A DNA stretch of 64,000 nt from an uncultured Eubacteriales bacterium (GTDB lineage Bacteria; Bacillota; Clostridia; Peptostreptococcales; Anaerovoracaceae). The notes beneath the pieces were generated by a model. The model saw only the letters and a program-made list of their open reading frames with translations, did no database searches and was not told the DNA's origin. Positions 1-64,000 of this stretch are shown here, piece after piece. Each line of letters begins with the position of its first letter. Within the stretch, counting starts at the first letter, position 1. Location: contig CACYLW010000002.1 of the NCBI GenBank assembly GCA_902775345.1, positions 116,065-180,064 of the forward strand, read 5' to 3'. Both the position numbers and the translations under genes were made by a program.

Positions 1-1308
1 AGAGATCCTGAGTTTCCTTATCTGAAGGACGGTGCTGTCGTCATCGACGGAGAAGTCATCAAGGCAGTGGGGTCGTTCGCAGATATGAAGGCAGCTTATC
101 CTGATGCGGAGTTCGTTGACGCAAAGGGAGGCATCATCATGCCGGGTCTTATCAATGCGCATACGCATATCTATTCAGGCCTTGCAAGAGGACTTTCAAT
201 AGCAGGAAACAACCCTACCAACTTCTTCGAAGTGCTCGACGGCACATGGTGGAACATCGACAGACACCTCACCATAGACGGAACGAAGGCCTGCGCTTAT
301 GCAACCATACTCGACTGCATCAGAGACGGTGTTACGACTATCTTCGACCACCACGCAAGCTTCTGCGAGATCCCGGGTTCGCTTTTCGCGATCAAGGATG
401 TCGCAAAGGAACTGGGCATGAGATCCTGCCTCTGCTATGAGGTATCCGAAAGAGACGGAGCCGAGAAGACAGCTCAGAGCATCCAGGAGAACGTCGACTT
501 CGCGAAGTGGGCTATCAAAGAGGATGACGACATGATCAAGGCCATGTTCGGCGGACACGCTCTCTTTACGATCTCGGACAAGACATTCGAGAAGATGGTA
601 GAGGCCAACGACGGCATGACAGGATTCCATATCCACGTTTCCGAGGGCATGAACGACGTTTATGACAGCCTTAGAAACTACGGATGCAAGCCTATCAACA
701 GGCTGCTCTACAACGGCCTGCTCGGAGAAAAGACAATGCTCGGACACTGCATCCACGTGAGCCCGGCCGAGATGGACATCATCAAGGAGACAGGCACAAT
801 GGTGGTCAACAACCCTGAGTCCAACATGGGCAATGCCGTAGGCTGCGCACCAGTGCTTCAGATGATGGCAAAGGGCATCACAGTCGGCATGGGTACAGAT
901 GCTTATACGCACGACATGCTGGAGAGCCTCAAGGTGTTCCTCATAATCCAGAGACATAACGCGGCAATGCCTAACGTCGCATGGGGCGAGGACTGCACGA
1001 TGCTCTTCGAGAACAACAGAAAGATCGCTGCCAAGTACTTCAAGAAACCTCTGGGCATCCTGAAGGAGGGCGCTGCGGCAGACGTCATCGTAATGGATTA
1101 CAAGCCGTTCACACCGTTCTCGGATGAGAACATCGACGGCCACATGATCTTCGGAATGATGGGCAAGAACTGCAGAACAACGATAATCAACGGAAAGGTT
1201 CTCTACAAAGACAGAGAATTCGTAGACATCGATGAAGAGGCGATCAACGCCTGGACCCTCGAACAGAGCAAGAAGCTCTGGGGAGAACTTAATCACAGAG
1301 AATATTAA
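1..1308 (+). CDS. ssnA: SsnA-type amidohydrolase, 5' end cut off
   Basis: Metal-dependent amidohydrolase of the cytosine deaminase/chlorohydrolase superfamily, closest to SsnA of the selenium-linked purine cluster. The frame is open from base 1, so the start lies just outside; about 435 residues are visible against roughly 440 in the family. Metal-site residues are visible: an HTH pair near visible residues 54-56, HIH at 210-212, a GHCIH segment near 249 and GMGTDA with its Asp near 300. The family probably hydrolyses a C-N bond in a purine-derived ring, but its exact substrate is not settled. It is followed after 56 bases by ygfK on the same strand, the order known from E. coli and gut anaerobes. 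The product name is sure at family level; substrate is inferred from context only. Confidence 0.9.
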   Translation, partial: RDPEFPYLKDGAVVIDGEVIKAVGSFADMKAAYPDAEFVDAKGGIIMPGLINAHTHIYSGLARGLSIAGNNPTNFFEVLDGTWWNIDRHLTIDGTKACAYATILDCIRDGVTTIFDHHASFCEIPGSLFAIKDVAKELGMRSCLCYEVSERDGAEKTAQSIQENVDFAKWAIKEDDDMIKAMFGGHALFTISDKTFEKMVEANDGMTGFHIHVSEGMNDVYDSLRNYGCKPINRLLYNGLLGEKTMLGHCIHVSPAEMDIIKETGTMVVNNPESNMGNAVGCAPVLQMMAKGITVGMGTDAYTHDMLESLKVFLIIQRHNAAMPNVAWGEDCTMLFENNRKIAAKYFKKPLGILKEGAAADVIVMDYKPFTPFSDENIDGHMIFGMMGKNCRTTIINGKVLYKDREFVDIDEEAINAWTLEQSKKLWGELNHREY

Positions 1309-1364
1309 GAGAAAACTATAAGCTGTAATGCAAATGTAGATGTAGATAGGAACGGAGGTATTGT

Positions 1365-4358
1365 ATGAGTGACATTATGCGACCAATGCCTTATAAGCAA
1401 CTGCTGAACTGGGTACTGGACGAGTATGAAAAAAGCGGAAGCATCTTCGGCGTTTCCAAGCTGGTAAAACACACAAACGGACAGGCTCTGCCTATCTTCG
1501 ATGAGAAGATCGAGTCGCCGTTCGGACCTGCTGCCGGCCCTAACACACAGCTGGCACAGAATATCATCGCATCGTATGTTGCAGGATCCAGATTCTTCGA
1601 GCTGAAGACCGTTCAGGTAATGGACGGTGCAGAACTCGCAGCCTGTGTTGCGAAGCCATGCATCACTGCGCACGATGAATGCTATAACTGCGAGTGGTCG
1701 ACAGAACTTTATGTACCTCAGGCTTATGAAGAGTATGTAAAAGCGTGGTTTATCTGCAAGATCCTGTCGAAAGAACTCGGCCTTGGTGATCCTGACGGCT
1801 TCGTATTCAACATGTCCGTCGGATACGACCTTGAAGGTATCAAGACACCTAAGGTAAACAAATATATCGAAGAGATGAAAGATGCCTCGGATACAGACGT
1901 ATTCAAGGATGCAATGGCGGTATCGCTGCAGGCTGCAAAGGATGGCAGATTCAAAAATGTAGATGAGGACTTCATCAAGGCGATCCCTGCAAGGATCTCG
2001 AACTCCATTACAGAGTCGACACTTCACGGATGCCCGCCTGATGAGATCGAGAGGATCGCTTCCTATCTCATCACAGAGAAGGGCCTCAACACATTCATCA
2101 AGTGCAACCCGACTCTGCTCGGATATGAGTTCGCCAGAAAGCGCCTCGATTCGCTCGGATTCGACTACATCGCGTTCGACGATCATCATTTCCTCGAAGA
2201 CCTGCAGTGGGAGGATGCCGTTCCGATGTTTGAGCGTCTGCAGGCTCTCTGCGACGAGAAGGGACTTGAGTTCGGCGTCAAGCTGACCAACACGTTCCCT
2301 GTAGACGTCAAGGCCGGCGAGCTTCCATCGGAAGAGATGTACATGGCCGGACGCAGCCTGTTCCCTCTGAGCATCTATCTTGCCGAGAAGATCTCGAAAC
2401 AGTTCAACGGCAAGCTGAGGATCAGTTATTCAGGCGGTGCTGACTACTTCAACATCAAGGAGATATTCGAGGCAGGCATCTGGCCTATAACAATGGCTAC
2501 GACCATCCTGAAACCGGGTGGATATCAGAGGATGTCGCAGATCGGCGAGAAGCTGATGGAATGCGGCCATGAGAGATTCAGCGGAGTGGATATCGAAAAG
2601 GTAGGAGCTCTTGTTGAGATGTCTCAGGGACCGAGGAACCAGAAGCCTATCAAGCCGCTTCCTAATCGCAAGAGTGATGAGGAACTTCCGATGCTCGACT
2701 GCTTCCACGCTCCTTGCAGCGGCGGATGCCCGATCGAGCAGGATATCCCTGCATATCTGGAGGCAATGGAAGAAGGCAGAGTGGAAGACGCTCTTAAGAT
2801 AATCCTCGAAAAGAACGCGCTGCCATTCACTACAGGAACGATCTGTCCGCACACATGCGCTGACAGGTGCATGAGAAACCACTATGAATCCGCACTCAGG
2901 ATCCGCGAGGTGAAGCTGATGGCTGCAGAGGCGGGATTCGACAAGGTGCTGCCTCAGCTCAAGGCTGCAGCTGCTGCAGACAAGAAAGTGGCAGTTATCG
3001 GAGGAGGTCCTGCAGGACTTGCCGCAGCATCGTTCCTCAGCCGCGCAGGCGCTGACGTAACAGTCTTTGAAAAGAACGACAAAATGGGCGGAGTACCTCG
3101 CTATGTGATCCCTGGATTCAGGATCGGAGATGACGCTCTCGACAAGGATGTGGCTCTCTGCTCGGCATACGGCGCCAAGATGGTCACCGGAAGAGAGATT
3201 GCTTCCGTACAGGAACTCAAAGATGAGGGCTTCACAGACATCATCGTGGCGATCGGTGCATGGGCGCACGGACGCAAGGCTCTGAAGTACGGCGACGAAT
3301 ACGATGCGCTTGAGTTCCTCGCGGCAGTAAAGGCTGCGCCTGGATCGATAGACCTCGGTACCGACGTAGTAGTTGTCGGCGGTGGCAACACAGCCATGGA
3401 CGTGGCAAGAGCTGCGAAGATCCAGCCGGGAGTAGAGCATGTACGCCTCGTATACAGAAGAGACAGAAGGAACATGCCTGCTGATGAGGAAGAACTGGTA
3501 ATGGCTATAGAGGACGGAGTTGAGTTCATGGAACTCCTCGCACCTGTAGGCGCGGAGAACGGCGTTCTGAAGTGCGAGATCTGCAGACTCGGAGAGCCTG
3601 ACGCAAGCGGCAGACGTTCACCTGTAGGAACAGGCGAATTCTGTGAAGTGCCTGCAACAGCAGTTATTTGCGCGGTAGGCGAGAGGATAAAGACCGGACT
3701 GTACGAAGCCGCCGGAGCTGAGCTCACTGAGAAGGGCGCGCCTGTCGTGGATGAGAATCTCATGACAACAGTACCTGGACTCTATGCGGCAGGCGACTGC
3801 AGAAGAGGTCCGGCTACAGTAGTAAAGGCTATCGCTGATGCTCAGACCATCGCTGCAGCGATCATCGGAGCCGACTTCAGCAAGTATGCTGAACTTGACG
3901 CCAAGGGAGACATGGAGAAACTGCTTGCGCGCAAGGGCGACCTCGTCGACCCTCCTGCAGACAAGCCTGACAACAGATGCCTCGGATGCTCAACAGTATG
4001 TGAGGTCTGCGCGGATGTATGTCCTAACAGGGCGAACGTCGTAATCGATGTACCGTTCTTCGAAAAACCGCAGATCCTGCATGTCGACGGAATGTGCAAC
4101 GAGTGCGGCAACTGCGCTATCTTCTGTCCGTACAGCGGACGTCCTTACAAGGATAAATTCACTCTGTTCTGGAGCGAGGAAGACTTCGCGGACAGCGAGA
4201 ACAACGGCTTCCTGCCTCTCGAAGACAGAAAGGTACGCGTAAGGCTCTTCGGAAACGTCGCAGACTACGACCTGGACGATGCGAAGTGCGGTCTTCCGGA
4301 TGGAATAGCAGCATTTATAAAGGCTGTTATCAGAGATTACGGATATTTAATGGCATAA
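1365..4358 (+). CDS. ygfK: YgfK, flavin/Fe-S oxidoreductase (putative selenate reductase subunit)
   Basis: A 997-residue iron-sulfur flavoprotein. The first 430 or so residues resemble a dihydroorotate-dehydrogenase barrel. A GltD-like cysteine domain (CSGGCPIEQDIP, then CPHTCADRC) lies near residues 450-510. A Rossmann FAD site GGGPAGLAAA is near 545 and an NAD(P) site VVGGGNTAMDVA near 670. The C-terminal end carries ferredoxin-like cysteines: CLGCSTVCEVCADVC near 870 and CNECGNCAIFC near 910. GGAGG six bases before the ATG fixes the start. It probably moves electrons between NAD(P)H and the purine hydroxylase or an intermediate of the pathway; the old name selenate reductase is not firmly supported. 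Gut studies published in 2023 list ygfK among genes needed for anaerobic urate breakdown. Length and domain order fit the family. Confidence 0.93.
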   Translation: MSDIMRPMPYKQLLNWVLDEYEKSGSIFGVSKLVKHTNGQALPIFDEKIESPFGPAAGPNTQLAQNIIASYVAGSRFFELKTVQVMDGAELAACVAKPCITAHDECYNCEWSTELYVPQAYEEYVKAWFICKILSKELGLGDPDGFVFNMSVGYDLEGIKTPKVNKYIEEMKDASDTDVFKDAMAVSLQAAKDGRFKNVDEDFIKAIPARISNSITESTLHGCPPDEIERIASYLITEKGLNTFIKCNPTLLGYEFARKRLDSLGFDYIAFDDHHFLEDLQWEDAVPMFERLQALCDEKGLEFGVKLTNTFPVDVKAGELPSEEMYMAGRSLFPLSIYLAEKISKQFNGKLRISYSGGADYFNIKEIFEAGIWPITMATTILKPGGYQRMSQIGEKLMECGHERFSGVDIEKVGALVEMSQGPRNQKPIKPLPNRKSDEELPMLDCFHAPCSGGCPIEQDIPAYLEAMEEGRVEDALKIILEKNALPFTTGTICPHTCADRCMRNHYESALRIREVKLMAAEAGFDKVLPQLKAAAAADKKVAVIGGGPAGLAAASFLSRAGADVTVFEKNDKMGGVPRYVIPGFRIGDDALDKDVALCSAYGAKMVTGREIASVQELKDEGFTDIIVAIGAWAHGRKALKYGDEYDALEFLAAVKAAPGSIDLGTDVVVVGGGNTAMDVARAAKIQPGVEHVRLVYRRDRRNMPADEEELVMAIEDGVEFMELLAPVGAENGVLKCEICRLGEPDASGRRSPVGTGEFCEVPATAVICAVGERIKTGLYEAAGAELTEKGAPVVDENLMTTVPGLYAAGDCRRGPATVVKAIADAQTIAAAIIGADFSKYAELDAKGDMEKLLARKGDLVDPPADKPDNRCLGCSTVCEVCADVCPNRANVVIDVPFFEKPQILHVDGMCNECGNCAIFCPYSGRPYKDKFTLFWSEEDFADSENNGFLPLEDRKVRVRLFGNVADYDLDDAKCGLPDGIAAFIKAVIRDYGYLMA

Positions 4359-4376
4359 AGTTTAAGGAAAATTTAT

Positions 4377-5168
4377 ATGTTGGTTGTAATTAAAGGCGCC
4401 GGCGATCTTGCCAGCGGAATAGCCCTGAGACTGCACCGCTCAAGAATCGATGTGGTCATGACGGAACTGCCGGTGCCTCTGGCGGTACGCAGGACGGTGG
4501 CTTTTTCGGAAGCCATCCGTCTTGGCAGTACTGTAGTTGAAGATGTTAAGGCTGAAAGAGCCAAAAATACTGATGAGGTGAGGGCGTGCCTTGCAAGGGG
4601 TGTGATACCTGTACTGGAAGATCCTGAGGCTGAGATCGTAAAGATCCTGAAGCCGGAGGTCGTTGTCGACGCGATCCTCGCCAAAAGAAACACCGGAACT
4701 TCAATTAATGACGCGAAACTGGTCATCGGAGTAGGCCCGGGGTTTTATGCAGGCAGGGACTGCCACGCGGTAATAGAGACAAAACGCGGGCACACACTTG
4801 GAAGAGTCATCAGAGAAGGATCGGCTATTCCGAATACCGGTGTTCCGGGAAATGTCGGAGGCCAGACCATAAGACGTCTGCTGAAGGCGCCGGCCGACGG
4901 CATATTCCATCCTGAGAAGGAGATCGGAGACCTGGTCAGGGAAGGGGACCGTGTCGGAAATGTTGACGGGGTTCCTGTGTGCGCGCTCACTGACGGAAAG
5001 ATCAGGGGGCTGCTTCAGGACGGTGTTCATGTAACTAAAGGACTGAAGTCAGGAGATGTCGATCCGAGAGGAGCCTCGGTCGACCATATGACAGTATCTG
5101 ATAAAGCCATGTCGATAGGCGGCGGAGTATTGGAAGCTATCCTTTCATATGCCGGGGACAGGCTGTGA
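4377..5168 (+). CDS. yqeB: YqeB, selenium-dependent molybdenum cofactor biosynthesis protein
   Basis: 263 residues matching the YqeB family that accompanies selenium-dependent molybdenum hydroxylases. The N-terminus has a Rossmann-like glycine motif (KGAGDLASGIALRL, residues 5-18), and the middle keeps the family's VIGVGPGFYAG segment near 120. It is thought to help install the labile selenium or sulfur ligand on the molybdenum cofactor of the hydroxylase two genes downstream; this comes from genome context in other species, not direct biochemistry. It starts 18 bases after ygfK, with only a weak AAGGAAAA ribosome site, so it is probably translated from the same message. The downstream ferredoxin gene starts 16 bases after its stop. 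Confidence 0.88.
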   Translation: MLVVIKGAGDLASGIALRLHRSRIDVVMTELPVPLAVRRTVAFSEAIRLGSTVVEDVKAERAKNTDEVRACLARGVIPVLEDPEAEIVKILKPEVVVDAILAKRNTGTSINDAKLVIGVGPGFYAGRDCHAVIETKRGHTLGRVIREGSAIPNTGVPGNVGGQTIRRLLKAPADGIFHPEKEIGDLVREGDRVGNVDGVPVCALTDGKIRGLLQDGVHVTKGLKSGDVDPRGASVDHMTVSDKAMSIGGGVLEAILSYAGDRL

Positions 5169-5184
5169 AGAACTGGAGACAAAA

Positions 5185-5724
5185 ATGGCTAAGAGAATCA
5201 AAAAAACTTCATATGTCCGCTGCAGAGGGGGAAGCCCGTTGCTTGAAGGGATAGACAGAGCTGCGCTCCCCGGAGACTGCGGCGCGATACTCGAGTTATA
5301 TCCTGATGGTATAAGTAAATGCAGATACGGATGCCTCGGAGGCGGCTCGTGCGAAGCTGCCTGTCATCTTGCGGCCATCAAGGTCGTGGACGGAGGCCCT
5401 CCGGTCATTGACAATGAAAAATGTGTTGGCTGCGGCCTCTGCGTGCGTGTCTGCCCTCAGAACCTCATTGAGATCATATTACCGGACAGAAACATACAGC
5501 CCAAATGCAGTAACCGTGACCTCGGAAAAGCCGCGCGCGAGGCATGTGACAATTCATGCATCGCCTGCCGCATATGTGAGAGGGAATGTCCTGCCGGTGC
5601 GGTCACTGTTGCGGATGGAAAACCTGTGATCGATCCTGCGGTCTGCATTTGCTGTGGCATGTGCGCAGTCAAGTGCTCTCGCGGAGTCATCAGGGATTCC
5701 AACGGAATTATGACTGCTGACTGA
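5185..5724 (+). CDS. RnfB-like polyferredoxin, soluble, electron carrier of the purine hydroxylase cluster
   Basis: About 179 residues, rich in cysteine. The order is an RnfB-type Fes motif (CRYGCLGGGSCEAAC, near residues 36-50), a ferredoxin motif CVGCGLCVRVC near 74, a second CIACRICEREC near 119 and a third CICCGMCAVKC near 148. The start at 5185 is chosen because GGAG lies seven bases before it; an upstream ATG at 5149 overlaps the end of yqeB and has no ribosome site. RnfB normally has an N-terminal membrane helix; this one lacks it, so the protein should be cytoplasmic. Placed directly before the molybdenum hydroxylase, which has no FAD domain, it is a good candidate for the electron acceptor of that enzyme, possibly passing electrons on to YgfK. 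That role is inferred. Confidence 0.85.
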   Translation: MAKRIKKTSYVRCRGGSPLLEGIDRAALPGDCGAILELYPDGISKCRYGCLGGGSCEAACHLAAIKVVDGGPPVIDNEKCVGCGLCVRVCPQNLIEIILPDRNIQPKCSNRDLGKAAREACDNSCIACRICERECPAGAVTVADGKPVIDPAVCICCGMCAVKCSRGVIRDSNGIMTAD

Positions 5725-5732
5725 TCTGACAG

Positions 5733-5749
5733 AGGAGGTGAGTACCATT
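5733..5749 (+). promoter_or_regulatory. Perfect Shine-Dalgarno AGGAGGTGA and probable ATT start of the hydroxylase gene
   Basis: Bases 5733-5741 read AGGAGGTGA, a full complement of the 16S rRNA tail. The only standard start codon in the region, GTG at 5738, lies inside this site and could not be read with normal spacing. In the same frame ATT stands at 5747, eight bases after AGGAGG. The encoded 2Fe-2S domain begins at once, so no later start is possible without cutting the fold. Confidence 0.6.
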
Positions 5750-8617
5750 TCTTACACATTCACAGTAAACGGAATAAAAAGAACTACCGATGAAAAGAAG
5801 CCTCTGCTCAGGTACCTCAGGGATGATCTCAAGCTGTACTCGGTAAAGGACGGCTGCTCAGAAGGAGCATGCGGCACATGCACCATAGTTGTGGACGGCT
5901 ACGCTGTAAAAGCCTGCGTCCTCACCACAGACAGGGCTGCAGGAAAAAATATCATCACGGTAGAAGGTCTCAGCCTGCGTGAAAAGGAAGCATTTGTCTA
6001 TGCTTTCGGAACAGCAGGATCGGTCCAGTGCGGTTTCTGCATACCGGGCATGGTAATGGCCGGAAAGGCTCTTATTGACCGCAATCCGGATCCTACGGAG
6101 GATGAAATAAAGAAAGCAATAAGGGGCAATGTATGCCGCTGCACCGGTTACAAGAAAATCATAAACGGCATCAGGAGAGCCGCATCCATTCTGCGCGGCG
6201 AAGAAGAAGTCAGACAGATAAGCCAGTTTACGGGCAAGATGCTGCCTGAGCAGAATGAATTCATCTCTGTTGTAGGCTCCAACTATGATCCTGAACGGGC
6301 TTCGGGAATCGCAAATTACGAAAACAAGGGCAACAGCTCGCAGTACGGCATGGGACAGAACGTGTTCCGTATCGATGTCAGAAAAAAAGTGCTGGGCTAC
6401 GGAAAGTATCCGGACGATATCGGCCCTGAATACTTCGTTCCTGCGGACAGACCTGATCTGATAATGGAACAGACCGGCTGGGGAGAAAAAGAATACGCGG
6501 ATGCCGCTGCAAAGGGCCTTATCATGCCGGGTAAGACTATCTGCATGAAAGACGAGCCTCTTGTTAATATCTGCGTTGCAGTCGATCCTGAAATGCCGCC
6601 TATGGCATATGCATCGGCCGTCCGCTCGCAGTATCCGAGAGCGATAGTAAAGAAAATAATAAAGGAAAAAGCCGAGTCACTGCCGGGCGTTCTCGGAGTC
6701 CTGACAGCAGCTGACGTGCCGAACAACAAAGTGGGCCACATTCAGCAGGACTGGGACGTAATGATAGCAGAGGGCTATACGACAAGGATGGTGGGAGACA
6801 CCATATGCGTCGTAGTTGCTGAATCACCTTACATACTTGAGCAGGCAAAGAAGGCCGTAAAGGTAGAATACGAAGTGCTTGAGCCTGTGAAGAGCATCTC
6901 CGAGGCCAAGGCTGAAGGAGCGCCGAAGATCCACAGCAACGGGAATCTCTGTCAGACGAGACACGTCACCCGCGGAGACGCGGCAAAGGCTCTTGCGGAG
7001 TCGGCATATACTGCTACAGCTTCGTTCACAACGCCATTCACGGAGCACGCCTTCCTTGAGCCGGAATGTGCAGTGTCGTTCCCGTACAAGGACGGAGTCA
7101 AGATACTCTCGACAGACCAGGGAGCTTATGACACCAGGCACGAGGTGGCCATCATGCTCGGCTGGGAGGACTGCCAGGATCGCATCGTGGTAGAGAACCA
7201 GCTCATCGGCGGAGGCTTTGGCGGCAAGGAAGACGTTACGACGCAGCATCTGACTGCTTTGGCAGCGCTGAAGTTCAACAGGCCGGTGAAGATGAAGTTC
7301 AGCCGTGCGGAATCACTCAGGGTGCATCCTAAAAGACACTACATGGAAGGGACCTTCACTGTTGGCTGCGATGAGAACGGCATACTGACAGGCCTCGACT
7401 GTGAGATCAATTTCGATACGGGTGCTTACGCAAGCCTGTGCGGGCCTGTTCTTGAGCGGGCATGCACGCACAGCGTGGGTCCATACAATTATCACAACAC
7501 GGACATCAGAGGATTCGGTTATTATACCAACAATCCTCCTGCGGGAGCCTTCAGAGGATTTGGTGTATGCCAGAGCCAGTTCGCTCTTGAATCGCTCCTG
7601 AACGTGCTGGCAAAGAAGGCCGGGATCAGTCCATGGGAGATAAGATACCGCAACGCGATAGAACCGGGTCTTGAACTCCCGAACGGACAGATCGCGGATG
7701 TATCAACTGCGCTGAAGGAAACTCTCGTAGCGGTGAAGCCGTACTTCGACGATGCACCGGAAGACAGGGTAGGCATAGCCTGTGCTATGAAGAACGCAGG
7801 TGTCGGAGTAGGACTTCCTGATAAAGGCAGGGCAGAACTCAGAATAAAAGACGGTCTGGTATGGGTATTCACTGCTGCTTCAGACATAGGCCAGGGATGC
7901 CAGACTGTATTCCTTCAGGATGTTGCTCAGGCGACGGATCTGCCTATAACAAAGATCTGGATCGGTAACAGCAGCACGGAAAATGCGCCTGATTCAGGAA
8001 CCACATCAGGATCCAGGCAGACGCTGGTAACGGGCGAGGCAGTAAGAGGCGCCGCGCTCATGCTCAGGAAAGCAATGGATGAAGAGGGTGTCACTGAGGA
8101 TACCCTGGATAAACTGGAAGGCAGAAAGTTCTTTTATGAGTACTTTGAGCCTACAGACAAGCTGGGTTCAGACAAGCCGCACCCTAAGAGCCATATCGCA
8201 TACGGCTTTGCTACAAACGTGGCGGTTCTTGATGCGGAAGGAAAGGTCACTGATATATATGCGGCATTTGATGCCGGGAAGGTGGTAAACCCGCTGTCGA
8301 TGTCAGGTCAGATAGAAGGCGGAGTACTGATGAGCATGGGATACGCGCTTACGGAGAGCTGGCCTCTCAGGGATTGCGTGCCTACTGCTAAGTACGGGAC
8401 TCTCGGCTTGCTGCGTTCGACTGATATTCCGGAACTCCATGCTATACATGTAGAAAAGGATGAGCTTCTCGACGCATCGTACGGCGCGAAGGGCATAGGC
8501 GAGATCACATCGATACCTGCGGCACCTGCGATCGCCGGCGCATACTACGCGAGGGACGGAGTCCTCAGAACGAAGCTTCCGCTTGAAAACACATATTACA
8601 GTAAAAAGAAGAAGTGA
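5738..8617 (+). CDS. xdhD: XdhD-like molybdenum hydroxylase (selenium-linked xanthine dehydrogenase), fused 2Fe-2S and Mo subunits
   Basis: 959 residues, the size of E. coli XdhD (about 956). The N-terminal plant-type 2Fe-2S domain has CSEGACGTC near residue 39; the second 2Fe-2S helical domain has CGFCIPGM near 97 and CRCTGY near 133. The molybdopterin part starts near 250, with GGGFGGKED near 490, AFRGFGVCQSQ near 603 and the active-site glutamate in GAKGIGEITSIP near 915. The FAD domain of ordinary xanthine dehydrogenases is absent, so electrons must leave by a partner such as the ferredoxin upstream. No in-frame TGA is present, so any selenium would be the labile cofactor type, not selenocysteine. 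The likely reaction is hydroxylation of a purine, or the reverse reduction of urate. The given start is GTG 5738; the real one may be ATT 5747. Confidence 0.9.
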   Translation: MSTISYTFTVNGIKRTTDEKKPLLRYLRDDLKLYSVKDGCSEGACGTCTIVVDGYAVKACVLTTDRAAGKNIITVEGLSLREKEAFVYAFGTAGSVQCGFCIPGMVMAGKALIDRNPDPTEDEIKKAIRGNVCRCTGYKKIINGIRRAASILRGEEEVRQISQFTGKMLPEQNEFISVVGSNYDPERASGIANYENKGNSSQYGMGQNVFRIDVRKKVLGYGKYPDDIGPEYFVPADRPDLIMEQTGWGEKEYADAAAKGLIMPGKTICMKDEPLVNICVAVDPEMPPMAYASAVRSQYPRAIVKKIIKEKAESLPGVLGVLTAADVPNNKVGHIQQDWDVMIAEGYTTRMVGDTICVVVAESPYILEQAKKAVKVEYEVLEPVKSISEAKAEGAPKIHSNGNLCQTRHVTRGDAAKALAESAYTATASFTTPFTEHAFLEPECAVSFPYKDGVKILSTDQGAYDTRHEVAIMLGWEDCQDRIVVENQLIGGGFGGKEDVTTQHLTALAALKFNRPVKMKFSRAESLRVHPKRHYMEGTFTVGCDENGILTGLDCEINFDTGAYASLCGPVLERACTHSVGPYNYHNTDIRGFGYYTNNPPAGAFRGFGVCQSQFALESLLNVLAKKAGISPWEIRYRNAIEPGLELPNGQIADVSTALKETLVAVKPYFDDAPEDRVGIACAMKNAGVGVGLPDKGRAELRIKDGLVWVFTAASDIGQGCQTVFLQDVAQATDLPITKIWIGNSSTENAPDSGTTSGSRQTLVTGEAVRGAALMLRKAMDEEGVTEDTLDKLEGRKFFYEYFEPTDKLGSDKPHPKSHIAYGFATNVAVLDAEGKVTDIYAAFDAGKVVNPLSMSGQIEGGVLMSMGYALTESWPLRDCVPTAKYGTLGLLRSTDIPELHAIHVEKDELLDASYGAKGIGEITSIPAAPAIAGAYYARDGVLRTKLPLENTYYSKKKK

Positions 8618-8622
8618 CAGAC

Positions 8623-10020
8623 ATGAAAAAGCTGATAAAAAACGGAATGATCGCCACGGATACAGAAGTTTTCAATGGTGACATTCTGATTGACGGAGAA
8701 AAGATTATCGAAATCGGAAGAAGCATCAGTGCTGATGACGCCGAAGTGATCGACGCTTCAGGCAAATACGTGATCCCGGGTGCTGTTGACGTGCATACGC
8801 ACATGGATCTGGACGTAGGATTTGCAAGGGCTATAGACGATTTCTACGACGGGACCGTGGCAGCGGCCTGCGGCGGCACCACTACCATCGTTGACCATAT
8901 GGCTTTCGGACCTAAGGACTGCAGCCTCTGGCATCAGGTGAATGAGTACCACCGTCTGGCGGACGGAAATGCGGTCGTCGACTACGGATTCCACGGAGTT
9001 TTCCAGCACCTTCATGAATCGACTCTTGAAGAAATGAAAGAGATCATGGAGAAAGAAGGGATCACAAGCTTCAAGGTCTACATGACTTACGACTACAGGC
9101 TGCATGACGACGAGATCTTCTGTGTCCTGAGAGCCGCTAAGGAGGCGGGGATAGTCATAACCGTCCACTGTGAGAACCACGGTGTCATCACACAGCTCAG
9201 AAAAGAATTCGTCGGTGAAGGCAAGACCGAAGCTAAATACCATCCGCTCAGCAGACCTGACAGATGTGAGGCTGAGGCTGTCAACAGGATGATACATCTT
9301 GCCGCGATGGCAGGAGATGCGCCGCTTTACATAGTGCATCTGTCAAGCGCTGAAGGTCTTCACGAGGTGCAGAAGGCAAGAGCAGAGCACAGACCGAATC
9401 TGGGAGTCGAGACGTGCATACAGTACCTTATCCTTACAGATAAGGAGTATGAGGATCCTGAAGAAGGACTCAAGGCTGTCATGTCGCCGCCTCTCCGCAA
9501 GGATCAGGACAGGGAAGAACTCTGGCAGGCTCTCGCTGAAGGGACTGTCGATACTGTCGCAACAGACCACTGCCCGTTCCACTACAAGGCCGGAAAGGCT
9601 GAGAAGCAGTATGGAAAGGACGACTTCACAAAATGCCCTAACGGAGCGCCTGGAGTACAGGAGAGGCTGATGCTGCTCTTCTCGGAGGGTTTCATGAAGG
9701 GACGCCTGAGTCTGCCTCAGGTGGTCAAGTACAGCTCGTCGAATCCGTGCAGAATGTTCGGCATGTATCCGCAGAAGGGAAGCCTGGAGCAGGGTACGGA
9801 CGCTGACATAGTCATCATCGATCCTGAAAAGAAGACGAAAATAGACACGGATTATATAAAGGGCGCTTCAGACTATTCATGCTACGATGGCATGGAGCTG
9901 GAGGGAAGGATCGAAAAGGTCTTCCTCAGGGGCGAAGAGATCGTAAGCGAAGGCGAATTCCTCGGTAAGAGAGGAGACGGAAGGTATCTCAGACGCGGCA
10001 GGAGCATTCTTGCAGAATAA
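8623..10020 (+). CDS. hyuA: Dihydropyrimidinase/hydantoinase-type cyclic amidohydrolase
   Basis: 465 residues from ATG 8623 (a GTG at 8614 overlapping the previous stop would add three). A dihydropyrimidinase-fold enzyme: DVHTHMD metal ligands near residues 57-62, the lysine expected to be carboxylated in SFKVYMT near 150, VHCEN near 182, IVHLSS near 236 and ATDHCPF with the catalytic Asp near 313. It hydrolyses cyclic amide rings and in this cluster is expected to open a ring made from the purine. It follows xdhD with the two genes nearly touching, so they are co-translated. After its stop there is an operator-like palindrome and a new promoter, so this gene closes the first transcription unit. 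Substrate is not provable from sequence. Confidence 0.92.
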   Translation: MKKLIKNGMIATDTEVFNGDILIDGEKIIEIGRSISADDAEVIDASGKYVIPGAVDVHTHMDLDVGFARAIDDFYDGTVAAACGGTTTIVDHMAFGPKDCSLWHQVNEYHRLADGNAVVDYGFHGVFQHLHESTLEEMKEIMEKEGITSFKVYMTYDYRLHDDEIFCVLRAAKEAGIVITVHCENHGVITQLRKEFVGEGKTEAKYHPLSRPDRCEAEAVNRMIHLAAMAGDAPLYIVHLSSAEGLHEVQKARAEHRPNLGVETCIQYLILTDKEYEDPEEGLKAVMSPPLRKDQDREELWQALAEGTVDTVATDHCPFHYKAGKAEKQYGKDDFTKCPNGAPGVQERLMLLFSEGFMKGRLSLPQVVKYSSSNPCRMFGMYPQKGSLEQGTDADIVIIDPEKKTKIDTDYIKGASDYSCYDGMELEGRIEKVFLRGEEIVSEGEFLGKRGDGRYLRRGRSILAE

Positions 10021-10031
10021 AATATTTTCAC

Positions 10032-10048
10032 ACTAAAACAATTTTAGT
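10032..10048. promoter_or_regulatory. Perfect AT-rich inverted repeat, operator candidate before ygeW
   Basis: ACTAAAA, three bases, TTTTAGT: a perfect 7-bp palindrome 17 bases upstream of the -35 box of the ygeW promoter. It has no GC stem or T-run, so it is unlikely to be a terminator. Its left part overlaps TTTTCACACTAAAA (10025-10038), which is nearly identical to a site before ygeY. Confidence 0.45.
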
Positions 10049-10065
10049 TTTTATGCTTCAAACTA

Positions 10066-10093
10066 TTGAAATGCCTGGGGACAGGTATATAAT
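10066..10093 (+). promoter_or_regulatory. Sigma-A promoter for ygeW-arcC
   Basis: TTGAAA at 10066-10071 and a perfect TATAAT at 10088-10093, 16 bases apart, about 85 bases before the ygeW start. It makes ygeW and the carbamate kinase gene an independently controlled unit inside the cluster. Confidence 0.7.
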
Positions 10094-10177
10094 AAAATTA
10101 ATTAAGGAAAGCAAAAATATTTTTAGAAGATATAAATTTTAAGGAAGATATAGCAGAGATTTATAAGGAGAGGAACT

Positions 10178-11374
10178 ATGTCAAAGACAAAAGAACTGGC
10201 AGAAAAGCTCGCGAAGCTGAACATCGCGGACATGTATGAGAACGATTTCTTCCTGACATGGGAGAAGACAGACGATGAAATCGAGGCGGTATTCGCTGTG
10301 GCAGACGCGCTGAGAGACCTGAGAGAGCGCAACAAATCCACAAAGATCTTCGACTCGGGACTCGGAATCTCGATCTTCCGTGATAATTCCACAAGGACAC
10401 GTTTCTCATTTGCGAGCGCATGCAACCTCCTCGGACTTGAGGTAGCGGATCTCGACGAGAAGAAATCGCAGATCGCTCACGGAGAGACCGTTCGCGAGAC
10501 AGCTACCATGATCTCATTCATGGCAGACGTCATCGGTATCCGTGATGACATGTACATTGGCAAAGGTAACGCTTACATGCACGAGTTCGTTGATTCTGTC
10601 ACACAGGCATATCACGATGGCGAGCTCGAGCAGAAACCGACACTTGTAAACCTGCAGTGCGATATCGACCATCCGACACAGTCAATGGCCGATGCTCTGC
10701 ATATCATCCATGAGTTTGGCGGAGTAGAGAACCTGAAGGGAAAGAAGATCGCCATGAGCTGGGCTTATTCCCCGTCATACGGCAAGCCTCTTTCGGTTCC
10801 GCAGGGAATCATCGGACTTCTGACACGTTTCGGAATGGATGTCGTTCTTGCTCATCCGGAAGGATATGAGGTAATGAGCGATGTCGTAGAAGTCGCAAAG
10901 AAGAACGCAGCTGAAGCCGGCGGAAAGTTCACTGTAACAAACGACATGAAGGAAGCTTTCAAAGACGCAGACGTCGTATATCCGAAGAGCTGGGCTCCTT
11001 TCGCAGCAATGGAGGTACGTACTGACCTTTACGGCAAGGGCGATTTCGATGGAATCGACAAGCTCGAAAAGGAACTGCTCGCTCAGAACGCAACACATCA
11101 GGACTGGCTCGTCGATGACGAGATGATGAAGCTGACAAAGAACGGTCTTGATACTCTGTACATGCATCCGCTTCCTGCTGACATCCAGGGCATCTCCTGT
11201 GAGCACGGCGAAGTTACTGCAAAGGTATTTGACCACGCACGTGACTCGCTGTACAAAGAGGCATCAAACAAGCCTTACATCATTGCAGCCATGATCTTCC
11301 TTGCTAAGGTCAAGGATCCTGTTGCTGCACTGAAGAAACTCGATGAGGAAGCAAACCCTAGAAGATCATTCTGA
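10178..11374 (+). CDS. ygeW: Knotted carbamoyltransferase YgeW
   Basis: 398 residues, against 396 in E. coli YgeW. It belongs to the aspartate/ornithine carbamoyltransferase fold. The carbamoyl-phosphate loop STRTRF is near residue 72, HPTQSMAD near 165 and MHPLPADI near 329. AAGGAGAGG lies ahead of the ATG. The transferred group's partner is unknown for this family; here it probably works in the reverse direction, splitting a carbamoylated product of purine ring opening with phosphate to give carbamoyl phosphate for the kinase that follows 18 bases later. Structural work on the family shows a knotted backbone. Family assignment is secure; direction and substrate are inferred from neighbours. 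Confidence 0.94.
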   Translation: MSKTKELAEKLAKLNIADMYENDFFLTWEKTDDEIEAVFAVADALRDLRERNKSTKIFDSGLGISIFRDNSTRTRFSFASACNLLGLEVADLDEKKSQIAHGETVRETATMISFMADVIGIRDDMYIGKGNAYMHEFVDSVTQAYHDGELEQKPTLVNLQCDIDHPTQSMADALHIIHEFGGVENLKGKKIAMSWAYSPSYGKPLSVPQGIIGLLTRFGMDVVLAHPEGYEVMSDVVEVAKKNAAEAGGKFTVTNDMKEAFKDADVVYPKSWAPFAAMEVRTDLYGKGDFDGIDKLEKELLAQNATHQDWLVDDEMMKLTKNGLDTLYMHPLPADIQGISCEHGEVTAKVFDHARDSLYKEASNKPYIIAAMIFLAKVKDPVAALKKLDEEANPRRSF

Positions 11375-11392
11375 AAAGAAGGTGCTACTCAA

Positions 11393-12337
11393 ATGAAAAA
11401 GAAGAAAATCGTAGTCGCGCTTGGCGGCAACGCCCTGGGCAGCAATCTGGTAGAGCAGATGAGATCGGTAACTGATGCGGTCAAACCTATCGCTGACCTG
11501 ATCGAAGAGGGGTATGAAGTGGTGGTTACCCACGGAAACGGCCCTCAGGTCGGAGTAATTCAGGATGCGATGACACTTCTTTCAAGGGAGAATCCTGAAA
11601 AACACCCGCACTTTCCTCTGTCCGTATGCACAGCCATGAGCCAGGGCTATATCGGATATGATATCCAGAATAAACTCAGAGAAGAGCTCCTCGACAGGGG
11701 CATCAAAAAAGATGTTACCAGCGTCCTTACTCAGGTGCTGGTAGATCCTGAGGATCCTGCGTTCCAGAATCCTACAAAGCCTATCGGCCCGTTCCTTACA
11801 AAGGAAGAAGCGGAAGCCAAAAAGAAACTGAGAAATCACGTCTTCATTGAGGACGCCGGAAGAGGCTACAGAAGAGTAGTTGCCAGCCCTGAACCGAAAG
11901 CGATCATAGAGATCGATACGATCAGAACGCTCGCGGATTCGGGCCATATCGTGGTAGCTGCAGGGGGCGGCGGGATCCCTGTGACAAAGGCAGAGAACAA
12001 TCACCTTAAAGGTTCACCTGCCGTGATCGACAAGGACCGCGCATCGGAACTTCTTGCGGAAGAACTGGACGCTGACTTCCTGATCATTCTCACCGCTGTT
12101 GAGAACGCAATGATAAACTTCAGGAAGCCAGGCGAAAAGAAGCTGGGTGATATTACTGTAGAAGAGGCAAAGAAGTATATTGCGGAAGGGCAGTTCGCTC
12201 CGGGGTCAATGCTTCCTAAGGTAGAAGCCGCGGTCAAGTTCGCTGAATCCAAGCCGGGAAGAGTAGCTCTTATAACTCTGCTTGAGAAAGCCAAGGACGG
12301 AATCAACGGAAAGACCGGAACACGCATCCACGCATAA
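11393..12337 (+). CDS. arcC: Carbamate kinase
   Basis: 314 residues, the usual length. It shows the amino-acid-kinase fold signature VVALGGNAL at residues 7-15, the THGNGPQVG loop near 45 and a glycine-rich AAGGGGIPV near 190. The enzyme converts carbamoyl phosphate and ADP to ATP, ammonia and carbon dioxide. With YgeW directly upstream it gives the pathway its substrate-level phosphorylation step, as YqeA does in E. coli. A good AAGAAGGTG ribosome site lies before the ATG. A strong hairpin follows the stop codon and separates it from the convergent regulator. Confidence 0.95.
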   Translation: MKKKKIVVALGGNALGSNLVEQMRSVTDAVKPIADLIEEGYEVVVTHGNGPQVGVIQDAMTLLSRENPEKHPHFPLSVCTAMSQGYIGYDIQNKLREELLDRGIKKDVTSVLTQVLVDPEDPAFQNPTKPIGPFLTKEEAEAKKKLRNHVFIEDAGRGYRRVVASPEPKAIIEIDTIRTLADSGHIVVAAGGGGIPVTKAENNHLKGSPAVIDKDRASELLAEELDADFLIILTAVENAMINFRKPGEKKLGDITVEEAKKYIAEGQFAPGSMLPKVEAAVKFAESKPGRVALITLLEKAKDGINGKTGTRIHA

Positions 12338-12342
12338 TAAAA

Positions 12343-12364
12343 GCGCGCCTCGTCTGAGGCGCGC
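12343..12364 (-). terminator. Perfect GC hairpin between convergent arcC and the PAS regulator
   Basis: GCGCGCCTC, loop GTCT, GAGGCGCGC: a perfect 9-bp stem. Read on the minus strand it is followed by TTTTATTATG, so it is a normal terminator for the regulator. On the plus strand no T-run follows, so for arcC it would be weaker. Confidence 0.8.
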
Positions 12365-12378
12365 ACCATTACAAGGCT

Positions 12379-13026
12379 TCACTCGGCGGACGATCTGATC
12401 TCGTCGAGGTAGCTGTACAGGGTGTAGGTCGAGATGCCGAAGAACTGGCAGACCTTAGGACCCGATTTGGTCACGAGGAATGCTCCGCGTTCATCGAGAA
12501 ACTTTATGGCGCGTATCTTCTCATCCTTGCTCATGAGTGCTGTCGGCTTGCCTATCAGTTTTACACTGTGGTCGAGCAGCTCATCGAGCAGGTCGGAAAC
12601 GTTTCCGGAGATCGCTTCAGGCTCCTGACCCGGCTGGTCCTGTCCTGTAAAGGCCCGGATGGCATCATCCACGGCGACAAACATGCTTATGTCGTAATTG
12701 ATGCCCATGAGTCCGATCACCTTGCCGTCATCATCGCGGATGAAGAGGGTAGTGGACTTAAGGACTCTGCCGTCAGATGTCTTGGTGAGGTAAGAGATGC
12801 GGTCCTCGATCATTCCGGGATTTTCCCTGAGGGACTCCAGTACTATATGCGAAGGGCCGTCACCTATGGAACGGCCGGTAACGTGACCGTTTTCTATCGC
12901 TATGATGGTGTGCTCATGATCATCGCCTCTGAGGTCGTGGATCACGACTTCGCAGTTGCGGCCAAACTGACCGGCAAGGCCCCTGGCTACATGAGCAGCA
13001 AACTCAAACCGTTTATCAGGCTTCAT
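12379..13026 (-). CDS. YheO-like PAS/HTH transcriptional regulator of the purine cluster
   Basis: 215 residues. The first 110 or so match the YheO-type PAS domain (for example CEVVIHDL near residue 26 and a GLMGINYD segment near 109). The C-terminal 60 residues carry a helix-turn-helix (ERGAFLVTKSGPKVCQFFGI, then STYTLYSYLDEIR). GGGAG lies six bases ahead of the ATG on the minus strand. It is divergent from ygeY and convergent with arcC, so it sits inside the cluster it most likely controls. PAS domains of this type bind small ligands; a purine or a breakdown product is a fair guess. Its operator may be the TTTTCACAMTAAAA sites at 10025 and 13092. Confidence 0.85.
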   Translation of the reverse strand: MKPDKRFEFAAHVARGLAGQFGRNCEVVIHDLRGDDHEHTIIAIENGHVTGRSIGDGPSHIVLESLRENPGMIEDRISYLTKTSDGRVLKSTTLFIRDDDGKVIGLMGINYDISMFVAVDDAIRAFTGQDQPGQEPEAISGNVSDLLDELLDHSVKLIGKPTALMSKDEKIRAIKFLDERGAFLVTKSGPKVCQFFGISTYTLYSYLDEIRSSAE

Positions 13027-13091
13027 ATGATGCTCCCACTTTCGTATGATGCTTAGTAAATATCCATATTCATTTTAACAACAAAAACTTT

Positions 13092-13105
13092 TTTTCACAA
13101 TAAAA
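13092..13105. promoter_or_regulatory. Shared motif TTTTCACAATAAAA before ygeY, possible regulator operator
   Basis: TTTTCACAATAAAA here and TTTTCACACTAAAA at 10025-10038 differ in one base of 14. Both are in AT-rich regions upstream of genes of the same pathway, and this one lies in the divergent region between the regulator and ygeY. Confidence 0.4.
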
Positions 13106-13137
13106 ATGATTCATTGAAGACACGGAGGTAGATAACA

Positions 13138-14538
13138 ATGATTCCGGATTATGAAGCTATAAAGAAAGCCGCTGAGAACTACGGACCGGAGATCAGCAGA
13201 TTCCTGAGAGACATGATCTCGCATCCGAGCGAAAGCGCTGAAGAAGGCGAAGTAGTAGCATGCATCAAGGCTGAGATGGAAAAGCTCGGCTATGACAAGG
13301 TGGAAGTTGACGGCCTCGGCAACGTGATCGGCTGGATGGGAGACGGAGACAAGATCATTGCCATCGATTCCCACATCGACACTGTAGGCATCGGAAACAT
13401 CAACAACTGGACTGACGATCCTTACAAGGGTTATGAGACAGACGACATCATCTACGGCCGCGGCGGCTCCGATCAGGAAGGCGGAATGGCTTCGGCAGTA
13501 TACGGCACAAAAATCATGAAAGATCTCGGCCTCATCCCTGAAGGATATAAGATCATGGTAGTCGGCTCCGTTATGGAAGAGGACTGCGACGGAATGTGCT
13601 GGCAGTACATCGTAAACAAATACTTCAACGGACCGGAAGACGCAAGAAGCAAGATCGACTTCGTCATCTCCACGGAACCTACTGACGGCGGTGTATACAG
13701 AGGACACAGAGGCCGCATGGAGATCAGAGTAGACGTAAAGGGAATCTCATGCCACGGCAGTGCTCCTGAAAGAGGCGACAACGCTATCTACAAGATGGCA
13801 GACATCATCAGCGATGTGAGAGCTCTTAACAACAACGATTGCACAGAGAGCACTTCGATCCGCGGACTGGCAAAGATGCTCGAGCCTGAGTTCAATCCGG
13901 ATCACTATGAGGACGCAAGATTCCTCGGACGCGGCACATGCACAGTATCCCAGATCTTCTACACATCACCGAGCCGCTGCGCTGTTGCAGACTCCTGCGC
14001 TATCTCGATCGACAGACGTATGACAGCAGGTGAGACATGGGACAGCTGCCTCGAAGAGGTAAGACAGCTTCCTAGCGTACAGAAGTACGGCGATGACGTA
14101 AAGGTTTCGATGTACATGTATGACCGTCCGTCCTGGACAGGCGAAGTGTACGAGACAGAGTGCTACTTCCCGACATGGATCAACAAGGAGAGCTCCGCTC
14201 ACGTAAAGGCTCTCGTAGAGGCCCACAAGGCGCTCTTCGGAGACAAGAGGATAGGATCGCCTAGCGCAATGCACCTCAGAGAAGGACGTCCGCTCTGCGA
14301 CAAGTGGACATTCTCCACAAACGGCGTATCCATCCAGGGCCGTTACGGCATCCCATGCGTAGGCTTCGGACCTGGAGCAGAGAGCCAGGCTCACGCTCCT
14401 AACGAGATCACATGGAAGCAGGATCTCGTGACATGCGCAGCACTCTACGCTGCAGCTATTCCTCTGTATCCTGATCAGGAAAAGACAGGCGATGTAAGCC
14501 AGTTCCGTCAGGGCAAGACAAATAACGACATAAAGTAA
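13138..14538 (+). CDS. ygeY: YgeY, M20-family metallohydrolase of the selenium/purine cluster
   Basis: 466 residues of the M20 zinc peptidase/deacylase fold. Metal-site motifs: IDSHIDTVG near residues 76-84, [10 protein letters not shown] near 108, the EEDCDG general-base pair near 148, STEPTDG near 179, and the dimer-domain CHGSAPE near 205. The E. coli YgeY has about 400 residues, so this one is longer, mainly in its C-terminal half. It should hydrolyse an amide or ureido bond in an intermediate of purine breakdown. GGAGG nine bases before the ATG fixes the start. It is transcribed away from the regulator and ends in a good terminator, so it forms its own unit. The substrate is not visible from sequence. 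Confidence 0.9.
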
Positions 14539-14562
14539 GCTGCTCCGGATATGGAATACGGT

Positions 14563-14593
14563 CCCGCATCCTCATGAAGGGTGCGGGGCTTTT
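14563..14593 (+). terminator. Rho-independent terminator after ygeY
   Basis: A 9-bp stem, CCCGCATCC with GGGTGCGGG (one G-T pair), loop of seven, followed by GCTTTTG. It ends the ygeY transcript. Confidence 0.85.
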
Positions 14594-14675
14594 GTTGTGA
14601 AAGCGGCTTATTTATGATATTCTCACTATGTATGGGCAACTATATGGATCGAGTTTTAAAGGAGAGGGAGAACCG

Positions 14676-15251
14676 ATGAAGAAAATGGAAGAAATGATAC
14701 TGAAAGAGGGCAAAGTGCTGCCGGGCGGAGTGCTCAAGGTAGGAAGTTTCCTCAATCAGCAGGTAGATACAAAATTCATGAAGGAGATCGGAGATGAGAT
14801 CGCGCGTCTGTATGAGGGCGAGGACATCACTAAGATCCTGACTATCGAATCATCGGGCATTCCTATCGCCATCTCGGCAGGCTTCGCAATGAAGGTCAAG
14901 GTAGTCTATGCCAAGAAGAACAAGTCTTCTAACGTTTCCGGCGATGTTTATTCAACTCCGGTCAAGTCATTTACACACGGAGTTACCAACAATGTCGTGG
15001 TTACGAAGGAGTATCTTTCGCCTGAGGACCGCATCCTTGTAGTCGATGATTTCCTGGCCCACGGAAGCGCGCTTTCAGGACTTATAGATATAGTCAATCA
15101 GTCGGGAGCTACTCTTGTAGGCTGTGTTGCAGCTATCGAGAAGGGTTTCCAGATGGGCGGAGACAGGCTCAGAGAACAGGGTTACAGGATCGAGTCTCTC
15201 GCTATCATCGATGAGATGACAGATGACGGGATCACATTCCGTGAGCAGTAA
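14676..15251 (+). CDS. xpt: Xanthine phosphoribosyltransferase
   Basis: 191 residues, matching Bacillus Xpt (about 194). The PRPP-binding signature ILVVDDFLAHGSA is near residues 120-132 and LTIESSGIPIA near 49. It makes XMP from xanthine and PRPP, thereby saving part of the xanthine from degradation. The ATG at 14676 is preferred over one at 14628 because GGAGAGGGAG lies just before it and the family begins here. The xpt genes of many Firmicutes carry a guanine riboswitch; the 80 bases upstream here do not contain one that I can recognise. Its position just after the purine cluster fits its role. Confidence 0.93.
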   Translation: MKKMEEMILKEGKVLPGGVLKVGSFLNQQVDTKFMKEIGDEIARLYEGEDITKILTIESSGIPIAISAGFAMKVKVVYAKKNKSSNVSGDVYSTPVKSFTHGVTNNVVVTKEYLSPEDRILVVDDFLAHGSALSGLIDIVNQSGATLVGCVAAIEKGFQMGGDRLREQGYRIESLAIIDEMTDDGITFREQ

Positions 15252-15262
15252 GAAAATAACGA

Positions 15263-16057
15263 ATGAATATAACTATCGGTGGATTAAACATAAACTATAA
15301 AATAAGCGGACCGGACGGGAGCAAGGATGCTCCTGTTCTTGTGGTGCTCCAGGGCTGGGGGACCGGCATGGAGATATACGACTCAGTCGCAGCGGCGATA
15401 AATGACAGATACCGCGTGGTCCAGTTCGACCTTCCGGGATTCGGCGCCAGCGATGAGCCTGAGGAGCCGTGGAACGTCGACGCGTACGCGGACTTCTTCT
15501 GCAGCTTTATGGAGGCTCTTGGCATAAAGAAGGCAGCTCTCCTCGGTCACTCCTATGGCGGAAGAGTCATAATCAAGCTGGCTGCCAGGGACAGTCTTCC
15601 GTTTGAGATAGAGAAGATCGTTCTGGTGGACAGCGCCGGCGTCATGCCTGAGCGCAGCACATCGCAGAAGTTCAAAGTGAAGCTGTACAAGATCAAGAGG
15701 ACCTTCCTCATGAGCAAGCCGGTGCACGCGATGTTCCCTGAGGTCATCGATTACTGGATGAGCAAGCAGGGATCCGAAGACTACAGAAACGCGAGCCCGG
15801 TAATGAAGCGCTGTCTTGTGCTTGCTGTCAACGAAGACCTGCAGCATCTGATGCCTTCGGTGAGGCAGGAAGTGCTGCTCGTATGGGGAGATCTCGACCT
15901 CGATACGCCGATAAGCGATGCTCATAAGATGGAAGCGAAGATGCCGAACGCGGCTCTCGTTGTGCTTGAGGGAACTGATCACTATTCCTTCCTGTACAAG
16001 CCGGTTGAATTCAGGGGCATACTGAGGGCATTCCTCGGGATCGGAGGTGCGGCATGA
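15263..16057 (+). CDS. Alpha/beta-fold hydrolase
   Basis: 264 residues with the alpha/beta-hydrolase fold: oxyanion-hole region QGWGTG near residue 32, nucleophile elbow GHSYGG near 95, a catalytic Asp candidate in WGDLDLDTP near 208 and the His in GTDHYSF near 238. No signal peptide is seen, so it acts in the cytoplasm. Its stop overlaps the start of the MurF-like gene by four bases (ATGA), showing translational coupling, and D-Ala-D-Ala ligase follows. The function is not known; context points to a cell-wall precursor or a lipid ester, but this family is too broad for a substrate call. Confidence 0.85.
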   Translation: MNITIGGLNINYKISGPDGSKDAPVLVVLQGWGTGMEIYDSVAAAINDRYRVVQFDLPGFGASDEPEEPWNVDAYADFFCSFMEALGIKKAALLGHSYGGRVIIKLAARDSLPFEIEKIVLVDSAGVMPERSTSQKFKVKLYKIKRTFLMSKPVHAMFPEVIDYWMSKQGSEDYRNASPVMKRCLVLAVNEDLQHLMPSVRQEVLLVWGDLDLDTPISDAHKMEAKMPNAALVVLEGTDHYSFLYKPVEFRGILRAFLGIGGAA

Positions 16058-17688
16058 TAATACGTACTCTGATCACACTTGCTCTTGCTGTACCTGCATT
16101 CTGGCTGACCATGCGCTTCAACATGCACATGTTTCAGCTGAATACATACATGAACAACGAGCAGAGCGCATGGCTCGCGAAAAACAGACATCTTCAGTGG
16201 ATACTGTATTTTGCCATCGCCCTCGGTGCTGTCAGGATGTTCGTGCCTCTTGCGGGCCTGGACTGGCTGACAACCGCAGTGGATGTGCTTGCCTGGCTCA
16301 CTCTTATAGTCATCATTATGGTGTACAGGCTGCTCATTGAGATGAACTCAAAGAAGCCGCTCAAGTTCACTCCGAGAGTGAAGAGGATGGTAGCAACTAT
16401 AATCACGGTGAACGTGCTTATATTGTTGTTCTGCTACGCAACGGTCCTCATAAGGAACGGAAAGATCGAAGCCTGGAATCTGGCGCCGTTAAGCGGTTTC
16501 CTGCTCGCTGCCGTCGGGCTCCAGCTCGGTGAGAACATGCTGGCAAACAGCATCAACCGTCCGATCGAAAAGGGAGTGAACAACCATTATATAAACGACG
16601 CGAAACGCATCCTGAAGGAGAATCCGGACCTCACCATCATCGGCGTAACCGGAAGCTACGGCAAAACGAGCGTCAAGTTCTACCTCGAAACACTTCTGAG
16701 GCAGAAATACAGAGTGCTTGTGACGCCTGAAAGCTACAATACCCCGATGGGTATCGTAATAACCATCAGGAAGTTCCTCAAGCCGACCCACGAGATATTC
16801 GTATGCGAGATGGGTGCGAGGTATGTGGGAGAGATCAAGGAGGACTGTGATCTGGTGCATCCGCATCACGGACTCATTACGTCGATCGGCCCTCAGCACC
16901 TTGACACCTTCGGAAGCCTGGAGAACATACAGAAGACCAAATTCGAACTTGCCGATGCTGTTCCTGACGGAGGAATACTCTTCCTGAACGGCGACAATGA
17001 ATATATCGCGGAAGAGCTTGAGCGCAGAAAGGGCAGCAGACCGCTCTACGATGATCCTGTAATGTATCATTCGCAGAAGATCGGCAGCGGGTATTACGCA
17101 TCGGATATAGTCATTACAAATCACGGGACCGACTTTACTGTAAACGCTCCGGACAGAGAGTCTGAGCGCTTCTCGATGAAACTCGTGGGCATGCACAACG
17201 TTATAAACGTAATGGGCGCAATAGCAGTTGCTCATGAGTTTGACATACCGCTTTCAGAACTCCGCATACCGGTCAGAAGGATACAGAGCGTACCTCACCG
17301 CATGGAGATGAAGAACCACGGAGATGTTACGATCATCGACGACGCGTTCAACTCCAACCCGATAGGATCAAAAGCGGCTGTTGAAACACTTGCCATCATG
17401 GACGGCATGAGAATACTCATCACGCCGGGAATGGTTGAACTCGGTGAAGACGAGGCTGAATACAACAGAAAGTTCGGCACATACGCGGCAGACTGCTGCG
17501 ACAGGATATTCCTGGTCGGCAGAAAGCATACTGAGCCGATAAAAGAGGGCATCCTCAGCAAAGGCTTCCCTGAGAAGCATCTGGAAGTCTTTGATAAGGT
17601 AGAAGACGCGATCAGCCGCGCCTATGCAGTAAAGACAGATCAGCACAAGTACATACTCTTGGAGAATGACCTGCCTGACAATTACTGA
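16054..17688 (+). CDS. MurF-like Mur ligase with N-terminal membrane domain
   Basis: 544 residues. Residues 1-165 hold about five hydrophobic segments (near 1-20, 47-66, 72-92, 109-130 and 140-160) and do not look like the UDP-binding first domain of MurF. From 190 on there is a Mur ligase ATPase domain with P-loop GVTGSYGKTSVK near 198 and a C-terminal domain with DDAFNSNPIGS near 430. D-Ala-D-Ala ligase is the next gene, so adding D-Ala-D-Ala to a peptide is the natural guess. Because the division cluster in this window has no murF, it could be the main MurF or a specialised one acting on a membrane-bound acceptor. It overlaps the hydrolase gene by four bases. Confidence 0.8.
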   Translation: MIIRTLITLALAVPAFWLTMRFNMHMFQLNTYMNNEQSAWLAKNRHLQWILYFAIALGAVRMFVPLAGLDWLTTAVDVLAWLTLIVIIMVYRLLIEMNSKKPLKFTPRVKRMVATIITVNVLILLFCYATVLIRNGKIEAWNLAPLSGFLLAAVGLQLGENMLANSINRPIEKGVNNHYINDAKRILKENPDLTIIGVTGSYGKTSVKFYLETLLRQKYRVLVTPESYNTPMGIVITIRKFLKPTHEIFVCEMGARYVGEIKEDCDLVHPHHGLITSIGPQHLDTFGSLENIQKTKFELADAVPDGGILFLNGDNEYIAEELERRKGSRPLYDDPVMYHSQKIGSGYYASDIVITNHGTDFTVNAPDRESERFSMKLVGMHNVINVMGAIAVAHEFDIPLSELRIPVRRIQSVPHRMEMKNHGDVTIIDDAFNSNPIGSKAAVETLAIMDGMRILITPGMVELGEDEAEYNRKFGTYAADCCDRIFLVGRKHTEPIKEGILSKGFPEKHLEVFDKVEDAISRAYAVKTDQHKYILLENDLPDNY

Positions 17689-17740
17689 TTACCTTTTCGC
17701 ATTGTACTTGTCAGGATCGCGATCCATTAGGAGAAACAAA

Positions 17741-18925
17741 ATGAAAACCAAAGTAGCTATGATGTTCGGCGGCAAGACCGTTGAGCACGAAGTATCTGTA
17801 ATATCCGGCATCCAGGCGCTGAAAAGCATGGACACCGACAAATACGAAGTCATACCTGTTTATATGACAAAGGAAAATGAAATGTACACAGGCGCGGACA
17901 TCGGCAAGATCGAGTCCTATAAGGACATCCCGGGTCTGCTGAAGCGTTCGCAGAGGGTCATCATGGTGAATGACGGAGGAAGGGTGCAGCTCGTGCCTTA
18001 TCCTGCGAAGATGTTCGGAGGACAGAAGCCTGCAGCCATCGATATAGCTTTTCCGGTCGTTCACGGCACAAATGTAGAGGACGGAGCGCTTCAGGGTTAT
18101 CTGAAGACCGTCGGCGTCCCGTTTGTGGGGCCTGATGTCACATCGTCCGCAATAAGCATGGATAAGTTCATCACCAAGGCTGTTCTCAAGGAGGCAGGTG
18201 TGCCGGTCCTCGACGCGGCGGTCTATACGATGGCTGACTATGAGGATCCTGAGAAGATAGCAGATGACATAGAGAAGACTTTCGGTTATCCGGTCATCAT
18301 AAAGCCTGTAAATCTCGGCTCCAGCGTTGGCATAGGTGTAGCGAAGAACAGGGACGAGCTGATAGACGCGATCGATGACGCGTTCAGATACGCCGCGAGA
18401 GTCATGGCGGAGCATGCGATCTCAAAACTGAGGGAGATAAACTGCTCGGTTCTGGGTGATGAAAATGAAGCGGCAGCTTCAGAGTGCGAGGAACCGCTGA
18501 CATCCGGAGAGATCCTCAGCTATGAAGACAAGTACGTCAACAGCGGCGGCAAGAAGGGCGGCGCAAAGGGCGGAAGCGGCTCCAAGGGAGCAGGCATGGC
18601 GAACCTTTCCAGAAAGATCCCTGCGGACCTGAGCCCTGAGAGGCGTGAGGAGATCCGCGAGCTTGCCGTTAAGTCGTTCAAGGCCCTCGGATGCTGCGGC
18701 GTGTCGCGCATCGACTTCATGATAGATGAAGAGGAAGACAAACTCTATTTCAACGAGATCAATCCTATTCCGGGCTCGCTCTCGTTCTACCTGTGGGAGC
18801 CGGTTGGCGTACCTTACAAGGAACTTCTCGACCGCATGATACAGCTGGCTCTGAAGAGAGAACGCATCGAAGACTCTCTCACGTTCACATTCGATACAAA
18901 TATTCTCGCTAATGCGAAACTATAA
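17741..18925 (+). CDS. ddl: D-alanine--D-alanine ligase
   Basis: 394 residues with the ATP-grasp fold. The N-terminus MMFGGKTVEHEVS is typical; VNLGSSVGIG near 192, REINCSVLGD near 230, an omega-loop region containing a glycine/lysine-rich stretch near 265-285, and FNEINPIPGS near 338 hold substrate and magnesium residues. It joins two D-alanines for the peptidoglycan stem peptide. The ATG at 17741 has AGGAG before it; an upstream start at 17666 would overlap the previous gene. It follows the MurF-like ligase, so donor and ligase are made together. The EINP and surrounding residues look intact; nothing in the sequence indicates the D-lactate type. Confidence 0.93.
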   Translation: MKTKVAMMFGGKTVEHEVSVISGIQALKSMDTDKYEVIPVYMTKENEMYTGADIGKIESYKDIPGLLKRSQRVIMVNDGGRVQLVPYPAKMFGGQKPAAIDIAFPVVHGTNVEDGALQGYLKTVGVPFVGPDVTSSAISMDKFITKAVLKEAGVPVLDAAVYTMADYEDPEKIADDIEKTFGYPVIIKPVNLGSSVGIGVAKNRDELIDAIDDAFRYAARVMAEHAISKLREINCSVLGDENEAAASECEEPLTSGEILSYEDKYVNSGGKKGGAKGGSGSKGAGMANLSRKIPADLSPERREEIRELAVKSFKALGCCGVSRIDFMIDEEEDKLYFNEINPIPGSLSFYLWEPVGVPYKELLDRMIQLALKRERIEDSLTFTFDTNILANAKL

Positions 18926-18937
18926 GAGGTAAATATT

Positions 18938-20209
18938 ATGGCGCTTGATGGATTCAGAGACATGTATAACGATTTCTACGGACCGGCCGATGACGCGCTG
19001 ACTTCCAAACAGAGGAGAGAAAAGAACGTCAGAGACAAAATCAATCAGCTTTCAAATGAGGGCAAAGCCATGATCAGTGTAGAAACCGAAGTAGAAACAA
19101 TTGAAGAAGAAAGAAAACCGGTGGCCGTAGCAGTAAAAACTCCGGGTGAAGATGAGGAAAAACCGAAAGAGCCTGAGAAATCGGGCATGGAAGAGCTGAA
19201 CGAGCTTGTTGGCCTCAAGACAGTCAAACACGATGTAGAGGAACTTATTGGTCTGGCCAAGGTCAGAAAGATGCGTGAAGAGAAGGGCATGAAGGCGGTG
19301 CCTATGTCGCTTCACCTTGTTTTCTCGGGCAATCCGGGTACAGGAAAAACAACAGTCGCAAGGATACTCGGAAAACTGTACAAGGAGATCGGCATCCTCT
19401 CAACCGGTCAGATGATCGAGACCGACCGCTCCGGACTAGTAGCCGGCTATGTAGGACAGACTGCGATCAAGACCCAGAAAAAGATCCAGGAGGCCATGGG
19501 CGGCATCCTTTTCATAGACGAAGCCTATACGCTCAATCAGAAGGACGAGAACTTCGGTCAGGAAGCGATCGACACCATACTCAAGGCCATGGAAGACCAC
19601 CGCGACGAGTTTGTGGTTATCGTTGCCGGATACACGCAGCTTATGAAGGATTTCGTTGAAAGCAATCCGGGACTCAAGTCCAGGTTCAACAAGTTCTTCG
19701 AATTCCCTGATTACACGGTCGAAGAACTGCAGCAGATATTCGAACTCCAGTGCAAGAAGTATCAGTACGAGCTCACCGAAGAGGCTGATAACGCAGTGCG
19801 CGAAGAGATCATCAGGATCGAGGAGTCAAAGGGCGAAAACTTTGCGAATGCAAGAGAGGTGCGCAATCTTTTCGAGAAGATCATAGCAAACCAGGCGACA
19901 AGAGTCTCGGCCCTCGAGGATGTTGATGAGAAGGCGCTCTCCACCATAACCATCGATGATCTCACGGATAAATTCGAGGAAGAGTACGAGGAAGAACTCA
20001 GGGCAAGAGCGGCAAGAGAAGCCGAGGTAGAAGAGGCGCTGAGAGAAGTCGCTGAAATGAACGACGGCAAAGAGCCGACCGCGGAGGAGAGAGCCGGCGA
20101 GATAGTCGACCTCTTAAAAGAACTTGCAGAAGAGAACGGAGAAGAACCTAAAGGCGGTAAAAAGAAGAAAGCAAAAGTTACGGAGAAGAAGCCTATCATC
20201 AGACGATAA
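18938..20209 (+). CDS. CbxX/CfqX-type AAA ATPase (SpoVK-like)
   Basis: 423 residues. An N-terminal 75-residue charged segment precedes an AAA module of the CbxX/CfqX type: MEELNELVGLKTVK near 85, Walker A GNPGTGKTTVAR near 130, the family-specific ETDRSGLVAGYVGQT near 160 and Walker B ILFIDEAYTL near 190. The last 80 residues are very acidic and then lysine-rich and are probably disordered. Relatives include SpoVK and Rubisco activase CbbX, which remodel protein partners; the partner here is unknown. It follows ddl by 12 bases with an AGAGG ribosome site, so it belongs to the same unit. The SpoVK similarity alone does not show that the organism forms spores. Confidence 0.88.
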   Translation: MALDGFRDMYNDFYGPADDALTSKQRREKNVRDKINQLSNEGKAMISVETEVETIEEERKPVAVAVKTPGEDEEKPKEPEKSGMEELNELVGLKTVKHDVEELIGLAKVRKMREEKGMKAVPMSLHLVFSGNPGTGKTTVARILGKLYKEIGILSTGQMIETDRSGLVAGYVGQTAIKTQKKIQEAMGGILFIDEAYTLNQKDENFGQEAIDTILKAMEDHRDEFVVIVAGYTQLMKDFVESNPGLKSRFNKFFEFPDYTVEELQQIFELQCKKYQYELTEEADNAVREEIIRIEESKGENFANAREVRNLFEKIIANQATRVSALEDVDEKALSTITIDDLTDKFEEEYEEELRARAAREAEVEEALREVAEMNDGKEPTAEERAGEIVDLLKELAEENGEEPKGGKKKKAKVTEKKPIIRR

Positions 20210-20283
20210 AAGATGACGATAAATATTCTGAAAGGCTGACAGACGCCGGACAGGCAGTAAAGATTTAAAGAAGCAAGAAATTA

Positions 20284-20310
20284 TTAGCACTCGCATCAAG
20301 TGAGTGCTAA
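20284..20310. promoter_or_regulatory. CIRCE element (HrcA operator) before clpB
   Basis: TTAGCACTC, nine bases, GAGTGCTAA: a perfect match to the CIRCE consensus. It lies just upstream of the -35 box of the clpB promoter and 112 bases before the start codon, so clpB should be repressed by HrcA and induced by heat or misfolded protein. Confidence 0.95.
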
Positions 20311-20317
20311 ATTTTTC

Positions 20318-20346
20318 TTTACAAACGTTGAAAAGTGTACTATTAT
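20318..20346 (+). promoter_or_regulatory. Probable sigma-A promoter of clpB
   Basis: TTTACA at 20318-20323 and TATTAT at 20341-20346, 17 bases apart, directly after the CIRCE element. A perfect AT palindrome, ATTTTTG-T-CAAAAAT (20373-20387), lies in the untranslated leader. Confidence 0.6.
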
Positions 20347-20421
20347 TGTCTTGGCAAAAATGAGCAAAGACGATTTTTGTCAAAAATTGCTAATAAATCT
20401 TCTTACAGGAGGTAAGCATAT

Positions 20422-23013
20422 ATGAACATTGAAAAATACACTCAGAATGCACAGCAGGCTGTGCTTGACTGCCAGAACATCGCGGTCGCCATGGGCAACC
20501 AGATGGTAGACGGTGAGCACATCCATCTTGCGCTTCTCAAGCAGCAGGATGGCCTGATCCCTAAGCTGCTTCAGTCCATGGGCGTGAACATCATCGCTGT
20601 TACCAAGGATGTCCAGGCAGAAGTCGATAAGATCCCTAAGGTCTCCGGAGGCGGTGACGGCATGTACGGCACACGCAGGTTCAACAAGATCTTCATGGAC
20701 GCCGAGGCTGTCGCTGAACAGTTCAAGGACGAATACGTGAGCGTAGAACACATCTATCTCGCGCTTCTTTCGGAGAAAGGAACTCCGAGCGAGAGGATAT
20801 TCCTGAGATACGGGATCACAAAAGAGAAGTTCCTTGAGGCGCTCACAAAGGTCAGGGGAAATCAGAGGATCACGAGCCAGAATCCTGAAGACAACTACGA
20901 AGCTCTTGCGAAGTACGGCAGGGACCTTGTCGAAATGGCAAGAGCAGGCAAACTGGATCCTGTCATCGGAAGGGATGCCGAAATAAGGCACGTAGTGCAG
21001 ATCCTTTCAAGGCGTACAAAAAACAACCCGGTGCTCATCGGTGAACCGGGCGTCGGCAAGACTGCCGTGGTCGAGGGCCTCGCGCAGAGGATACTGGCGG
21101 GAGATGTTCCTGAAGGCCTCAAGGACAAGACCGTCTACGCTCTTGACATGGGTTCTCTTATCGCCGGAGCCAAGTACAGAGGTGAATTCGAGGAGAGGCT
21201 GAAGGCCGTTCTCAACGAGATCGAAAAATCCGAAGGCAGGATAATCCTGTTCATCGACGAGATCCACAATATTGTCGGAGCGGGAGCCGCGGAAGGTGCC
21301 ATGGATGCCGGAAACCTGCTCAAGCCGAAGCTGGCAAGGGGAGAGCTCCACTGCATAGGAGCCACCACGCTTGACGAGTACAGGAAGTACATCGAGAAGG
21401 ACGCCGCTCTCGAGAGAAGGTTCCAGAAGGTGCTGGTAGACCAGCCGAGCGTCGAGGATACCATATCCATCCTCCGCGGACTCAAGGAAAAGTTTGAGAT
21501 CCACCACGGCGTACGTATCACCGACAGCGCTCTTATCGCATGCGCCACACTGTCAGACAGATACATCAGCGACAGATACCTGCCTGACAAGGCTATCGAC
21601 CTCATGGACGAAGCTGCAGCGCGCATCCGTACAGAGATCGACAGCATGCCGTCAGAACTCGATGAGATATCCCGCAAGATAACCCAGCTCGAGATAGAAA
21701 AGCAGGCTCTCTCAAAGGAAGAAGACAAGGGCTCAATGGCCAGGCTTGAGAACCTTGAGAAGGAACTTGCCGATCTCAAGGAAAAGAGCGCCGGCATGAG
21801 AGCTCAGTGGGAGAATGAGAAGGCCGAGATCCTTGAGGCAAAGAACCTCAAGCAGCAGATCGAAGACATCAGACTCGAGATCGAAGACGCTGAGAGACAG
21901 GCTGACTACGAAAAAGGCGCCCAGCTGAAATACGGCGTCCTGCCTGATCTTGAAAGACAGCTCGAAGAGAAGAAAGCCGCTGCCGATAAAAGAGAAGAGG
22001 CGAGACTCCTCCAGGAGGAGGTGACCGAAGAAGAGATCGCAGAGGTCATTTCAGGATGGACGGGCATCCCTGTGAGCAAGCTGGTTGAGACAGAACGCGA
22101 TAAACTCCTCAGACTGCCTGATATCCTGCATAAAAGGGTCATCGGTCAGGATGAGGGCGTAAAAGCCGTCTCAGAGGCAATACTGCGCGCCAGAGCGGGT
22201 CTCAAGGATGAGAACAGACCTATCGGATCGTTCATTTTCCTCGGACCTACCGGCGTAGGCAAGACCGAGCTCGCGAAGGCTCTGTCGGAATCGCTGTTTG
22301 ACAGTGAGCGCAACATGATAAGAATAGACATGTCCGAATACATGGAGAAGCACTCCGTATCGAGACTGGTAGGAGCGCCTCCGGGGTACGTAGGATATGA
22401 CGAGGGCGGTCAGCTGACCGAGGCAGTCCGCCGCAAGCCGTACAGCGTCATCCTCTTCGATGAGATCGAGAAGGCTCATCCGGATGTGTTCAACATTCTG
22501 CTGCAGCTGCTCGACGACGGACGACTGACTGACAACCAGGGCCGTACTGTCGACTTCAAGAATACGATCGTCATCATGACATCGAACATAGGAAGCGCAG
22601 ATCTCATTGACAACATGAAGGATGACGGCACGATCGATCCTGAGGTTGAGAAGCTGGTAATGGCTCAGCTCAAAGCGGGCTTCAGACCGGAATTCCTCAA
22701 CCGTATCGACGACATTATCCTGTTCAGCCCGCTCACAAAGGATCAGATCAAGGGCATCATAAAGCTCTCGTTCAGAGACATCGCTGACAGGCTCAAGGAC
22801 AGGGATATCGAGCTGAGCGTTACCGACGCCGCACTCGAGTTCATCGCCGACGAGGCATACGATCCTCACTACGGTGCAAGGCCGATCAAGCGCTACCTGC
22901 AGCAGCACGCAGAGACTGAGATCGCCTCCGGAATAATCAGAGGCACGATTCTTGACGGCCAGTCACTAATTTGCGACTCAGATGGGGAGAAACTGGTGTA
23001 TACTTCTAATTAA
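20422..23013 (+). CDS. clpB: ATP-dependent disaggregase ClpB
   Basis: 863 residues, normal ClpB length. The N-domain spans about 1-145. The first AAA module has Walker [11 protein letters not shown] near 207 and [13 protein letters not shown] near 276; the coiled-coil middle domain runs about 400-525, which separates ClpB from ClpC and ClpA; the second AAA module has [10 protein letters not shown] near 608 and [15 protein letters not shown] near 676. It works with DnaK to pull proteins from aggregates. AGGAGG lies before the ATG. Regulation by CIRCE/HrcA is visible upstream. The next gene starts 37 bases after its stop with no terminator, so heat-induced read-through into the transporter genes is possible. 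Confidence 0.96.
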
Positions 23014-23050
23014 AGAGGTGAACGGACTGAAAGAATAAAAGAGATAAGGC

Positions 23051-23944
23051 ATGGCCGCAGACAGACAACATATCGCATACGGTGATCTGATGATGCTTGC
23101 GGCCACCATGATATTCGGAGCAATGACGATATTCTCAAAACAGATACTCGCCGAGCTCGAAGTATTCAACATGGTGGCTCTCAGATTTTTGATTGCCTTC
23201 GCGGCATGCCTTGCGGTCTTTCACAGGAGATACCGGAAATTAGATAAAGAAACGTTCCTGCACTCGGGAGTGCTGGGAACGTTTTTGTTTATATCTTATT
23301 TATGCATGGTGCTGGGATGCAAATATACCACGGCTTCGAACGCTGGCTTCATGATGAGCCTTGTGGCGTTCTTCACGCCGCTCATAATCCTTGTACAGGA
23401 GCACATAGTACCTGGAAGGGTGCAGATCGCCAGCATCATCATCACGCTCATAGGAGTAGGGCTCATGTGCCTTTCGGAAGGGCTGTCGCTCAACAGAGGT
23501 GATCTCATATGCATAATGAGCGCGTTCTTCTATTCGTTCCAGATGCTGTACACCGAGCGCTACGCGCACAGGCATGATCCGATAGTGCTGGGCACTCTTC
23601 AGCTGCCGTTCGTGTCGGTGTACGGATTCATATTCGCGTTCCTTTTCGAAGACAGCTTCAGGCTTCCGGTGAGCGCCGCCGGGTGGTGGCAGCTGCTGTA
23701 TCTGGCTCTCGGATGCGGAGCCCTGGGATTCATCTTTCAGACATCTGCCGAAAAGCTGAGCCCTACGTCGCATACGACGCTGATATACGCGTCAGAGCCG
23801 GTCTTCGTGGCGCTGTTTTCGTTCCTTATGCTTGGCGAACAGATCAGTGTCCGCCAGATGGCAGGTATCGTGCTGGTATTCATAGGCGTATGGATCACGG
23901 TGCGGCCGAAAAAAGATGAGAGGTTGATCCAAGATGCAGACTGA
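23051..23944 (+). CDS. DMT-superfamily permease with two EamA domains
   Basis: 297 residues with ten predicted membrane helices in two repeated EamA halves (about 10-140 and 155-285). Typical features include the glycine/serine-rich first helix and a second half ending ASEPVFVALFSFLMLGEQ near 245. Such carriers export amino acids, purines or other metabolites; substrate cannot be read from sequence. The ribosome site is poor (AAGG almost touches the ATG), so translation may depend on clpB upstream or begin at a later methionine near 23090. Its 3' end overlaps the next transporter gene by 11 bases, so the two are coupled. Confidence 0.85.
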   Translation: MAADRQHIAYGDLMMLAATMIFGAMTIFSKQILAELEVFNMVALRFLIAFAACLAVFHRRYRKLDKETFLHSGVLGTFLFISYLCMVLGCKYTTASNAGFMMSLVAFFTPLIILVQEHIVPGRVQIASIIITLIGVGLMCLSEGLSLNRGDLICIMSAFFYSFQMLYTERYAHRHDPIVLGTLQLPFVSVYGFIFAFLFEDSFRLPVSAAGWWQLLYLALGCGALGFIFQTSAEKLSPTSHTTLIYASEPVFVALFSFLMLGEQISVRQMAGIVLVFIGVWITVRPKKDERLIQDAD

Positions 23945-25193
23945 ACTGGGAAAGAAATTCTGGATATCCATGCTGGTATTCGGCCTGATGGGACAGGTGG
24001 CATGGGTGGTTGAGAACATGTACTTCAACGTGTTCATCTACAAGATGTTTCATGCAACGGCAGCTGACATATCGGCCATGGTGATGGCGAGCGCGGTGAC
24101 AGCCGCCCTGACTACCATCATCATGGGAGCTGTGTCCGATAAAGTCGGTAAAAGGAAGGCGTTCATGAGCTTCGGTTACATTATCTGGGGCGTCAGCATC
24201 ATAGCGTTCGCATACATACACAGCATCATGCTCACGATCGTGATGGACTGCGTCATGACATATTTCGGATCTACCGCGAATGATGCCGCGTACAACGCAT
24301 GGCTGACAGACAGGGGAGATTCCACCAACAGGGGAAAGATAGAAGGCGTCAACTCAATGATGCCGCTGGTCGCGGTGCTTGTGGTGTTCGGGGGATTCAT
24401 GAGCTTCAACCTCGATGAGCATTCAGCCTGGGTCACGATCTATTATGTCATCGGCATCGCTACGGCGGTCATCGGAGCTCTGGGATGGTTCATCATAGAG
24501 GATGATCCGGGACTGAAAAAGTCTGAGGAGAGCCTTGGGGAAACTCTGGCGTACAGTTTCAGACCATCGGTAGCCAGGGAGAACAGGAAACTGTATCTCA
24601 CGCTCCTCAACTTCGCGATCTTCGGCATATCGATACAGATTTTCATGCCTTATCTGATCATTTACTATGAGCAGACCCTCGGCCTTGACAACTATGTCAT
24701 GATATTCGCGCCGGCCATATTGCTGGCAGCCGCAGCCACCGTTTTCTACGGAAGACTGTATGACACCAGAGGCTTTACGAAAAGCATCCTGCCCGTGACT
24801 GCGATGCTCATTATAGGGTATACTATATTATATTTCACACATGCTCACGCAGCCGTGCAGGCGTTCATCGGATCGCTCATTACAATGACCGGGTATCTGG
24901 CAGGCATGTCCATATTCGGAGCCATGATAAGAGATAATATACCGGAAGGCAGAGCAGGGCAGTTCCAGGGTGTCCGTATCATCGGACAGGTCTTCGTACC
25001 GGGCCTCATCGGACCGGCTATAGGAGCCTGGGTGCTGCGCAACGCGGATGTCATAGTCAACAGCGACGGCACTGAATCGTTCCTTCCGGACAGAGGGATA
25101 TGGTCCGCATCGGGGATAATAATAGTCATACTCTTTGCGGCGCTGATGCTTACGATGAGAAAAAGTGGATCCACGAAAGGAGTCAGAAAATGA
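23934..25193 (+). CDS. Major facilitator superfamily transporter
   Basis: 419 residues, twelve predicted helices. The loop between helices 2 and 3 carries GAVSDKVGKRK near residue 65, the signature A motif of the superfamily. The N-terminus GQVAWVVENMYFNVFIYKMF resembles sugar/cation-type MFS proteins annotated in Clostridia. It overlaps the permease upstream by 11 bases and the deaminase downstream by four, so permease, transporter and amidohydrolase form one translationally linked unit with the glycosidase close behind. Uptake of a purine or of a glycoside are both possible from context; the sequence does not decide. Confidence 0.85.
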   Translation: MQTELGKKFWISMLVFGLMGQVAWVVENMYFNVFIYKMFHATAADISAMVMASAVTAALTTIIMGAVSDKVGKRKAFMSFGYIIWGVSIIAFAYIHSIMLTIVMDCVMTYFGSTANDAAYNAWLTDRGDSTNRGKIEGVNSMMPLVAVLVVFGGFMSFNLDEHSAWVTIYYVIGIATAVIGALGWFIIEDDPGLKKSEESLGETLAYSFRPSVARENRKLYLTLLNFAIFGISIQIFMPYLIIYYEQTLGLDNYVMIFAPAILLAAAATVFYGRLYDTRGFTKSILPVTAMLIIGYTILYFTHAHAAVQAFIGSLITMTGYLAGMSIFGAMIRDNIPEGRAGQFQGVRIIGQVFVPGLIGPAIGAWVLRNADVIVNSDGTESFLPDRGIWSASGIIIVILFAALMLTMRKSGSTKGVRK

Positions 25194-26548
25194 GTACTTT
25201 GTCAGTAAATAACATACGCGCGATAGTCTCGTGCGACGGCAGGGACAGCGTTTATGAGAACGTCAATCTTTATTGCGAGGACGGTCTGATCTCGTACATC
25301 GGGCCTGAAAAGCACGACGCCGACACAGTGATCGACGGTTCGGGAATGCTTTGTTATCCGGGTCTCGTCAACGCTCATCACCATCTGTATCAGGTTTTCT
25401 CGCGCAATCTTGAGAAAGTGCAGAACATGGAGCTCTTCGACTGGCTCAAGACGCTCTATGAGATATGGAAGAACCTGAACGAAGACACTATATACCTGTC
25501 ATCGCTGACCGGCATGGGAGAGCTGATGAAAAACGGCTGCACGACGGTCTTCGATCATCACTATGTGTTCCCGGCAGGGGCCGGAGACCTGATCGGAGCT
25601 CAGGCTGCAGCTGCGGATAAGCTCGGAGTAAGGATGCATTTCTCACGCGGCTCAATGGATCTCTCGGTCAAGGACGGAGGACTTCCGCCTGACAGCGTGG
25701 TGCAGACAGTCGATGAGATCATGAAGGACAGCATAGATCTCATTGACAAATACCACGACAGATCCTTCAGGTCGAAACGCCGCATCGCGCTCGCGCCGTG
25801 CTCGCCGTTCTCGGTCTCTGAAGACCTTCTCCGTGAGTCCGCGATACTTGCGAGGGAGAAAGGCGTACGCCTGCATACACATCTCTGCGAAACAAAGGAC
25901 GAAGAGAATTACATGATTGAGCGCGAGGGCGTACGTCCTCTTGCTTACATGGAGAGAGTGGGCTGGATAGGAGACGATGTATGGTACGCCCACGGCATAC
26001 ACTTCAACGACGAAGAACTGAAACTTCTGGCAGAGACCGGCACGGGCGTCTGCCATTGCCCGATATCAAACATGAAGCTTTCATCAGGGATCGCCCGCAT
26101 CCCTGAAATGCTCGAGATGGGCATCCCTGTAGGTCTCGGAGTAGACGGATCGGCATCGAACGACGGATCCGACATGCTCGAGGAGCTGCGGGTGGGATTC
26201 CTGCTGCACAGGCTCAACTCAAGCAAGCTCGCTCCGACCGGCTATGACATGCTGAAGGTGGCAACGATGGGATCGGCAAGGCTTCTCGGAAGAGACAAGG
26301 AGATCGGATCCATCGAGGTCGGCAAGTGTGCTGACTTCTTCATGGTCGATTCAGACCGACTCGAACTGGTGGGAGCATGCTACGACCCTAAGTCAGTACT
26401 TGGCACAGTAGGACTCAGGGGAGCTGTGGACTACACCGTTATCGACGGAGAGGTCACTGTGGAACACGGAGCGATCACCGGTATAGACGAAGAGAAGGTC
26501 GTTGCGGATTCGAACAAGGAGCTCGGAAGGTATCTCGCAGATCTGTAA
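25190..26548 (+). CDS. 8-oxoguanine deaminase-like amidohydrolase
   Basis: 452 residues, cytosine deaminase/atrazine chlorohydrolase superfamily, 8-oxoguanine deaminase/hydroxydechloroatrazine hydrolase branch. Metal-site motifs: NAHHHLYQVFSR near residue 60, THLCETKDEE near 229, YAHGIHF near 268 and GVDGSASNDGSDM near 318. It likely removes an amino group from a purine, giving urate from 8-oxoguanine if the branch name holds. The ATG overlaps the stop of the MFS gene and AAGGAG lies before it. A second enzyme of the same superfamily (SsnA) sits at the left edge of the window, so this genome carries at least two. Family is sure; substrate is moderate. Confidence 0.88.
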   Translation: MSTLSVNNIRAIVSCDGRDSVYENVNLYCEDGLISYIGPEKHDADTVIDGSGMLCYPGLVNAHHHLYQVFSRNLEKVQNMELFDWLKTLYEIWKNLNEDTIYLSSLTGMGELMKNGCTTVFDHHYVFPAGAGDLIGAQAAAADKLGVRMHFSRGSMDLSVKDGGLPPDSVVQTVDEIMKDSIDLIDKYHDRSFRSKRRIALAPCSPFSVSEDLLRESAILAREKGVRLHTHLCETKDEENYMIEREGVRPLAYMERVGWIGDDVWYAHGIHFNDEELKLLAETGTGVCHCPISNMKLSSGIARIPEMLEMGIPVGLGVDGSASNDGSDMLEELRVGFLLHRLNSSKLAPTGYDMLKVATMGSARLLGRDKEIGSIEVGKCADFFMVDSDRLELVGACYDPKSVLGTVGLRGAVDYTVIDGEVTVEHGAITGIDEEKVVADSNKELGRYLADL

Positions 26549-26558
26549 GGAACAAAGG

Positions 26559-28526
26559 ATGCTTAAGACTGAATTTGACGGAAAAAAACTCAGATTGACA
26601 GTGGACGGGTTTGAACTCCTGTCCACTCCTTTCGTTTCCGCCATAAAGCACGAGAAGACTTATGTCAGCAGGCGCGGAACGGTAAAGGAGACAATAGTCG
26701 AACTGGAGCATGCGAGGCTCAACGATATTGAGAGGATAAACGGCAATACTTTTGTCATGTCCGGAGACGGTCATTCGCTCAGGATGGAGGTCAATGAGTG
26801 CGATCTCGGCTGTGAGCTCTTCTTTGAGGGAGAGGAAGGCTGGGCTTATGAGTTCAGAATACCTGCCATGGAAGGAGAGGCAGTCTTCGGGGGAGGAGAG
26901 CAGTACCGCCAGACGAACCTCCGCGGAGAGCGGATAATGAATTACGTTTCAGAACACATCACAGCCCGCACGCTCATTGAGAAAGTAATACTGCCTGACC
27001 ACCGTTACCGTGAAAAAACAGCCGAAAGCATCGGAAGCTATTCGCCTATGCCTGTTTTCGTCACGGACAAAGGACGGCTCTTTTATTTCGATACGCCTTC
27101 GGACGGCATCTCCAAATTCGGCATACACAATTACAGGTTCGAGTTCGACAGATGCCCGAGGTCCTTGATGCTGCTGCACGCTGATGACTACGGTACGCTC
27201 ATGCGTGCTCTCGCAGTGAAGAACAAGCCGGGGATGTATCTTCCTGACTGGTGCCTCGACGGCATGATAATCGCTGTTCAGGGAGGCACCGATAAAGTGA
27301 TCTCAAAGACCTTTGCCATGCTCGATGCCGGCGCAAGAATAAGCGCCGTATGGAGCCAGGACTGGTGCGGTGAGAATCGGACGGTCATGGGAAAGCAGGT
27401 CTGGTGGAATTATGAATACGACGATAAGCTTTATCACCATCTGCCTGAGGCCATAAGAAGGCTCGAAAGCAGGGGCGTGCACTTCCTGGCTTACCTGAAT
27501 CCATATCTCGTAAAGGGGAGCAGGCTGTACAATAAGTGTGCCGGGAAGGGCTGGCTGATAAAAAACAGGGACGGCAGCATATGCCATATCAAGTCCACTA
27601 CTTTTGATGCCGGCATGCTCGACCTGACTGATCCTGAAGCCGTGAGATTCATAAAAGAGGTCCTCATAAAGAGGAACATGCTCGACATAGGCGTCAAGGG
27701 CTGGATGGCGGACTTCGGCGAGTATCTGCCGGCGGACTGCGTGCTGCATGACGGCGACCCGGCTGAGCTGCACAACCAGTGGCCTGTGATATGGGCAAGG
27801 ATCAACCGCGAGGCGATAGAGGAGTACGGCGATAAGGATGTTATGTTCTTTACGCGCTCGGGATATCTGGGAGAGCAGAAATACGCGCCTATAATGTGGA
27901 ACGGTGATCAGCATACAGACCTCACCAGGGACTACGGCATGCCGTGTGTCATGCCTGCGACTTTTTCACTGGGATTCTCCGGTGTGCCGCTGGTACACAG
28001 CGATATAGGCGGATTTTTCTCGATAGGCAAGCTGAAAAGGAGCGATGAGCTCTTCATACGCTGGATGGAGATGAATACTTTCTCACCGCTGATGAGAAGC
28101 CATGAGTCGATAAGACCATGGGCAAACAGCCAGTTCGATGCTCCGGCTGTAATTCCGCATACGGTGCGCCTCACTGGCATACATGCTGCGCTCAGGCCGT
28201 ATATAAAGCGCTGTATCGAACAGGCTTCAGAAGGGATACCGGCAATGAGACCGGATTTCTGGAACGCGGTCGATTACTCGGCCTGCAGGGACGAGTATTC
28301 ATACTTCTTAGGTGACGACATGTATGTGTGTCCTGTTATAGAAAAGAATGCCACGGAGAGGACCGTATGTCTGCCCGAAGGGGACTGGACAGGATTCTGG
28401 GACAATGAATCATACAGGGGAGGCTCTGAGATCAGGGTGAAGGCTCCTCTTGGAAGGATACCGGTCTTCTACAGGACAGAAAGCAGCTTTGCGGAACTGT
28501 TCAGAAGGGCTGCGGAAGAAAAATAA
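26559..28526 (+). CDS. GH31 alpha-glycosidase, YihQ/sulfoquinovosidase type with altered sulfonate site
   Basis: 655 residues, closely like E. coli YihQ along its length. The catalytic pair is visible: Asp 385 in GWMADFGEYL and Asp 450 in NGDQHTD. Of the five residues that hold the sulfonate in YihQ (Q262, Q288, R301, W304, Y508), the window has Gln in AVQGGT, Gln in WSQDW, Gln 280 instead of Arg in GKQVWW, Trp 283, and Phe 486 instead of Tyr in SDIGGF. Two ligands are thus changed, so the enzyme may cleave a different alpha-glycoside. No signal peptide is seen; it is cytoplasmic and follows the deaminase by ten bases with a GTAAGGA ribosome site. A terminator ends the unit. Confidence 0.88.
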   Translation: MLKTEFDGKKLRLTVDGFELLSTPFVSAIKHEKTYVSRRGTVKETIVELEHARLNDIERINGNTFVMSGDGHSLRMEVNECDLGCELFFEGEEGWAYEFRIPAMEGEAVFGGGEQYRQTNLRGERIMNYVSEHITARTLIEKVILPDHRYREKTAESIGSYSPMPVFVTDKGRLFYFDTPSDGISKFGIHNYRFEFDRCPRSLMLLHADDYGTLMRALAVKNKPGMYLPDWCLDGMIIAVQGGTDKVISKTFAMLDAGARISAVWSQDWCGENRTVMGKQVWWNYEYDDKLYHHLPEAIRRLESRGVHFLAYLNPYLVKGSRLYNKCAGKGWLIKNRDGSICHIKSTTFDAGMLDLTDPEAVRFIKEVLIKRNMLDIGVKGWMADFGEYLPADCVLHDGDPAELHNQWPVIWARINREAIEEYGDKDVMFFTRSGYLGEQKYAPIMWNGDQHTDLTRDYGMPCVMPATFSLGFSGVPLVHSDIGGFFSIGKLKRSDELFIRWMEMNTFSPLMRSHESIRPWANSQFDAPAVIPHTVRLTGIHAALRPYIKRCIEQASEGIPAMRPDFWNAVDYSACRDEYSYFLGDDMYVCPVIEKNATERTVCLPEGDWTGFWDNESYRGGSEIRVKAPLGRIPVFYRTESSFAELFRRAAEEK

Positions 28527-28540
28527 CGGTAAAAAAAGAA

Positions 28541-28563
28541 GAGCTGCCGCCGGCAGCTCTTTT
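28541..28563. terminator. Bidirectional terminator between the GH31 and isomerase-like genes
   Basis: GAGCTGCC, GCC loop, GGCAGCTC: a perfect 8-bp stem, followed by TTTTC on the plus strand and by TTCTTTTTTTACC on the minus strand. It serves both convergent genes. Confidence 0.9.
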
Positions 28564-28576
28564 CTACGCATAAAAT

Positions 28577-29920
28577 TTATTTGTATACATAAGCCCTGAA
28601 TCCGAACATCCTTGCAAGGACCTTCAGCGTTCCGGCATGATGTCCCTTCATGACGACAAAGTGAGGTTCAAATCCGTCAAGCACACTGTTTTCAACGGCT
28701 TTACGCACCGGAGCCGTTGTTTTTATTACTATTGAAGTGCCGGTGAACTGCTTCGGCCTGTCGAGAGCTTCGCCTTCAAGTATGAAGAACCGGTAGCTTC
28801 CGTCAGGCTCACGGCCGATCCTGAATATGGTGGCTTCAGGGAAGGCTTCGCATCCGAAGTCCATAGCGGGGCCTATCTTCCTGTTAGGGTGAACGCCTAC
28901 TGTTGCTCCGGTGTCCTTGCGCGCGAGAGTGCATGCGGCAGCCCCGCAGTGCCAGAAGGTCAGGGTGTTTTCTTCTTCGTTCAGGCTTACGGGATCGCCG
29001 AAGAATACCGGAGACGAAGAGAGTTTCATGCCTGTCCACATTGAAAGAGCGCCGTAGATATCAGCTTCGCATGCTGCCGCGGTGCCGTCGTCATTGAGCA
29101 TCGAAAGCACCGCACAGACAGGGGTGCCGTATTCAGTGAAGTAGTCGGGCCAGCAGCGTGAGGCGAGGGCGCCTATGCCGTTTTCGCGGACATATTCGCT
29201 GTATGCCTTGTACAGTCTGGCGTGATCCCTGAGATTATTTTCCGGAGTATGATCGAGACCTGACGTCAGCTCATGTGAGCGCTCCATATATTCTTTACAG
29301 TCATCGTCTGTGTATGATTTTGCGCGTTCTATCATCTCAGGAACGGATATCGATACTACTTCCGCTCCGAAAACATCCTTGAGCTCGTCCCCACGGGCAC
29401 GGCCGAAGTCGAATCCCTGAGGAGGTTCTCCGACGGTAGCCAGTCTGAGGCCCTGCATCTCTTTTTTTATCCTGGATGCTTTTACACAGGCATCGATCCC
29501 GGCCCTGACGTTTTCTTCCTCAGGAGAACCTAAAACATACCCGTAGTCAGTTCTGCCGGAGCATCGCATCGCGTTCGCGGCGCTGTATGCGCCTGTAAGC
29601 GAATTCAGGCGGAGCCTGGTGCCGTCGATGACGGGCTCCCGCAGAGTCCAGAGCAGGACAGGACAGTCAAAGCGTCTGACCACCTCAGACATGTAGGCTG
29701 CGTTGGCGAAGGTGAGATCCTGGAATACGATGAGATCGGGTTCGAGGTCCGAGATGTATCCGCTCATCGCGTCCACTGACAAAAGCATGTCGTCAGGGAA
29801 TACGAATGCAGGATCAGCCTCTCGCAGGACTGCTTTGGATCTTTCAAAAAGATCCCTTGCGCTTTCAAGGTGGAAGGTCGGGACGCCGACCGGTATGTAA
29901 ACAGGTGTGAATTCTTTCAT
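28577..29920 (-). CDS. L-fucose isomerase-like (COG2407-type) protein
   Basis: 447 residues. The fold signs fit the L-fucose/L-arabinose isomerase group: an N-terminal half with a VFQDLTFANAA segment near 65, and a C-terminal half with LSSSPVFFGDP near 300, a TFWHCGAAAC metal/substrate segment near 319 and PEATIFRIGREPDG near 360. This group interconverts aldoses and ketoses, and one branch isomerises sulfoquinovose in Firmicutes. Convergent to a YihQ-like glycosidase, it may act on the sugar that enzyme frees, though the two are on opposite strands and no kinase or aldolase is near. GGAGG lies before the ATG and a TTGACA promoter further up. It is a single-gene unit. Confidence 0.72.
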   Translation of the reverse strand: MKEFTPVYIPVGVPTFHLESARDLFERSKAVLREADPAFVFPDDMLLSVDAMSGYISDLEPDLIVFQDLTFANAAYMSEVVRRFDCPVLLWTLREPVIDGTRLRLNSLTGAYSAANAMRCSGRTDYGYVLGSPEEENVRAGIDACVKASRIKKEMQGLRLATVGEPPQGFDFGRARGDELKDVFGAEVVSISVPEMIERAKSYTDDDCKEYMERSHELTSGLDHTPENNLRDHARLYKAYSEYVRENGIGALASRCWPDYFTEYGTPVCAVLSMLNDDGTAAACEADIYGALSMWTGMKLSSSPVFFGDPVSLNEEENTLTFWHCGAAACTLARKDTGATVGVHPNRKIGPAMDFGCEAFPEATIFRIGREPDGSYRFFILEGEALDRPKQFTGTSIVIKTTAPVRKAVENSVLDGFEPHFVVMKGHHAGTLKVLARMFGFRAYVYK

Positions 29921-29954
29921 ATGAGCCCTCCGGCCTGAATTTCAAGCAAAAAGA

Positions 29955-29983
29955 ATCGTATAATCAAAGAAGCCGGTTGTCAA
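29955..29983 (-). promoter_or_regulatory. Promoter of the isomerase-like gene
   Basis: On the minus strand TTGACA (29983-29978) and TACGAT (29960-29955) are 17 bases apart, about 35 bases before the start codon. The -35 box lies inside the loop and arm of the birA terminator hairpin. Confidence 0.6.
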
Positions 29984-29997
29984 CTGCAACCGGCTTC
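29969..29997 (-). terminator. Hairpin terminator after birA
   Basis: GAAGCCGGTTG and CAACCGGCTTC form a perfect 11-bp stem with a seven-base loop. On the minus strand it is followed by TTTGATTAT, a modest T-run, and it lies 13 bases beyond the birA stop. Confidence 0.75.
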
Positions 29998-30009
29998 GTG
30001 CTTTTTCTG

Positions 30010-30984
30010 TTATAACCTGATGCTTATCTCTCCGGATCGCAAGACCTCTACGCTTCCGTCTTCGTAACGGACCTTGAGCCCGAATTCCTCGTCTATTCCC
30101 AGAACGTGAGCCCGTACCGTTTCGCCGCCTTTGAATACCATCACATCTTTTCCTGTCACCATGGAACGCTTGATATATTCATCAGAATACGGTGTTTCAG
30201 GAAGGTGGCTGTAGTATTCCATGAAGCGGTTAAGCACCTCCGCCGCAAGTTTGTTCTTGAGACCGATCGAAGGCTCATCAAAAACACTTCCCGCTATATC
30301 AGCGATCGCTGACGGGAATCCTTCGGCAGGTGTATAAGCATTGATGCCTATGCCTACTATCACGTACTCCAGCTTTCCGGTCTCGATGCCGTAGGAAGCT
30401 TCAGATAGGATACCGCAGACCTTTTTGCCGTCAATATAGATATCATTGACCCATTTGATCTCTGCGTGCTTTTCTGAAACCGACTCGATAGCTTCACTTA
30501 CCGCTGCTGCCGCCATGGTAGTGAAATGCAGCACCTGATTTTCAGTAAGACCTTCAGGTCTGAGCAGTATGCTCATGTATATGCCGCTTTCGGCAGGGGA
30601 GAAGAATGCTTTTCCTCTGCGTCCTCTTCCGGCGCTCTGAGAACCGGCGACTGCAACATAGCCTTCTTTCTCGCCGTTTTGTGCCTTCTCGATGCATTTG
30701 GTATTAGTAGAATCGACTCTGACAAATACTTCCGGTCTGAGGTCTTTGGCGTATTCGTTAAGACTGCTGCGGATACCGCGTATTGTCAGTACGTCTGATT
30801 CCTTGTCCAGACAATAGCCTCTGTTTGTGACGGCTTTGATCTCGTAACCTTCACTTTGCAGCTTCTTTACAGCCTTCCATACAGCTGTTCTGGATATATT
30901 GAGTTCTTCTGCTATCCTTTCTCCTGAAATGAAAAAACCTTTGTTTTTTTCAAACAAAGCAAGGACTGTGTCCTTCGTACTCAT
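30010..30984 (-). CDS. birA: Biotin--protein ligase and biotin repressor BirA
   Basis: 324 residues. The N-terminal winged helix (residues 5-60, with SGERIAEELNISRTAVWKAV) shows the DNA-binding type of BirA. The catalytic domain has the biotin/AMP loop GRGRRG near 116 and KWVNDIYIDGKKVCGILSE near 177; a C-terminal SH3-like cap follows. It attaches biotin to carboxylase carrier proteins and represses biotin genes when loaded. AAGGAGAG precedes the ATG at 30984; an upstream ATG at 31026 would add 14 residues without a ribosome site. An inverted repeat upstream may be its own operator. No biotin synthesis or transport gene is in the window. Confidence 0.95.
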   Translation of the reverse strand: MSTKDTVLALFEKNKGFFISGERIAEELNISRTAVWKAVKKLQSEGYEIKAVTNRGYCLDKESDVLTIRGIRSSLNEYAKDLRPEVFVRVDSTNTKCIEKAQNGEKEGYVAVAGSQSAGRGRRGKAFFSPAESGIYMSILLRPEGLTENQVLHFTTMAAAAVSEAIESVSEKHAEIKWVNDIYIDGKKVCGILSEASYGIETGKLEYVIVGIGINAYTPAEGFPSAIADIAGSVFDEPSIGLKNKLAAEVLNRFMEYYSHLPETPYSDEYIKRSMVTGKDVMVFKGGETVRAHVLGIDEEFGLKVRYEDGSVEVLRSGEISIRL

Positions 30985-31005
30985 GTGCTCTCTCTCCTTG
31001 AATCC

Positions 31006-31030
31006 GTTAGTTTTATTTGAATTCACTAAC
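31006..31030. promoter_or_regulatory. Inverted repeat GTTAGT-N13-ACTAAC, possible BirA operator
   Basis: Two 6-base arms with a 13-base spacer lie 22 bases upstream of the birA start. BirA boxes of Firmicutes are inverted GTTAAC-like half-sites with a spacer of similar size, so autoregulation is plausible but the half-sites are not canonical. Confidence 0.4.
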
Positions 31031-31071
31031 TATTTAAAGTGTAATACCGCGATTGATGATTATCAAGACAG

Positions 31072-31100
31072 TTGACAATGTGAACACTATTAAATACAAA
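31072..31100 (+). promoter_or_regulatory. Possible promoter of the U32 peptidase gene
   Basis: A perfect TTGACA at 31072-31077 with TACAAA 17 bases later (31095-31100). The -10 box is poor, so the site is tentative; no better one was found before the gene. Confidence 0.35.
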
Positions 31101-31144
31101 TTCTTTGCATTATGTGCTAATATTTCTAGAGGGAGGACACCATC

Positions 31145-33349
31145 ATGAACAAACCGGAACTTTTGTCACCAGTGGGAGGTAAAGCGCATCTCATAGCCGC
31201 AGTCAATAACGGCGCCGATGCTGTATACATGGGAGGCATGGCATTCAATGCCAGGATATTTGCCGATAATTTCAGCGATGAGGAGCTTCCTGATGCAATT
31301 AATTACGCTCACTCCCATGGCGTAAAAGTATACATGACCATCAATACTCTGATAGCGGACAACGAGCTTGCGAGAGCCTTTGACTACTGCAATTACATTT
31401 ACGGTCTCGGAGTTGACGGAGTAATCGTGCAGGACATGGGCCTTGCGAGGCTTCTGCACAGGTATCTGCCGGATCTTCCGATGCACCTGTCTACACAGGG
31501 CACGCTTTACAACAAGGGCGGCGCTCTTGCGGCGGCGGAGATGGGATTCTGCAGGGTCGTGCCTGCGAGGGAACTTTCGCTCGAAGAAATAAAAGACCTT
31601 GCCGCGTACTGCAATGATCTGGACCCGAAGATAGATGTGGAAGTCTTTGTTCACGGAGCGCTTTGCATGTGCTATTCGGGACAGTGCCAGATGAGCAGGG
31701 TGCTCGGCGGCGGAAGCGGACGTACAGGCAACCGCGGCACCTGCGCACAGCCGTGCAGACACGCATACAGGGGTGACGATGGCGAGACATATTATGCTCT
31801 CAGCCCTAAGGACCTGTGCCTAATAGAGCACATACCTGAACTCATCATGTCGGGCGCAGCGTCGTTCAAGATAGAGGGGCGCATGAAGACTCCTGAGTAT
31901 GTTGCGGTCGTCACAAGAATATACCGCAAATACATGGATCTTTTCGAAAAGCTGGCTGCTGAATACGGTCCCGGGAAGGCTGCGGAATTATATAAAGTAG
32001 AGGAGAGCGACATGCTCGAACTCAGGCAGATATTCAACCGCGGAGATTTTACGGAAGGCTATCTGTACGGTAACCCGGGAGAGGAACTTCTTTCGGGATC
32101 CAGCCCTAAGAATCAGGGTCTCCGCATCGGACGCGTGATTGCCGTTATAGACAGCGAGAACAAGGTGAGCGAGAAAGATGAAAAAGCTGCCGCCAGAGGC
32201 GCTCTCAGACGCGGAAGGGAGCTTGTATGCATAGAACTCTCTGATGCTTCAGGAGAACAGGGCATCGGACTTGACTCCGGAGACGGCATAGAATTCATAA
32301 GAGAGGATGCGGAATACCTCGTCAGCTCGCCGGCAGGAGGAGTCGTTACTTACCTTAAAGACATAGGCCTTGGCTGCGTACTGGCCGGAGACTTCGAGAG
32401 GGGAGCATTCACCGGCGATACCGTACGCAAGGTGACAGATAAGAAACTCCTCGAAGCAGCGCTTGACGTTCCAGAGAAAAAGCTTCCTGTGACCATGTCA
32501 TTTACTGCACGCGCGGGGCAGTTCCCAGTGCTTGTGATGAATGACGTGAGGAACGGAAACAGCGTGGAAATAGTGTCAGATCACAGAGTGGAGTACGCCG
32601 AGAAGGTCCCGACCGACAGGGAGAGGATCGAAGCATCGCTCGACAGACTGGGAGACACCGTATTTACGCCGGGCTTCACAGGGATAGACGTTCAGATAGA
32701 CGAAGGCATAATGATGCCTCTTTCAGTGGTCAACAGGATGAGGCGTGAAGCGGCGGACGAACTGATGAAGAGCCGCAGGGAGCATGTCACAAAGAACAGG
32801 AGGCCGGCTCTTACGAGGGATGAGATAACCCGGATAAGAGAGGCTGAAGAGCTCGGTTCCGGTGCCATAAGTTCAGATGAATGGCAGCGCAGGGTGAACA
32901 GGAGCGGTATCAGACCGGTGGCCCTGGAAAGGTTCATGGAGACCGGCGGCAGGGAACTCAGACCGGGATCCGTTCCGTATATAATGAACGTTTCCAAAGG
33001 AAGCCTTGACAGGTTCATCGAGATGCACTTTGATGAGATTGCTGAAGCCTGCAGGGAAACAGGCATACTGTGCGGCAACGCGGGCTGGATAGCCGCGTTC
33101 AGGGACGCCGGAGTAAAAGTCTACGGAGACTATGGCCTCAATGTGTTCAACAGACAGGCAAAGCTGGCGTATGAGGAGCTCGGCGCGGAGATCTACATGC
33201 CTTCGCATGAGACCGGAGTGTCTGATGAGAGGGGCATTCCTATAATGATCACCGAGCATCCTGTAAACGAAAAGAAACTCACCGACAGAAAGGGCGGCGC
33301 GCACAGGATAGTTAAAGCTCCGTCCGGTGATAAGACACTTATCTATTAG
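31145..33349 (+). CDS. U32-family peptidase/hydroxylase-like protein
   Basis: 734 residues. The N-terminal half is a U32 domain beginning PELLSPVGGKAHLIAAVNNG and containing the cysteine-rich signature CYSGQCQMSRVLGG then GNRGTCAQPCRHAYR near residues 178-215. The long C-terminal part matches the DUF3656-type extension. Members were first called collagenase-like peptidases; better studied relatives with the same cysteines are RNA hydroxylases (RlhA, TrhP) that need iron-sulfur and prephenate. I would favour an RNA-modifying role over proteolysis here. GGGAGG lies ahead of the ATG. It stands alone between birA (divergent) and the STAS genes. Confidence 0.87.
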   Translation: MNKPELLSPVGGKAHLIAAVNNGADAVYMGGMAFNARIFADNFSDEELPDAINYAHSHGVKVYMTINTLIADNELARAFDYCNYIYGLGVDGVIVQDMGLARLLHRYLPDLPMHLSTQGTLYNKGGALAAAEMGFCRVVPARELSLEEIKDLAAYCNDLDPKIDVEVFVHGALCMCYSGQCQMSRVLGGGSGRTGNRGTCAQPCRHAYRGDDGETYYALSPKDLCLIEHIPELIMSGAASFKIEGRMKTPEYVAVVTRIYRKYMDLFEKLAAEYGPGKAAELYKVEESDMLELRQIFNRGDFTEGYLYGNPGEELLSGSSPKNQGLRIGRVIAVIDSENKVSEKDEKAAARGALRRGRELVCIELSDASGEQGIGLDSGDGIEFIREDAEYLVSSPAGGVVTYLKDIGLGCVLAGDFERGAFTGDTVRKVTDKKLLEAALDVPEKKLPVTMSFTARAGQFPVLVMNDVRNGNSVEIVSDHRVEYAEKVPTDRERIEASLDRLGDTVFTPGFTGIDVQIDEGIMMPLSVVNRMRREAADELMKSRREHVTKNRRPALTRDEITRIREAEELGSGAISSDEWQRRVNRSGIRPVALERFMETGGRELRPGSVPYIMNVSKGSLDRFIEMHFDEIAEACRETGILCGNAGWIAAFRDAGVKVYGDYGLNVFNRQAKLAYEELGAEIYMPSHETGVSDERGIPIMITEHPVNEKKLTDRKGGAHRIVKAPSGDKTLIY

Positions 33350-33373
33350 TAGATACAAAGGCACAAATTGTAG

Positions 33374-33379
33374 TATAAT
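33374..33379 (+). promoter_or_regulatory. -10 box upstream of the STAS operon
   Basis: A perfect TATAAT about 75 bases before the STAS start. No good -35 box lies 16-18 bases upstream, so an activator or another sigma factor may be involved. Confidence 0.4.
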
Positions 33380-33399
33380 ATATCGGAATAATTTATCAT

Positions 33400-33426
33400 C
33401 AGCCGGAAGGAAAACTGTTCCGGCTG
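33400..33426 (+). other. Perfect hairpin in the leader of the STAS operon
   Basis: CAGCCGGAA, nine-base loop GGAAAACTG, TTCCGGCTG. The stem has nine perfect pairs and lies between the -10 box and the ribosome site. It is followed by TATATGC, not a T-run, so it may steady the message or bind a regulator, or be a weak end for the upstream gene. Confidence 0.55.
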
Positions 33427-33454
33427 TATATGCAGATTAAGGAGGAAACTGTAT

Positions 33455-33754
33455 ATGCTTGATATCAAGAAAAACCTGGAAGAATCAAGGCTGGAGTTCG
33501 TTCTTGACGGCAGACTTGACACCATTACAGCTCCGCAGCTTGAGGAAGAGGTCAAAGCATCCATCGACGGGATCACAGAACTGATTTTTGACTTCAGCGG
33601 TCTGGCTTATGTCTCCAGCGCCGGCCTCCGTGTGCTTCTGTCAGCGCAGAAAACCATGAACGAAAAGGGCACCATGGTTGTAAGGAACGTTTCGGATGAG
33701 ATCCAGGAGATTTTCGATGTAACCGGATTTTCAGATATTCTGACTATAGAGTAA
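33455..33754 (+). CDS. STAS-domain anti-sigma factor antagonist
   Basis: 99 residues, a single STAS domain of the SpoIIAA/RsbV type. The phosphorylation loop reads LAYVSSAGLRVLL near residues 49-61, with the serine that partner kinases modify in SpoIIAA and RsbV. AAGGAGG lies before the ATG. The next gene, 17 bases on, encodes a protein with both a second STAS domain and an RsbW-type ATPase, so this protein is likely to be that ATPase's substrate in a partner-switching pair. No sigma factor gene is in the window; the final target is unknown. Confidence 0.9.
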   Translation: MLDIKKNLEESRLEFVLDGRLDTITAPQLEEEVKASIDGITELIFDFSGLAYVSSAGLRVLLSAQKTMNEKGTMVVRNVSDEIQEIFDVTGFSDILTIE

Positions 33755-33771
33755 AGGGACCTGTACGGAAG

Positions 33772-35376
33772 ATGAATACTTCTTGGGAAAACGACAAAAT
33801 AACTATCAGACTCGAGGGGCGTATAGATTCGGGCAATGCCGCTGCCGTTGAGAGTGAGATCAGCGATGCGCTGAAAGATCACACTGCTTCAGCAGTAATT
33901 CTTGATGCAGAGGATCTGGAGTATATTTCCAGCGCCGGTCTCAGGATCATTCTCCGGCTCAGGAAAAAGTTTCCTGAACTCAGAATCATCAACGTAAAGT
34001 CCGACGTTTTCGAGGTCTTTGAAATGACCGGATTTACCGAGATGATGACCGTGGAGAAGGCTTACCGCAGGGTTTCGATCGAAGGCTGCGAAGAGATCGG
34101 ACACGGAGCCAACGGAAGTCTTTACCGCATCGACAAGGACAATGTCGTAAAAATCTATAACAATCCTGACGCTCTGGACGATATCCAGCATGAGCGTGAA
34201 GTCGCAAGGCTCGCTCTGATCCTCGGCATACCGACGGCGATCTCTTATGATGTCGTTAAAGTAGGAGACAGCTACGGATCGGTATTTGAGCTTCTGAACG
34301 CGAGATCGTTCTCGAAGATCCTCGGGACTGAGCCGGAAAAACTCGACTGGTGCGTTGATGAGTATGTTGAGATGCTCAAGCGCATCCACAGCACTGTGGT
34401 GCCTGAAGGAAAGCTCCCGGACATGAAGGAGACTGTTCTTTCATGGGCAAGGTTCATGCAGGATTATCTGCCTGAGGAATCCGGCAAAAAACTGCTCGCT
34501 CTTGTCGAAGCGGTGCCGCACGATGATCACATGATACATGGTGATTATCATACAAAGAATCTCGAGCTTCAGGACGATGAGGTACTCCTTATCGACATGG
34601 ACACTCTTGCAGTCGGACATCCGATCTTTGAGCTAGGTTCCATGTTCAACGCCTACAGGGGCTTCTTTGAGCTTGATCACAAAGCAATAGAATCATTCCA
34701 GAGATTCAGCTACGAAACAGCTGAGAAATTCTGGTACAAGACCCTCGCGAAGTATCTCGGCACAGACGATGAGAAAGTTATCCGCAGTGTGGAGGACAAG
34801 GCGCGCATCATCGGCTACACAAGGCTGATCAGAAGGTCTGTAAGACGCGGCGGACTTGAGGATAAAGACCGCAAGGCAGAGATCGATCACTGGACAAAAG
34901 AACTCATAGAGCTGCTTGAGAAGACAGACACGCTTCTGTTCGAGAATGACCTTGAGGACACAAATAAGCACAAGGATCTGGACATAGAGGCTGTTGAGGA
35001 TAATCTTGACGAGGTCATGGCTTATGTGGATGAGAATCTCGAGGCTGTAGGCTGCTCGATGAAAGCTCAGATGCAGATCGATATCGCAGTTGAGGAGATC
35101 TTCGTCAACATCTGCAAATACGCGTATCACCCTGAAAAAGGCAGAGCGGTCGTTCGTGTCGAAGTGTCGGACGATCCGGTACAGGTGAAGATAACGTTTA
35201 TCGACCACGGAAAGCCTTACGATCCGCTCCTGAAGGATGATCCTGATGTGACTCTCTCTGCTGACGAGAGGGAGATCGGCGGACTGGGAATCTTCATGGT
35301 GAAGCAGACCATGGATGCCGTTGAGTATGAATACAAGGACGGGAGCAATATTCTTACACTCGTAAAAAACCTTTGA
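33772..35376 (+). CDS. STAS / APH-like kinase / RsbW-type ATPase fusion protein
   Basis: 534 residues in three parts. Residues 1-95 are a STAS domain with EYISSAGLRIIL near 45. Residues 100-340 are an aminoglycoside-phosphotransferase-like kinase: glycine loop EEIGHGANGSLYRI near 107, VVKIY lysine near 124, the catalytic loop MIHGDYHTKN near 254-263 and the metal motif LIDMD near 273. Residues 400-534 are a HATPase of the RsbW/SpoIIAB type: VEEIFVNICKYAY near 440, IDHGKPYDP near 476 and GGLGIFMVKQ near 503. All active-site residues appear intact. The chain thus holds a phospho-acceptor, a second kinase-like fold and an anti-sigma kinase. It follows the STAS gene by 17 bases and GGAAG precedes the ATG. 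Target and signal are unknown. Confidence 0.9.
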   Translation: MNTSWENDKITIRLEGRIDSGNAAAVESEISDALKDHTASAVILDAEDLEYISSAGLRIILRLRKKFPELRIINVKSDVFEVFEMTGFTEMMTVEKAYRRVSIEGCEEIGHGANGSLYRIDKDNVVKIYNNPDALDDIQHEREVARLALILGIPTAISYDVVKVGDSYGSVFELLNARSFSKILGTEPEKLDWCVDEYVEMLKRIHSTVVPEGKLPDMKETVLSWARFMQDYLPEESGKKLLALVEAVPHDDHMIHGDYHTKNLELQDDEVLLIDMDTLAVGHPIFELGSMFNAYRGFFELDHKAIESFQRFSYETAEKFWYKTLAKYLGTDDEKVIRSVEDKARIIGYTRLIRRSVRRGGLEDKDRKAEIDHWTKELIELLEKTDTLLFENDLEDTNKHKDLDIEAVEDNLDEVMAYVDENLEAVGCSMKAQMQIDIAVEEIFVNICKYAYHPEKGRAVVRVEVSDDPVQVKITFIDHGKPYDPLLKDDPDVTLSADEREIGGLGIFMVKQTMDAVEYEYKDGSNILTLVKNL

Positions 35377-35386
35377 TAAGCAACGT

Positions 35387-35416
35387 TTGACAATCTGATT
35401 CAAGCGGTTAACTAAT
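35387..35416 (+). promoter_or_regulatory. Possible promoter of the 11-mer repeat protein gene
   Basis: A perfect TTGACA at 35387-35392 and ACTAAT at 35411-35416, 18 bases apart. The -10 box is weak. If real, the repeat protein is also made separately from the STAS genes. Confidence 0.4.
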
Positions 35417-35436
35417 ACTTTACAGGAGGTAAAAAG

Positions 35437-36126
35437 ATGGCAGATAAGAAAACAGTCGATAAAGTAAAAGAACTGCTCGGCGGTCATGTATATGCTCCGC
35501 TCAAGGAAGCTGCAGAAAAGTGGCTTGCAGAAGCAGATGAAAAGTACGGCGACAAGTTCGACGACCTGAAGGAAAAGGGCAGCGATGCATGGGACAAGTT
35601 CGGCGAATTTGCTGATAAGTATTCTGAGAAGTCCATCGAAGTCAGCGAAAAGTTTGCCAAGGTAAGCGACAAGGTCGCTGAAAGCGTAGACAAATTCACA
35701 GAGAAGGCTGCTCCTGTTGTAGAAGATCTTAAGGAGAAGGCAGCTCCAAAGATCGAGGAACTCAAGGGCAAGGCAGCTCCGAAGATCGAAGAGCTCAAGG
35801 GCAAGGCTGCTCCTGTAGTTGACAAGGTAACTGAAAACGAGTTTATCAAGCAGCTTAAGGCAGGTATCTCTTCGCTCGACGAAGTCATCGATACATTCAG
35901 CAAGCCTGAGATGAAAGAGATGATGGGCGAGGAAGCTGCTGCGCAGATCAAAGCTCACGCTGAAGCAATGAAAGCTGAGGGCAAAACATTCTGCGACTGC
36001 CCTGCATGCACAAAAGCCAGAGAGATCCTCAAGGATCTCGGAGTAGACCTCGAAGAGCCTGAAGCAGGGGAGCCGGCGGCTGAGGCAGAGGAGCCTGCGG
36101 CTGAGGAGCCAGAAGTAACAGAATAG
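35437..36126 (+). CDS. Amphipathic 11-residue-repeat protein with C-terminal cysteine motif
   Basis: 229 residues, not recognised as a named family. Residues 20-140 are charged helix with repeats of 11 residues resembling apolipoprotein/LEA helices; four of them (EKAAPVVEDLK, EKAAPKIEELK and two GKAAP copies) are nearly identical. Residues 145-180 may form another helix. A CDCPACTKAREIL segment near 188-200 could bind a metal or form disulfides. The tail is an acidic Glu/Ala/Pro stretch. There is no signal peptide or membrane helix. AGGAGG lies before the ATG and a terminator follows. Such helices often bind membranes or protect proteins in stress; lying after the STAS regulators it may be their output or partner. 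This is inference. Confidence 0.85.
   Translation: MADKKTVDKVKELLGGHVYAPLKEAAEKWLAEADEKYGDKFDDLKEKGSDAWDKFGEFADKYSEKSIEVSEKFAKVSDKVAESVDKFTEKAAPVVEDLKEKAAPKIEELKGKAAPKIEELKGKAAPVVDKVTENEFIKQLKAGISSLDEVIDTFSKPEMKEMMGEEAAAQIKAHAEAMKAEGKTFCDCPACTKAREILKDLGVDLEEPEAGEPAAEAEEPAAEEPEVTE
35704..35835 (+). repeat. Four tandem 33-base units in the repeat protein gene
   Basis: Units start at 35704, 35737, 35770 and 35803, each beginning AAGGCWGCTCC and coding for 11 residues. Units two and three differ by only four bases, a sign of recent duplication; unit number may vary between strains. Confidence 0.85.
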
Positions 36127-36149
36127 TTTATTCATTTGAATCGAAGAGA

Positions 36150-36182
36150 CAGTCGCCGCCGCGTGTGGCGGCTGTTTGTTTC
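36150..36182 (+). terminator. Terminator after the 11-mer repeat gene
   Basis: CAGTCGCCGC pairs with GTGGCGGCTG (ten pairs, two G-T) around a five-base loop and is followed by TTTGTTTC. It separates the STAS/repeat unit from the dehydrogenase gene. Confidence 0.8.
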
Positions 36183-36198
36183 TGACGGAGGACGTGTA

Positions 36199-37173
36199 AT
36201 GGTTAAACACAAAATAGTTGTGCTCGACGGATATACAGAAAACCCTGGAGACCTCAGCTGGGAGAAGCTGGAGGCGCTCGGAGAGCTGACAGTATATGAC
36301 AGAACATCTTATGCCGAGTCTGATCTCATTGCCGAAAGGATAGGAGATGCGGATATCGCAGTCGTCAACAAGACGCCTGTCAGCGCCGCAACGATCGATA
36401 AGTGCCCGGACCTCAAAGCCGTGTTCGTGCTTGCCACAGGCTACAATATCGTCGATGTGGGTCATGCGAGAAGCAAAGGCATCGATGTGGTAAATGTTCC
36501 TACTTACGGTACTCAGAACGTGAGCCAGTATGCGGTCAGCCTTCTGATGGAGGTGTGCTCGCACATCGGACATCACGACCGGGCGGTAAAAGATGGCAGG
36601 TGGCAGAACAACATTGACTGGTGCTTCTGGGACTACCCGATGATAGAACTTGCCGGCAAGACTGCGGGCATCGTAGGTCTCGGAAGGATAGGAAAAGCTA
36701 CTGCAAAGATACTCGGCGCTCTTGACATGGAAGTGATCGCTTATGATGCGTTCAAGTCAGACGAAGGAGCTGCTGTCGCTGAGTATGTGGAACTTGATGA
36801 GCTGCTTGAACGCTCTGATGTCATATTCCTTCACTGCCCGCTCTTCCCTGAGACAAATGGAATGATCAACAGGGAGAACATCAGCAAGATGAAGGACGGA
36901 GTCATACTGATCAACAACAGCCGCGGACCGCTCGTCAATGAATATGACCTTGCGGAGGCTCTTGAGAGCGGCAAGGTATACGCGGCGGCGGTCGATGTAG
37001 TGTCGACAGAGCCGATAAAGGCGGATAACCCGCTTCTGACCGCGAAAAACTGCATAATAACGCCTCATATCTCATGGGCGACACAGGATGCCAGACAGAG
37101 GATAATGGATATAACAGCAGAAAACATCCGTGCCTGGGAGTCAGGCAGTCCTGTGAATGTTGTGAACAAGTAG
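36199..37173 (+). CDS. D-2-hydroxyacid dehydrogenase, probably hydroxypyruvate/glycerate type
   Basis: 324 residues of the D-isomer-specific 2-hydroxyacid dehydrogenase family. The NAD-binding loop GIVGLGRIGKATAKIL is near residues 147-162; the catalytic Arg is in NNSRGPLVNE near 237, the Glu in VVSTEP near 266 and the His in ITPHISWAT near 284. GGAGG lies seven bases before the ATG at 36199. Glycerate 2-kinase starts two bases after its stop, so the pair would turn hydroxypyruvate into D-glycerate and then 2-phosphoglycerate, joining serine-derived carbon to glycolysis. The substrate is inferred from this pairing; lactate or other 2-oxo acids are possible. Confidence 0.88.
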   Translation: MVKHKIVVLDGYTENPGDLSWEKLEALGELTVYDRTSYAESDLIAERIGDADIAVVNKTPVSAATIDKCPDLKAVFVLATGYNIVDVGHARSKGIDVVNVPTYGTQNVSQYAVSLLMEVCSHIGHHDRAVKDGRWQNNIDWCFWDYPMIELAGKTAGIVGLGRIGKATAKILGALDMEVIAYDAFKSDEGAAVAEYVELDELLERSDVIFLHCPLFPETNGMINRENISKMKDGVILINNSRGPLVNEYDLAEALESGKVYAAAVDVVSTEPIKADNPLLTAKNCIITPHISWATQDARQRIMDITAENIRAWESGSPVNVVNK

Positions 37174-37175
37174 AG

Positions 37176-38339
37176 ATGAAACTGGTATTTGCAAGTGATT
37201 CATTCAAGGGGACCCTGGAGTCCGCACGTATTGCTGAACTGCTTGAGAAGGCGGCCCGCGCGGTGTTCGGGGATATAGAGACTGTCAGAATCGCGCTGGC
37301 AGACGGGGGAGAGGGCACTGTAGACGCAGTGCTCGCTTCTTCTGATGCAAAGGCGCGGGCAGCGGCGGTCCACGGACCGCTCATGGAGCCTGTGGAAGCG
37401 AAGTTCGCGCTCTTTGATGACGGAAGAGCGGTCATTGAAATGGCATCTGCCTCCGGCCTTACGCTCATACCTGAAGAGAAAAGGGATCCGCTGGAGGCTA
37501 CCTCTTACGGAACAGGAGAGCTGCTTATTGCAGCTCTCGACGCCGGAGCGCGCGACATCACTATCGGCATCGGCGGCTCTGCCACGAATGACGGCGGCAT
37601 GGGCTTCATGAGGGCTTTAGGAGCCGTTTTCCTTGATGCCGAAGGAGCGCCGCTTGAGGGCAGAGGCCGCGACCTGATCCGCGTCGCGCGCATAGATCTG
37701 GCCGGCCTCGACAGCAGGTTCGCGGATACAGTCATAACTGTCATGTGCGATGTGGACAATCCGCTCACAGGAGAGGCCGGCGCCACATACGTTTACGGTC
37801 CCCAGAAAGGCGCCTCCGGCGAGGCTCTGGAACTCCTTGAAAGCGGCATGCGGAATTACAGGGACCGCATCAAAGACCTTACCGGCATCGACTGCGACGA
37901 GGTACCGGGAGCCGGAGCGGCCGGCGGCATAGGCGCCGCTCTTTACGCCCTGCTCGGCGCCGGACTCAGGCCGGGCATCGGCATAATGCTCGATCTTACC
38001 GGCTTCGGTGATGCCCTGGACGGCGCCGATCTTGTTGTCTCGGGAGAAGGCAGGGCAGACTCACAGAGCATGAGAGGCAAGGTCCTGCACGGCATAGGCC
38101 TCAGGGCAAAGGAAAAGGAAGTACCGGTCACTGCAATAGTAGGCGGACTTGGTGACGGCTGGGAAGGCCTGTTCAGGTGCGGCATTGGCAAAGTGATACC
38201 TCTCGTGCAGGGCTGTGTGACTCTTGAGGATGCCATGCAGAAATCAGAAGAGGTCTACTACGATGCTGCCCTAAGGTATTTCAGGTCGGTCAAAGAGAAA
38301 AAAGACAGTCATCCGGAAATGAAGTTTTACTGGACATAA
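37176..38339 (+). CDS. Glycerate 2-kinase (GckA/GlxK family)
   Basis: 387 residues, usual for this family. The N-terminus KLVFASDSFKGTLES, the ADGGEGTVDAV loop near residue 45, the GIGGSATNDGGMGF stretch near 130 and SGEGRADSQSM near 290 are the hallmark segments. It phosphorylates D-glycerate with ATP, giving 2-phosphoglycerate. The ATG at 37176, two bases after the dehydrogenase stop, begins the conserved domain; the ribosome site is weak, pointing to coupled translation. A possible promoter for queT overlaps its 3' end. Confidence 0.94.
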   Translation: MKLVFASDSFKGTLESARIAELLEKAARAVFGDIETVRIALADGGEGTVDAVLASSDAKARAAAVHGPLMEPVEAKFALFDDGRAVIEMASASGLTLIPEEKRDPLEATSYGTGELLIAALDAGARDITIGIGGSATNDGGMGFMRALGAVFLDAEGAPLEGRGRDLIRVARIDLAGLDSRFADTVITVMCDVDNPLTGEAGATYVYGPQKGASGEALELLESGMRNYRDRIKDLTGIDCDEVPGAGAAGGIGAALYALLGAGLRPGIGIMLDLTGFGDALDGADLVVSGEGRADSQSMRGKVLHGIGLRAKEKEVPVTAIVGGLGDGWEGLFRCGIGKVIPLVQGCVTLEDAMQKSEEVYYDAALRYFRSVKEKKDSHPEMKFYWT

Positions 38340-38359
38340 GATAAGGCTTGCTGTACAAT
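38331..38359 (+). promoter_or_regulatory. Candidate promoter of queT
   Basis: TGGACA at 38331-38336 and TACAAT at 38354-38359, 17 bases apart, each one base from consensus. Transcription would begin near 38366, inside the leader structure described next. Confidence 0.55.
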
Positions 38360-38360
38360 C

Positions 38361-38419
38361 CTGCGTGGACGCCCGCAGAAAAAGGCGTCTGAAGCAGTTC
38401 GGGTCCGATATCCTGCTTC
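38361..38419 (+). promoter_or_regulatory. Structured leader of queT: possible H-type pseudoknot plus hairpin
   Basis: CTGCG (38361-38365) can pair with CGCAG (38374-38378) while GACGCC (38368-38373) pairs with GGCGTC (38384-38389). This gives an H-type pseudoknot with a two-base first loop and an A5 last loop. A second hairpin, GAAGCAG with CTGCTTC, spans 38391-38419, and its TCCT at 38411 could also pair with AGGA of the ribosome site. QueT genes elsewhere are often under preQ1 riboswitches; I cannot match this leader to a known class. If transcription starts at 38366, the first stem is lost. Confidence 0.45.
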
Positions 38420-38451
38420 TAAAATATTAAAACCAAAGGAGAAAACATTTA

Positions 38452-38958
38452 ATGAAAAACAGAGATCCAAAAGTTCTGAGAATCACTCAGGGCGCAGTTA
38501 TTGCCGCTCTTTATGTGGTTCTCACAATGGTTTTTGCGCCGATATCATTCGGCCCGGTGCAGGTGAGAATAGCTGAGGCCCTGTGCATACTGCCTATGTT
38601 TACACCGGCAGCGATCCCGGGACTCTTCATCGGCTGTGTGATCGCGAATCTCATCGGAGGAGGCATCATGCTCGATGTCATATTCGGAAGTCTCGCAACA
38701 CTGATCGGAGCAGTTCTCGGATACATGCTCCGCGAAAACCGCTGGCTCGTTCCGCTTCCTGCAGTAATAGCAAATGCCCTTATAGTACCGTTCGTTCTAA
38801 AGTACGGCTATGGCGTAGTGGACGTAGCTGTTCCGGTACTGATGTTCCAGATCTTACTGGGCGAGATCGCAGGCTGCTACATACTCGGCGAGTTGCTTTG
38901 CACGGCGCTTCAGAAGAACGCAGACCGCATCTTCAAATCAACATCTGATAATATCTGA
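38452..38958 (+). CDS. queT: QueT, substrate-binding subunit of an ECF-type queuosine precursor transporter
   Basis: 168 residues with about five membrane helices. The opening TQGAVIAALYVVLTMVFAPISFGPVQVRIAEAL is split over helix 1 and the loop that typifies QueT (COG4708). It binds a queuosine precursor such as preQ1 or queuine in the membrane and works with the shared EcfT and EcfA subunits, which are not in this window. AAAGGAGAA lies before the ATG. The long leader probably gives ligand control, and a strong terminator follows the gene. No queuosine synthesis genes are near. Confidence 0.88.
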   Translation: MKNRDPKVLRITQGAVIAALYVVLTMVFAPISFGPVQVRIAEALCILPMFTPAAIPGLFIGCVIANLIGGGIMLDVIFGSLATLIGAVLGYMLRENRWLVPLPAVIANALIVPFVLKYGYGVVDVAVPVLMFQILLGEIAGCYILGELLCTALQKNADRIFKSTSDNI

Positions 38959-39004
38959 ACACTAAAACAGGGGAAATCGGATCAAGTGAAAACGGGAATA
39001 TCAG

Positions 39005-39050
39005 AAAATCACGCTTCTGAACTGAAATCAGTAAAAAAGCGTGATTTTTT
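39005..39050. terminator. Terminator after queT, shared with the convergent GPH transporter
   Basis: A 12-bp stem AAAATCACGCTT with AAGCGTGATTTT encloses a small inner stem; TTTTTTATT follows on the plus strand. Confidence 0.88.
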
Positions 39051-39089
39051 ATTGCAGTTATGACCGGCCGGAGCAGGAGCTGTGGCTTC

Positions 39090-40595
39090 CTATGCTTCTT
39101 TATGACCGAGCTCTTCTACGATGCGGTCGTATTCATCCTCGTCGAGGATGTAGTGCTTCTTGTAGAGGAGGTAAGCGCCTATCATCATCAGGAACGGGAT
39201 GAGGCACATCACGAGAAGTATGCCGTGGCTCTGACCGCTGCTTACCGATGCAATGACACTGTCGATCTGGGCGAGCTTCTCAGCCTCAGTGATCGATCCC
39301 AGGTTGGCCGCCTGCTCGAGCGAGCTGATCTGGTTGGTGTACTTTGTGACTCCGAATATCAGATAAGAGACTGTCGTGAGCAGTACGCAGAGGGCGCTGC
39401 CGAATTTGGTGAAGAACGGTCTGATTGAAGCGATGATGGCCTCGTCTCTGGTGCCGTTCCTGTATTCGTTGTATTCGACCGTGTTGATTATCGAAAGCAT
39501 CATGATCACATAGTAGCAGTTCATTCCGAGCTGAGCCAGCATGTATCCTACCGTCGTGATCCAGAAGGAAGGCATGGTCGCCGGCATGAAGAATCCGGCC
39601 GCGAGCATCATCGCGAATCCTACGGTCATGATCAGCCCGAAGCCCTTCATCAGGCCTTTTCTGCTCCATCTTGAAGACAGCCACGGATATGCGATCAGCA
39701 AGATGCCCGACGCTGACAGACCGATGGTCGAGAACAGCGAGTATAGACCGCCTCTGTATCCGTATGTGAAGTAGATGTAAGTGGATCCTATGCCTCCGAC
39801 TATCAGGTCGGCGCCGATCTGATGCAGAAGGAAAATTAGGCACATCCACGACAGCTGATCATTTTTGGTGATGGTTGTTATGATCTTTTTGAGACTGACC
39901 GGAGGCGGGGTGGTATCCATGTACGACCTGTCTTCCCTGACGCCGAAGATCGTGAAGCAGAGGAAGAGAGGGGAGAGTATGCAGAATATGAGTGCGACGA
40001 CACCGTAAGCCGTCTGCGCGTTGCCGCCAATGGCACCCGTTCCCGTGGTAAGCATCGGGATGAAAAGTCCCGCAAGGCCACCTCCGACACCGGCCGCGAG
40101 GTTGGTCATAGCAGTCAGTTTGTCGCGCGTGCCGCCTTCCTTGCTGAGCGAAGGAATCATGCCCCAGTAGGAGATATCGTGCATGGTGTAGGCGATGCTG
40201 TATGCGAAGTAAATGATGCCGAAGAACCAGATGAATGCCCAGCCCTCGAGCCTTACGTTGAATGCCAGATATACCACGACCGACGTGCTGAGTATACCGA
40301 TGACGAGCCATGGCTTGTACTTGCCCCAGCGTGTCCTGGTGCGCTCAATGATGTTGCCCATGAGCGGATCGTTCAGGGCATCGAAGACTCTTGCTCCGAT
40401 CATGATCCCCGTGATAGCCATCAGCTGGGCAGGCGTCAGATTGTGCGTGAAAAGCACGTAGACAAGAATGAAGTTGGTGAACAGGTTGTAGATCATGTCC
40501 CTCCCGAATGTTCCAAGCGGGAAGAACCACAGATTACGTTTTGCCTGCTTTGCAGTGATGCCTGCCGACGAGACAGTTTCTTTGCTCTTGCTCAT
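39090..40595 (-). CDS. GPH-family sugar:cation symporter (MelB-like MFS)
   Basis: 501 residues with twelve predicted helices. It has the GPH-family N-terminus (FPLGTFGRDMIYNLFTNFIL near residue 30) and the cation-site loop FDALNDPLMGNIIERTRTRWGKYKPW near 75-100, quoted here only for its DP..G and R-T-RWGKYRPW-like core. Such carriers import alpha-galactosides, glucuronides or similar sugars with Na+ or H+. AGGGAGAAAGG lies before the ATG. It follows the GH36 gene by 58 bases on the same strand, so the pair takes up and splits an alpha-galactoside such as melibiose or raffinose. Confidence 0.9.
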   Translation of the reverse strand: MSKSKETVSSAGITAKQAKRNLWFFPLGTFGRDMIYNLFTNFILVYVLFTHNLTPAQLMAITGIMIGARVFDALNDPLMGNIIERTRTRWGKYKPWLVIGILSTSVVVYLAFNVRLEGWAFIWFFGIIYFAYSIAYTMHDISYWGMIPSLSKEGGTRDKLTAMTNLAAGVGGGLAGLFIPMLTTGTGAIGGNAQTAYGVVALIFCILSPLFLCFTIFGVREDRSYMDTTPPPVSLKKIITTITKNDQLSWMCLIFLLHQIGADLIVGGIGSTYIYFTYGYRGGLYSLFSTIGLSASGILLIAYPWLSSRWSRKGLMKGFGLIMTVGFAMMLAAGFFMPATMPSFWITTVGYMLAQLGMNCYYVIMMLSIINTVEYNEYRNGTRDEAIIASIRPFFTKFGSALCVLLTTVSYLIFGVTKYTNQISSLEQAANLGSITEAEKLAQIDSVIASVSSGQSHGILLVMCLIPFLMMIGAYLLYKKHYILDEDEYDRIVEELGHKEA

Positions 40596-40653
40596 ATCCT
40601 TTCTCCCTGATTTATGTCCTGATCAATGCTGTTTTGTATAGCTGCTGCTTAAC

Positions 40654-42129
40654 TTATTTGTATTTGCTGATCCAGTCCAGGAAGTGCCTGTCTGTCCAGT
40701 CTTTTTTCTGCCAGAGCTCTCTTAGCTGTCTGTAATGCGCGCGCTGATCCCGGTCGTAATCTCCCATGTTGTCCGAGGTCAGGAAGAAACTTCCGTACTG
40801 CGCGAGGACTCTCGCATGGAGATCCTTCTGCTCCTCGGTGAGCTTTATATTGTCTTTCCTGAGGAAGAACACGTCCGGATCATTGAGGAACGCTCTTCCG
40901 TCCAGGCCTCTCCGGTAGAATGTGTTCAGAATGGCGTGCTTGGTGGACGGATACTCCCTGTTGACGTTCCTCATGAGAGGCACGTTGTTCCAGTCCAGGC
41001 TTGCGTCGCAGCCTATCCTGCAGTATTCGACCTTACCGAAGGCAGGGCCGAGAGGAACACCGCAGCCGAGGATCAGCCCGTCGCCGCACCACTCTCTGAG
41101 GTAATCCATGGCTCTGCACATGCGTCCGCCGCGGCTCTCACCGTCGAACCTGCCTCCCGAAGTCTGCCACGGAGCGGCTCCGTAGAGGAAATCAAGCTTA
41201 ACAAGATCGAAGCCCCAGTCATTGAAGATCTTATCGAATGTCCGCTTCAGATAGTCCTGAACGCCCGGGTTATCGATGTCGAGAGAGAAAAATCCGCCCC
41301 AGTTGCAGCCCGCGTACCATGGCTTGCCGTTATGCTGCAGAAGCCAGTCCGGGTGCTCCCTGGTAAGCTGTGATCTGTACTGAGCCGAATACGGGGCCAG
41401 CCAGAGGCCTGCCCTGAAGCCTTTATCATGTATGTCTTCGACCGAGGCCTTCATGCCGCGGGGGAAGCGTTTCTGATCGCAGTCCCAGTCGCCGACCTGC
41501 ATCTGCCAGCCATCGTCGATCTGGAAGAGATCTCCCGGTTCGAGGATGTCCGCGGCGCCTTCGAGATCGCGGGAGATGGTCTCATCATTTATTTTATCGT
41601 AATGGTTGTACCAGCTTCCGTAGCCTGCCATAGGCTCAGCCGGACGCCTCTGAATGCCGGATGCTTCGAACCACGCGTCAAACACCTCGTCATGACCGCC
41701 CTCAAAAGCAGCTATGTGCAGATCCTGGTCGAATCTGCTGCTTCCGGCGTCCTTGCTGATCTTCAGAACACCTTTCAGCATGTCATATTCGAATACAGTG
41801 TAGCCGTTGGTCTCGTCGGTGGAGCCTATGAGAAGATATGAATCCTCATACCGTTTGTAAAAATAGGTAAACCCATGAAAACACCCGGGTTCGCCCGTGT
41901 AATTCATGAAAAAGTGATCACCGTACTTGGTGATGCCCCACGGAGCGCCAACGTGCCTGAAAAATCTCTTTATGCCGTTGTGCGTATCATCAGGTTTGAC
42001 CTCAAAGGAAGCAGTCCATGTCTGATAGCCGTTGAAAAACGCTCTTTCAGTCGCTTTACATGGAAGATCCAGTATGATCTCTGATCCGTTGTCTTCCCTG
42101 ACCAGTGGTGTCAGATCGATTCTGCCCAT
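40654..42129 (-). CDS. GH36-type alpha-galactosidase
   Basis: 491 residues. The (beta/alpha)8 catalytic part has FQIDDGWQ near residue 208, DLVKLDFLYG with the nucleophile Asp near 300, and CRIGCDASLDW with the acid/base Asp near 368. The shorter length, compared with about 700 for many GH36 enzymes, places it with the small cytoplasmic members. The start at 42129 is chosen because AAGGAGG lies five bases before it; an upstream ATG at 42156 has none. It forms a unit with the GPH transporter downstream. Hydrolysis of an alpha-galactoside is the best guess; no signal peptide is present. Confidence 0.88.
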   Translation of the reverse strand: MGRIDLTPLVREDNGSEIILDLPCKATERAFFNGYQTWTASFEVKPDDTHNGIKRFFRHVGAPWGITKYGDHFFMNYTGEPGCFHGFTYFYKRYEDSYLLIGSTDETNGYTVFEYDMLKGVLKISKDAGSSRFDQDLHIAAFEGGHDEVFDAWFEASGIQRRPAEPMAGYGSWYNHYDKINDETISRDLEGAADILEPGDLFQIDDGWQMQVGDWDCDQKRFPRGMKASVEDIHDKGFRAGLWLAPYSAQYRSQLTREHPDWLLQHNGKPWYAGCNWGGFFSLDIDNPGVQDYLKRTFDKIFNDWGFDLVKLDFLYGAAPWQTSGGRFDGESRGGRMCRAMDYLREWCGDGLILGCGVPLGPAFGKVEYCRIGCDASLDWNNVPLMRNVNREYPSTKHAILNTFYRRGLDGRAFLNDPDVFFLRKDNIKLTEEQKDLHARVLAQYGSFFLTSDNMGDYDRDQRAHYRQLRELWQKKDWTDRHFLDWISKYK

Positions 42130-42155
42130 GAGCACCTCCTTGATATATCCACTCA

Positions 42156-42161
42156 ATTATA
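42156..42161 (-). promoter_or_regulatory. -10 box of the GH36/transporter unit
   Basis: A perfect TATAAT on the minus strand, 27 bases before the start codon; a TTGAGA lies upstream but with a 19-base spacer, so the -35 region is imperfect. Confidence 0.45.
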
Positions 42162-42227
42162 CATTACAACAGGGGCGTTTTCTCAAATAATGTATGGCGC
42201 CGCCCGATTATTTTCACACACTCTCGG

Positions 42228-42256
42228 TTGAACGTATCAGGTAAATGATGTTTAAT
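42228..42256 (+). promoter_or_regulatory. Promoter of the DUF4015-type gene
   Basis: TTGAAC at 42228-42233 and TTTAAT at 42251-42256 with 17 bases between. Transcription would begin near 42263, which excludes a TTG start at 42256 and supports ATG 42289. Confidence 0.55.
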
Positions 42257-42288
42257 TGGAGGAGTGGAGAAAGGCCTCAGAGAAGACG

Positions 42289-44085
42289 ATGTCAAGAGTA
42301 GAACGTAACGCAAGAATAGAAGCAGAAAAAAAGAAAACCGCACGTCATTCCAGAGTGATTGACTGTGCGGTGATATTAGTTTTGCTGGCGCTGGCTTTTG
42401 CGTATGTCAGCACGCTGAGCGTGATCACTCCCGAGCCTGAATATGTTTTTGCCGGCGGAAAGTCAAAGAGCGTTCCGGTCTACAGCATAGGCGTGCCTTC
42501 CGGAGAAGCGGATCCGGAAGAAGCGGAAACTCAGGAAGCAGGGGAGGCAGATCAGGCGGAAAGCTCCGGAGATCCTGTTGAAACCGCAGAGGAAGCCGGA
42601 AGGATAGTGCGCGGAACTTCTGTAAAAAAGCTGACCGGTTCGAAGGAGATCGACGGAGTCAGATACTGCAGGGTGGACGGCACCGGCCTGGAAGCGACAG
42701 ATGAACTGTACATGAAGGAGAAGAATCTGGTGCCTTCAGCAGACAAGGTGGTGCAGGAGACTGAGGTCTACGTCAGGACTCCGGTAACGGTATACGCAAA
42801 GAAGAAAGGACCTTCGATCGCGTCCTTCGCGCCTAAGGGCACCTGTCTGAAGGTGACCGGATATGACGAACTGCTGCCCGACGGCTCAGTCCGTAAATAC
42901 AAAGTGGCTTACGATAAGGACGACGATACGGCCGAAGGCTATGTATTCAGTAAATATATGGTCGGGACGCAAAAAAAGGCCGACAAGGTATATAACGAAA
43001 ACGGTGTATACGACAAGGTAAAAGGGGATAAATACGGTTATGATCTTTACGGAGGCCAGGCAAAGGATCTGGACTATTATCCGTATGAAAGGACTGCGAT
43101 AGAAGGGAATGAGTTCTGCTCCGATGCCCGCGCCATGTACCTCAACTGCGCCGCGGCAGCAGAACCTGATAATTACGTCAAGCTGATAAGAAAAACGGAC
43201 TGCAACGCGGTAGTCGTGGATATAAAGGACGGCGTGCTGGCGTGGCCGGCAGAGACCGCCAGAGACTGGTCGCCAAAGTCCTACAAAACTGCGTATACCT
43301 CTTACGAACAGTATAAGAGCGGTATAGATAAGCTGAAAGATACGGGCGTATACATGATAGGCCGCATAGTCGTATTCAACGATCCGATCTATGCAAAGGA
43401 TCATCCGGAAGACTGCATCAGATACGGAGGGCAGTCCACATGGCCGAGCGCCTTTTCGCGTGACGTGTGGGAATACAATGTCAGGCTCGGACGCGAGGCC
43501 GTGAAGGAGTTCGGCTTCAATGAGATCCAGTTCGACTACGTGAGATTCCCTGAGAATGCCTACGAGATGTCGAAGAGCGGCAATGCGAAGTTCCGCAACA
43601 CATACGGAGAAGAGAAGGGCCAGGCCATACAGAACTTCTGCTTCTACGCGGCCGATCAGATCCACGATGCAGGAGCCTATCTGTCGGTCGACATTTTCGG
43701 CGAGGCAGCCTACGGATACATGACGGCATACGGACAGTACTGGCCGGGCATATCCAATGTAGTGGATGCTATAAGCGCAATGCCGTATACCGACCACATG
43801 GGTGGCGGAGAAACGTGGAAAAATCCGTACATGACGATGAATGCCTGGGCAAAGAAGGCGAAGAAGGGGCAGGACTATCTTGAGCATCCGGCTGCGGCCC
43901 GCACATGGATAACAGGCTACAACACTCCATACTGGGCGCCAACTGTAAATTACGGCGAAAAGGAGATGAAGGCGCAGATACAGGGCCTGACAGACGCTGG
44001 ACTCGAAGGCGGATTCATCCCGTGGAACGTAAACAACGACCTGGGCAAATATAAGGAGTACAGGAATATATGGAATAAAGACTGA
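42289..44085 (+). CDS. Membrane-anchored putative glycoside hydrolase (DUF4015/GH13-like)
   Basis: 598 residues. A basic N-terminus is followed by one membrane helix near residues 24-43, then an acidic Glu/Ala linker to about 100, then two small SH3-like stretches to about 240. The rest is a TIM-barrel of the DUF4015 family: VVVDIKDGVLAWP near 312, MIGRIVVFNDP near 360, FNEIQFDYVRFPE near 410 and SVDIFGEAAYGY near 465, the last two holding likely catalytic acids. The protein should face outward and may act on a cell-wall or capsule polysaccharide. It is divergent from the galactosidase and ends in a strong terminator. Start choice is discussed at the promoter; the ribosome site is weak. Confidence 0.83.
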   Translation: MSRVERNARIEAEKKKTARHSRVIDCAVILVLLALAFAYVSTLSVITPEPEYVFAGGKSKSVPVYSIGVPSGEADPEEAETQEAGEADQAESSGDPVETAEEAGRIVRGTSVKKLTGSKEIDGVRYCRVDGTGLEATDELYMKEKNLVPSADKVVQETEVYVRTPVTVYAKKKGPSIASFAPKGTCLKVTGYDELLPDGSVRKYKVAYDKDDDTAEGYVFSKYMVGTQKKADKVYNENGVYDKVKGDKYGYDLYGGQAKDLDYYPYERTAIEGNEFCSDARAMYLNCAAAAEPDNYVKLIRKTDCNAVVVDIKDGVLAWPAETARDWSPKSYKTAYTSYEQYKSGIDKLKDTGVYMIGRIVVFNDPIYAKDHPEDCIRYGGQSTWPSAFSRDVWEYNVRLGREAVKEFGFNEIQFDYVRFPENAYEMSKSGNAKFRNTYGEEKGQAIQNFCFYAADQIHDAGAYLSVDIFGEAAYGYMTAYGQYWPGISNVVDAISAMPYTDHMGGGETWKNPYMTMNAWAKKAKKGQDYLEHPAAARTWITGYNTPYWAPTVNYGEKEMKAQIQGLTDAGLEGGFIPWNVNNDLGKYKEYRNIWNKD

Positions 44086-44133
44086 AGCCGCACCCGGAAA
44101 TCTCCGGAAAGATGCGGCGGCAATTAAGACATA

Positions 44134-44163
44134 AAAAAGACTGCCAATATTGGCAGTCTTTTT
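44134..44163. terminator. Bidirectional terminator
   Basis: AAAAAGACTGCCA, ATAT loop, TGGCAGTCTTTTT: thirteen perfect pairs with T-runs on both strands, between the DUF4015-type gene and the convergent flavoprotein gene. A second GC hairpin (GCCGCA ... TGCGGC, 44089-44118) lies just before it. Confidence 0.93.
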
Positions 44164-44183
44164 ACGTCTTATGTGATTTGCAA

Positions 44184-46256
44184 TTATATCTTCATTGCTA
44201 CATCCCATGCGCTCCAGATTACTTCTCTCAGAGCTCCCCACTTGACGCATGTTCCGACTCTGTGGAGGTGCTTGTTCTTGATCGAAGCGAACTGGTCGTT
44301 TGGAACGAATCCGATACCGTTGACTACGCAGTCACACTCTTCCTTCCATTCTTCGCCTGTTTCGAAGTTCTTGATCATGCAGTATCCGTCGCCGATCTCG
44401 GTTACGGAACTTCTCAGATGTACAGGAACTCCCTTGAATGGCAGAGCCTCTCTCAGGAACGAGGAGTTGGCGAGGCATGTGCCAGGAGCTACGATAAGGT
44501 CGTCAAGGAACTCAACGACTACTGGCTTCTTGCCAGCGAGTACTGCGTCATATGCAGCTTCGCAGGATGAAAGTCCGCCGCCGAGGAAGACGATCTTCTT
44601 GTACTCGTCTTTCTTAGGTCCGATCAGGAGGTCAGTGAATGTGATGGTCTTGTCAAAGCCCTTGATGTTGAGTGCCTTAGGAAATGTACCGACCGATACG
44701 ATAACATCGTCGTAAGCCTTGAGCAGGGAATTGATGTCCTTGACTTCGCTGTTGAGTCTGATATCGATATCCCACTTCTTGAGCTCTCTCTCATACCACT
44801 GCATGAGCTGCTTGTCAGCATCCTTGAAGGACATTGCCGAAGCTGTGTTGTACAGACCGAAGATCTTGTCGCTCTTCTCGAATACGACAGGGTTGTGGCC
44901 TCTCTTCTTGAGTACGAGAGCTGCCTCGAGTCCGCCGAAGCCGGCGCCGACGATAGCGACTTTCTTTGGCTTGTTGGTCGGAACGATCTTGTACTTGTTG
45001 TGCTGCATCGTCGAAGGTGTCAAAGCGCAGCGTGCAAGCTGGAGCGAGTCGAACAGAGGCTGTGTGTTAGCTGTGTGTTTCGACTTTGCGAAGTTGAAGC
45101 AAGCGTTATGGCATCTGATGCAAGGCTTGATCTCTTCTTCGCGGCCTTCTCTGAGCTTTGTTACCCAGTCAGGGTCAACGAGGTTCTGACGTGCGATACC
45201 GAGAGCGTCGATCTTGCCTTCCTTGATCTTCTCTGCAGCGAACTTGATGTCCATCTTACCTGCGCATACGACAGGCTTGTCAGTGAAGTTCTTGATGTGG
45301 GCAACATCTTCATAGTTGCAGTTATCCGGCATGTAGACAGGCGGATGAGCCCAGTACCATGCATCGTATGTACCGTTGTCGCAGTTGAACATGTCATATC
45401 CCATGTCGCTGAGGTACTTGATGGCCTTTTCTGATTCAGCCATGTCACGTCCGAATTCTTCGAACTCTTCGCCAGGCTGTGCGCCCTGGAGCCAGCCCTT
45501 TGTCTTGGATACTACGGAGTATCTGAGAGCAACAGGGAAGTCCTGTCCGCATTCTCTCTTGATAGCCTGAACGATCTCAACAGGGAATCTGAATCTGTTC
45601 TCGAACGAGCCGCCGTACTGGTCAGTTCTGTAGTTCATGTTTGCGATGGTGAACTGGTCGAGGAGGTAGCCCTCATGAACAGCGTGGATCTCAACGCCGT
45701 CAACACCTGCATCCTTGCAGAGCTTTGCGGTCTTTGCGAAAGCTTCGACCATTTCCTGTATCTCCTCGATCGTCATCATTCTCGACTTGATCGAAGGATA
45801 CCACCTGTTTGGAGTCTCACCTGCAGAAGCGCAGCAGTATTCGATGTCTACAAACGGTTTCGAAACAGCGCCGAAAGCCTTGTTCTCGAGCATCTTTACG
45901 AACATGTCGTTGATAGCCATTGAACGTCCGAATCCGCCTGCGAGCTGAATGAACAGCTTGGAGCCTGTCTTATGGAATTCAGGCATCCACTCAGCGAGAT
46001 CCTTGAACATCTTCTTGTTCTGATAGAGCCATCTTCTGCCCATTGTGTCTCTTACGCACTGCATGCCCGGAAGTACCAGACCTACACCGTCCTGAGCACG
46101 GCCGAGAATGTGATGAGCAGCTTCCTTGTCGAAGTGGCAAGGCTCGAGCCATCCGAAGAGCGATGTTCCGCCCATGGATGTCTGGACGATCCTGTTAGGG
46201 ATCTCTACATTGCCGATCTTCCAAGGGGTGAATAGAGGTTCATATTCCTTCTTCAT
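44184..46256 (-). CDS. Old Yellow Enzyme-like NADH:flavin oxidoreductase with Fe-S and FAD domains (enoate reductase/BaiCD-like)
   Basis: 690 residues in the three-part 2-enoate/2,4-dienoyl-CoA reductase layout. The FMN barrel covers 1-370, with GVDGVEIHAVHEGYLLDQF near 190. Cysteines CIRCHNAC near 377 and a later Cys bind a 4Fe-4S cluster. The FAD site IVGAGFGGLEAAL is near 433 and an NAD site FLGGGLSSCEAA near 555. It reduces a carbon-carbon double bond next to a carbonyl using NADH; cinnamate-type acids, dienoyl-CoAs and bile-acid intermediates are known substrates in relatives. GGGAGGG lies before the ATG and it is a single-gene unit with its own promoter. Nothing nearby names the substrate. 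Confidence 0.88.
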   Translation of the reverse strand: MKKEYEPLFTPWKIGNVEIPNRIVQTSMGGTSLFGWLEPCHFDKEAAHHILGRAQDGVGLVLPGMQCVRDTMGRRWLYQNKKMFKDLAEWMPEFHKTGSKLFIQLAGGFGRSMAINDMFVKMLENKAFGAVSKPFVDIEYCCASAGETPNRWYPSIKSRMMTIEEIQEMVEAFAKTAKLCKDAGVDGVEIHAVHEGYLLDQFTIANMNYRTDQYGGSFENRFRFPVEIVQAIKRECGQDFPVALRYSVVSKTKGWLQGAQPGEEFEEFGRDMAESEKAIKYLSDMGYDMFNCDNGTYDAWYWAHPPVYMPDNCNYEDVAHIKNFTDKPVVCAGKMDIKFAAEKIKEGKIDALGIARQNLVDPDWVTKLREGREEEIKPCIRCHNACFNFAKSKHTANTQPLFDSLQLARCALTPSTMQHNKYKIVPTNKPKKVAIVGAGFGGLEAALVLKKRGHNPVVFEKSDKIFGLYNTASAMSFKDADKQLMQWYERELKKWDIDIRLNSEVKDINSLLKAYDDVIVSVGTFPKALNIKGFDKTITFTDLLIGPKKDEYKKIVFLGGGLSSCEAAYDAVLAGKKPVVVEFLDDLIVAPGTCLANSSFLREALPFKGVPVHLRSSVTEIGDGYCMIKNFETGEEWKEECDCVVNGIGFVPNDQFASIKNKHLHRVGTCVKWGALREVIWSAWDVAMKI

Positions 46257-46277
46257 TTATTATCCCTCCCTAAGAAT

Positions 46278-46305
46278 AAAATAATTGGCCTCGATTAGTT
46301 GACAA
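46278..46305 (-). promoter_or_regulatory. Promoter of the flavoprotein gene
   Basis: On the minus strand TTGTCA (46305-46300) and TATTTT (46283-46278), 16 bases apart, leaving a short leader with the ribosome site. Confidence 0.45.
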
Positions 46306-46389
46306 TTTGATAAAAAAACACACCAAAAAACTCGATGTCCAATATCAGTTTCATTTTAAAGCATGGGGTGTTTTTAGTCAATTGAATAG

Positions 46390-46398
46390 TGGTAAAAT
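46390..46398 (+). promoter_or_regulatory. Extended -10 promoter of the uridine-kinase-like gene
   Basis: TGGTAAAAT matches the TGn-extended -10 form, 40 bases before the start codon; the -35 region is T-rich and not conserved. Confidence 0.5.
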
Positions 46399-46437
46399 AC
46401 AAGGGCGGGATAATAGAGAAAAACAGGAGAAAACAAG

Positions 46438-47922
46438 ATGGCAAGAGAATTCAAAATAACGACATTTACAGAGGAAAGGGCTTATCACAATACAGCCATT
46501 CTCATATTCCTTAAAGCCGTAAAAAGCGCCTTTGAACATGCCGATGTTACAATAGGAAATTCACTCAATCAGGGCTACTACGCATACATAAATCTCGGAG
46601 GCGCGCAGCTTACCACATCGGATATCCACAAGATCAGGGATAAGATGGAAAAGATCATCGAACACGACACCGGGATCGTGACCGAGCATTATACAGCGGC
46701 TCAGGCTGCCGAAAAATGGAGGTCGCTCGGATATCCCGAGAAAGCAAGGCTTTTTGAAGGCCGTCCTGCCGATGAGGACGTGGAGATCTCGGAACTGCAC
46801 AACTACAGAAACTGCATGTACTGCAATCTGCTTCCTTCTTCCGGTTATATAAATCTGTTCGATATCAGACCATACAGGGGTGGGCTGCTGCTCAGGGTGC
46901 CTAACGCCCTTCATAACCACACCATACCTTCCTACAGGGATGACGACAAACTCTATGAGGCATATGCGGAATCAAAGCGCATGCGCAAGTATACCGGCTT
47001 CAATTATCTGGCAGACCTTAATGAAGCGATAAGAAAAGGCAGCGCGGAAGAGATAATCAGGGCCAGCGAGTGGCTCCAGTCCAGACAACTCGAAGAGTTT
47101 GCGGCACAGGTGGTGGAAGGGCACAAAAAGGTCGTGCTTATAGCCGGACCATCGAGCAGCGGCAAGACCACGACAGCAAAGAGGATATGTGGTGAGATAT
47201 ACAGACAGACAGGAGTGGATCCGCTTTACCTCGGCACAGATGATTACTTCGTTGAAAGGAAGGACAGCCCGATCGGACCTGACGGCAAGCCTGACTTCGA
47301 AGGCCTTGATTGTGTCGACCTGAAGCTCTTCAATCAGCAGATGGAAGACCTTCTCGCAGGCAAGGAAGTGGACATTCCGGAGTTTGATTTCCTGAACGGA
47401 ACAAAAGTATTCGGTAAGCGCATAACGGCTCTCAAGGAAAAACAGGTACTGGTCATTGAGGGCATTCACAGCCTTAACGACGTGCTGACAGAGAATATCC
47501 CGAGGGAAGACAAATATAAGATATATATAAGTCCGCTTACGCAGATAGGAATCGACAGGCACAACAGGATATCTACAGCAGACGCCAGGCTGCTGCGCCG
47601 TATTGTAAGAGATAATCAGTTCAGAGGATATAACGCCGAGGCGACGCTTGAGACATGGCCGAAGGTGAGGGCGGGGGAGAGTGTCAACATATTCCCGTAC
47701 AGCTCATCGGCGGATGTGGTGTTCAACTCGAGTACGGTGTATGAGACAAATATGCTGAAGACATTTGCGGAACCTCTTCTCGAGGCAATACCGGAAACGA
47801 GCGCCCAGTATGAAGAGGCTCAGAGGATCCTGACCTTCATGAAATACTTCGATAAAATCGAATCGACCGATGCCGTTCCTGATAATGCAATACTTAGGGA
47901 ATTCATCGGACCGAGAAAGTAA
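46438..47922 (+). CDS. Uridine/nucleoside kinase fused to a ThrRS-like N-terminal domain
   Basis: 494 residues. The first 200 or so resemble the TGS and SAD editing-type domains at the front of threonyl-tRNA synthetase (for example HDTGIVTEHYTAAQAAEKW near 80). The C-terminal half is a phosphoribulokinase/uridine kinase domain with P-loop AGPSSSGKTTTAKR near 235, LGTDDYFVER near 268 and LVIEGIHSLND near 338. This layout is common in Clostridia and Thermotogae and is annotated as nucleoside kinase; it should phosphorylate uridine or a related nucleoside. The purpose of the synthetase-like part is unknown. It stands alone, with its own promoter and terminator. Confidence 0.87.
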   Translation: MAREFKITTFTEERAYHNTAILIFLKAVKSAFEHADVTIGNSLNQGYYAYINLGGAQLTTSDIHKIRDKMEKIIEHDTGIVTEHYTAAQAAEKWRSLGYPEKARLFEGRPADEDVEISELHNYRNCMYCNLLPSSGYINLFDIRPYRGGLLLRVPNALHNHTIPSYRDDDKLYEAYAESKRMRKYTGFNYLADLNEAIRKGSAEEIIRASEWLQSRQLEEFAAQVVEGHKKVVLIAGPSSSGKTTTAKRICGEIYRQTGVDPLYLGTDDYFVERKDSPIGPDGKPDFEGLDCVDLKLFNQQMEDLLAGKEVDIPEFDFLNGTKVFGKRITALKEKQVLVIEGIHSLNDVLTENIPREDKYKIYISPLTQIGIDRHNRISTADARLLRRIVRDNQFRGYNAEATLETWPKVRAGESVNIFPYSSSADVVFNSSTVYETNMLKTFAEPLLEAIPETSAQYEEAQRILTFMKYFDKIESTDAVPDNAILREFIGPRK

Positions 47923-47941
47923 ACTGCTCAGAAACAAGCTG

Positions 47942-47968
47942 AACGCCGGCTGTTCGCCGGCGTTTTTT
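47942..47968 (+). terminator. Terminator after the nucleoside kinase gene
   Basis: AACGCCGGC, TGTTC loop, GCCGGCGTT: nine perfect pairs followed by TTTTG, 20 bases after the stop codon. Confidence 0.92.
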
Positions 47969-47990
47969 GTTAAAAAAGTAAAAAAATATA

Positions 47991-48018
47991 TTGAAATTGT
48001 GGTGCAAATTTGTAAAAT
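47991..48018 (+). promoter_or_regulatory. Promoter of the nhaC unit
   Basis: TTGAAA at 47991-47996 and TAAAAT at 48013-48018, 16 bases apart. A second -10 (TATGAT, 48034-48039) with TTGTAA 18 bases upstream overlaps it. Confidence 0.6.
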
Positions 48019-48110
48019 ACGCAATATATAGTGTATGATATAGCATGAAAAAGATTAAGGACCTGTAAGAAGGCCGGAAATATCCAATAAAAGAAAGGCA
48101 AATCAAAGTT

Positions 48111-49553
48111 ATGAAAAACATTTTTATTGAAGAAAGGGAGATACGCCAGCCAAAGTTGCTGCATGCCCTGATTACATTCGGCGGACTGATAGCCGTGATG
48201 GCTGTCGGCATCATCGTATTCGAGGTGGATCCGCACATCCCAATGTTTATCGGAGTTATCATCTCGGCAATTATGGCAATGTACCTTGGCTACAACTGGT
48301 CACAGATCGAGAAGATGATGGTAGACGGTATATCAAAGGCCATGCAGTCCATACTCATTCTGGCTATCGTCGGAATGATGATCGGAGCCTGGCTCATATC
48401 CGGAACCATTCCTACAATGATCTATTACGGACTCAAGCTGCTCAGCCCTAAGATCTTTCTTGTGGCTGCTGTGCTTATCTGCTCCATCACATCACTGGCG
48501 ACGGGAACATCATGGGGAACCATGGGTACGATGGGACTGGCTCTCATCGGCATTGGCCAGGGCCTCGGCATGCCGGTAGGTCCGACTGCGGGCGCTGTTC
48601 TGGCCGGAGCGTATTTCGGCGACAAGCTTTCACCGCTCTCGGATACCACTAACCTCGCTCCAGCGATGGCAGGCACGGATGTATTTACGCACGTAAAATA
48701 CATGCTTAAGTCCACGATGGTGGCGTATGTTTTATCCCTCGTGTTCTTCGGAGTGTACGGCTTCATGCATGTTACCGGAGGCAATATTGACACATCGCAG
48801 GCGGTAATAATCATGGATGGCATTAAAAACTCGTTTAATGTCAGCCCGGTACTGCTTCTGCCTCCTCTGGTCGTAATACTGTCGATCGCGCTCAAAGTCC
48901 CTGCTATCCCTGGAATCACACTGGGATTCCTGACTGCAGCCGTGATGGCGCCGTTCGCACAGAGCGGAGTGACGATCGGCGGCATCCTGGATGTTGCGCT
49001 CAACGGATTCGTAATGGAGAGCGATATCGAATCACTCAACGACCTGCTCTCGACAGGCGGACTCATGAACATGTCAAGCTCCATACTCATGACCATGATC
49101 GCGATGATGTTCGGAGGCATAATGGAGGGCTCGGGCCAGCTGGCGGTCATCATCAATGCCGTTTCAAGCAGGATAAAGAGCGGAGCCGGCATGGTAGCTG
49201 CTACAGAGGCTACATGCGTGCTCTCAAATGTGGTAATGCCTGAACAGTACATTTCCATACTTGTACCTGGCAGAATGTACGCACCGGCTTACAGAGAGAG
49301 GGGCATCCATCCAAAGAGCCTGTCGAACGCGCTGGAATCCGCGGGAACAGTTACTTCGTGCCTGGTACCATGGAATACATGCGGACTGTTTATCGCAAAG
49401 ACGCTCGGAGTCGGCTGGGCTGTATATGCTCCTTGGGCAGTATTTAACTACTCCATGCCGATCATCTGCCTCATCATGGCCTTCATGGGGATAACAGTTA
49501 CTGCCATGACTAAGGAAGAGAAGGCGAAGGCTGACAGAGGAGAACTCGTATGA
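48111..49553 (+). CDS. nhaC: NhaC-type Na+/H+ antiporter
   Basis: 480 residues with about eleven membrane helices. Characteristic stretches are TGTSWGTMGTMGLALIGIG near 140, GAYFGDKLSPLSDTTNLAP near 165 and the C-terminal VPWNTCGLFIAKTLGV near 422. It exchanges sodium or another solute for protons; members of the family also exchange malate for lactate, so the ion pair is not certain. The ribosome site GAAAGG is twelve bases from the ATG, a little far. Its stop overlaps the start of a small membrane protein gene by four bases. Confidence 0.88.
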   Translation: MKNIFIEEREIRQPKLLHALITFGGLIAVMAVGIIVFEVDPHIPMFIGVIISAIMAMYLGYNWSQIEKMMVDGISKAMQSILILAIVGMMIGAWLISGTIPTMIYYGLKLLSPKIFLVAAVLICSITSLATGTSWGTMGTMGLALIGIGQGLGMPVGPTAGAVLAGAYFGDKLSPLSDTTNLAPAMAGTDVFTHVKYMLKSTMVAYVLSLVFFGVYGFMHVTGGNIDTSQAVIIMDGIKNSFNVSPVLLLPPLVVILSIALKVPAIPGITLGFLTAAVMAPFAQSGVTIGGILDVALNGFVMESDIESLNDLLSTGGLMNMSSSILMTMIAMMFGGIMEGSGQLAVIINAVSSRIKSGAGMVAATEATCVLSNVVMPEQYISILVPGRMYAPAYRERGIHPKSLSNALESAGTVTSCLVPWNTCGLFIAKTLGVGWAVYAPWAVFNYSMPIICLIMAFMGITVTAMTKEEKAKADRGELV

Positions 49554-49930
49554 AAAACAACAAAAAAGGCAATGCAACAGTTTATCTGATCATCATACTG
49601 CTGCTGGCTGTCGCGGTGGCTGCCATGTTCATAAAGCTGAACTGGAGAAGGTTCAAGGCTGAGGCGAGCTTCGGCTTCACGGTGGCGGGAATCGTGATCG
49701 CCATACTCCTCATCCTGTTCCTTATGATCAGACACAGCATCAGAAAGGCTAAAAAGAAGAAGGCCAGAGAGCAGGCCAGGCTCGAGAAGGAAAGACTCGA
49801 GCAGGAGCGCATCGCCGCAGGCGGAAAGCCGAGCACACTGGGAGACGGCAAGATCGAAATGGACGATGTAAGCGAAGTCGCCGGCAAGGCCATGGACAAG
49901 ATCGATAAATTCCTTGAAGGAGGCGAGTGA
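49550..49930 (+). CDS. Small two-helix membrane protein of unknown function
   Basis: 126 residues, not recognised. Two membrane helices lie near residues 9-28 and 40-62, followed by a strongly basic stretch (RKAKKKKAREQARLEKERL) that is likely a coiled helix on the inner face, then an acidic end. The start overlaps the nhaC stop by four bases (ATGA), so it is translated together with the antiporter and may help or tether it. It overlaps no other gene. Confidence 0.75.
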   Translation: MKNNKKGNATVYLIIILLLAVAVAAMFIKLNWRRFKAEASFGFTVAGIVIAILLILFLMIRHSIRKAKKKKAREQARLEKERLEQERIAAGGKPSTLGDGKIEMDDVSEVAGKAMDKIDKFLEGGE

Positions 49931-49937
49931 CACTGTC

Positions 49938-50654
49938 ATGGCCAATATCCTTATAACAGGCGGATCGCGCGGAATTGGCGCCGAGGCTGTCAGACAGTTT
50001 ACGGCTGCCGGCCACAAGGTAGTGTTCACCTATCTCAAATCTGAGATAGAAGCCGATCTTTTAAGGCAGGAGACCGGCGCGGTCCCGGTGAGATGCGACG
50101 TCAAGCATCCCGATTCGGTGAGGATCGCTGTCGACAAGGCGGTATCCGTGATGGGGCATATAGATGTCCTGATCTGCAACGCCGCGGTCGCTGACTACGG
50201 CCTTGTAACAGACATCGACATCAGCAGATGGGAAGAGGTGATAAACACCGATCTCAGCGGGGTGTTCTATTGTGTTAGATGCGTTCTTCCGGCGATGATC
50301 AGCCGCAAGAGCGGATGCATAATCACCGTAGGCTCGATGTGGGGCGAAGTCGGAGCATCCTGCGAGGCAGCTTATTCAGCCGCCAAGGCAGGTGTGATCG
50401 GCTTTACAAAGGCTGTCGCCAAGGAGGTCGGCCCTTCCGGAATAAGAGTCAACTGCATATCTCCGGGGATGATAGATACCGACATGAACGCTTCGGTAAG
50501 CGAAGATGCCGTCGGCATGATAGTTGATGAGACTCCGCTCTGCAGAACCGGAACTCCGGCAGACGTAGCCAGAGTCATGATGTTCCTTGCTTCGGATGCC
50601 GCAGCATTCGTAACGGGGCAGGTCATAAGCGTCAACGGGGGTCTTGTGATATAG
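49938..50654 (+). CDS. FabG-like short-chain dehydrogenase/reductase (YmfI-like)
   Basis: 238 residues of the classical SDR fold. The NADP site TGGSRGIGAEAV is at residues 7-18, NAAVADYG near 82, the catalytic Ser in TVGSMWG near 136 and Tyr-Lys in YSAAKAG near 150. In Firmicutes such proteins next to the cell-division genes are sometimes the elongation factor P 5-aminopentanone reductase YmfI; an ordinary 3-oxoacyl reductase is also possible. ATG 49938 is preferred; AAGGAGG lies at 49917-49923, 14 bases away, while an in-frame TTG at 49914 is less likely. A terminator follows. Confidence 0.82.
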   Translation: MANILITGGSRGIGAEAVRQFTAAGHKVVFTYLKSEIEADLLRQETGAVPVRCDVKHPDSVRIAVDKAVSVMGHIDVLICNAAVADYGLVTDIDISRWEEVINTDLSGVFYCVRCVLPAMISRKSGCIITVGSMWGEVGASCEAAYSAAKAGVIGFTKAVAKEVGPSGIRVNCISPGMIDTDMNASVSEDAVGMIVDETPLCRTGTPADVARVMMFLASDAAAFVTGQVISVNGGLVI

Positions 50655-50747
50655 GCTGAACCACATCTTGTGGCAGTACATCCGGGCTGACACAATCTCA
50701 AAAAATGTAAAGAAATCTTTACCCATATATTGTACAAAAATGTAAAG

Positions 50748-50776
50748 CAGACACTACATATTGTGTCTGTTTTTTT
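50748..50776 (+). terminator. Terminator after the SDR gene
   Basis: CAGACAC, eight-base loop, GTGTCTG, then seven T residues and more T-rich sequence. It closes the nhaC unit before the division cluster. Confidence 0.88.
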
Positions 50777-50796
50777 ATTTTTTAAAATTTCGGGTT

Positions 50797-50814
50797 TGTA
50801 AAGGCAACTTTACA
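50797..50814. repeat. Inverted repeat TGTAAAG-GCAA-CTTTACA in the mraZ upstream region
   Basis: A perfect 7-bp palindrome. TGTAAAG also occurs at 50706-50712 (there with an inverted CTTTAC partner at 50717-50722) and at 50741-50747. The clustering within 110 bases suggests a protein-binding site besides MraZ. Confidence 0.45.
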
Positions 50815-50818
50815 CAAA

Positions 50819-50880
50819 AAAGTGGGGAAAACATAACAAAAAATAAGATTTTCGTTTGATAAAGTGGGGAAAAGTGGGGT
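50819..50880 (+). promoter_or_regulatory. Three MraZ boxes AAAGTGGGGW
   Basis: AAAGTGGGGA at 50819-50828 and 50861-50870 and AAAGTGGGGT at 50871-50880. Tandem boxes with a ten-base period are the known operator of the MraZ regulator. Two of the three lie between the -35 and -10 boxes of the mraZ promoter. Confidence 0.9.
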
Positions 50881-50885
50881 AAAAT
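50856..50885 (+). promoter_or_regulatory. mraZ promoter of the division and cell-wall cluster
   Basis: TTGATA at 50856-50861 and TAAAAT at 50880-50885, 18 bases apart. The spacer is filled by two MraZ boxes, so bound MraZ would block RNA polymerase. Confidence 0.7.
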
Positions 50886-50950
50886 CAAGTTGTCACAACC
50901 GGATCGATCAATAGGACAAGGGCCGCAAAGCCCTGAAATTTCAAGGAAAA

Positions 50951-51382
50951 ATGTTTTTAGGCACTTACCAGAACAAAATAGACGATAAGAATCGCATGGC
51001 AGTCCCGGCAAGGTTCAGGGACCAGCTTGGCGGTAAGTGCATGCTCACAAAAGGCTATGACGAATGTCTCTACATCTACACGATGGAGGACTTCGAAGAG
51101 ATGGCTGCAAAGCTGGCAGCCCTGCCGCAGTCAGACGCAGACTTCCGTGAATTCATAAGAGACTTCTTCGGAAATTCGGAGTACTGCGAACTCGATGGCC
51201 AGGGAAGGATCAAGATCCCGCAGAACCTGAGAGATTACGCTCACATCACAAAGGATCTGGTGACTACGGGAGCCATGAACAAGGTTGAGATCTGGAGCGC
51301 TGAGACTAAGGCAGACTTCGATCTGGCAAAGAAGATGAAAGACAGCAGGTTCACTGACAAGCTCAGGGAATTCGGAATATAA
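50951..51382 (+). CDS. mraZ: Transcriptional regulator MraZ
   Basis: 143 residues, normal length. Two AbrB-like swapped-hairpin halves are visible: [20 protein letters not shown] at residues 4-23 and [19 protein letters not shown] near 78-96. It binds the AAAGTGGGG boxes upstream and controls its own cluster. AAGGAAAA precedes the ATG. It is the first gene of the division and cell-wall cluster, followed by rsmH after 11 bases. Confidence 0.96.
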
Positions 51383-51393
51383 AGGGGCGCCTC

Positions 51394-52326
51394 ATGGAAT
51401 TTGAACACGTACCGGTACTGTTTAACGAAGTGATGGAGGCTCTGGATATAAAACCGGACGGCATATATGTCGACGGTACCGTAGGCGGCGGCGGACACTC
51501 CTCGGGGATATGCCGGAGACTTACGGAAGGGGGCATGCTGGTGGCGGTCGACAGAGACCGCGAAGCGCTTGCGGCAGCAGAGAAAAGACTCGAAGAGTAC
51601 AGTTGCGAAAAGAGATTCGTACACGCGAACTACAGCGATGTCGATGCTATCGCCGAAGCTGCCGGCGGAAAGGTGCAGGGCATACTGCTCGACCTGGGAG
51701 TCAGCTCATACCAGCTCGACAATCCCGAAAGAGGCTTCAGCTACATGCATGATGCTCCGCTCGACATGAGGATGGATGAATCTGACAGGCTCACGGCCTA
51801 CGACATAGTGAACGGCTATGGCAGGGACGAGCTGACGAGGATGATCAGGGATTACGGTGAAGAGCGCTGGGCTTCAAGGATCGCCGAATTCATCGTCAGG
51901 GAGAGGGCAGAGGCGCCGATAGATACTACAGGAAGGCTGACGGAGATCATAAAGGCAGCCATACCGGCCAGGGCCAGACGCACGGGACCTCACCCGGCTA
52001 AGAGGACCTTCCAGGCTATTAGGATCGAAGTCAACGACGAACTCGGCCACCTGAAGGAAGCAGTCGAAAAACTCCCGGATCTGCTCGGGAGCGGCGGAAG
52101 GATAGCGATAATCACATTCCATTCGCTCGAGGACAGGATAGTAAAGGCAGAGTTCGAAAGAAGGCTCGACCCGTGCACATGTCCTAAGGATTTTCCGGTA
52201 TGCGTGTGCGGCAAGGTAGCCGATGTAAAAAGGGTAACAAGAAAACCGATAGCACCTTCGGAAGAAGAGACTGAGACAAACCCGAGGGCCAGGAGCGCCA
52301 AGCTCAGAGTGCTCGAGAAGCTGTAA
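51394..52326 (+). CDS. rsmH: 16S rRNA (cytosine-1402-N4)-methyltransferase RsmH
   Basis: 310 residues. The AdoMet-binding motif [11 protein letters not shown] is near residues 28-38, [12 protein letters not shown] near 97, and FNERGF-like and MRMD regions follow ([17 protein letters not shown] near 126). It methylates C1402 of 16S rRNA in the decoding centre. RsmH always sits after mraZ in this cluster. AAAGGGG lies before the ATG. All motifs appear whole. Confidence 0.96.
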
Positions 52327-52360
52327 CACCTAAAAGCACACTTCGAAAGAGACTACGACC

Positions 52361-52720
52361 ATGAATAACAGAGCACAGAGAATCAGAGCAGACAGAAAAA
52401 GAGCTGACAGAAGAAGCGCGGTCAGGATACTGACAGTCATAATGATCGGTATATTCGTACTTGTAGGAATGAGATCGTACGCGGCGATCATTCAGCATGA
52501 GAACAACGTTCTCGAAAGAGAGAACGAATACATACAGGCAGAGATCGATTCGCTGCAGAGCCAGATAGTCGAAGAGACAAGGGTTACCAGGATCGAGAAC
52601 GTAGCTACAGAGCAGTTCGGCATGGTATATCCGTCAGTTGAGAACGTAGTAAAGCTTGGTAACGCCGAATCCGAAGTGAAGAATCTTGCTTCTGCCATAA
52701 GGAGCGAAGCCTATAACTAG
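52361..52720 (+). CDS. ftsL: FtsL-like septum protein
   Basis: 119 residues: a basic cytoplasmic start (1-24), one membrane helix near 25-43, then a coiled coil near 45-80 and a short extracellular end. This layout and its place between rsmH and the penicillin-binding protein define FtsL, which binds DivIC/FtsB and FtsQ and helps switch on FtsW and the transpeptidase. Sequence is poorly conserved in the family, so position is the main support. The ribosome site is weak, and a terminator follows the gene. Confidence 0.85.
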   Translation: MNNRAQRIRADRKRADRRSAVRILTVIMIGIFVLVGMRSYAAIIQHENNVLERENEYIQAEIDSLQSQIVEETRVTRIENVATEQFGMVYPSVENVVKLGNAESEVKNLASAIRSEAYN

Positions 52721-52742
52721 AGTTAAGAGGAGATATCTGAAC

Positions 52743-52777
52743 GCCACTGATCCGGAGACGGTTCGGTGGCATTTTTT
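52743..52777 (+). terminator. Terminator inside the division cluster, after ftsL
   Basis: GCCACTGA-T-CCG, GAGA loop, CGG-T-TCGGTGGC: eleven pairs around one T-T mismatch, followed by ATTTTTTG. It would reduce read-through from mraZ into the penicillin-binding protein gene. Confidence 0.88.
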
Positions 52778-52811
52778 GTAGGATTGCTCCTTTCTAAATA
52801 CAGTATCGCCC

Positions 52812-52841
52812 TTTAAATCCGAATACCATATGTGGTATAGT
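52812..52841 (+). promoter_or_regulatory. Extended -10 promoter of the penicillin-binding protein gene, overlapped by a palindrome
   Basis: TTTAAA at 52812-52817 and TATAGT at 52836-52841 with TGG in front, the extended -10 form; spacer 18. A perfect palindrome ATACCA-TATG-TGGTAT covers 52823-52838 and so overlaps the -10 box; a bound protein would block the promoter. Confidence 0.6.
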
Positions 52842-52873
52842 ATATCCGTATATGTATGCTCAAATGAGGAAGT

Positions 52874-54910
52874 ATGGATACAGATAAGAAAAGAGTAAAA
52901 ATAAGAAGAAAAGCCATTGAAGATAACAGTGATCTGATCACCTCCAGAAACCGCAAGCGTCTGGCGCTCGGCTTCGGGATGATTTTGCTGCTTCTTTTTG
53001 GCCTTATTTTCCGCATGGGATACTGGCAGATATACAAGTCCGATGAACTCAAGCGGATGGCTGCCGACATGCAGAAGGTAGATACCGAGATCGCACCGGT
53101 AAGAGGAGCCATCTACGACTCGCGCATGAATACCCTTGCCGAGACTGTAACTGAGTATGAACTCTACGCTTACACACAGTACATATATAAGGACGAGAGC
53201 ATAAGCGCGGATGACAAGGCTAAAAGGATACTCAGGCTGGCATATCTTACAGGCAAGGACGCGGCAGAGATAAAGAAGCTCCTCGAAGGAGAGGAAAACC
53301 TCGTGCTGCTCGGCGAAGGACTTACCAGGCAGCAGGTCGAGGCGGCAGAGAACGAGTTCGGAGGTGACGTGGTCGTAAAGACACGCGCCGCGAGATACTA
53401 TCCGAACGGAGCCTTCGCAGCTCAGGTCATCGGAGGAGTCAATAAGGACAACGTAGGCCGTTCGGGCCTTGAATACGAATACAACTCGACTCTTGCCGGA
53501 ATAAAGGGAAGAACTGTCAGAACGACTGATAACAACGGCGACACTCTTTCAAACAGCAAAACGAGATACTACAAGGCTCAGGATGGCTACAGCATCGTGA
53601 CCACCATAGATTCCGTCATCCAGCACTTCGTTGAGGACGCGCTGATCACCGGTATGGAAAAGACCGGAGCGGATGCCATAACATGCATCGTAATGGATCC
53701 TAAGACGGGAGACGTGCTCGCAATGGCCCAGACTCCTGAATATGACCCTAATGATTCAGACAAGCCGTCCGATCCGAAAGCCAGAAAAGAGTTCGACAAG
53801 ATGACGGACAAGGAGAAGACGGAGTATCTCAGCAACATGTGGAAGATCACATCCGTAACTGACGTCTACGAGCCGGGCTCAACTTTCAAGCTGATAGCGG
53901 CTGCCGCGGCGCTCGATTCCGGAAACGCTGATGAGAAGTCCAAATACAAGTGCACGGGATCCATAAAGGTAGACAATTACTACCTGCACTGCCTGTTCAC
54001 CCATGGTGTACAGTCGCTGAAGGAAGCCGTAGGTAATTCCTGCAACCCTGCGCTTGCACAGGTCGCCCTCGACATGGGAGCGGATACTTTCTATAACTAT
54101 ATCGATCTCTTTGGCTTCAACGATCTGACAGGCATAGACCTTCCGGGCGAAGGGCTCTCCATTGTCAAGGATCCTGCAACCATGAGCGATGTCGACCTCG
54201 CAACTACCGGATACGGCCAGGGTATTGCCATAACGCCTATACAGGTCCTTTGCGCCGTAAACAGCCTCGGCAACAACGGAGTGCTGATGAAACCTAAGAT
54301 CGTAGACAAGATCGTAGACTCTGACGGCAAGGTCGTTGAGGAGATCCCTGATACAGAAGTCAGACAGGTCATTTCAGAGGAGACGGCGGCCAAGATGTGC
54401 GACATCATGGAATACTATGTATCCGATGCCGGCGGTACGACAGCTTACATCCCGGGTTACAGGGTAGGCGGAAAGACCGGTACGGCTAACCGTGTCGCGA
54501 ACAAGAGATACAGTGACGAGACAAACACATCCTTTGTAGCCATGGCTCCTATGGACGATCCTGTCATATCGATGATCTGCATTGTCTACAGGCCTACGAA
54601 GATCCAGTACGGCGCGTACACCGCGGGTCCTATCGTCAAGGAGATCACGGAAAAGTCACTGGAGTATCTGGGCGTGGAGCGTAAGCTCACAAAGGAAGAA
54701 AAGGAAGCTGCTCAGAAGGAGACTATAGAGGTTCCTGATGTTACCGGAATGGACAGCAAGGATGCCATCCACAACATCAAGCTCTATGGCCTGAAATACA
54801 CGGTGATACCTGAGGACCACAGCAACCAGTCGTTCGTGGTCGTAGATCAGTATCCTAAGGCAGGAACAAGAGTAAAGAAAGATTCAGTCGTATATATCTA
54901 CAGCGAGTGA
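52874..54910 (+). CDS. ftsI: Division-type class B penicillin-binding protein (FtsI/SpoVD-like) with PASTA domain
   Basis: 678 residues. A membrane helix lies near 35-57, a dimerisation domain near 65-220, and the transpeptidase domain from about 245 has YEPGSTFK (active serine near 336), GNSCNP (the S-x-N motif near 388) and GGKTGTA near 533. One PASTA domain covers about 615-678. It cross-links septal peptidoglycan with FtsW. GAGG precedes the ATG. The PASTA end and the place before mraY fit both FtsI-type and SpoVD-type proteins; with no second copy in the window I call the division role. It has its own promoter after an internal terminator. Confidence 0.93.
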   Translation: MDTDKKRVKIRRKAIEDNSDLITSRNRKRLALGFGMILLLLFGLIFRMGYWQIYKSDELKRMAADMQKVDTEIAPVRGAIYDSRMNTLAETVTEYELYAYTQYIYKDESISADDKAKRILRLAYLTGKDAAEIKKLLEGEENLVLLGEGLTRQQVEAAENEFGGDVVVKTRAARYYPNGAFAAQVIGGVNKDNVGRSGLEYEYNSTLAGIKGRTVRTTDNNGDTLSNSKTRYYKAQDGYSIVTTIDSVIQHFVEDALITGMEKTGADAITCIVMDPKTGDVLAMAQTPEYDPNDSDKPSDPKARKEFDKMTDKEKTEYLSNMWKITSVTDVYEPGSTFKLIAAAAALDSGNADEKSKYKCTGSIKVDNYYLHCLFTHGVQSLKEAVGNSCNPALAQVALDMGADTFYNYIDLFGFNDLTGIDLPGEGLSIVKDPATMSDVDLATTGYGQGIAITPIQVLCAVNSLGNNGVLMKPKIVDKIVDSDGKVVEEIPDTEVRQVISEETAAKMCDIMEYYVSDAGGTTAYIPGYRVGGKTGTANRVANKRYSDETNTSFVAMAPMDDPVISMICIVYRPTKIQYGAYTAGPIVKEITEKSLEYLGVERKLTKEEKEAAQKETIEVPDVTGMDSKDAIHNIKLYGLKYTVIPEDHSNQSFVVVDQYPKAGTRVKKDSVVYIYSE

Positions 54911-54943
54911 TATCTGCAGCAGAACGGAGAATCAGAAGATCAG

Positions 54944-55930
54944 ATGAGTACAAGTCACGGAATAGGAGAATACGCGCTCATAGCGGCGATCGCATTTGCG
55001 GTATCGATGCTTGTGACAGCAAGAATGATACCTTTGCTGAGACACAGGCAGTTCGGCCAGTTCATAAGGGAAGAAGGCCCTCAGGCACACCTGAGCAAGG
55101 CCGGGACACCAACCATGGGCGGGATCGCGTTCATCATCGGGATCACTGTGGCCATTGTGGCAAGCATGTTCATGAAAGGAAGCATGACGACCGGGAAGAT
55201 CGCCATACTCCTCAGCATGTTCGCGTTCGGCGCGATCGGATTCATTGATGACTACAACAAAGTGGCAAAGAAGCAGAACGAAGGTCTTACGCCGAAGCAG
55301 AAGCTTGTGCTCCAGGTGGTGTTCGGAATAGCGCTCGCCATCTTCATGATGGTCAAGGAGGGCACGACCATGTTGCTGCCGTTCTTCGGCAGGACTGTCG
55401 ACTTCGGCATACTTTACATACCGTTTGTGGTGTTCATAGAGGTGGCCATGGCAAATGCTGTCAACCTTACTGACGGGCTTGACGGCCTGGCCTCGAGCAC
55501 TTCGTCGATCGTGGCGTGCACGTTCGCCATCGTGGGAATGACCGTGCGCGGCGGCAACGAGCCGATGGCCGTTGCCGGACAGGCCGTATTCGGCGCGCTC
55601 CTGGGTTTCCTGCTCTACAATCACTATCCGGCAAAGATATTCATGGGAGACACGGGCTCCATGGCGCTCGGCGGAGTGCTTTCGGCAATGGCGATAGTCG
55701 GCCGTGTGGAATGGCTGCTTCCTATCGCGGGCCTGATATACGTAATCGAAGCCCTGTCCGTGATCATCCAGGTAACATATTTCAAGAAAACAGGCGGCAA
55801 GAGAGTTTTCAGGATGGCGCCTATCCACCATCATTTCGAACTCGGCGGCTGGCATGAGACAAAGGTGGTACGGGTATTCTGCCTGTTCACGCTTGTCTGC
55901 TGTGTCATCGCTTATTTCTCGATCCGCTAA
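54944..55930 (+). CDS. mraY: Phospho-N-acetylmuramoyl-pentapeptide-transferase MraY
   Basis: 328 residues with ten membrane helices. Signature loops are GTPTMGG near 54, FIDDYNK near 99, NLTDGLDGLA near 174, FMGDTGSMALG near 232 and APIHHHFEL near 292. It moves phospho-MurNAc-pentapeptide from UDP to undecaprenyl phosphate, making lipid I, at the inner face of the membrane. It follows the penicillin-binding protein by 33 bases. murE and murF, which often lie just before mraY, are missing here. Confidence 0.96.
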   Translation: MSTSHGIGEYALIAAIAFAVSMLVTARMIPLLRHRQFGQFIREEGPQAHLSKAGTPTMGGIAFIIGITVAIVASMFMKGSMTTGKIAILLSMFAFGAIGFIDDYNKVAKKQNEGLTPKQKLVLQVVFGIALAIFMMVKEGTTMLLPFFGRTVDFGILYIPFVVFIEVAMANAVNLTDGLDGLASSTSSIVACTFAIVGMTVRGGNEPMAVAGQAVFGALLGFLLYNHYPAKIFMGDTGSMALGGVLSAMAIVGRVEWLLPIAGLIYVIEALSVIIQVTYFKKTGGKRVFRMAPIHHHFELGGWHETKVVRVFCLFTLVCCVIAYFSIR

Positions 55931-55955
55931 TAATCAATAAAGGGGCAAACACACA

Positions 55956-57341
55956 ATGAAAAGAGGGATTACCTATAAACAGATACTGAGAGGACGCAAC
56001 GTGCTCGTAGTAGGTCTGGGCAAGTCCGGGAAGGCTGCGGCAAAGGCTCTCAACGAGGCTGGCGCAATAGTGACCATCCAGGATTCCAAGACTCCTGACA
56101 AGCTCGACACACAGTTCCTCCAGTACATGCAGAATGAAGAAATCAGGTCATACTTCGGCAGCGTTCCTGAGGACATGACCGCTTATGACATGCTCATCCT
56201 CAGCCCGGGAGTGCCTCCTGCACTGGATTACATTCAGGAAGCAAGGGATGCGGGTGTCGAGATAATCGGAGAACTTGAGCTTGCATACAGACTCGGTGAA
56301 GGTAATTTTGTGGCCATTACAGGCACGAACGGCAAGACGACGACAACTACACTGGTAGGCGAGATTTTCAAGGCTTCAGGGCGGAATACAGCCGTTGTGG
56401 GCAACATCGGAAACCCGGTCGTTACCCAGGCCATGGACAGCACCGACAAGGACTGGCTCGTTACCGAGGTATCGTCGTTCCAGCTTGAGACTGCTGTCGA
56501 CTTCAGACCTGTCGTATCCGCCATACTCAACCTCACACCTGATCACCTCAACAGACACGGCACCATGGAAGCGTATGGCGCCGCCAAGGCTCAGGTTGCC
56601 GCAAATCAGAAGAAAAATGAGTTCCTTGTCATAAACTATGATGATGAGAAGGCTTATGAGCTTTCGAAAAACACGGAAGCGACAGTGATCCCGTTCAGCA
56701 GAAGGGAAAAACTCGGCAGAGGAGCATATCTTGACGGCACACAGATTATCGTAAAGGACCTCAAAGGCGCTGAACACCTCATCTGTGACAGGTCGGATCT
56801 TCGCATCATTGGCGATCACAACGTTGAAAACGTTCTTGCTGCAGCAGCGATAGCATTCTTCGCAGGCATCAGACCGGAAGTGATCACTGCCGCCATAAAG
56901 GAGTTCCCGGGAGTGGAGCACCGCATCGAATTCTGCGGAAGAGTCGATGAAGTGGATTACTACAACGATTCAAAGGGAACCAACGTAGATGCCGCCGTTA
57001 TAGCGATAAAGGCTCTCAGGGACGGAATAATCCTGATTGCCGGCGGAGACGGAAAGGGACAGGAATTTGATGAGCTCGCCGAGCATTTCGAGGGAGCCGT
57101 CGAAGCACTCATCCTTCTCGGAAGAGACGCGCCGATAATAGAGGAAGCAGCCAGAAAGGCCGGCTTCACCAATATTTATAACTGCAAGGACATGCCTGAG
57201 TGCGTGCGCAAGGCAGCAGAGCTCGCCAGACCGGGAGAGAAAGTCCTTCTCTCACCTGCATGCGCCAGCTGGGACATGTACGCTAATTTTGAACAAAGAG
57301 GCAGACACTTCAAACAATGCATAAACGAGATGCTGAAGTAG
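55956..57341 (+). CDS. murD: UDP-N-acetylmuramoyl-L-alanine--D-glutamate ligase MurD
   Basis: 461 residues. The N-terminal UDP-binding domain has VVGLGKSGKAAAKAL near 18; the ATPase domain has the P-loop ITGTNGKTTTT near 120 and NLTPDHLNRHG near 190; the C-terminal domain has NDSKGTNVDA near 333 and LLSPACASWDMY near 430. It adds D-glutamate to the stem peptide in the cytoplasm. AAAGGGG precedes the ATG. It has the full N-terminal domain, in contrast to the MurF-like protein at 16054. Confidence 0.96.
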   Translation: MKRGITYKQILRGRNVLVVGLGKSGKAAAKALNEAGAIVTIQDSKTPDKLDTQFLQYMQNEEIRSYFGSVPEDMTAYDMLILSPGVPPALDYIQEARDAGVEIIGELELAYRLGEGNFVAITGTNGKTTTTTLVGEIFKASGRNTAVVGNIGNPVVTQAMDSTDKDWLVTEVSSFQLETAVDFRPVVSAILNLTPDHLNRHGTMEAYGAAKAQVAANQKKNEFLVINYDDEKAYELSKNTEATVIPFSRREKLGRGAYLDGTQIIVKDLKGAEHLICDRSDLRIIGDHNVENVLAAAAIAFFAGIRPEVITAAIKEFPGVEHRIEFCGRVDEVDYYNDSKGTNVDAAVIAIKALRDGIILIAGGDGKGQEFDELAEHFEGAVEALILLGRDAPIIEEAARKAGFTNIYNCKDMPECVRKAAELARPGEKVLLSPACASWDMYANFEQRGRHFKQCINEMLK

Positions 57342-57349
57342 AAAAGAAA

Positions 57350-58591
57350 ATGACCAGGTCCGAGAAAGCTGCGACCCGCAAGGCGATCAGGCGGAGCAGG
57401 CGCGAAAAAAAGAGGATCAATCCGGTTGACGAAGCAAGAGATTTCGGCCGGGGATTAAGCAGGGTAGTGAGCGGCTACGACTTCGGGGTCGTGGTGCTTG
57501 TTATAGTTCTCTCGCTCTTCGGAGTCGCGATGGTATTCAGTGCAGGCTATTACCAGACAATAAACTCGGCGCATCCGGATCCAACATACTATCTGTTCAG
57601 ACAGATGCTCTGGGTAGGTTCCGGTCTGTTCGTAATGCTTATAGTCGCCAATATCGACTATCACTTCTACATGAAACTCAGTGTACTGATAGTGCTGGTG
57701 TCGATAGGTCTTCTTGTGCTCGTTATCCTGACGAGTTCCACTGTCGGCGGAGCGCAGAGAGGCATCAGGGGCATCGGTGTAACGCCGAGTGAGTTCTCGA
57801 AGGTAGGCATGATCGTGTTCACTTCATGCTTCCTCATAAAGAACCCAAGCAACATACGGACTTTCAAGGGCCTGTTTATTCTGGTGGCTGTAATGGCCAT
57901 CCACTTCTATCTGATCGTAAAACAGCCGAACTTATCCACGGCTATCGTAATCGTTGCCATCATGCTGTCGATCATGCTGGTCGCGGGGCTCAACTATCTG
58001 TTCCTCGCCGTACCGGCAGCAGGCGTGGTAGTGGGTTACATGTACATAATGACGGCGAAGAGTCCGGCCCACTGGTATCAGAGAATAACGAGTTTCCGCG
58101 ATCCGTTCGCGGACTTCCAGGGGAGCGGTTATCAGGTGTCACAGGGACTCATCGCGCTTGGCAACGGAGGTCTCAGGGGACTCGGCTTCGGCCGGAGCAT
58201 CGCCAAGAACCTCTACCTGCCTGAGCCTCAGAACGACTTCATTCTCGCAGTAATAGGCGAGGAACTCGGATACATCGGAGTAGCGGTCCTTATACTCGTA
58301 TACATAATCCTGCTCTTCAGGATCTTCATGGTAGCGCTCAAGGCTAAGGACAGACTCGGATTCTACCTGGCTACCGGAGTCGGGGTAATGCTCGGACTGC
58401 AGGTGATCATCAATGTGGCGGTCGTTACATCGACCATGCCGGCAACAGGAATCACACTGCCGTTCATAAGTTACGGAGGCACATCCATATGGTCGTTCAT
58501 GATCGCCATGGGCATAGTGCTCAACGTATCCAAAAAACCGAACCCCAGGGGCAGAATAAAGATGAAAACAGAAGCGGAGGCCGCGGCATGA
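57350..58591 (+). CDS. ftsW: Septal peptidoglycan polymerase FtsW
   Basis: 413 residues of the SEDS family with about ten membrane helices. The N-terminus is a 45-residue basic cytoplasmic tail. Polymerase signature segments include QPNLSTAIVIVAIM near 186, the catalytic-loop Asp in QNDFILAVIGEELGY near 295 and MPATGITLPFISYGGTS near 365. It polymerises lipid II at the septum together with the penicillin-binding protein upstream. ATG 57350 is taken; another ATG at 57317 would overlap murD by 25 bases and add 11 residues. Its stop overlaps murG by four bases. Confidence 0.95.
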   Translation: MTRSEKAATRKAIRRSRREKKRINPVDEARDFGRGLSRVVSGYDFGVVVLVIVLSLFGVAMVFSAGYYQTINSAHPDPTYYLFRQMLWVGSGLFVMLIVANIDYHFYMKLSVLIVLVSIGLLVLVILTSSTVGGAQRGIRGIGVTPSEFSKVGMIVFTSCFLIKNPSNIRTFKGLFILVAVMAIHFYLIVKQPNLSTAIVIVAIMLSIMLVAGLNYLFLAVPAAGVVVGYMYIMTAKSPAHWYQRITSFRDPFADFQGSGYQVSQGLIALGNGGLRGLGFGRSIAKNLYLPEPQNDFILAVIGEELGYIGVAVLILVYIILLFRIFMVALKAKDRLGFYLATGVGVMLGLQVIINVAVVTSTMPATGITLPFISYGGTSIWSFMIAMGIVLNVSKKPNPRGRIKMKTEAEAAA

Positions 58592-59688
58592 AGATCGTAC
58601 TGACAGGAGGCTGCACGGGCGGCCATATATACCCGGCACTCGCTATAGGCGATAAATTCAGGGCGGAGGATCCGTCCGGCGAGGTCATATACATCGCTAA
58701 GGGAGAGGATCTCGAGCGGCAGATAATACCTGCACATGGCTACGAGCTGCACGAGGTCGATTCCACCTGGTTTGACCGCAGCAACCCGGTAAGGCTTGCG
58801 ACCACCATCAGGAGGACACTGAACGGAAGACGCGATGCCATAAAGCTGATGAAAAAGTTCAGACCGGATGCTGTTATCAGCACCGGAAGTTTCGTGAGCG
58901 TTCCGGTGGTCCTCGCGGCCAGAAGGCTTGGCGTGCCTGTGTTCCTGCATGAGCAGAACGGATTCCCGGGCGTTTCCAACAGGCTCGGCGCACGTAATGC
59001 CAAAAAGGTGTTCCTCGGATTCGAATCCGCACGCGAGCACTTCAGGAATAAAGACAACATAGTATACAGCGGCAACCCGGTCAGGGCCGAATTCGACGGC
59101 AGGGACAGGGCGGCTGACAGAAAGGCGCTCGGGATCCCTGAGGATGACTTCGTCATAATGGTATTCGGCGGAAGTCTCGGTTCAGAGACCACCAACAGCA
59201 TAGGCGAAGCTATCGCCAGGGAATATGCCGGAAAAGACGGATACACTGTGATCTGGGGGACCGGCAGAGAATACTACGATGAGATCAGCAGGCGCCTGAC
59301 GGCAGAGGGATTCAGCCCTTCAAATGTCAGGATCAGCGCTTATATAAATGACATGCCTGCACAGCTTTCGGCATGCGACCTCACCATAAGCAGGAGCGGG
59401 GCGCTCTCTGTCGCGGAGGTCACGATGGCCGGAAGAGCCGCCATCTTCATCCCGTCACCAAATGTTACGGCCGATCACCAGTACTACAACGCAAAGGCCG
59501 TTGAGGACGTTGGCGGAGCAATAATAGTAAGAGAAAACGCGGACACGGCGGATAAGGTGATGGACGAAGTCCGCAGACTAGACGCTGACAGGGAGAGGCT
59601 CGAAGCAATGAAAAAGGCGAGCCGCAGCATCGCGCCGGTCGACGCGACCGATATCATTTACAACACGGTCGTTCAGACATGCAGATAG
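58588..59688 (+). CDS. murG: UDP-GlcNAc:lipid I transferase MurG
   Basis: 366 residues. GGCTGGHIYPALAIG at 6-20 is the first glycine loop; GGSLGSETTN near 194 is the second; SRSGALSVAE near 268 and the ADHQYYNAK segment near 295 hold the UDP-GlcNAc. It adds GlcNAc to lipid I to make lipid II on the inner membrane face. The start lies in the ATGA overlap with ftsW and GGAGG precedes it. All motifs are present and the length is usual. Confidence 0.96.
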   Translation: MKIVLTGGCTGGHIYPALAIGDKFRAEDPSGEVIYIAKGEDLERQIIPAHGYELHEVDSTWFDRSNPVRLATTIRRTLNGRRDAIKLMKKFRPDAVISTGSFVSVPVVLAARRLGVPVFLHEQNGFPGVSNRLGARNAKKVFLGFESAREHFRNKDNIVYSGNPVRAEFDGRDRAADRKALGIPEDDFVIMVFGGSLGSETTNSIGEAIAREYAGKDGYTVIWGTGREYYDEISRRLTAEGFSPSNVRISAYINDMPAQLSACDLTISRSGALSVAEVTMAGRAAIFIPSPNVTADHQYYNAKAVEDVGGAIIVRENADTADKVMDEVRRLDADRERLEAMKKASRSIAPVDATDIIYNTVVQTCR

Positions 59689-59718
59689 AATTGCCGTTAC
59701 AGGAACTCACAGGTAAGT

Positions 59719-61194
59719 TTGTTGGAAGAGAAAACAGAAAAGCTCGAACAGAATATTGAGGAAAACAACGGCGTAAAGGCTGAAGAGATGACGCCGGCTG
59801 CCGGCAGTGTAGTGGATGACGATATCGAGTACACTTTTGTCGTGCCGAAAGGTGAGGTCTACAGGGAACCTGAACCGGAGGATGAGACCCCGGAGCCTGA
59901 GACCCCGGAGCCTGTCATGGATGAACCCGAACCGCCGGACGGGATCCCTGAACCTGTGATCATTGAGCCTGAACCGGCAGAAGAGCCTGAAGAAGAACCG
60001 GAGGAAGCGCCTGAGCCTGCCAAGACAATAGTCGCTGACCGCAAGAGCTTCACCGAAAAAATTAACGACGCCCTGGCTGATGCAGCCTGGGAAGACGGAA
60101 ATTTCTTCGATTCGGATGATGACTTCTTTGAAGCATACAAGGCAGCTGACCCTACAGGACGGACGGCTTACGTGGAGCCGCCGGTATATGATGCGACCGG
60201 TCTGCCGGAAGATGATGACATCACATACACTTTCGTAGTGCCTAAGGGTGAGATCTATCAGGAGCCTGATCCGGAGGAAGAGCGGGCGGCCAAAGCAGCC
60301 GAGAGAGCTAGACGGAGACTCCTGGCCGCGGAAACGAAAGTCATGCAGCGTGAGGGCAAAAGTGACGACGCCGACGCGGACAGGACCCATTACGGACTAC
60401 CGGCGAACCATCCTGAAATGGGAGAACTTGCCCAGAAGCAGGAGGAGCGCAGATTATACAAGCAGAAAAAGAAGAACCGCTTCAGGACACGCTTTTACGT
60501 ACTGGCGACCTGTATCGTTCTTCTCATCGGATGGCTCATCCTGTCGAATTCAGGGCTGTTCACCATAGACGTGATAGAGGTGAAAGGAAATTCACACTAT
60601 ACGGCTGAAGAGATAATTAATATAGGTCATGCCACATCAGGCCGCAATATCATTTACAAGGCCAATATCAAGGAGGTCACTGAGTTTCTCGAGCAGAACC
60701 CGTACATCAGAAAAGCGGAAGTCAGGCGAAAGCTGCCTTCAACTCTGGTGATAAAGGTCACGGAGAGAAAGGAACGTCTGGCATTCAAATATGACGATGA
60801 CTATCTTGTCATGGACGAGGACGGCATACTGCTCAAGAAGACGAGGAACAAGCCGAAGACCACCATCATACAGGGCGTGGTCGTAAACAAAATAAAGCTG
60901 GGAGAGAAGATCGGCACTGAAAACAGCAGACGCATGGACAGTGTGCTCGAGATCATCAAAATGATGATAAAGTCCGACCTGTATTATGTGAAACTGGACA
61001 TCTCGAATGAGAAAGAAGTAAAGGCGTACATCTATGACACGCTTGTCGTGAAGACTGATTATGACACGCTGATGACCAACATGGAGAACGGAAAACTCCA
61101 TCTGGTGATGGAAAAACTGTTCGAAGATGGCATCGAGCGCGGAACGATAACATTCCTGGAAGATGGTTCAGCATCGTTCATGCCGACATTCTAG
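59719..61194 (+). CDS. ftsQ: FtsQ/DivIB with long acidic cytoplasmic extension
   Basis: 491 residues, about twice the common size. Residues 1-255 are cytoplasmic, rich in Glu, Pro and Asp, and contain a duplicated motif: DIEYTFVVPKGEVYREPEPE near 35 and DITYTFVVPKGEIYQEPDPE near 169. A membrane helix lies near 262-280. The extracellular part has the POTRA domain (IDVIEVKGNSHYTAEEI near 288) and the FtsQ beta domain. It joins FtsL and FtsB in the divisome. The start is TTG 59719 or the adjacent TTG 59722; there is no nearby ATG or GTG in frame, and only a modest AGGT ribosome site. It lies between murG and ftsZ as usual. Confidence 0.9.
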   Translation: MLEEKTEKLEQNIEENNGVKAEEMTPAAGSVVDDDIEYTFVVPKGEVYREPEPEDETPEPETPEPVMDEPEPPDGIPEPVIIEPEPAEEPEEEPEEAPEPAKTIVADRKSFTEKINDALADAAWEDGNFFDSDDDFFEAYKAADPTGRTAYVEPPVYDATGLPEDDDITYTFVVPKGEIYQEPDPEEERAAKAAERARRRLLAAETKVMQREGKSDDADADRTHYGLPANHPEMGELAQKQEERRLYKQKKKNRFRTRFYVLATCIVLLIGWLILSNSGLFTIDVIEVKGNSHYTAEEIINIGHATSGRNIIYKANIKEVTEFLEQNPYIRKAEVRRKLPSTLVIKVTERKERLAFKYDDDYLVMDEDGILLKKTRNKPKTTIIQGVVVNKIKLGEKIGTENSRRMDSVLEIIKMMIKSDLYYVKLDISNEKEVKAYIYDTLVVKTDYDTLMTNMENGKLHLVMEKLFEDGIERGTITFLEDGSASFMPTF

Positions 61195-61334
61195 TTAACA
61201 AGTAATTGTGTTGTGTCAAGCAAATACCCACTAAATGTTGTGTTTTTTGCCAAAAAACTAATGCATTCAGGGTTTTCATATGTTACTATTACCATATATG
61301 TTTATAAGTATATTTATTTGAGGAGGACTTCACT
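61195..61334 (+). other. ftsZ upstream region with repeats
   Basis: 140 AT-rich bases before ftsZ. TGTTGTGT occurs twice (61209-61216 and 61236-61243), and GTTTTTT-GCC-AAAAAAC (61242-61258) is a perfect inverted repeat. I see no convincing -35/-10 pair, though TATAAG at 61303 is a -10 candidate. The gap and repeats suggest that ftsZ has separate control. Confidence 0.4.
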
Positions 61335-62483
61335 ATGGAATTCGTTTCCGACTTTGTTTCCGAACCGGACAATGCCGCAATCATCAAGGTCGTCGGTATC
61401 GGCGGCGGCGGATGCAATGCGATCAACCGCATGGTCGACGCCGGACTGCAGGGCGTGACCTTCATTGGTGTTAATACAGACAGACAGGCACTTTCCAGAT
61501 GCAAGGCTGAGATCAAGGTCCAGCTTGGCGAAAAGATCACCGGAGGCCGTGGCGCAGGCGCTAACCCTGAAGTAGGCCAGAAGGCTGCCGAGGAGAGCAT
61601 CGATGAGATCATCGCCAACATCCAGGACGCCGACATGGTATTCATTACTGCAGGAATGGGCGGCGGCACAGGTACAGGAGCAGCACCTATCATCGCGAAG
61701 GCGTCGATGGACTGCGGAGCTCTTACAGTAGCTGTAGTCACAAAGCCATTCACATTCGAGGGAAAGAAGCGCTGGAACCGCGCTGCAAAGGGCATCCAGT
61801 ATCTCAGCAACTTCGTTGATTCTCTCGTCGTGATCCCTAATGACAAGCTCATCGATACAAGCGACAAGAACACTTCGATGCTCGAGGCGTTCGCAATGGC
61901 AGACGATGTGCTCAGAAAGGGCGTACAGGGCATCTCCGATCTGATCTCCGAGTACGGACTCGTCAACGTTGACTTCGCAGACGTAAGAACAGTCATGGAA
62001 GGCCGCGGAGTGGCTCACATGGGTGTCGGTACAGGCGAAGGCGAAGACAGGATCGAAGAAGCTATCACAAACGCTATCAACAGCCCGCTGCTCGAGACAT
62101 CGATCTCAGGAGCCAAGTCCATCCTACTCTACGTTACGGGTGGATATGACATGGGAATGCTCGATATCAACACTATCGCCGACAGAGTACAGGGCGAGGC
62201 AGACGCAGACGCGAACATCATCTTCGGTGCTACTATCAGCGAGGAGATGACAGACAAGATCTCCGTCACGATCATCGCTACAGACTTCGGCAGAGTCACA
62301 GAGGGCATGGAAGGCATCAACATCGCACCGCAGGCTGAAAAGGACACTCTTGCAACAGCAAAGAGGATCACAGTTGACGGACTCGATGCCGTTGAAGTTG
62401 AGCTCGACAAGCTCTTCGACGACGCTGATGTTGCTTCGCCGCACAGCTCAGATGACTTCGATATCCCGGAATTCCTCAAATAA
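61335..62483 (+). CDS. ftsZ: Cell division protein FtsZ
   Basis: 382 residues. [13 protein letters not shown] is near 20-32, the tubulin signature [12 protein letters not shown] near 107-118, and [11 protein letters not shown] near 213. The C-terminal tail ends [10 protein letters not shown], the conserved peptide that binds FtsA, SepF and ZapA-type partners. The linker before it is short, about 45 residues. It forms the Z-ring at mid-cell. GAGGAGG precedes the ATG. No ftsA gene lies before it, as in other Clostridia that use SepF or place ftsA elsewhere. Confidence 0.98.
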
Positions 62484-62513
62484 ACCGGTAGAAATCGATC
62501 TGAACGCCAGACT

Positions 62514-63311
62514 ATGCTGATCAGGATAACATCAGGTGACAACAGCAGGATCAGGCTCGTCAGAAAGCTCAGGACGCGCAAGGGGCGCAGCACTGAGGGG
62601 CGTTTTGCAGTCGAAGGCAGGAACCTCGTAAGCGAAGTGCTTGAGAGGGGACTCGACATTGACTTCATAATGATCCCGGCAGGAGCGCAGGGCGATGCTC
62701 CCGCTTTCATAAAGGACTGCATCAAGTCTCCGGACATGATCGTCTGTGAGATCCCGGAGCGCGAATTCTCCGCTCTGACAGACGCGGGCGAGGGCATAGG
62801 CATGCTGGCTGTCGTAAGGCAGCAGGCATGCGGACCGGAGTTCATTGACAGTCTCGATGCAGACGACAACCTGCTTGTGCTCGACCGGATCCAGGATCCG
62901 GGCAACATGGGCACGCTGATAAGGACTGCGGTCGCAGCAGGCTACAAGGCCATTATCGCAATGAGCGGAACGGTGGATATTTATTCGCCAAAAGTGCTCA
63001 GAGCGACCGCGGGCATGATATTCGAGATCCCGGTAATATATGTTACCGGCGAGGACAGACTCAGAGACATCCTCAGGAGTTCGGGCAGACGCATTGCCGT
63101 CACTGCAGTTGACGGAGGCGTGCCGTATTACGAAGAGGATCTCAGCAGGGGCATAGCCCTTATCATAGGAAATGAGGGGAGCGGTGTATCCGGTGCCATG
63201 ATAGAAATGGCGGATGTAAAGGTGACGCTTCCCATGCGCGGAAGGATCGAATCTCTGAACGCGGCTGTCGCTGCGGCGATACTGATGTACGAGGCCGTTC
63301 GCGGCAGATGA
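62514..63311 (+). CDS. SpoU/TrmH-family RNA 2'-O-methyltransferase
   Basis: 265 residues. An N-terminal substrate-binding domain (1-95) precedes the SPOUT knot, with LDRIQDPGNMGTLIRTA near 122, IIGNEGSGVS near 216 and LPMRGRIESLNAAVAAAI near 239, the three motifs that bind AdoMet. It methylates a ribose in rRNA or tRNA; the exact site is not given by the sequence. It starts 30 bases after ftsZ and is followed by zapA, so it is probably in the same unit. Confidence 0.92.
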   Translation: MLIRITSGDNSRIRLVRKLRTRKGRSTEGRFAVEGRNLVSEVLERGLDIDFIMIPAGAQGDAPAFIKDCIKSPDMIVCEIPEREFSALTDAGEGIGMLAVVRQQACGPEFIDSLDADDNLLVLDRIQDPGNMGTLIRTAVAAGYKAIIAMSGTVDIYSPKVLRATAGMIFEIPVIYVTGEDRLRDILRSSGRRIAVTAVDGGVPYYEEDLSRGIALIIGNEGSGVSGAMIEMADVKVTLPMRGRIESLNAAVAAAILMYEAVRGR

Positions 63312-63334
63312 TAATAATAGATGCGAGGTAAGAA

Positions 63335-63817
63335 ATGGAAAAGAACAGAGCCGATGTAATCATTTGCGGAACCAATTATGTGCTTTCAAGCGACAAGAGC
63401 GAGGAGCGCATCAAGGATATCGCAAAAATGGTAGATGAGGAGCTCAGAGCTGTAAGCAAGGCGCTCAATGTCAATCCTAATTACAAGGCTGCGGTACTGA
63501 CAGCGCTTAATATCGCAGAAAAACTGATGGATAACACAGACATGACGCTCAAGCTCCAGACAGAGAATTATCAGCTCGATAATGACGTTAAGCATTATAT
63601 CCAGATGTGGGAGCAGACAAAGAAGCAGGTCACTGATCTCAAGGACAAGATGTCTTCCGAATTTGACAGACAGACACAGAACACCGAAGATCAGAAGAAA
63701 CTTCAGGATAAGCTCGTAGAAATGGAGAACGCTTACTTCGACCTCCAGATGGAGAACGTCAACCTCAGGAACGAGCTGAAATCCATCAAGAGACTTAACA
63801 GCGAAGATGAATTCTAA
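63335..63817 (+). CDS. zapA: Cell division protein ZapA
   Basis: 160 residues, somewhat long. The N-terminal ZapA domain has ADVIICGTNYVLSSDKSEER near 6-25 and a helix with ALNIAEKLMD near 63. From about 75 to the end it is a long coiled coil. ZapA dimers cross-link FtsZ filaments. It follows ftsZ by one gene and AGGTAAG lies before the ATG. Its last 11 bases overlap the mutS2 start. Confidence 0.9.
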   Translation: MEKNRADVIICGTNYVLSSDKSEERIKDIAKMVDEELRAVSKALNVNPNYKAAVLTALNIAEKLMDNTDMTLKLQTENYQLDNDVKHYIQMWEQTKKQVTDLKDKMSSEFDRQTQNTEDQKKLQDKLVEMENAYFDLQMENVNLRNELKSIKRLNSEDEF

Positions 63818-64000
63818 GATACTGACACTCCTCGAATTCAATAAAATACTTGACCTCCTGCGCGATCAGGCAGGCTCGGGACTCGCTAAGGAAAGAATAG
63901 TGCAGCTCGAGCCGATGACCAATATGCGCATGGCAAAGGATGCACTAACGGAAACTACTGAAGCGGTTTCCGTTATTGTTCATAAGGGAAGCATTCCGGT
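63807..64000 (+). CDS. mutS2: MutS2, N-terminal part, cut by the window end
   Basis: The frame from ATG 63807 is open to the end of the window, giving 64 residues: MNSKILTLLEFNKILDLLRD, then a stretch that includes SGLAKERIVQLEP and ETTEAVSVIVHKGSIP. This is the start of MutS2, an endonuclease/ATPase that splits collided ribosomes and limits recombination. It overlaps zapA by 11 bases. The zapA-mutS2 order is common in Firmicutes. The Walker and Smr domains lie outside. Confidence 0.88.
   Translation, partial: MNSKILTLLEFNKILDLLRDQAGSGLAKERIVQLEPMTNMRMAKDALTETTEAVSVIVHKGSIP

Follow-up and report, generated by a model that had tools for sequence, protein, structure and literature searches.

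Partner switching has been studied mostly as a means of releasing sigma factors. In the window (the whole 64-kb stretch of DNA that was analysed), a stand-alone STAS protein (STAS1) is followed by a protein that joins a second STAS domain, an APH-like kinase and an RsbW-type ATPase in one chain (FUS), and a search for sigma region 2 across the complete set of contigs placed no sigma factor in the window. The question is what a partner switch of this kind would act on. From the domain architecture, the conserved active sites and neighbourhood, the split and fused forms, the genome inventory and the co-occurrence pattern, we consider the chances about even that STAS1 and FUS form the hub of a sigma-free RsbUVW-like partner switch, with membrane transporters as its likely outputs.

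Conservation of the locus and its catalytic residues

The first-pass annotation had placed three genes here, and STAS1, FUS and the repeat-protein gene REP were recovered in that order and at those positions, all on the + strand. A scan of named genomes confirmed at least 582 relatives of FUS. The best 80 of these at least 582 were kept as loci, and the locus set is thus biased to close relatives; one of them (L183) was dropped before counting, since our gene calls gave no single three-domain gene there, which left 79. Genes were called by our own composition-based caller. G-numbers denote genomes of the family sample, L-numbers the named FUS loci and C-numbers the contigs of the window's genome. 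The carriers among the best 80 are mostly uncultured rumen or gut MAGs, so the system may be a common unseen control layer in these communities.

STAS1 (33455..33754) is a 99-aa RsbV/SpoIIAA-like protein that matched Pfam STAS (1e-15) and TIGR00377, both above cut-off. Its acceptor serine was assigned to S55 (codon 33617-33619) by alignment to the RsbV and SpoIIAA chains of 6m36 and 1th8, respectively, and the SSAG motif was invariant in 23/23 STAS1 rows. A stand-alone STAS gene lies near FUS in 59/79 loci of the best 80, and in 56/79 it is on the same strand and no more than three genes away, which bears out the proposed linkage of the two genes. The three genes are bracketed by a promoter-like site upstream of STAS1 (TAGATA-18-TATAAT, 33350..33379, + strand, 10/12 consensus bases) and by a terminator-like hairpin after REP, found by sequence scan (36155..36172, + strand). 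The promoter-like site is weak, because the region holds four such sites against a shuffle mean of 3.1; terminator-like sites were somewhat enriched (seven against a shuffle mean of 2.7).

FUS (33772..35376) is a 534-aa STAS-APH-HATPase protein. Its STAS domain (aa 1-97, 33772..34062; Pfam STAS at aa 10-96, 3.2e-15, above cut-off) carries the acceptor serine S54 (codon 33931-33933, by alignment). The APH-like kinase domain (aa 101-393, 34072..34950; Pfam APH at aa 106-296, 8.1e-15) scored 55.7 bits against PF01636 (cut-off 23.2) and belongs to that family, HxD...N and DxD motifs included. As had been claimed, the domain retains intact HGDYHTKN and LIDMD motifs, and it has the N-lobe lysine K127. 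The RsbW/SpoIIAB-type GHKL ATPase domain (aa 398-534, 34963..35373) matched HATPase_c_2 (PF13581) at aa 407-532 (1e-22, above cut-off) and, by profile, the RsbW chain 6m36_A, and its N, G1 and G2 boxes are intact. In an 89-row alignment of FUS, which contains repeats because the loci and the family sample share genomes (L151 = G144, L152 = G113), S53 and S54 of the SSAG motif, the APH catalytic residues K127, H256-G-D258, N263, D275 and D277, and E441, E442, N446, G480, G504 and G506 of the ATPase were found in 89/89 rows, and D478 in 88/89. With at least 582 relatives and near-invariant catalytic and acceptor residues, the three-domain chain is, judged by its sequence, a conserved and apparently active signalling protein.

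A single gene with all three domains was found in 79/80 loci of the best 80, which rules out a chance adjacency or an assembly join. Split forms also occur: in G102, G126, G117 and G046, a STAS-APH gene without the ATPase lies at most two genes from an ATPase-bearing protein of the SpoIIE-phosphatase cluster (the Pfam run covered the G102 protein only). The GHKL ATPase of FUS is expected to be the STAS kinase. Literature searches for a STAS-APH fusion returned nothing.

Genome inventory and the sigma factor

The host genome holds two STAS domains in total, those of STAS1 and FUS. Four SpoIIE phosphatases have the full domain together with Reg_prop, 5TMR-LYT or HAMP regions and are scattered over the genome, and a fifth appears internally deleted. 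Among the best 80, a SpoIIE-type phosphatase is encoded near FUS in 40/79 loci, and one further locus has a phosphatase-ATPase fusion. Above the HATPase_c_2 cut-off the host has only FUS and a MATE-transporter fusion, with two weaker matches below it. With these two HATPase_c_2 proteins and two STAS domains, the set does not make up a stressosome (RsbR/RsbS/RsbT).

The locus resembles the RsbU-RsbV-RsbW and SpoIIE-SpoIIAA-SpoIIAB switches of Bacillus in the position of the STAS acceptor serine, the GHKL serine-kinase-type ATPase with its N, G1 and G2 boxes, and the SpoIIE/PP2C phosphatases; profile matches extended to the solved RsbV, RsbW and SpoIIAA chains (6m36, 1th8). However, the group-3 sigma client of RsbUVW-type systems was not found, and most of the sampled carriers likewise had no detected SigB/F/G client. 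Moreover, the kinase is here fused behind a second STAS domain and an APH kinase, the phosphatases of the window's genome are dispersed, and RsbW-like domains are borne by transporters.

That no sigma factor lies beside the three-domain gene had been noticed before, and for the SigB/F/G class this absence extends to the whole assembly: no such factor was found in the host assembly, which is 90.5% complete, the sole SigBFG match being at the RpoD-like level. The region-2 search hit four places, all on other contigs, namely a 416-aa protein on C7, which is read here as the housekeeping RpoD, ECF-size frames on C4 and C8, and a fragment on C3. In the family sample, to which the SigBFG tallies apply (the 79 named loci lay outside the sigma search), a factor was scored as absent when the best E exceeded 1e-50 or when a match was lacking altogether, as in G105 and G125. 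By this measure, 7/8 genomes with full-length FUS had no SigBFG match beyond the RpoD-like level, or 6/7 without G125, whose absence is uninformative because not even an RpoD-like match was obtained; three of those lacking the factor (G135, G050 and G038) are at least 97% complete. When split forms were included, 13/16 STAS-APH genomes (G027 among them) lacked SigBFG (Fisher 2e-5; the Fisher tests on the 148 sampled genomes take related genomes as independent).

These counts bear on the assumption that the switch is an ordinary one whose sigma client was missed, either because the FUS ATPase holds an ECF sigma factor or because a SigB/F-type factor falls in the tenth that the assembly lacks. 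Two ECF-size frames and a fragment are present in the host, the frame on C8 being some 4 kb away from a gene for a SpoIIE phosphatase, and 3/16 STAS-APH genomes gave a SigBFG match with E < 1e-65 (G144, full-length and over cut-off; G102 and G019, split). Nevertheless, the near-general lack of SigBFG in the full-length genomes speaks against this assumption, and we know of no RsbW protein that holds an ECF sigma factor. We therefore regard a missed sigma client as improbable.

RsbW-like domains on membrane transporters

Two membrane proteins of the host genome carry RsbW-like domains, an SDF-symporter fusion and the MATE fusion. In hhalign, the FUS ATPase profile matched the N terminus of the SDF fusion (prob 97.4, E 1.5e-11) and the C terminus of the MATE fusion (prob 98.5, E 2.7e-15), compared with a prob of 0.1-2.4 for five unrelated profiles; searched against the PDB, the SDF-fusion domain gave no RsbW, only keratin at E 0.03. 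The kinase site of the SDF fusions is dead, the equivalent of N446 being kept in 1/18 and the G1 aspartate in 0/18. The MATE-fused domain retains part of the ATP site and could therefore be a kinase, not a receiver. SDF symporters canonically carry an NMDGT-type motif, which is missing from the host SDF fusion; as in most relatives, a YMP motif is found instead, and the SDF part may thus not be a working symporter. Literature searches for RsbW-like domains on transporters, and one on Mogibacterium STAS proteins, found nothing.

In the co-occurrence sample of 148 related genomes, whose lists were compiled by hand from search tables, 58 had homologues of the system. G056 and G101 were left out of this count, as their match was to an N-terminal membrane region (verified for G056 only, whose protein we take to be HD-GYP-like), and G044 and G113 were kept in. 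The SDF fusion was found in 17/148 genomes, and all 17 were among the 58 (Fisher 2e-8). Furthermore, SigBFG was missing in 13/17 genomes with the SDF fusion compared with 34/131 others (Fisher 7e-5). Both associations held without the window's genus (2e-7 and 4e-4). In the family sample, 3/8 genomes with full-length FUS were without an SDF fusion. Among the best 80 loci, a transporter fusion (SDF or MATE) lies near FUS in 17/79, the MATE fusion in 10/79. L135 was rejected as a MATE fusion, since no MATE protein is encoded there and the ATPase belongs to a phosphatase fusion. In G046, an RsbW-like stretch was seen behind ABC-transporter sequence; the frame looks chimeric and was left out of the counts.

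The proposed switch would then work as follows. The FUS ATPase would phosphorylate STAS1 on its SSAG serine, and perhaps also the STAS domain of FUS itself, and several scattered membrane SpoIIE-type phosphatases with differing sensor regions would strip the phosphate. Unphosphorylated STAS1 would dock on the RsbW-like domains of the SDF-symporter-like protein, with its dead kinase site, and of the MATE transporter, and docking would alter the activity of these membrane proteins. A more far-reaching proposal, which we put forward tentatively and hold somewhat less probable than the hub itself, is that, in Clostridia of the rumen and gut, partner switching has left transcription. The STAS-APH-ATPase kinase would charge a STAS protein and many sensor phosphatases would discharge it; this protein would dock directly on dead RsbW-like domains of SDF-type and MATE transporters, and possibly of an amino-acid ABC importer, and gate the transporters at the post-translational level, and an APH kinase linked to nucleotides would serve as a further input. 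If the RsbW-like domains are receivers, they would be a concrete non-transcriptional output for partner switching. The scheme, if true, would also provide a route from many membrane sensors to the direct setting of uptake or efflux, and a natural example of a kinase domain turned receiver.

Alternatively, STAS1 itself may be the output and bind some other protein, as has been proposed for SypA, RbaV and HmpV, the transporter fusions being parallel, separately regulated kinases or sensors. SypA/SypE, RbaV/RbaW, HmpUVW and BtrUVW are STAS systems whose targets are given as unknown in a review (PMC8256260). They share with the present locus a phosphorylated STAS protein, a kinase, often a PP2C phosphatase and an output other than a known sigma factor, but section 6 of the review describes neither a STAS-APH fusion nor a transporter-borne RsbW-like domain for them. 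It also fits a separate target of STAS1 that a transporter fusion was missing from the retrieved flanks of 62/79 loci of the best 80 (the flanks are short in 44/79). However, the system and the transporter RsbW-like domains co-occur and repeatedly lie side by side, and a separate target seems to us unlikely.

For docking on transporters, the SLC26/SulP family (DauA) is comparable in that STAS is coupled to transport. In that family, however, the STAS domain lies inside the transporter, whereas in the present system STAS1 is a soluble protein and the transporter carries the RsbW-like partner; neither of the host's two STAS domains is on an anion transporter, so the system does not belong to SulP/SLC26. 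DauA-DctA was rejected as a precedent for STAS-SDF docking, because the isolated DauA STAS domain of E. coli did not bind DctA and binding was through transmembrane parts (PMC5703999).

The APH domain and a possible nucleotide link

With its full kinase motifs, the APH domain of FUS resembles PF01636 and TIGR02172 proteins; it differs from them in being embedded between STAS and ATPase domains, and TIGR02172, the best NCBIfam match of FUS, was reached at 108 bits, below its cut-off of 228.2, which places FUS outside that family. The same kind of APH domain is fused to a SpoT-like HD_4 domain, without any STAS, in G018, G064 and G042 (by Pfam) and in G056 (by similarity), which argues against STAS as its obligatory substrate. 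Among the best 80 loci, an HD_4 gene lies near FUS in 7/79 and a PHP phosphoesterase gene in 46/79. Among NCBIfam entries, the PHP protein came closest to 3',5'-nucleoside bisphosphate phosphatase, but with 119.9 bits it fell far short of the cut-off of 400. These associations point to a nucleotide or alarmone link for the STAS-APH half of FUS, which may be a second catalytic input or an output.

FUS may accordingly be imagined as a small-molecule or nucleotide kinase, controlled by the STAS and ATPase domains on either side and tied to alarmone turnover, which would be compatible with the other readings. Its invariant APH active site, the HD_4 fusions and the PHP neighbours would agree with such a role. 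However, neither an HD_4 nor a PHP gene is adjacent in the window's own locus, one of the seven HD_4 matches (L172) is a RelA/SpoT-like protein of 745 aa that is encoded on the opposite strand, and the PHP adjacency may be mere synteny; we consider the role doubtful. A second APH match in the host (contig C4) was rejected as a part of the system, being a separate 586-aa protein, presumably LicC/LicA-like.

The repeat protein

The first-pass annotation had also suggested a chain whose two kinases phosphorylate a pair of STAS domains, the repeat protein providing the output at a membrane or stress surface. The two kinase sites and the serines of both STAS domains are indeed conserved, and REP directly follows FUS in all seven closest relatives among the best 80 (L105-L111) and in G135; G082, of the same genus, has neither gene. 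However, REP adjoins FUS in these 7/79 loci of the best 80, all closest kin, and was not found beside FUS in the other 72, and the APH domain also occurs in chains without STAS. REP is rejected as a core component beyond the closest relatives, and we judge this model very unlikely. The refuting conditions that came with the first-pass annotation, parts without conservation and a lost ATP site, did not hold when examined on sequence: the STAS link and the kinase ATP-site residues are conserved, and the adjacency of the repeat gene is not.

REP itself (35437..36126, 229 aa) consists of an 11-mer amphipathic repeat (aa 26-135) and a C-terminal domain (aa 130-203) with a CDCPAC motif, as delimited by lag-11 self-identity and Pfam. 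It had been described as apolipoprotein/LEA-like. The 11-mer repeat stood, with a lag-11 self-identity of 0.38 over aa 26-135 that was equalled by 0/5000 shuffles and a helical moment that was likewise reached by 0/5000. The apolipoprotein match did not, as PF01442 scored 54.9 bits against a Pfam cut-off of 90; REP was rejected both as an apolipoprotein and as a glutaredoxin, the matches being under the Pfam cut-offs. The PDB matches of REP to apolipoproteins are read as a likeness driven by the repeat.

Organization of the locus

Three genes were located on the forward strand in the order STAS1, FUS and REP, and the first-pass annotation was correct in this respect. STAS1 (33455-33754) is a stand-alone STAS protein of 99 aa, FUS (33772-35376) is a STAS-APH-HATPase protein of 534 aa, and REP (35437-36126), 3' of FUS, is an 11-mer repeat protein of 229 aa. 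The STAS domain of STAS1 and the STAS, APH and ATPase domains of FUS each scored above the curated Pfam cut-offs. The spacers are 17 bases (STAS1-FUS) and 60 bases (FUS-REP), and a promoter-like site 5' of STAS1 and a terminator-like hairpin 3' of REP would fit one transcription unit; in a scan of the region, promoter-like sites scored no better than shuffles. The gene after REP, by our own reading a 2-hydroxyacid dehydrogenase, probably starts beyond the hairpin.

Conservation of FUS

The three-domain architecture was conserved across genomes. Full-length FUS was present in 8 of the 148 sampled genomes of the window's family (G000, G135, G050, G125 (twice), G091, G144, G113 and G038), and a scan of named genomes matched at least 598 stretches, at least 582 of them encoding relatives. 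The best 80 of these relatives were kept for locus study and came mostly from Bacillota MAGs of rumen or gut origin; among the matches listed, the closest were labelled Mogibacterium sp. or uncultured Clostridiales, Mogibacterium being a genus of Anaerovoracaceae. Binning errors may explain odd labels among the MAGs, for example Spirochaetales (L158). The single bin G125 held two full-length copies and one STAS-APH gene (L036, L039, L072).

Over 89 aligned full-length rows, some genomes being included twice, K127, H256, G257, D258, N263, D275 and D277 of the APH kinase, E441, E442, N446, G480, G504 and G506 of the RsbW/SpoIIAB-type ATPase, and S53-S54 of the STAS domain were invariant, and D478 was kept in 88. 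At the sequence level, loss of the kinase ATP site, which the first-pass annotation had named as a refuting outcome, was not found. By alignment to RsbV and SpoIIAA, S54 of FUS and S55 of STAS1 correspond to the acceptor serine, the residue that is phosphorylated in those two proteins. FUS is a real, conserved family. STAS-APH proteins lacking the ATPase occurred in eight other sampled genomes (G102, G126, G117, G046, G019, G057, G067 and G027), and in the first four the ATPase was carried by a SpoIIE-type phosphatase at most two genes from STAS-APH, so that these split forms tie the parts of the system together.

Genes accompanying FUS

Neighbours were counted over 79 loci (from the best 80 of at least 582; L183 left out), 44 of which had short flanks. 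STAS1 was found in 59 loci. Forty loci had a gene for a SpoIIE phosphatase, and one more had a fusion of phosphatase and ATPase. A PHP gene occurred in 46, directly downstream of FUS in 38, and an HD_4 gene in 7. Transporter-like proteins bearing an RsbW-like domain were present in 17, as an SDF fusion (7) or a MATE fusion (10). REP was near FUS in only 7 (L105-L111). Of the two genes whose adjacency to FUS the first-pass annotation had asked about, STAS1 was retained in most loci and REP in these 7. The PHP phosphoesterase of L152 (4880-5740) and 45 further loci is distantly like 3',5'-nucleoside bisphosphate phosphatase, and L122 has two stand-alone STAS genes, one upstream and one directly downstream of FUS.

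Among the 148 genomes, full-size REP was confined to the window's genus, of which G082 lacked FUS and likewise REP. The REP C-terminal part (aa 130-203; 35824-36045) recurred in 111- to 133-aa proteins of seven genomes from other genera (L211-L217), with the motif CDCPAC in six and CDCSAC in one; L214, the only one tested, had no Pfam match.

The APH domain

Both its score and its motifs assign the APH domain to PF01636, and some kinase activity is predicted with good confidence. Its nearest solved chain by sequence was hygromycin-B 4-O-kinase (1.6e-6), a likeness that does not give the substrate. Besides its fusion to STAS, four of the sampled genomes have the domain joined to a SpoT-like HD_4 domain, which replaces STAS (L049:3052-4527, L051:6538-8010, L052:6699-8174 and L067:7965-9638; three by Pfam, that of G056 by similarity). 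HD_4 or PHP phosphoesterase genes also often lay 3' of FUS in the 79 loci. From these two observations, a link to nucleotides or alarmones is a fair guess and no more.

Partner-switch components of the window genome

The window genome encodes two STAS domains, both in this locus. PF13581 exceeded its cut-off in FUS and the MATE fusion, with two weaker matches under it, and SpoIIE did so at eight places. Of the five strongest, four gave phosphatases that have a full domain with Reg_prop, 5TMR-LYT or HAMP regions; the fifth, a dCache SpoIIE phosphatase (L098:3854-5761, contig C5), apparently lacks the middle of its catalytic domain. Sigma region 2 was detected at four places: a protein interpreted as RpoD, two frames of ECF size and one fragment. 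A search for SigB/F/G-class sigma factors gave a single match (8e-42), in the range that was interpreted as RpoD-like over the 148 genomes.

Given family knowledge and the intact residues, the FUS ATPase very probably phosphorylates STAS, and the SpoIIE proteins are predicted, with equal confidence, to dephosphorylate it. The system is a partner switch that seems to be without its former sigma factor, accompanied by transporters bearing its putative docking domain.

RsbW-like domains on transporters

The SDF fusion (764 aa; C5:52344-54635, equal to L104:6345-8636) begins with a membrane region, followed by an RsbW-like domain, which is degenerate, and an SDF domain of divergent sequence. In the MATE fusion (L094:7750-9492, contig C2), a transporter of the MATE family ends in an HATPase_c_2 domain that keeps part of the ATP site. 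In profile-profile comparison, the FUS ATPase profile matched both the N terminus of the SDF fusion (probability 97.4, E 1.5e-11) and the C terminus of the MATE fusion (probability 98.5, E 2.7e-15), and five unrelated profiles reached 0.1-2.4. When the SDF-fusion domain was compared by sequence with the PDB, RsbW was not among the hits. In the SDF type, N446 was kept in 1/18 and the G1 aspartate in 0/18, and the G2 glycines were not among the commonest residues; in the MATE type both N446 and the G1 aspartate were kept in 11/12, with cysteine replacing the G1 glycine in 11/12. Hence the SDF-type domain looks like a pure receiver, whereas the MATE-type domain might still bind ATP. Canonical SDF proteins carry an NMDGT motif, at the position of which most of the 18 FUS-linked rows had YMP; clear membership of SDF was seen for other fusions, for instance L235 of the FUS-carrying G113 (2e-87).

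The SDF fusion occurred in 17 of the 148 genomes, all within the 58 having homologues of FUS, STAS or the FUS ATPase (Fisher 2e-8, a guide only, as are all these p-values, the genomes being related and not independent), and in 5 of the 8 with full-length FUS. A SigB/F/G-class match above the RpoD-like level was absent from 13/17 SDF-fusion genomes versus 34/131 others. Both associations held without the window's genus, and the latter also without G105 and G125.

These transporter-borne domains are putative receivers of STAS1, a reading we hold tentatively, at slightly under even odds. The combined proposal, a STAS1/FUS partner switch without sigma and with transporters as outputs, we consider evenly balanced, its rivals not being mutually exclusive. 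The interest of FUS lies in the apparently sigma-less switch and the transporters, a partly different reason from the repeat protein and the two kinases on two STAS domains put forward in the first-pass annotation. Among the matches listed in the open-access literature (PMC), no title concerned a protein joining STAS, APH and ATPase domains, or transporters that carry RsbW-like domains. A membrane region similar to that of the SDF fusion is found at the start of an HD-GYP-like protein of G056 (L201). In the frame L233:1441-2865 (G046), an RsbW-like stretch comes after solute-binding and ABC-ATPase pieces, with a join that looks chimeric.
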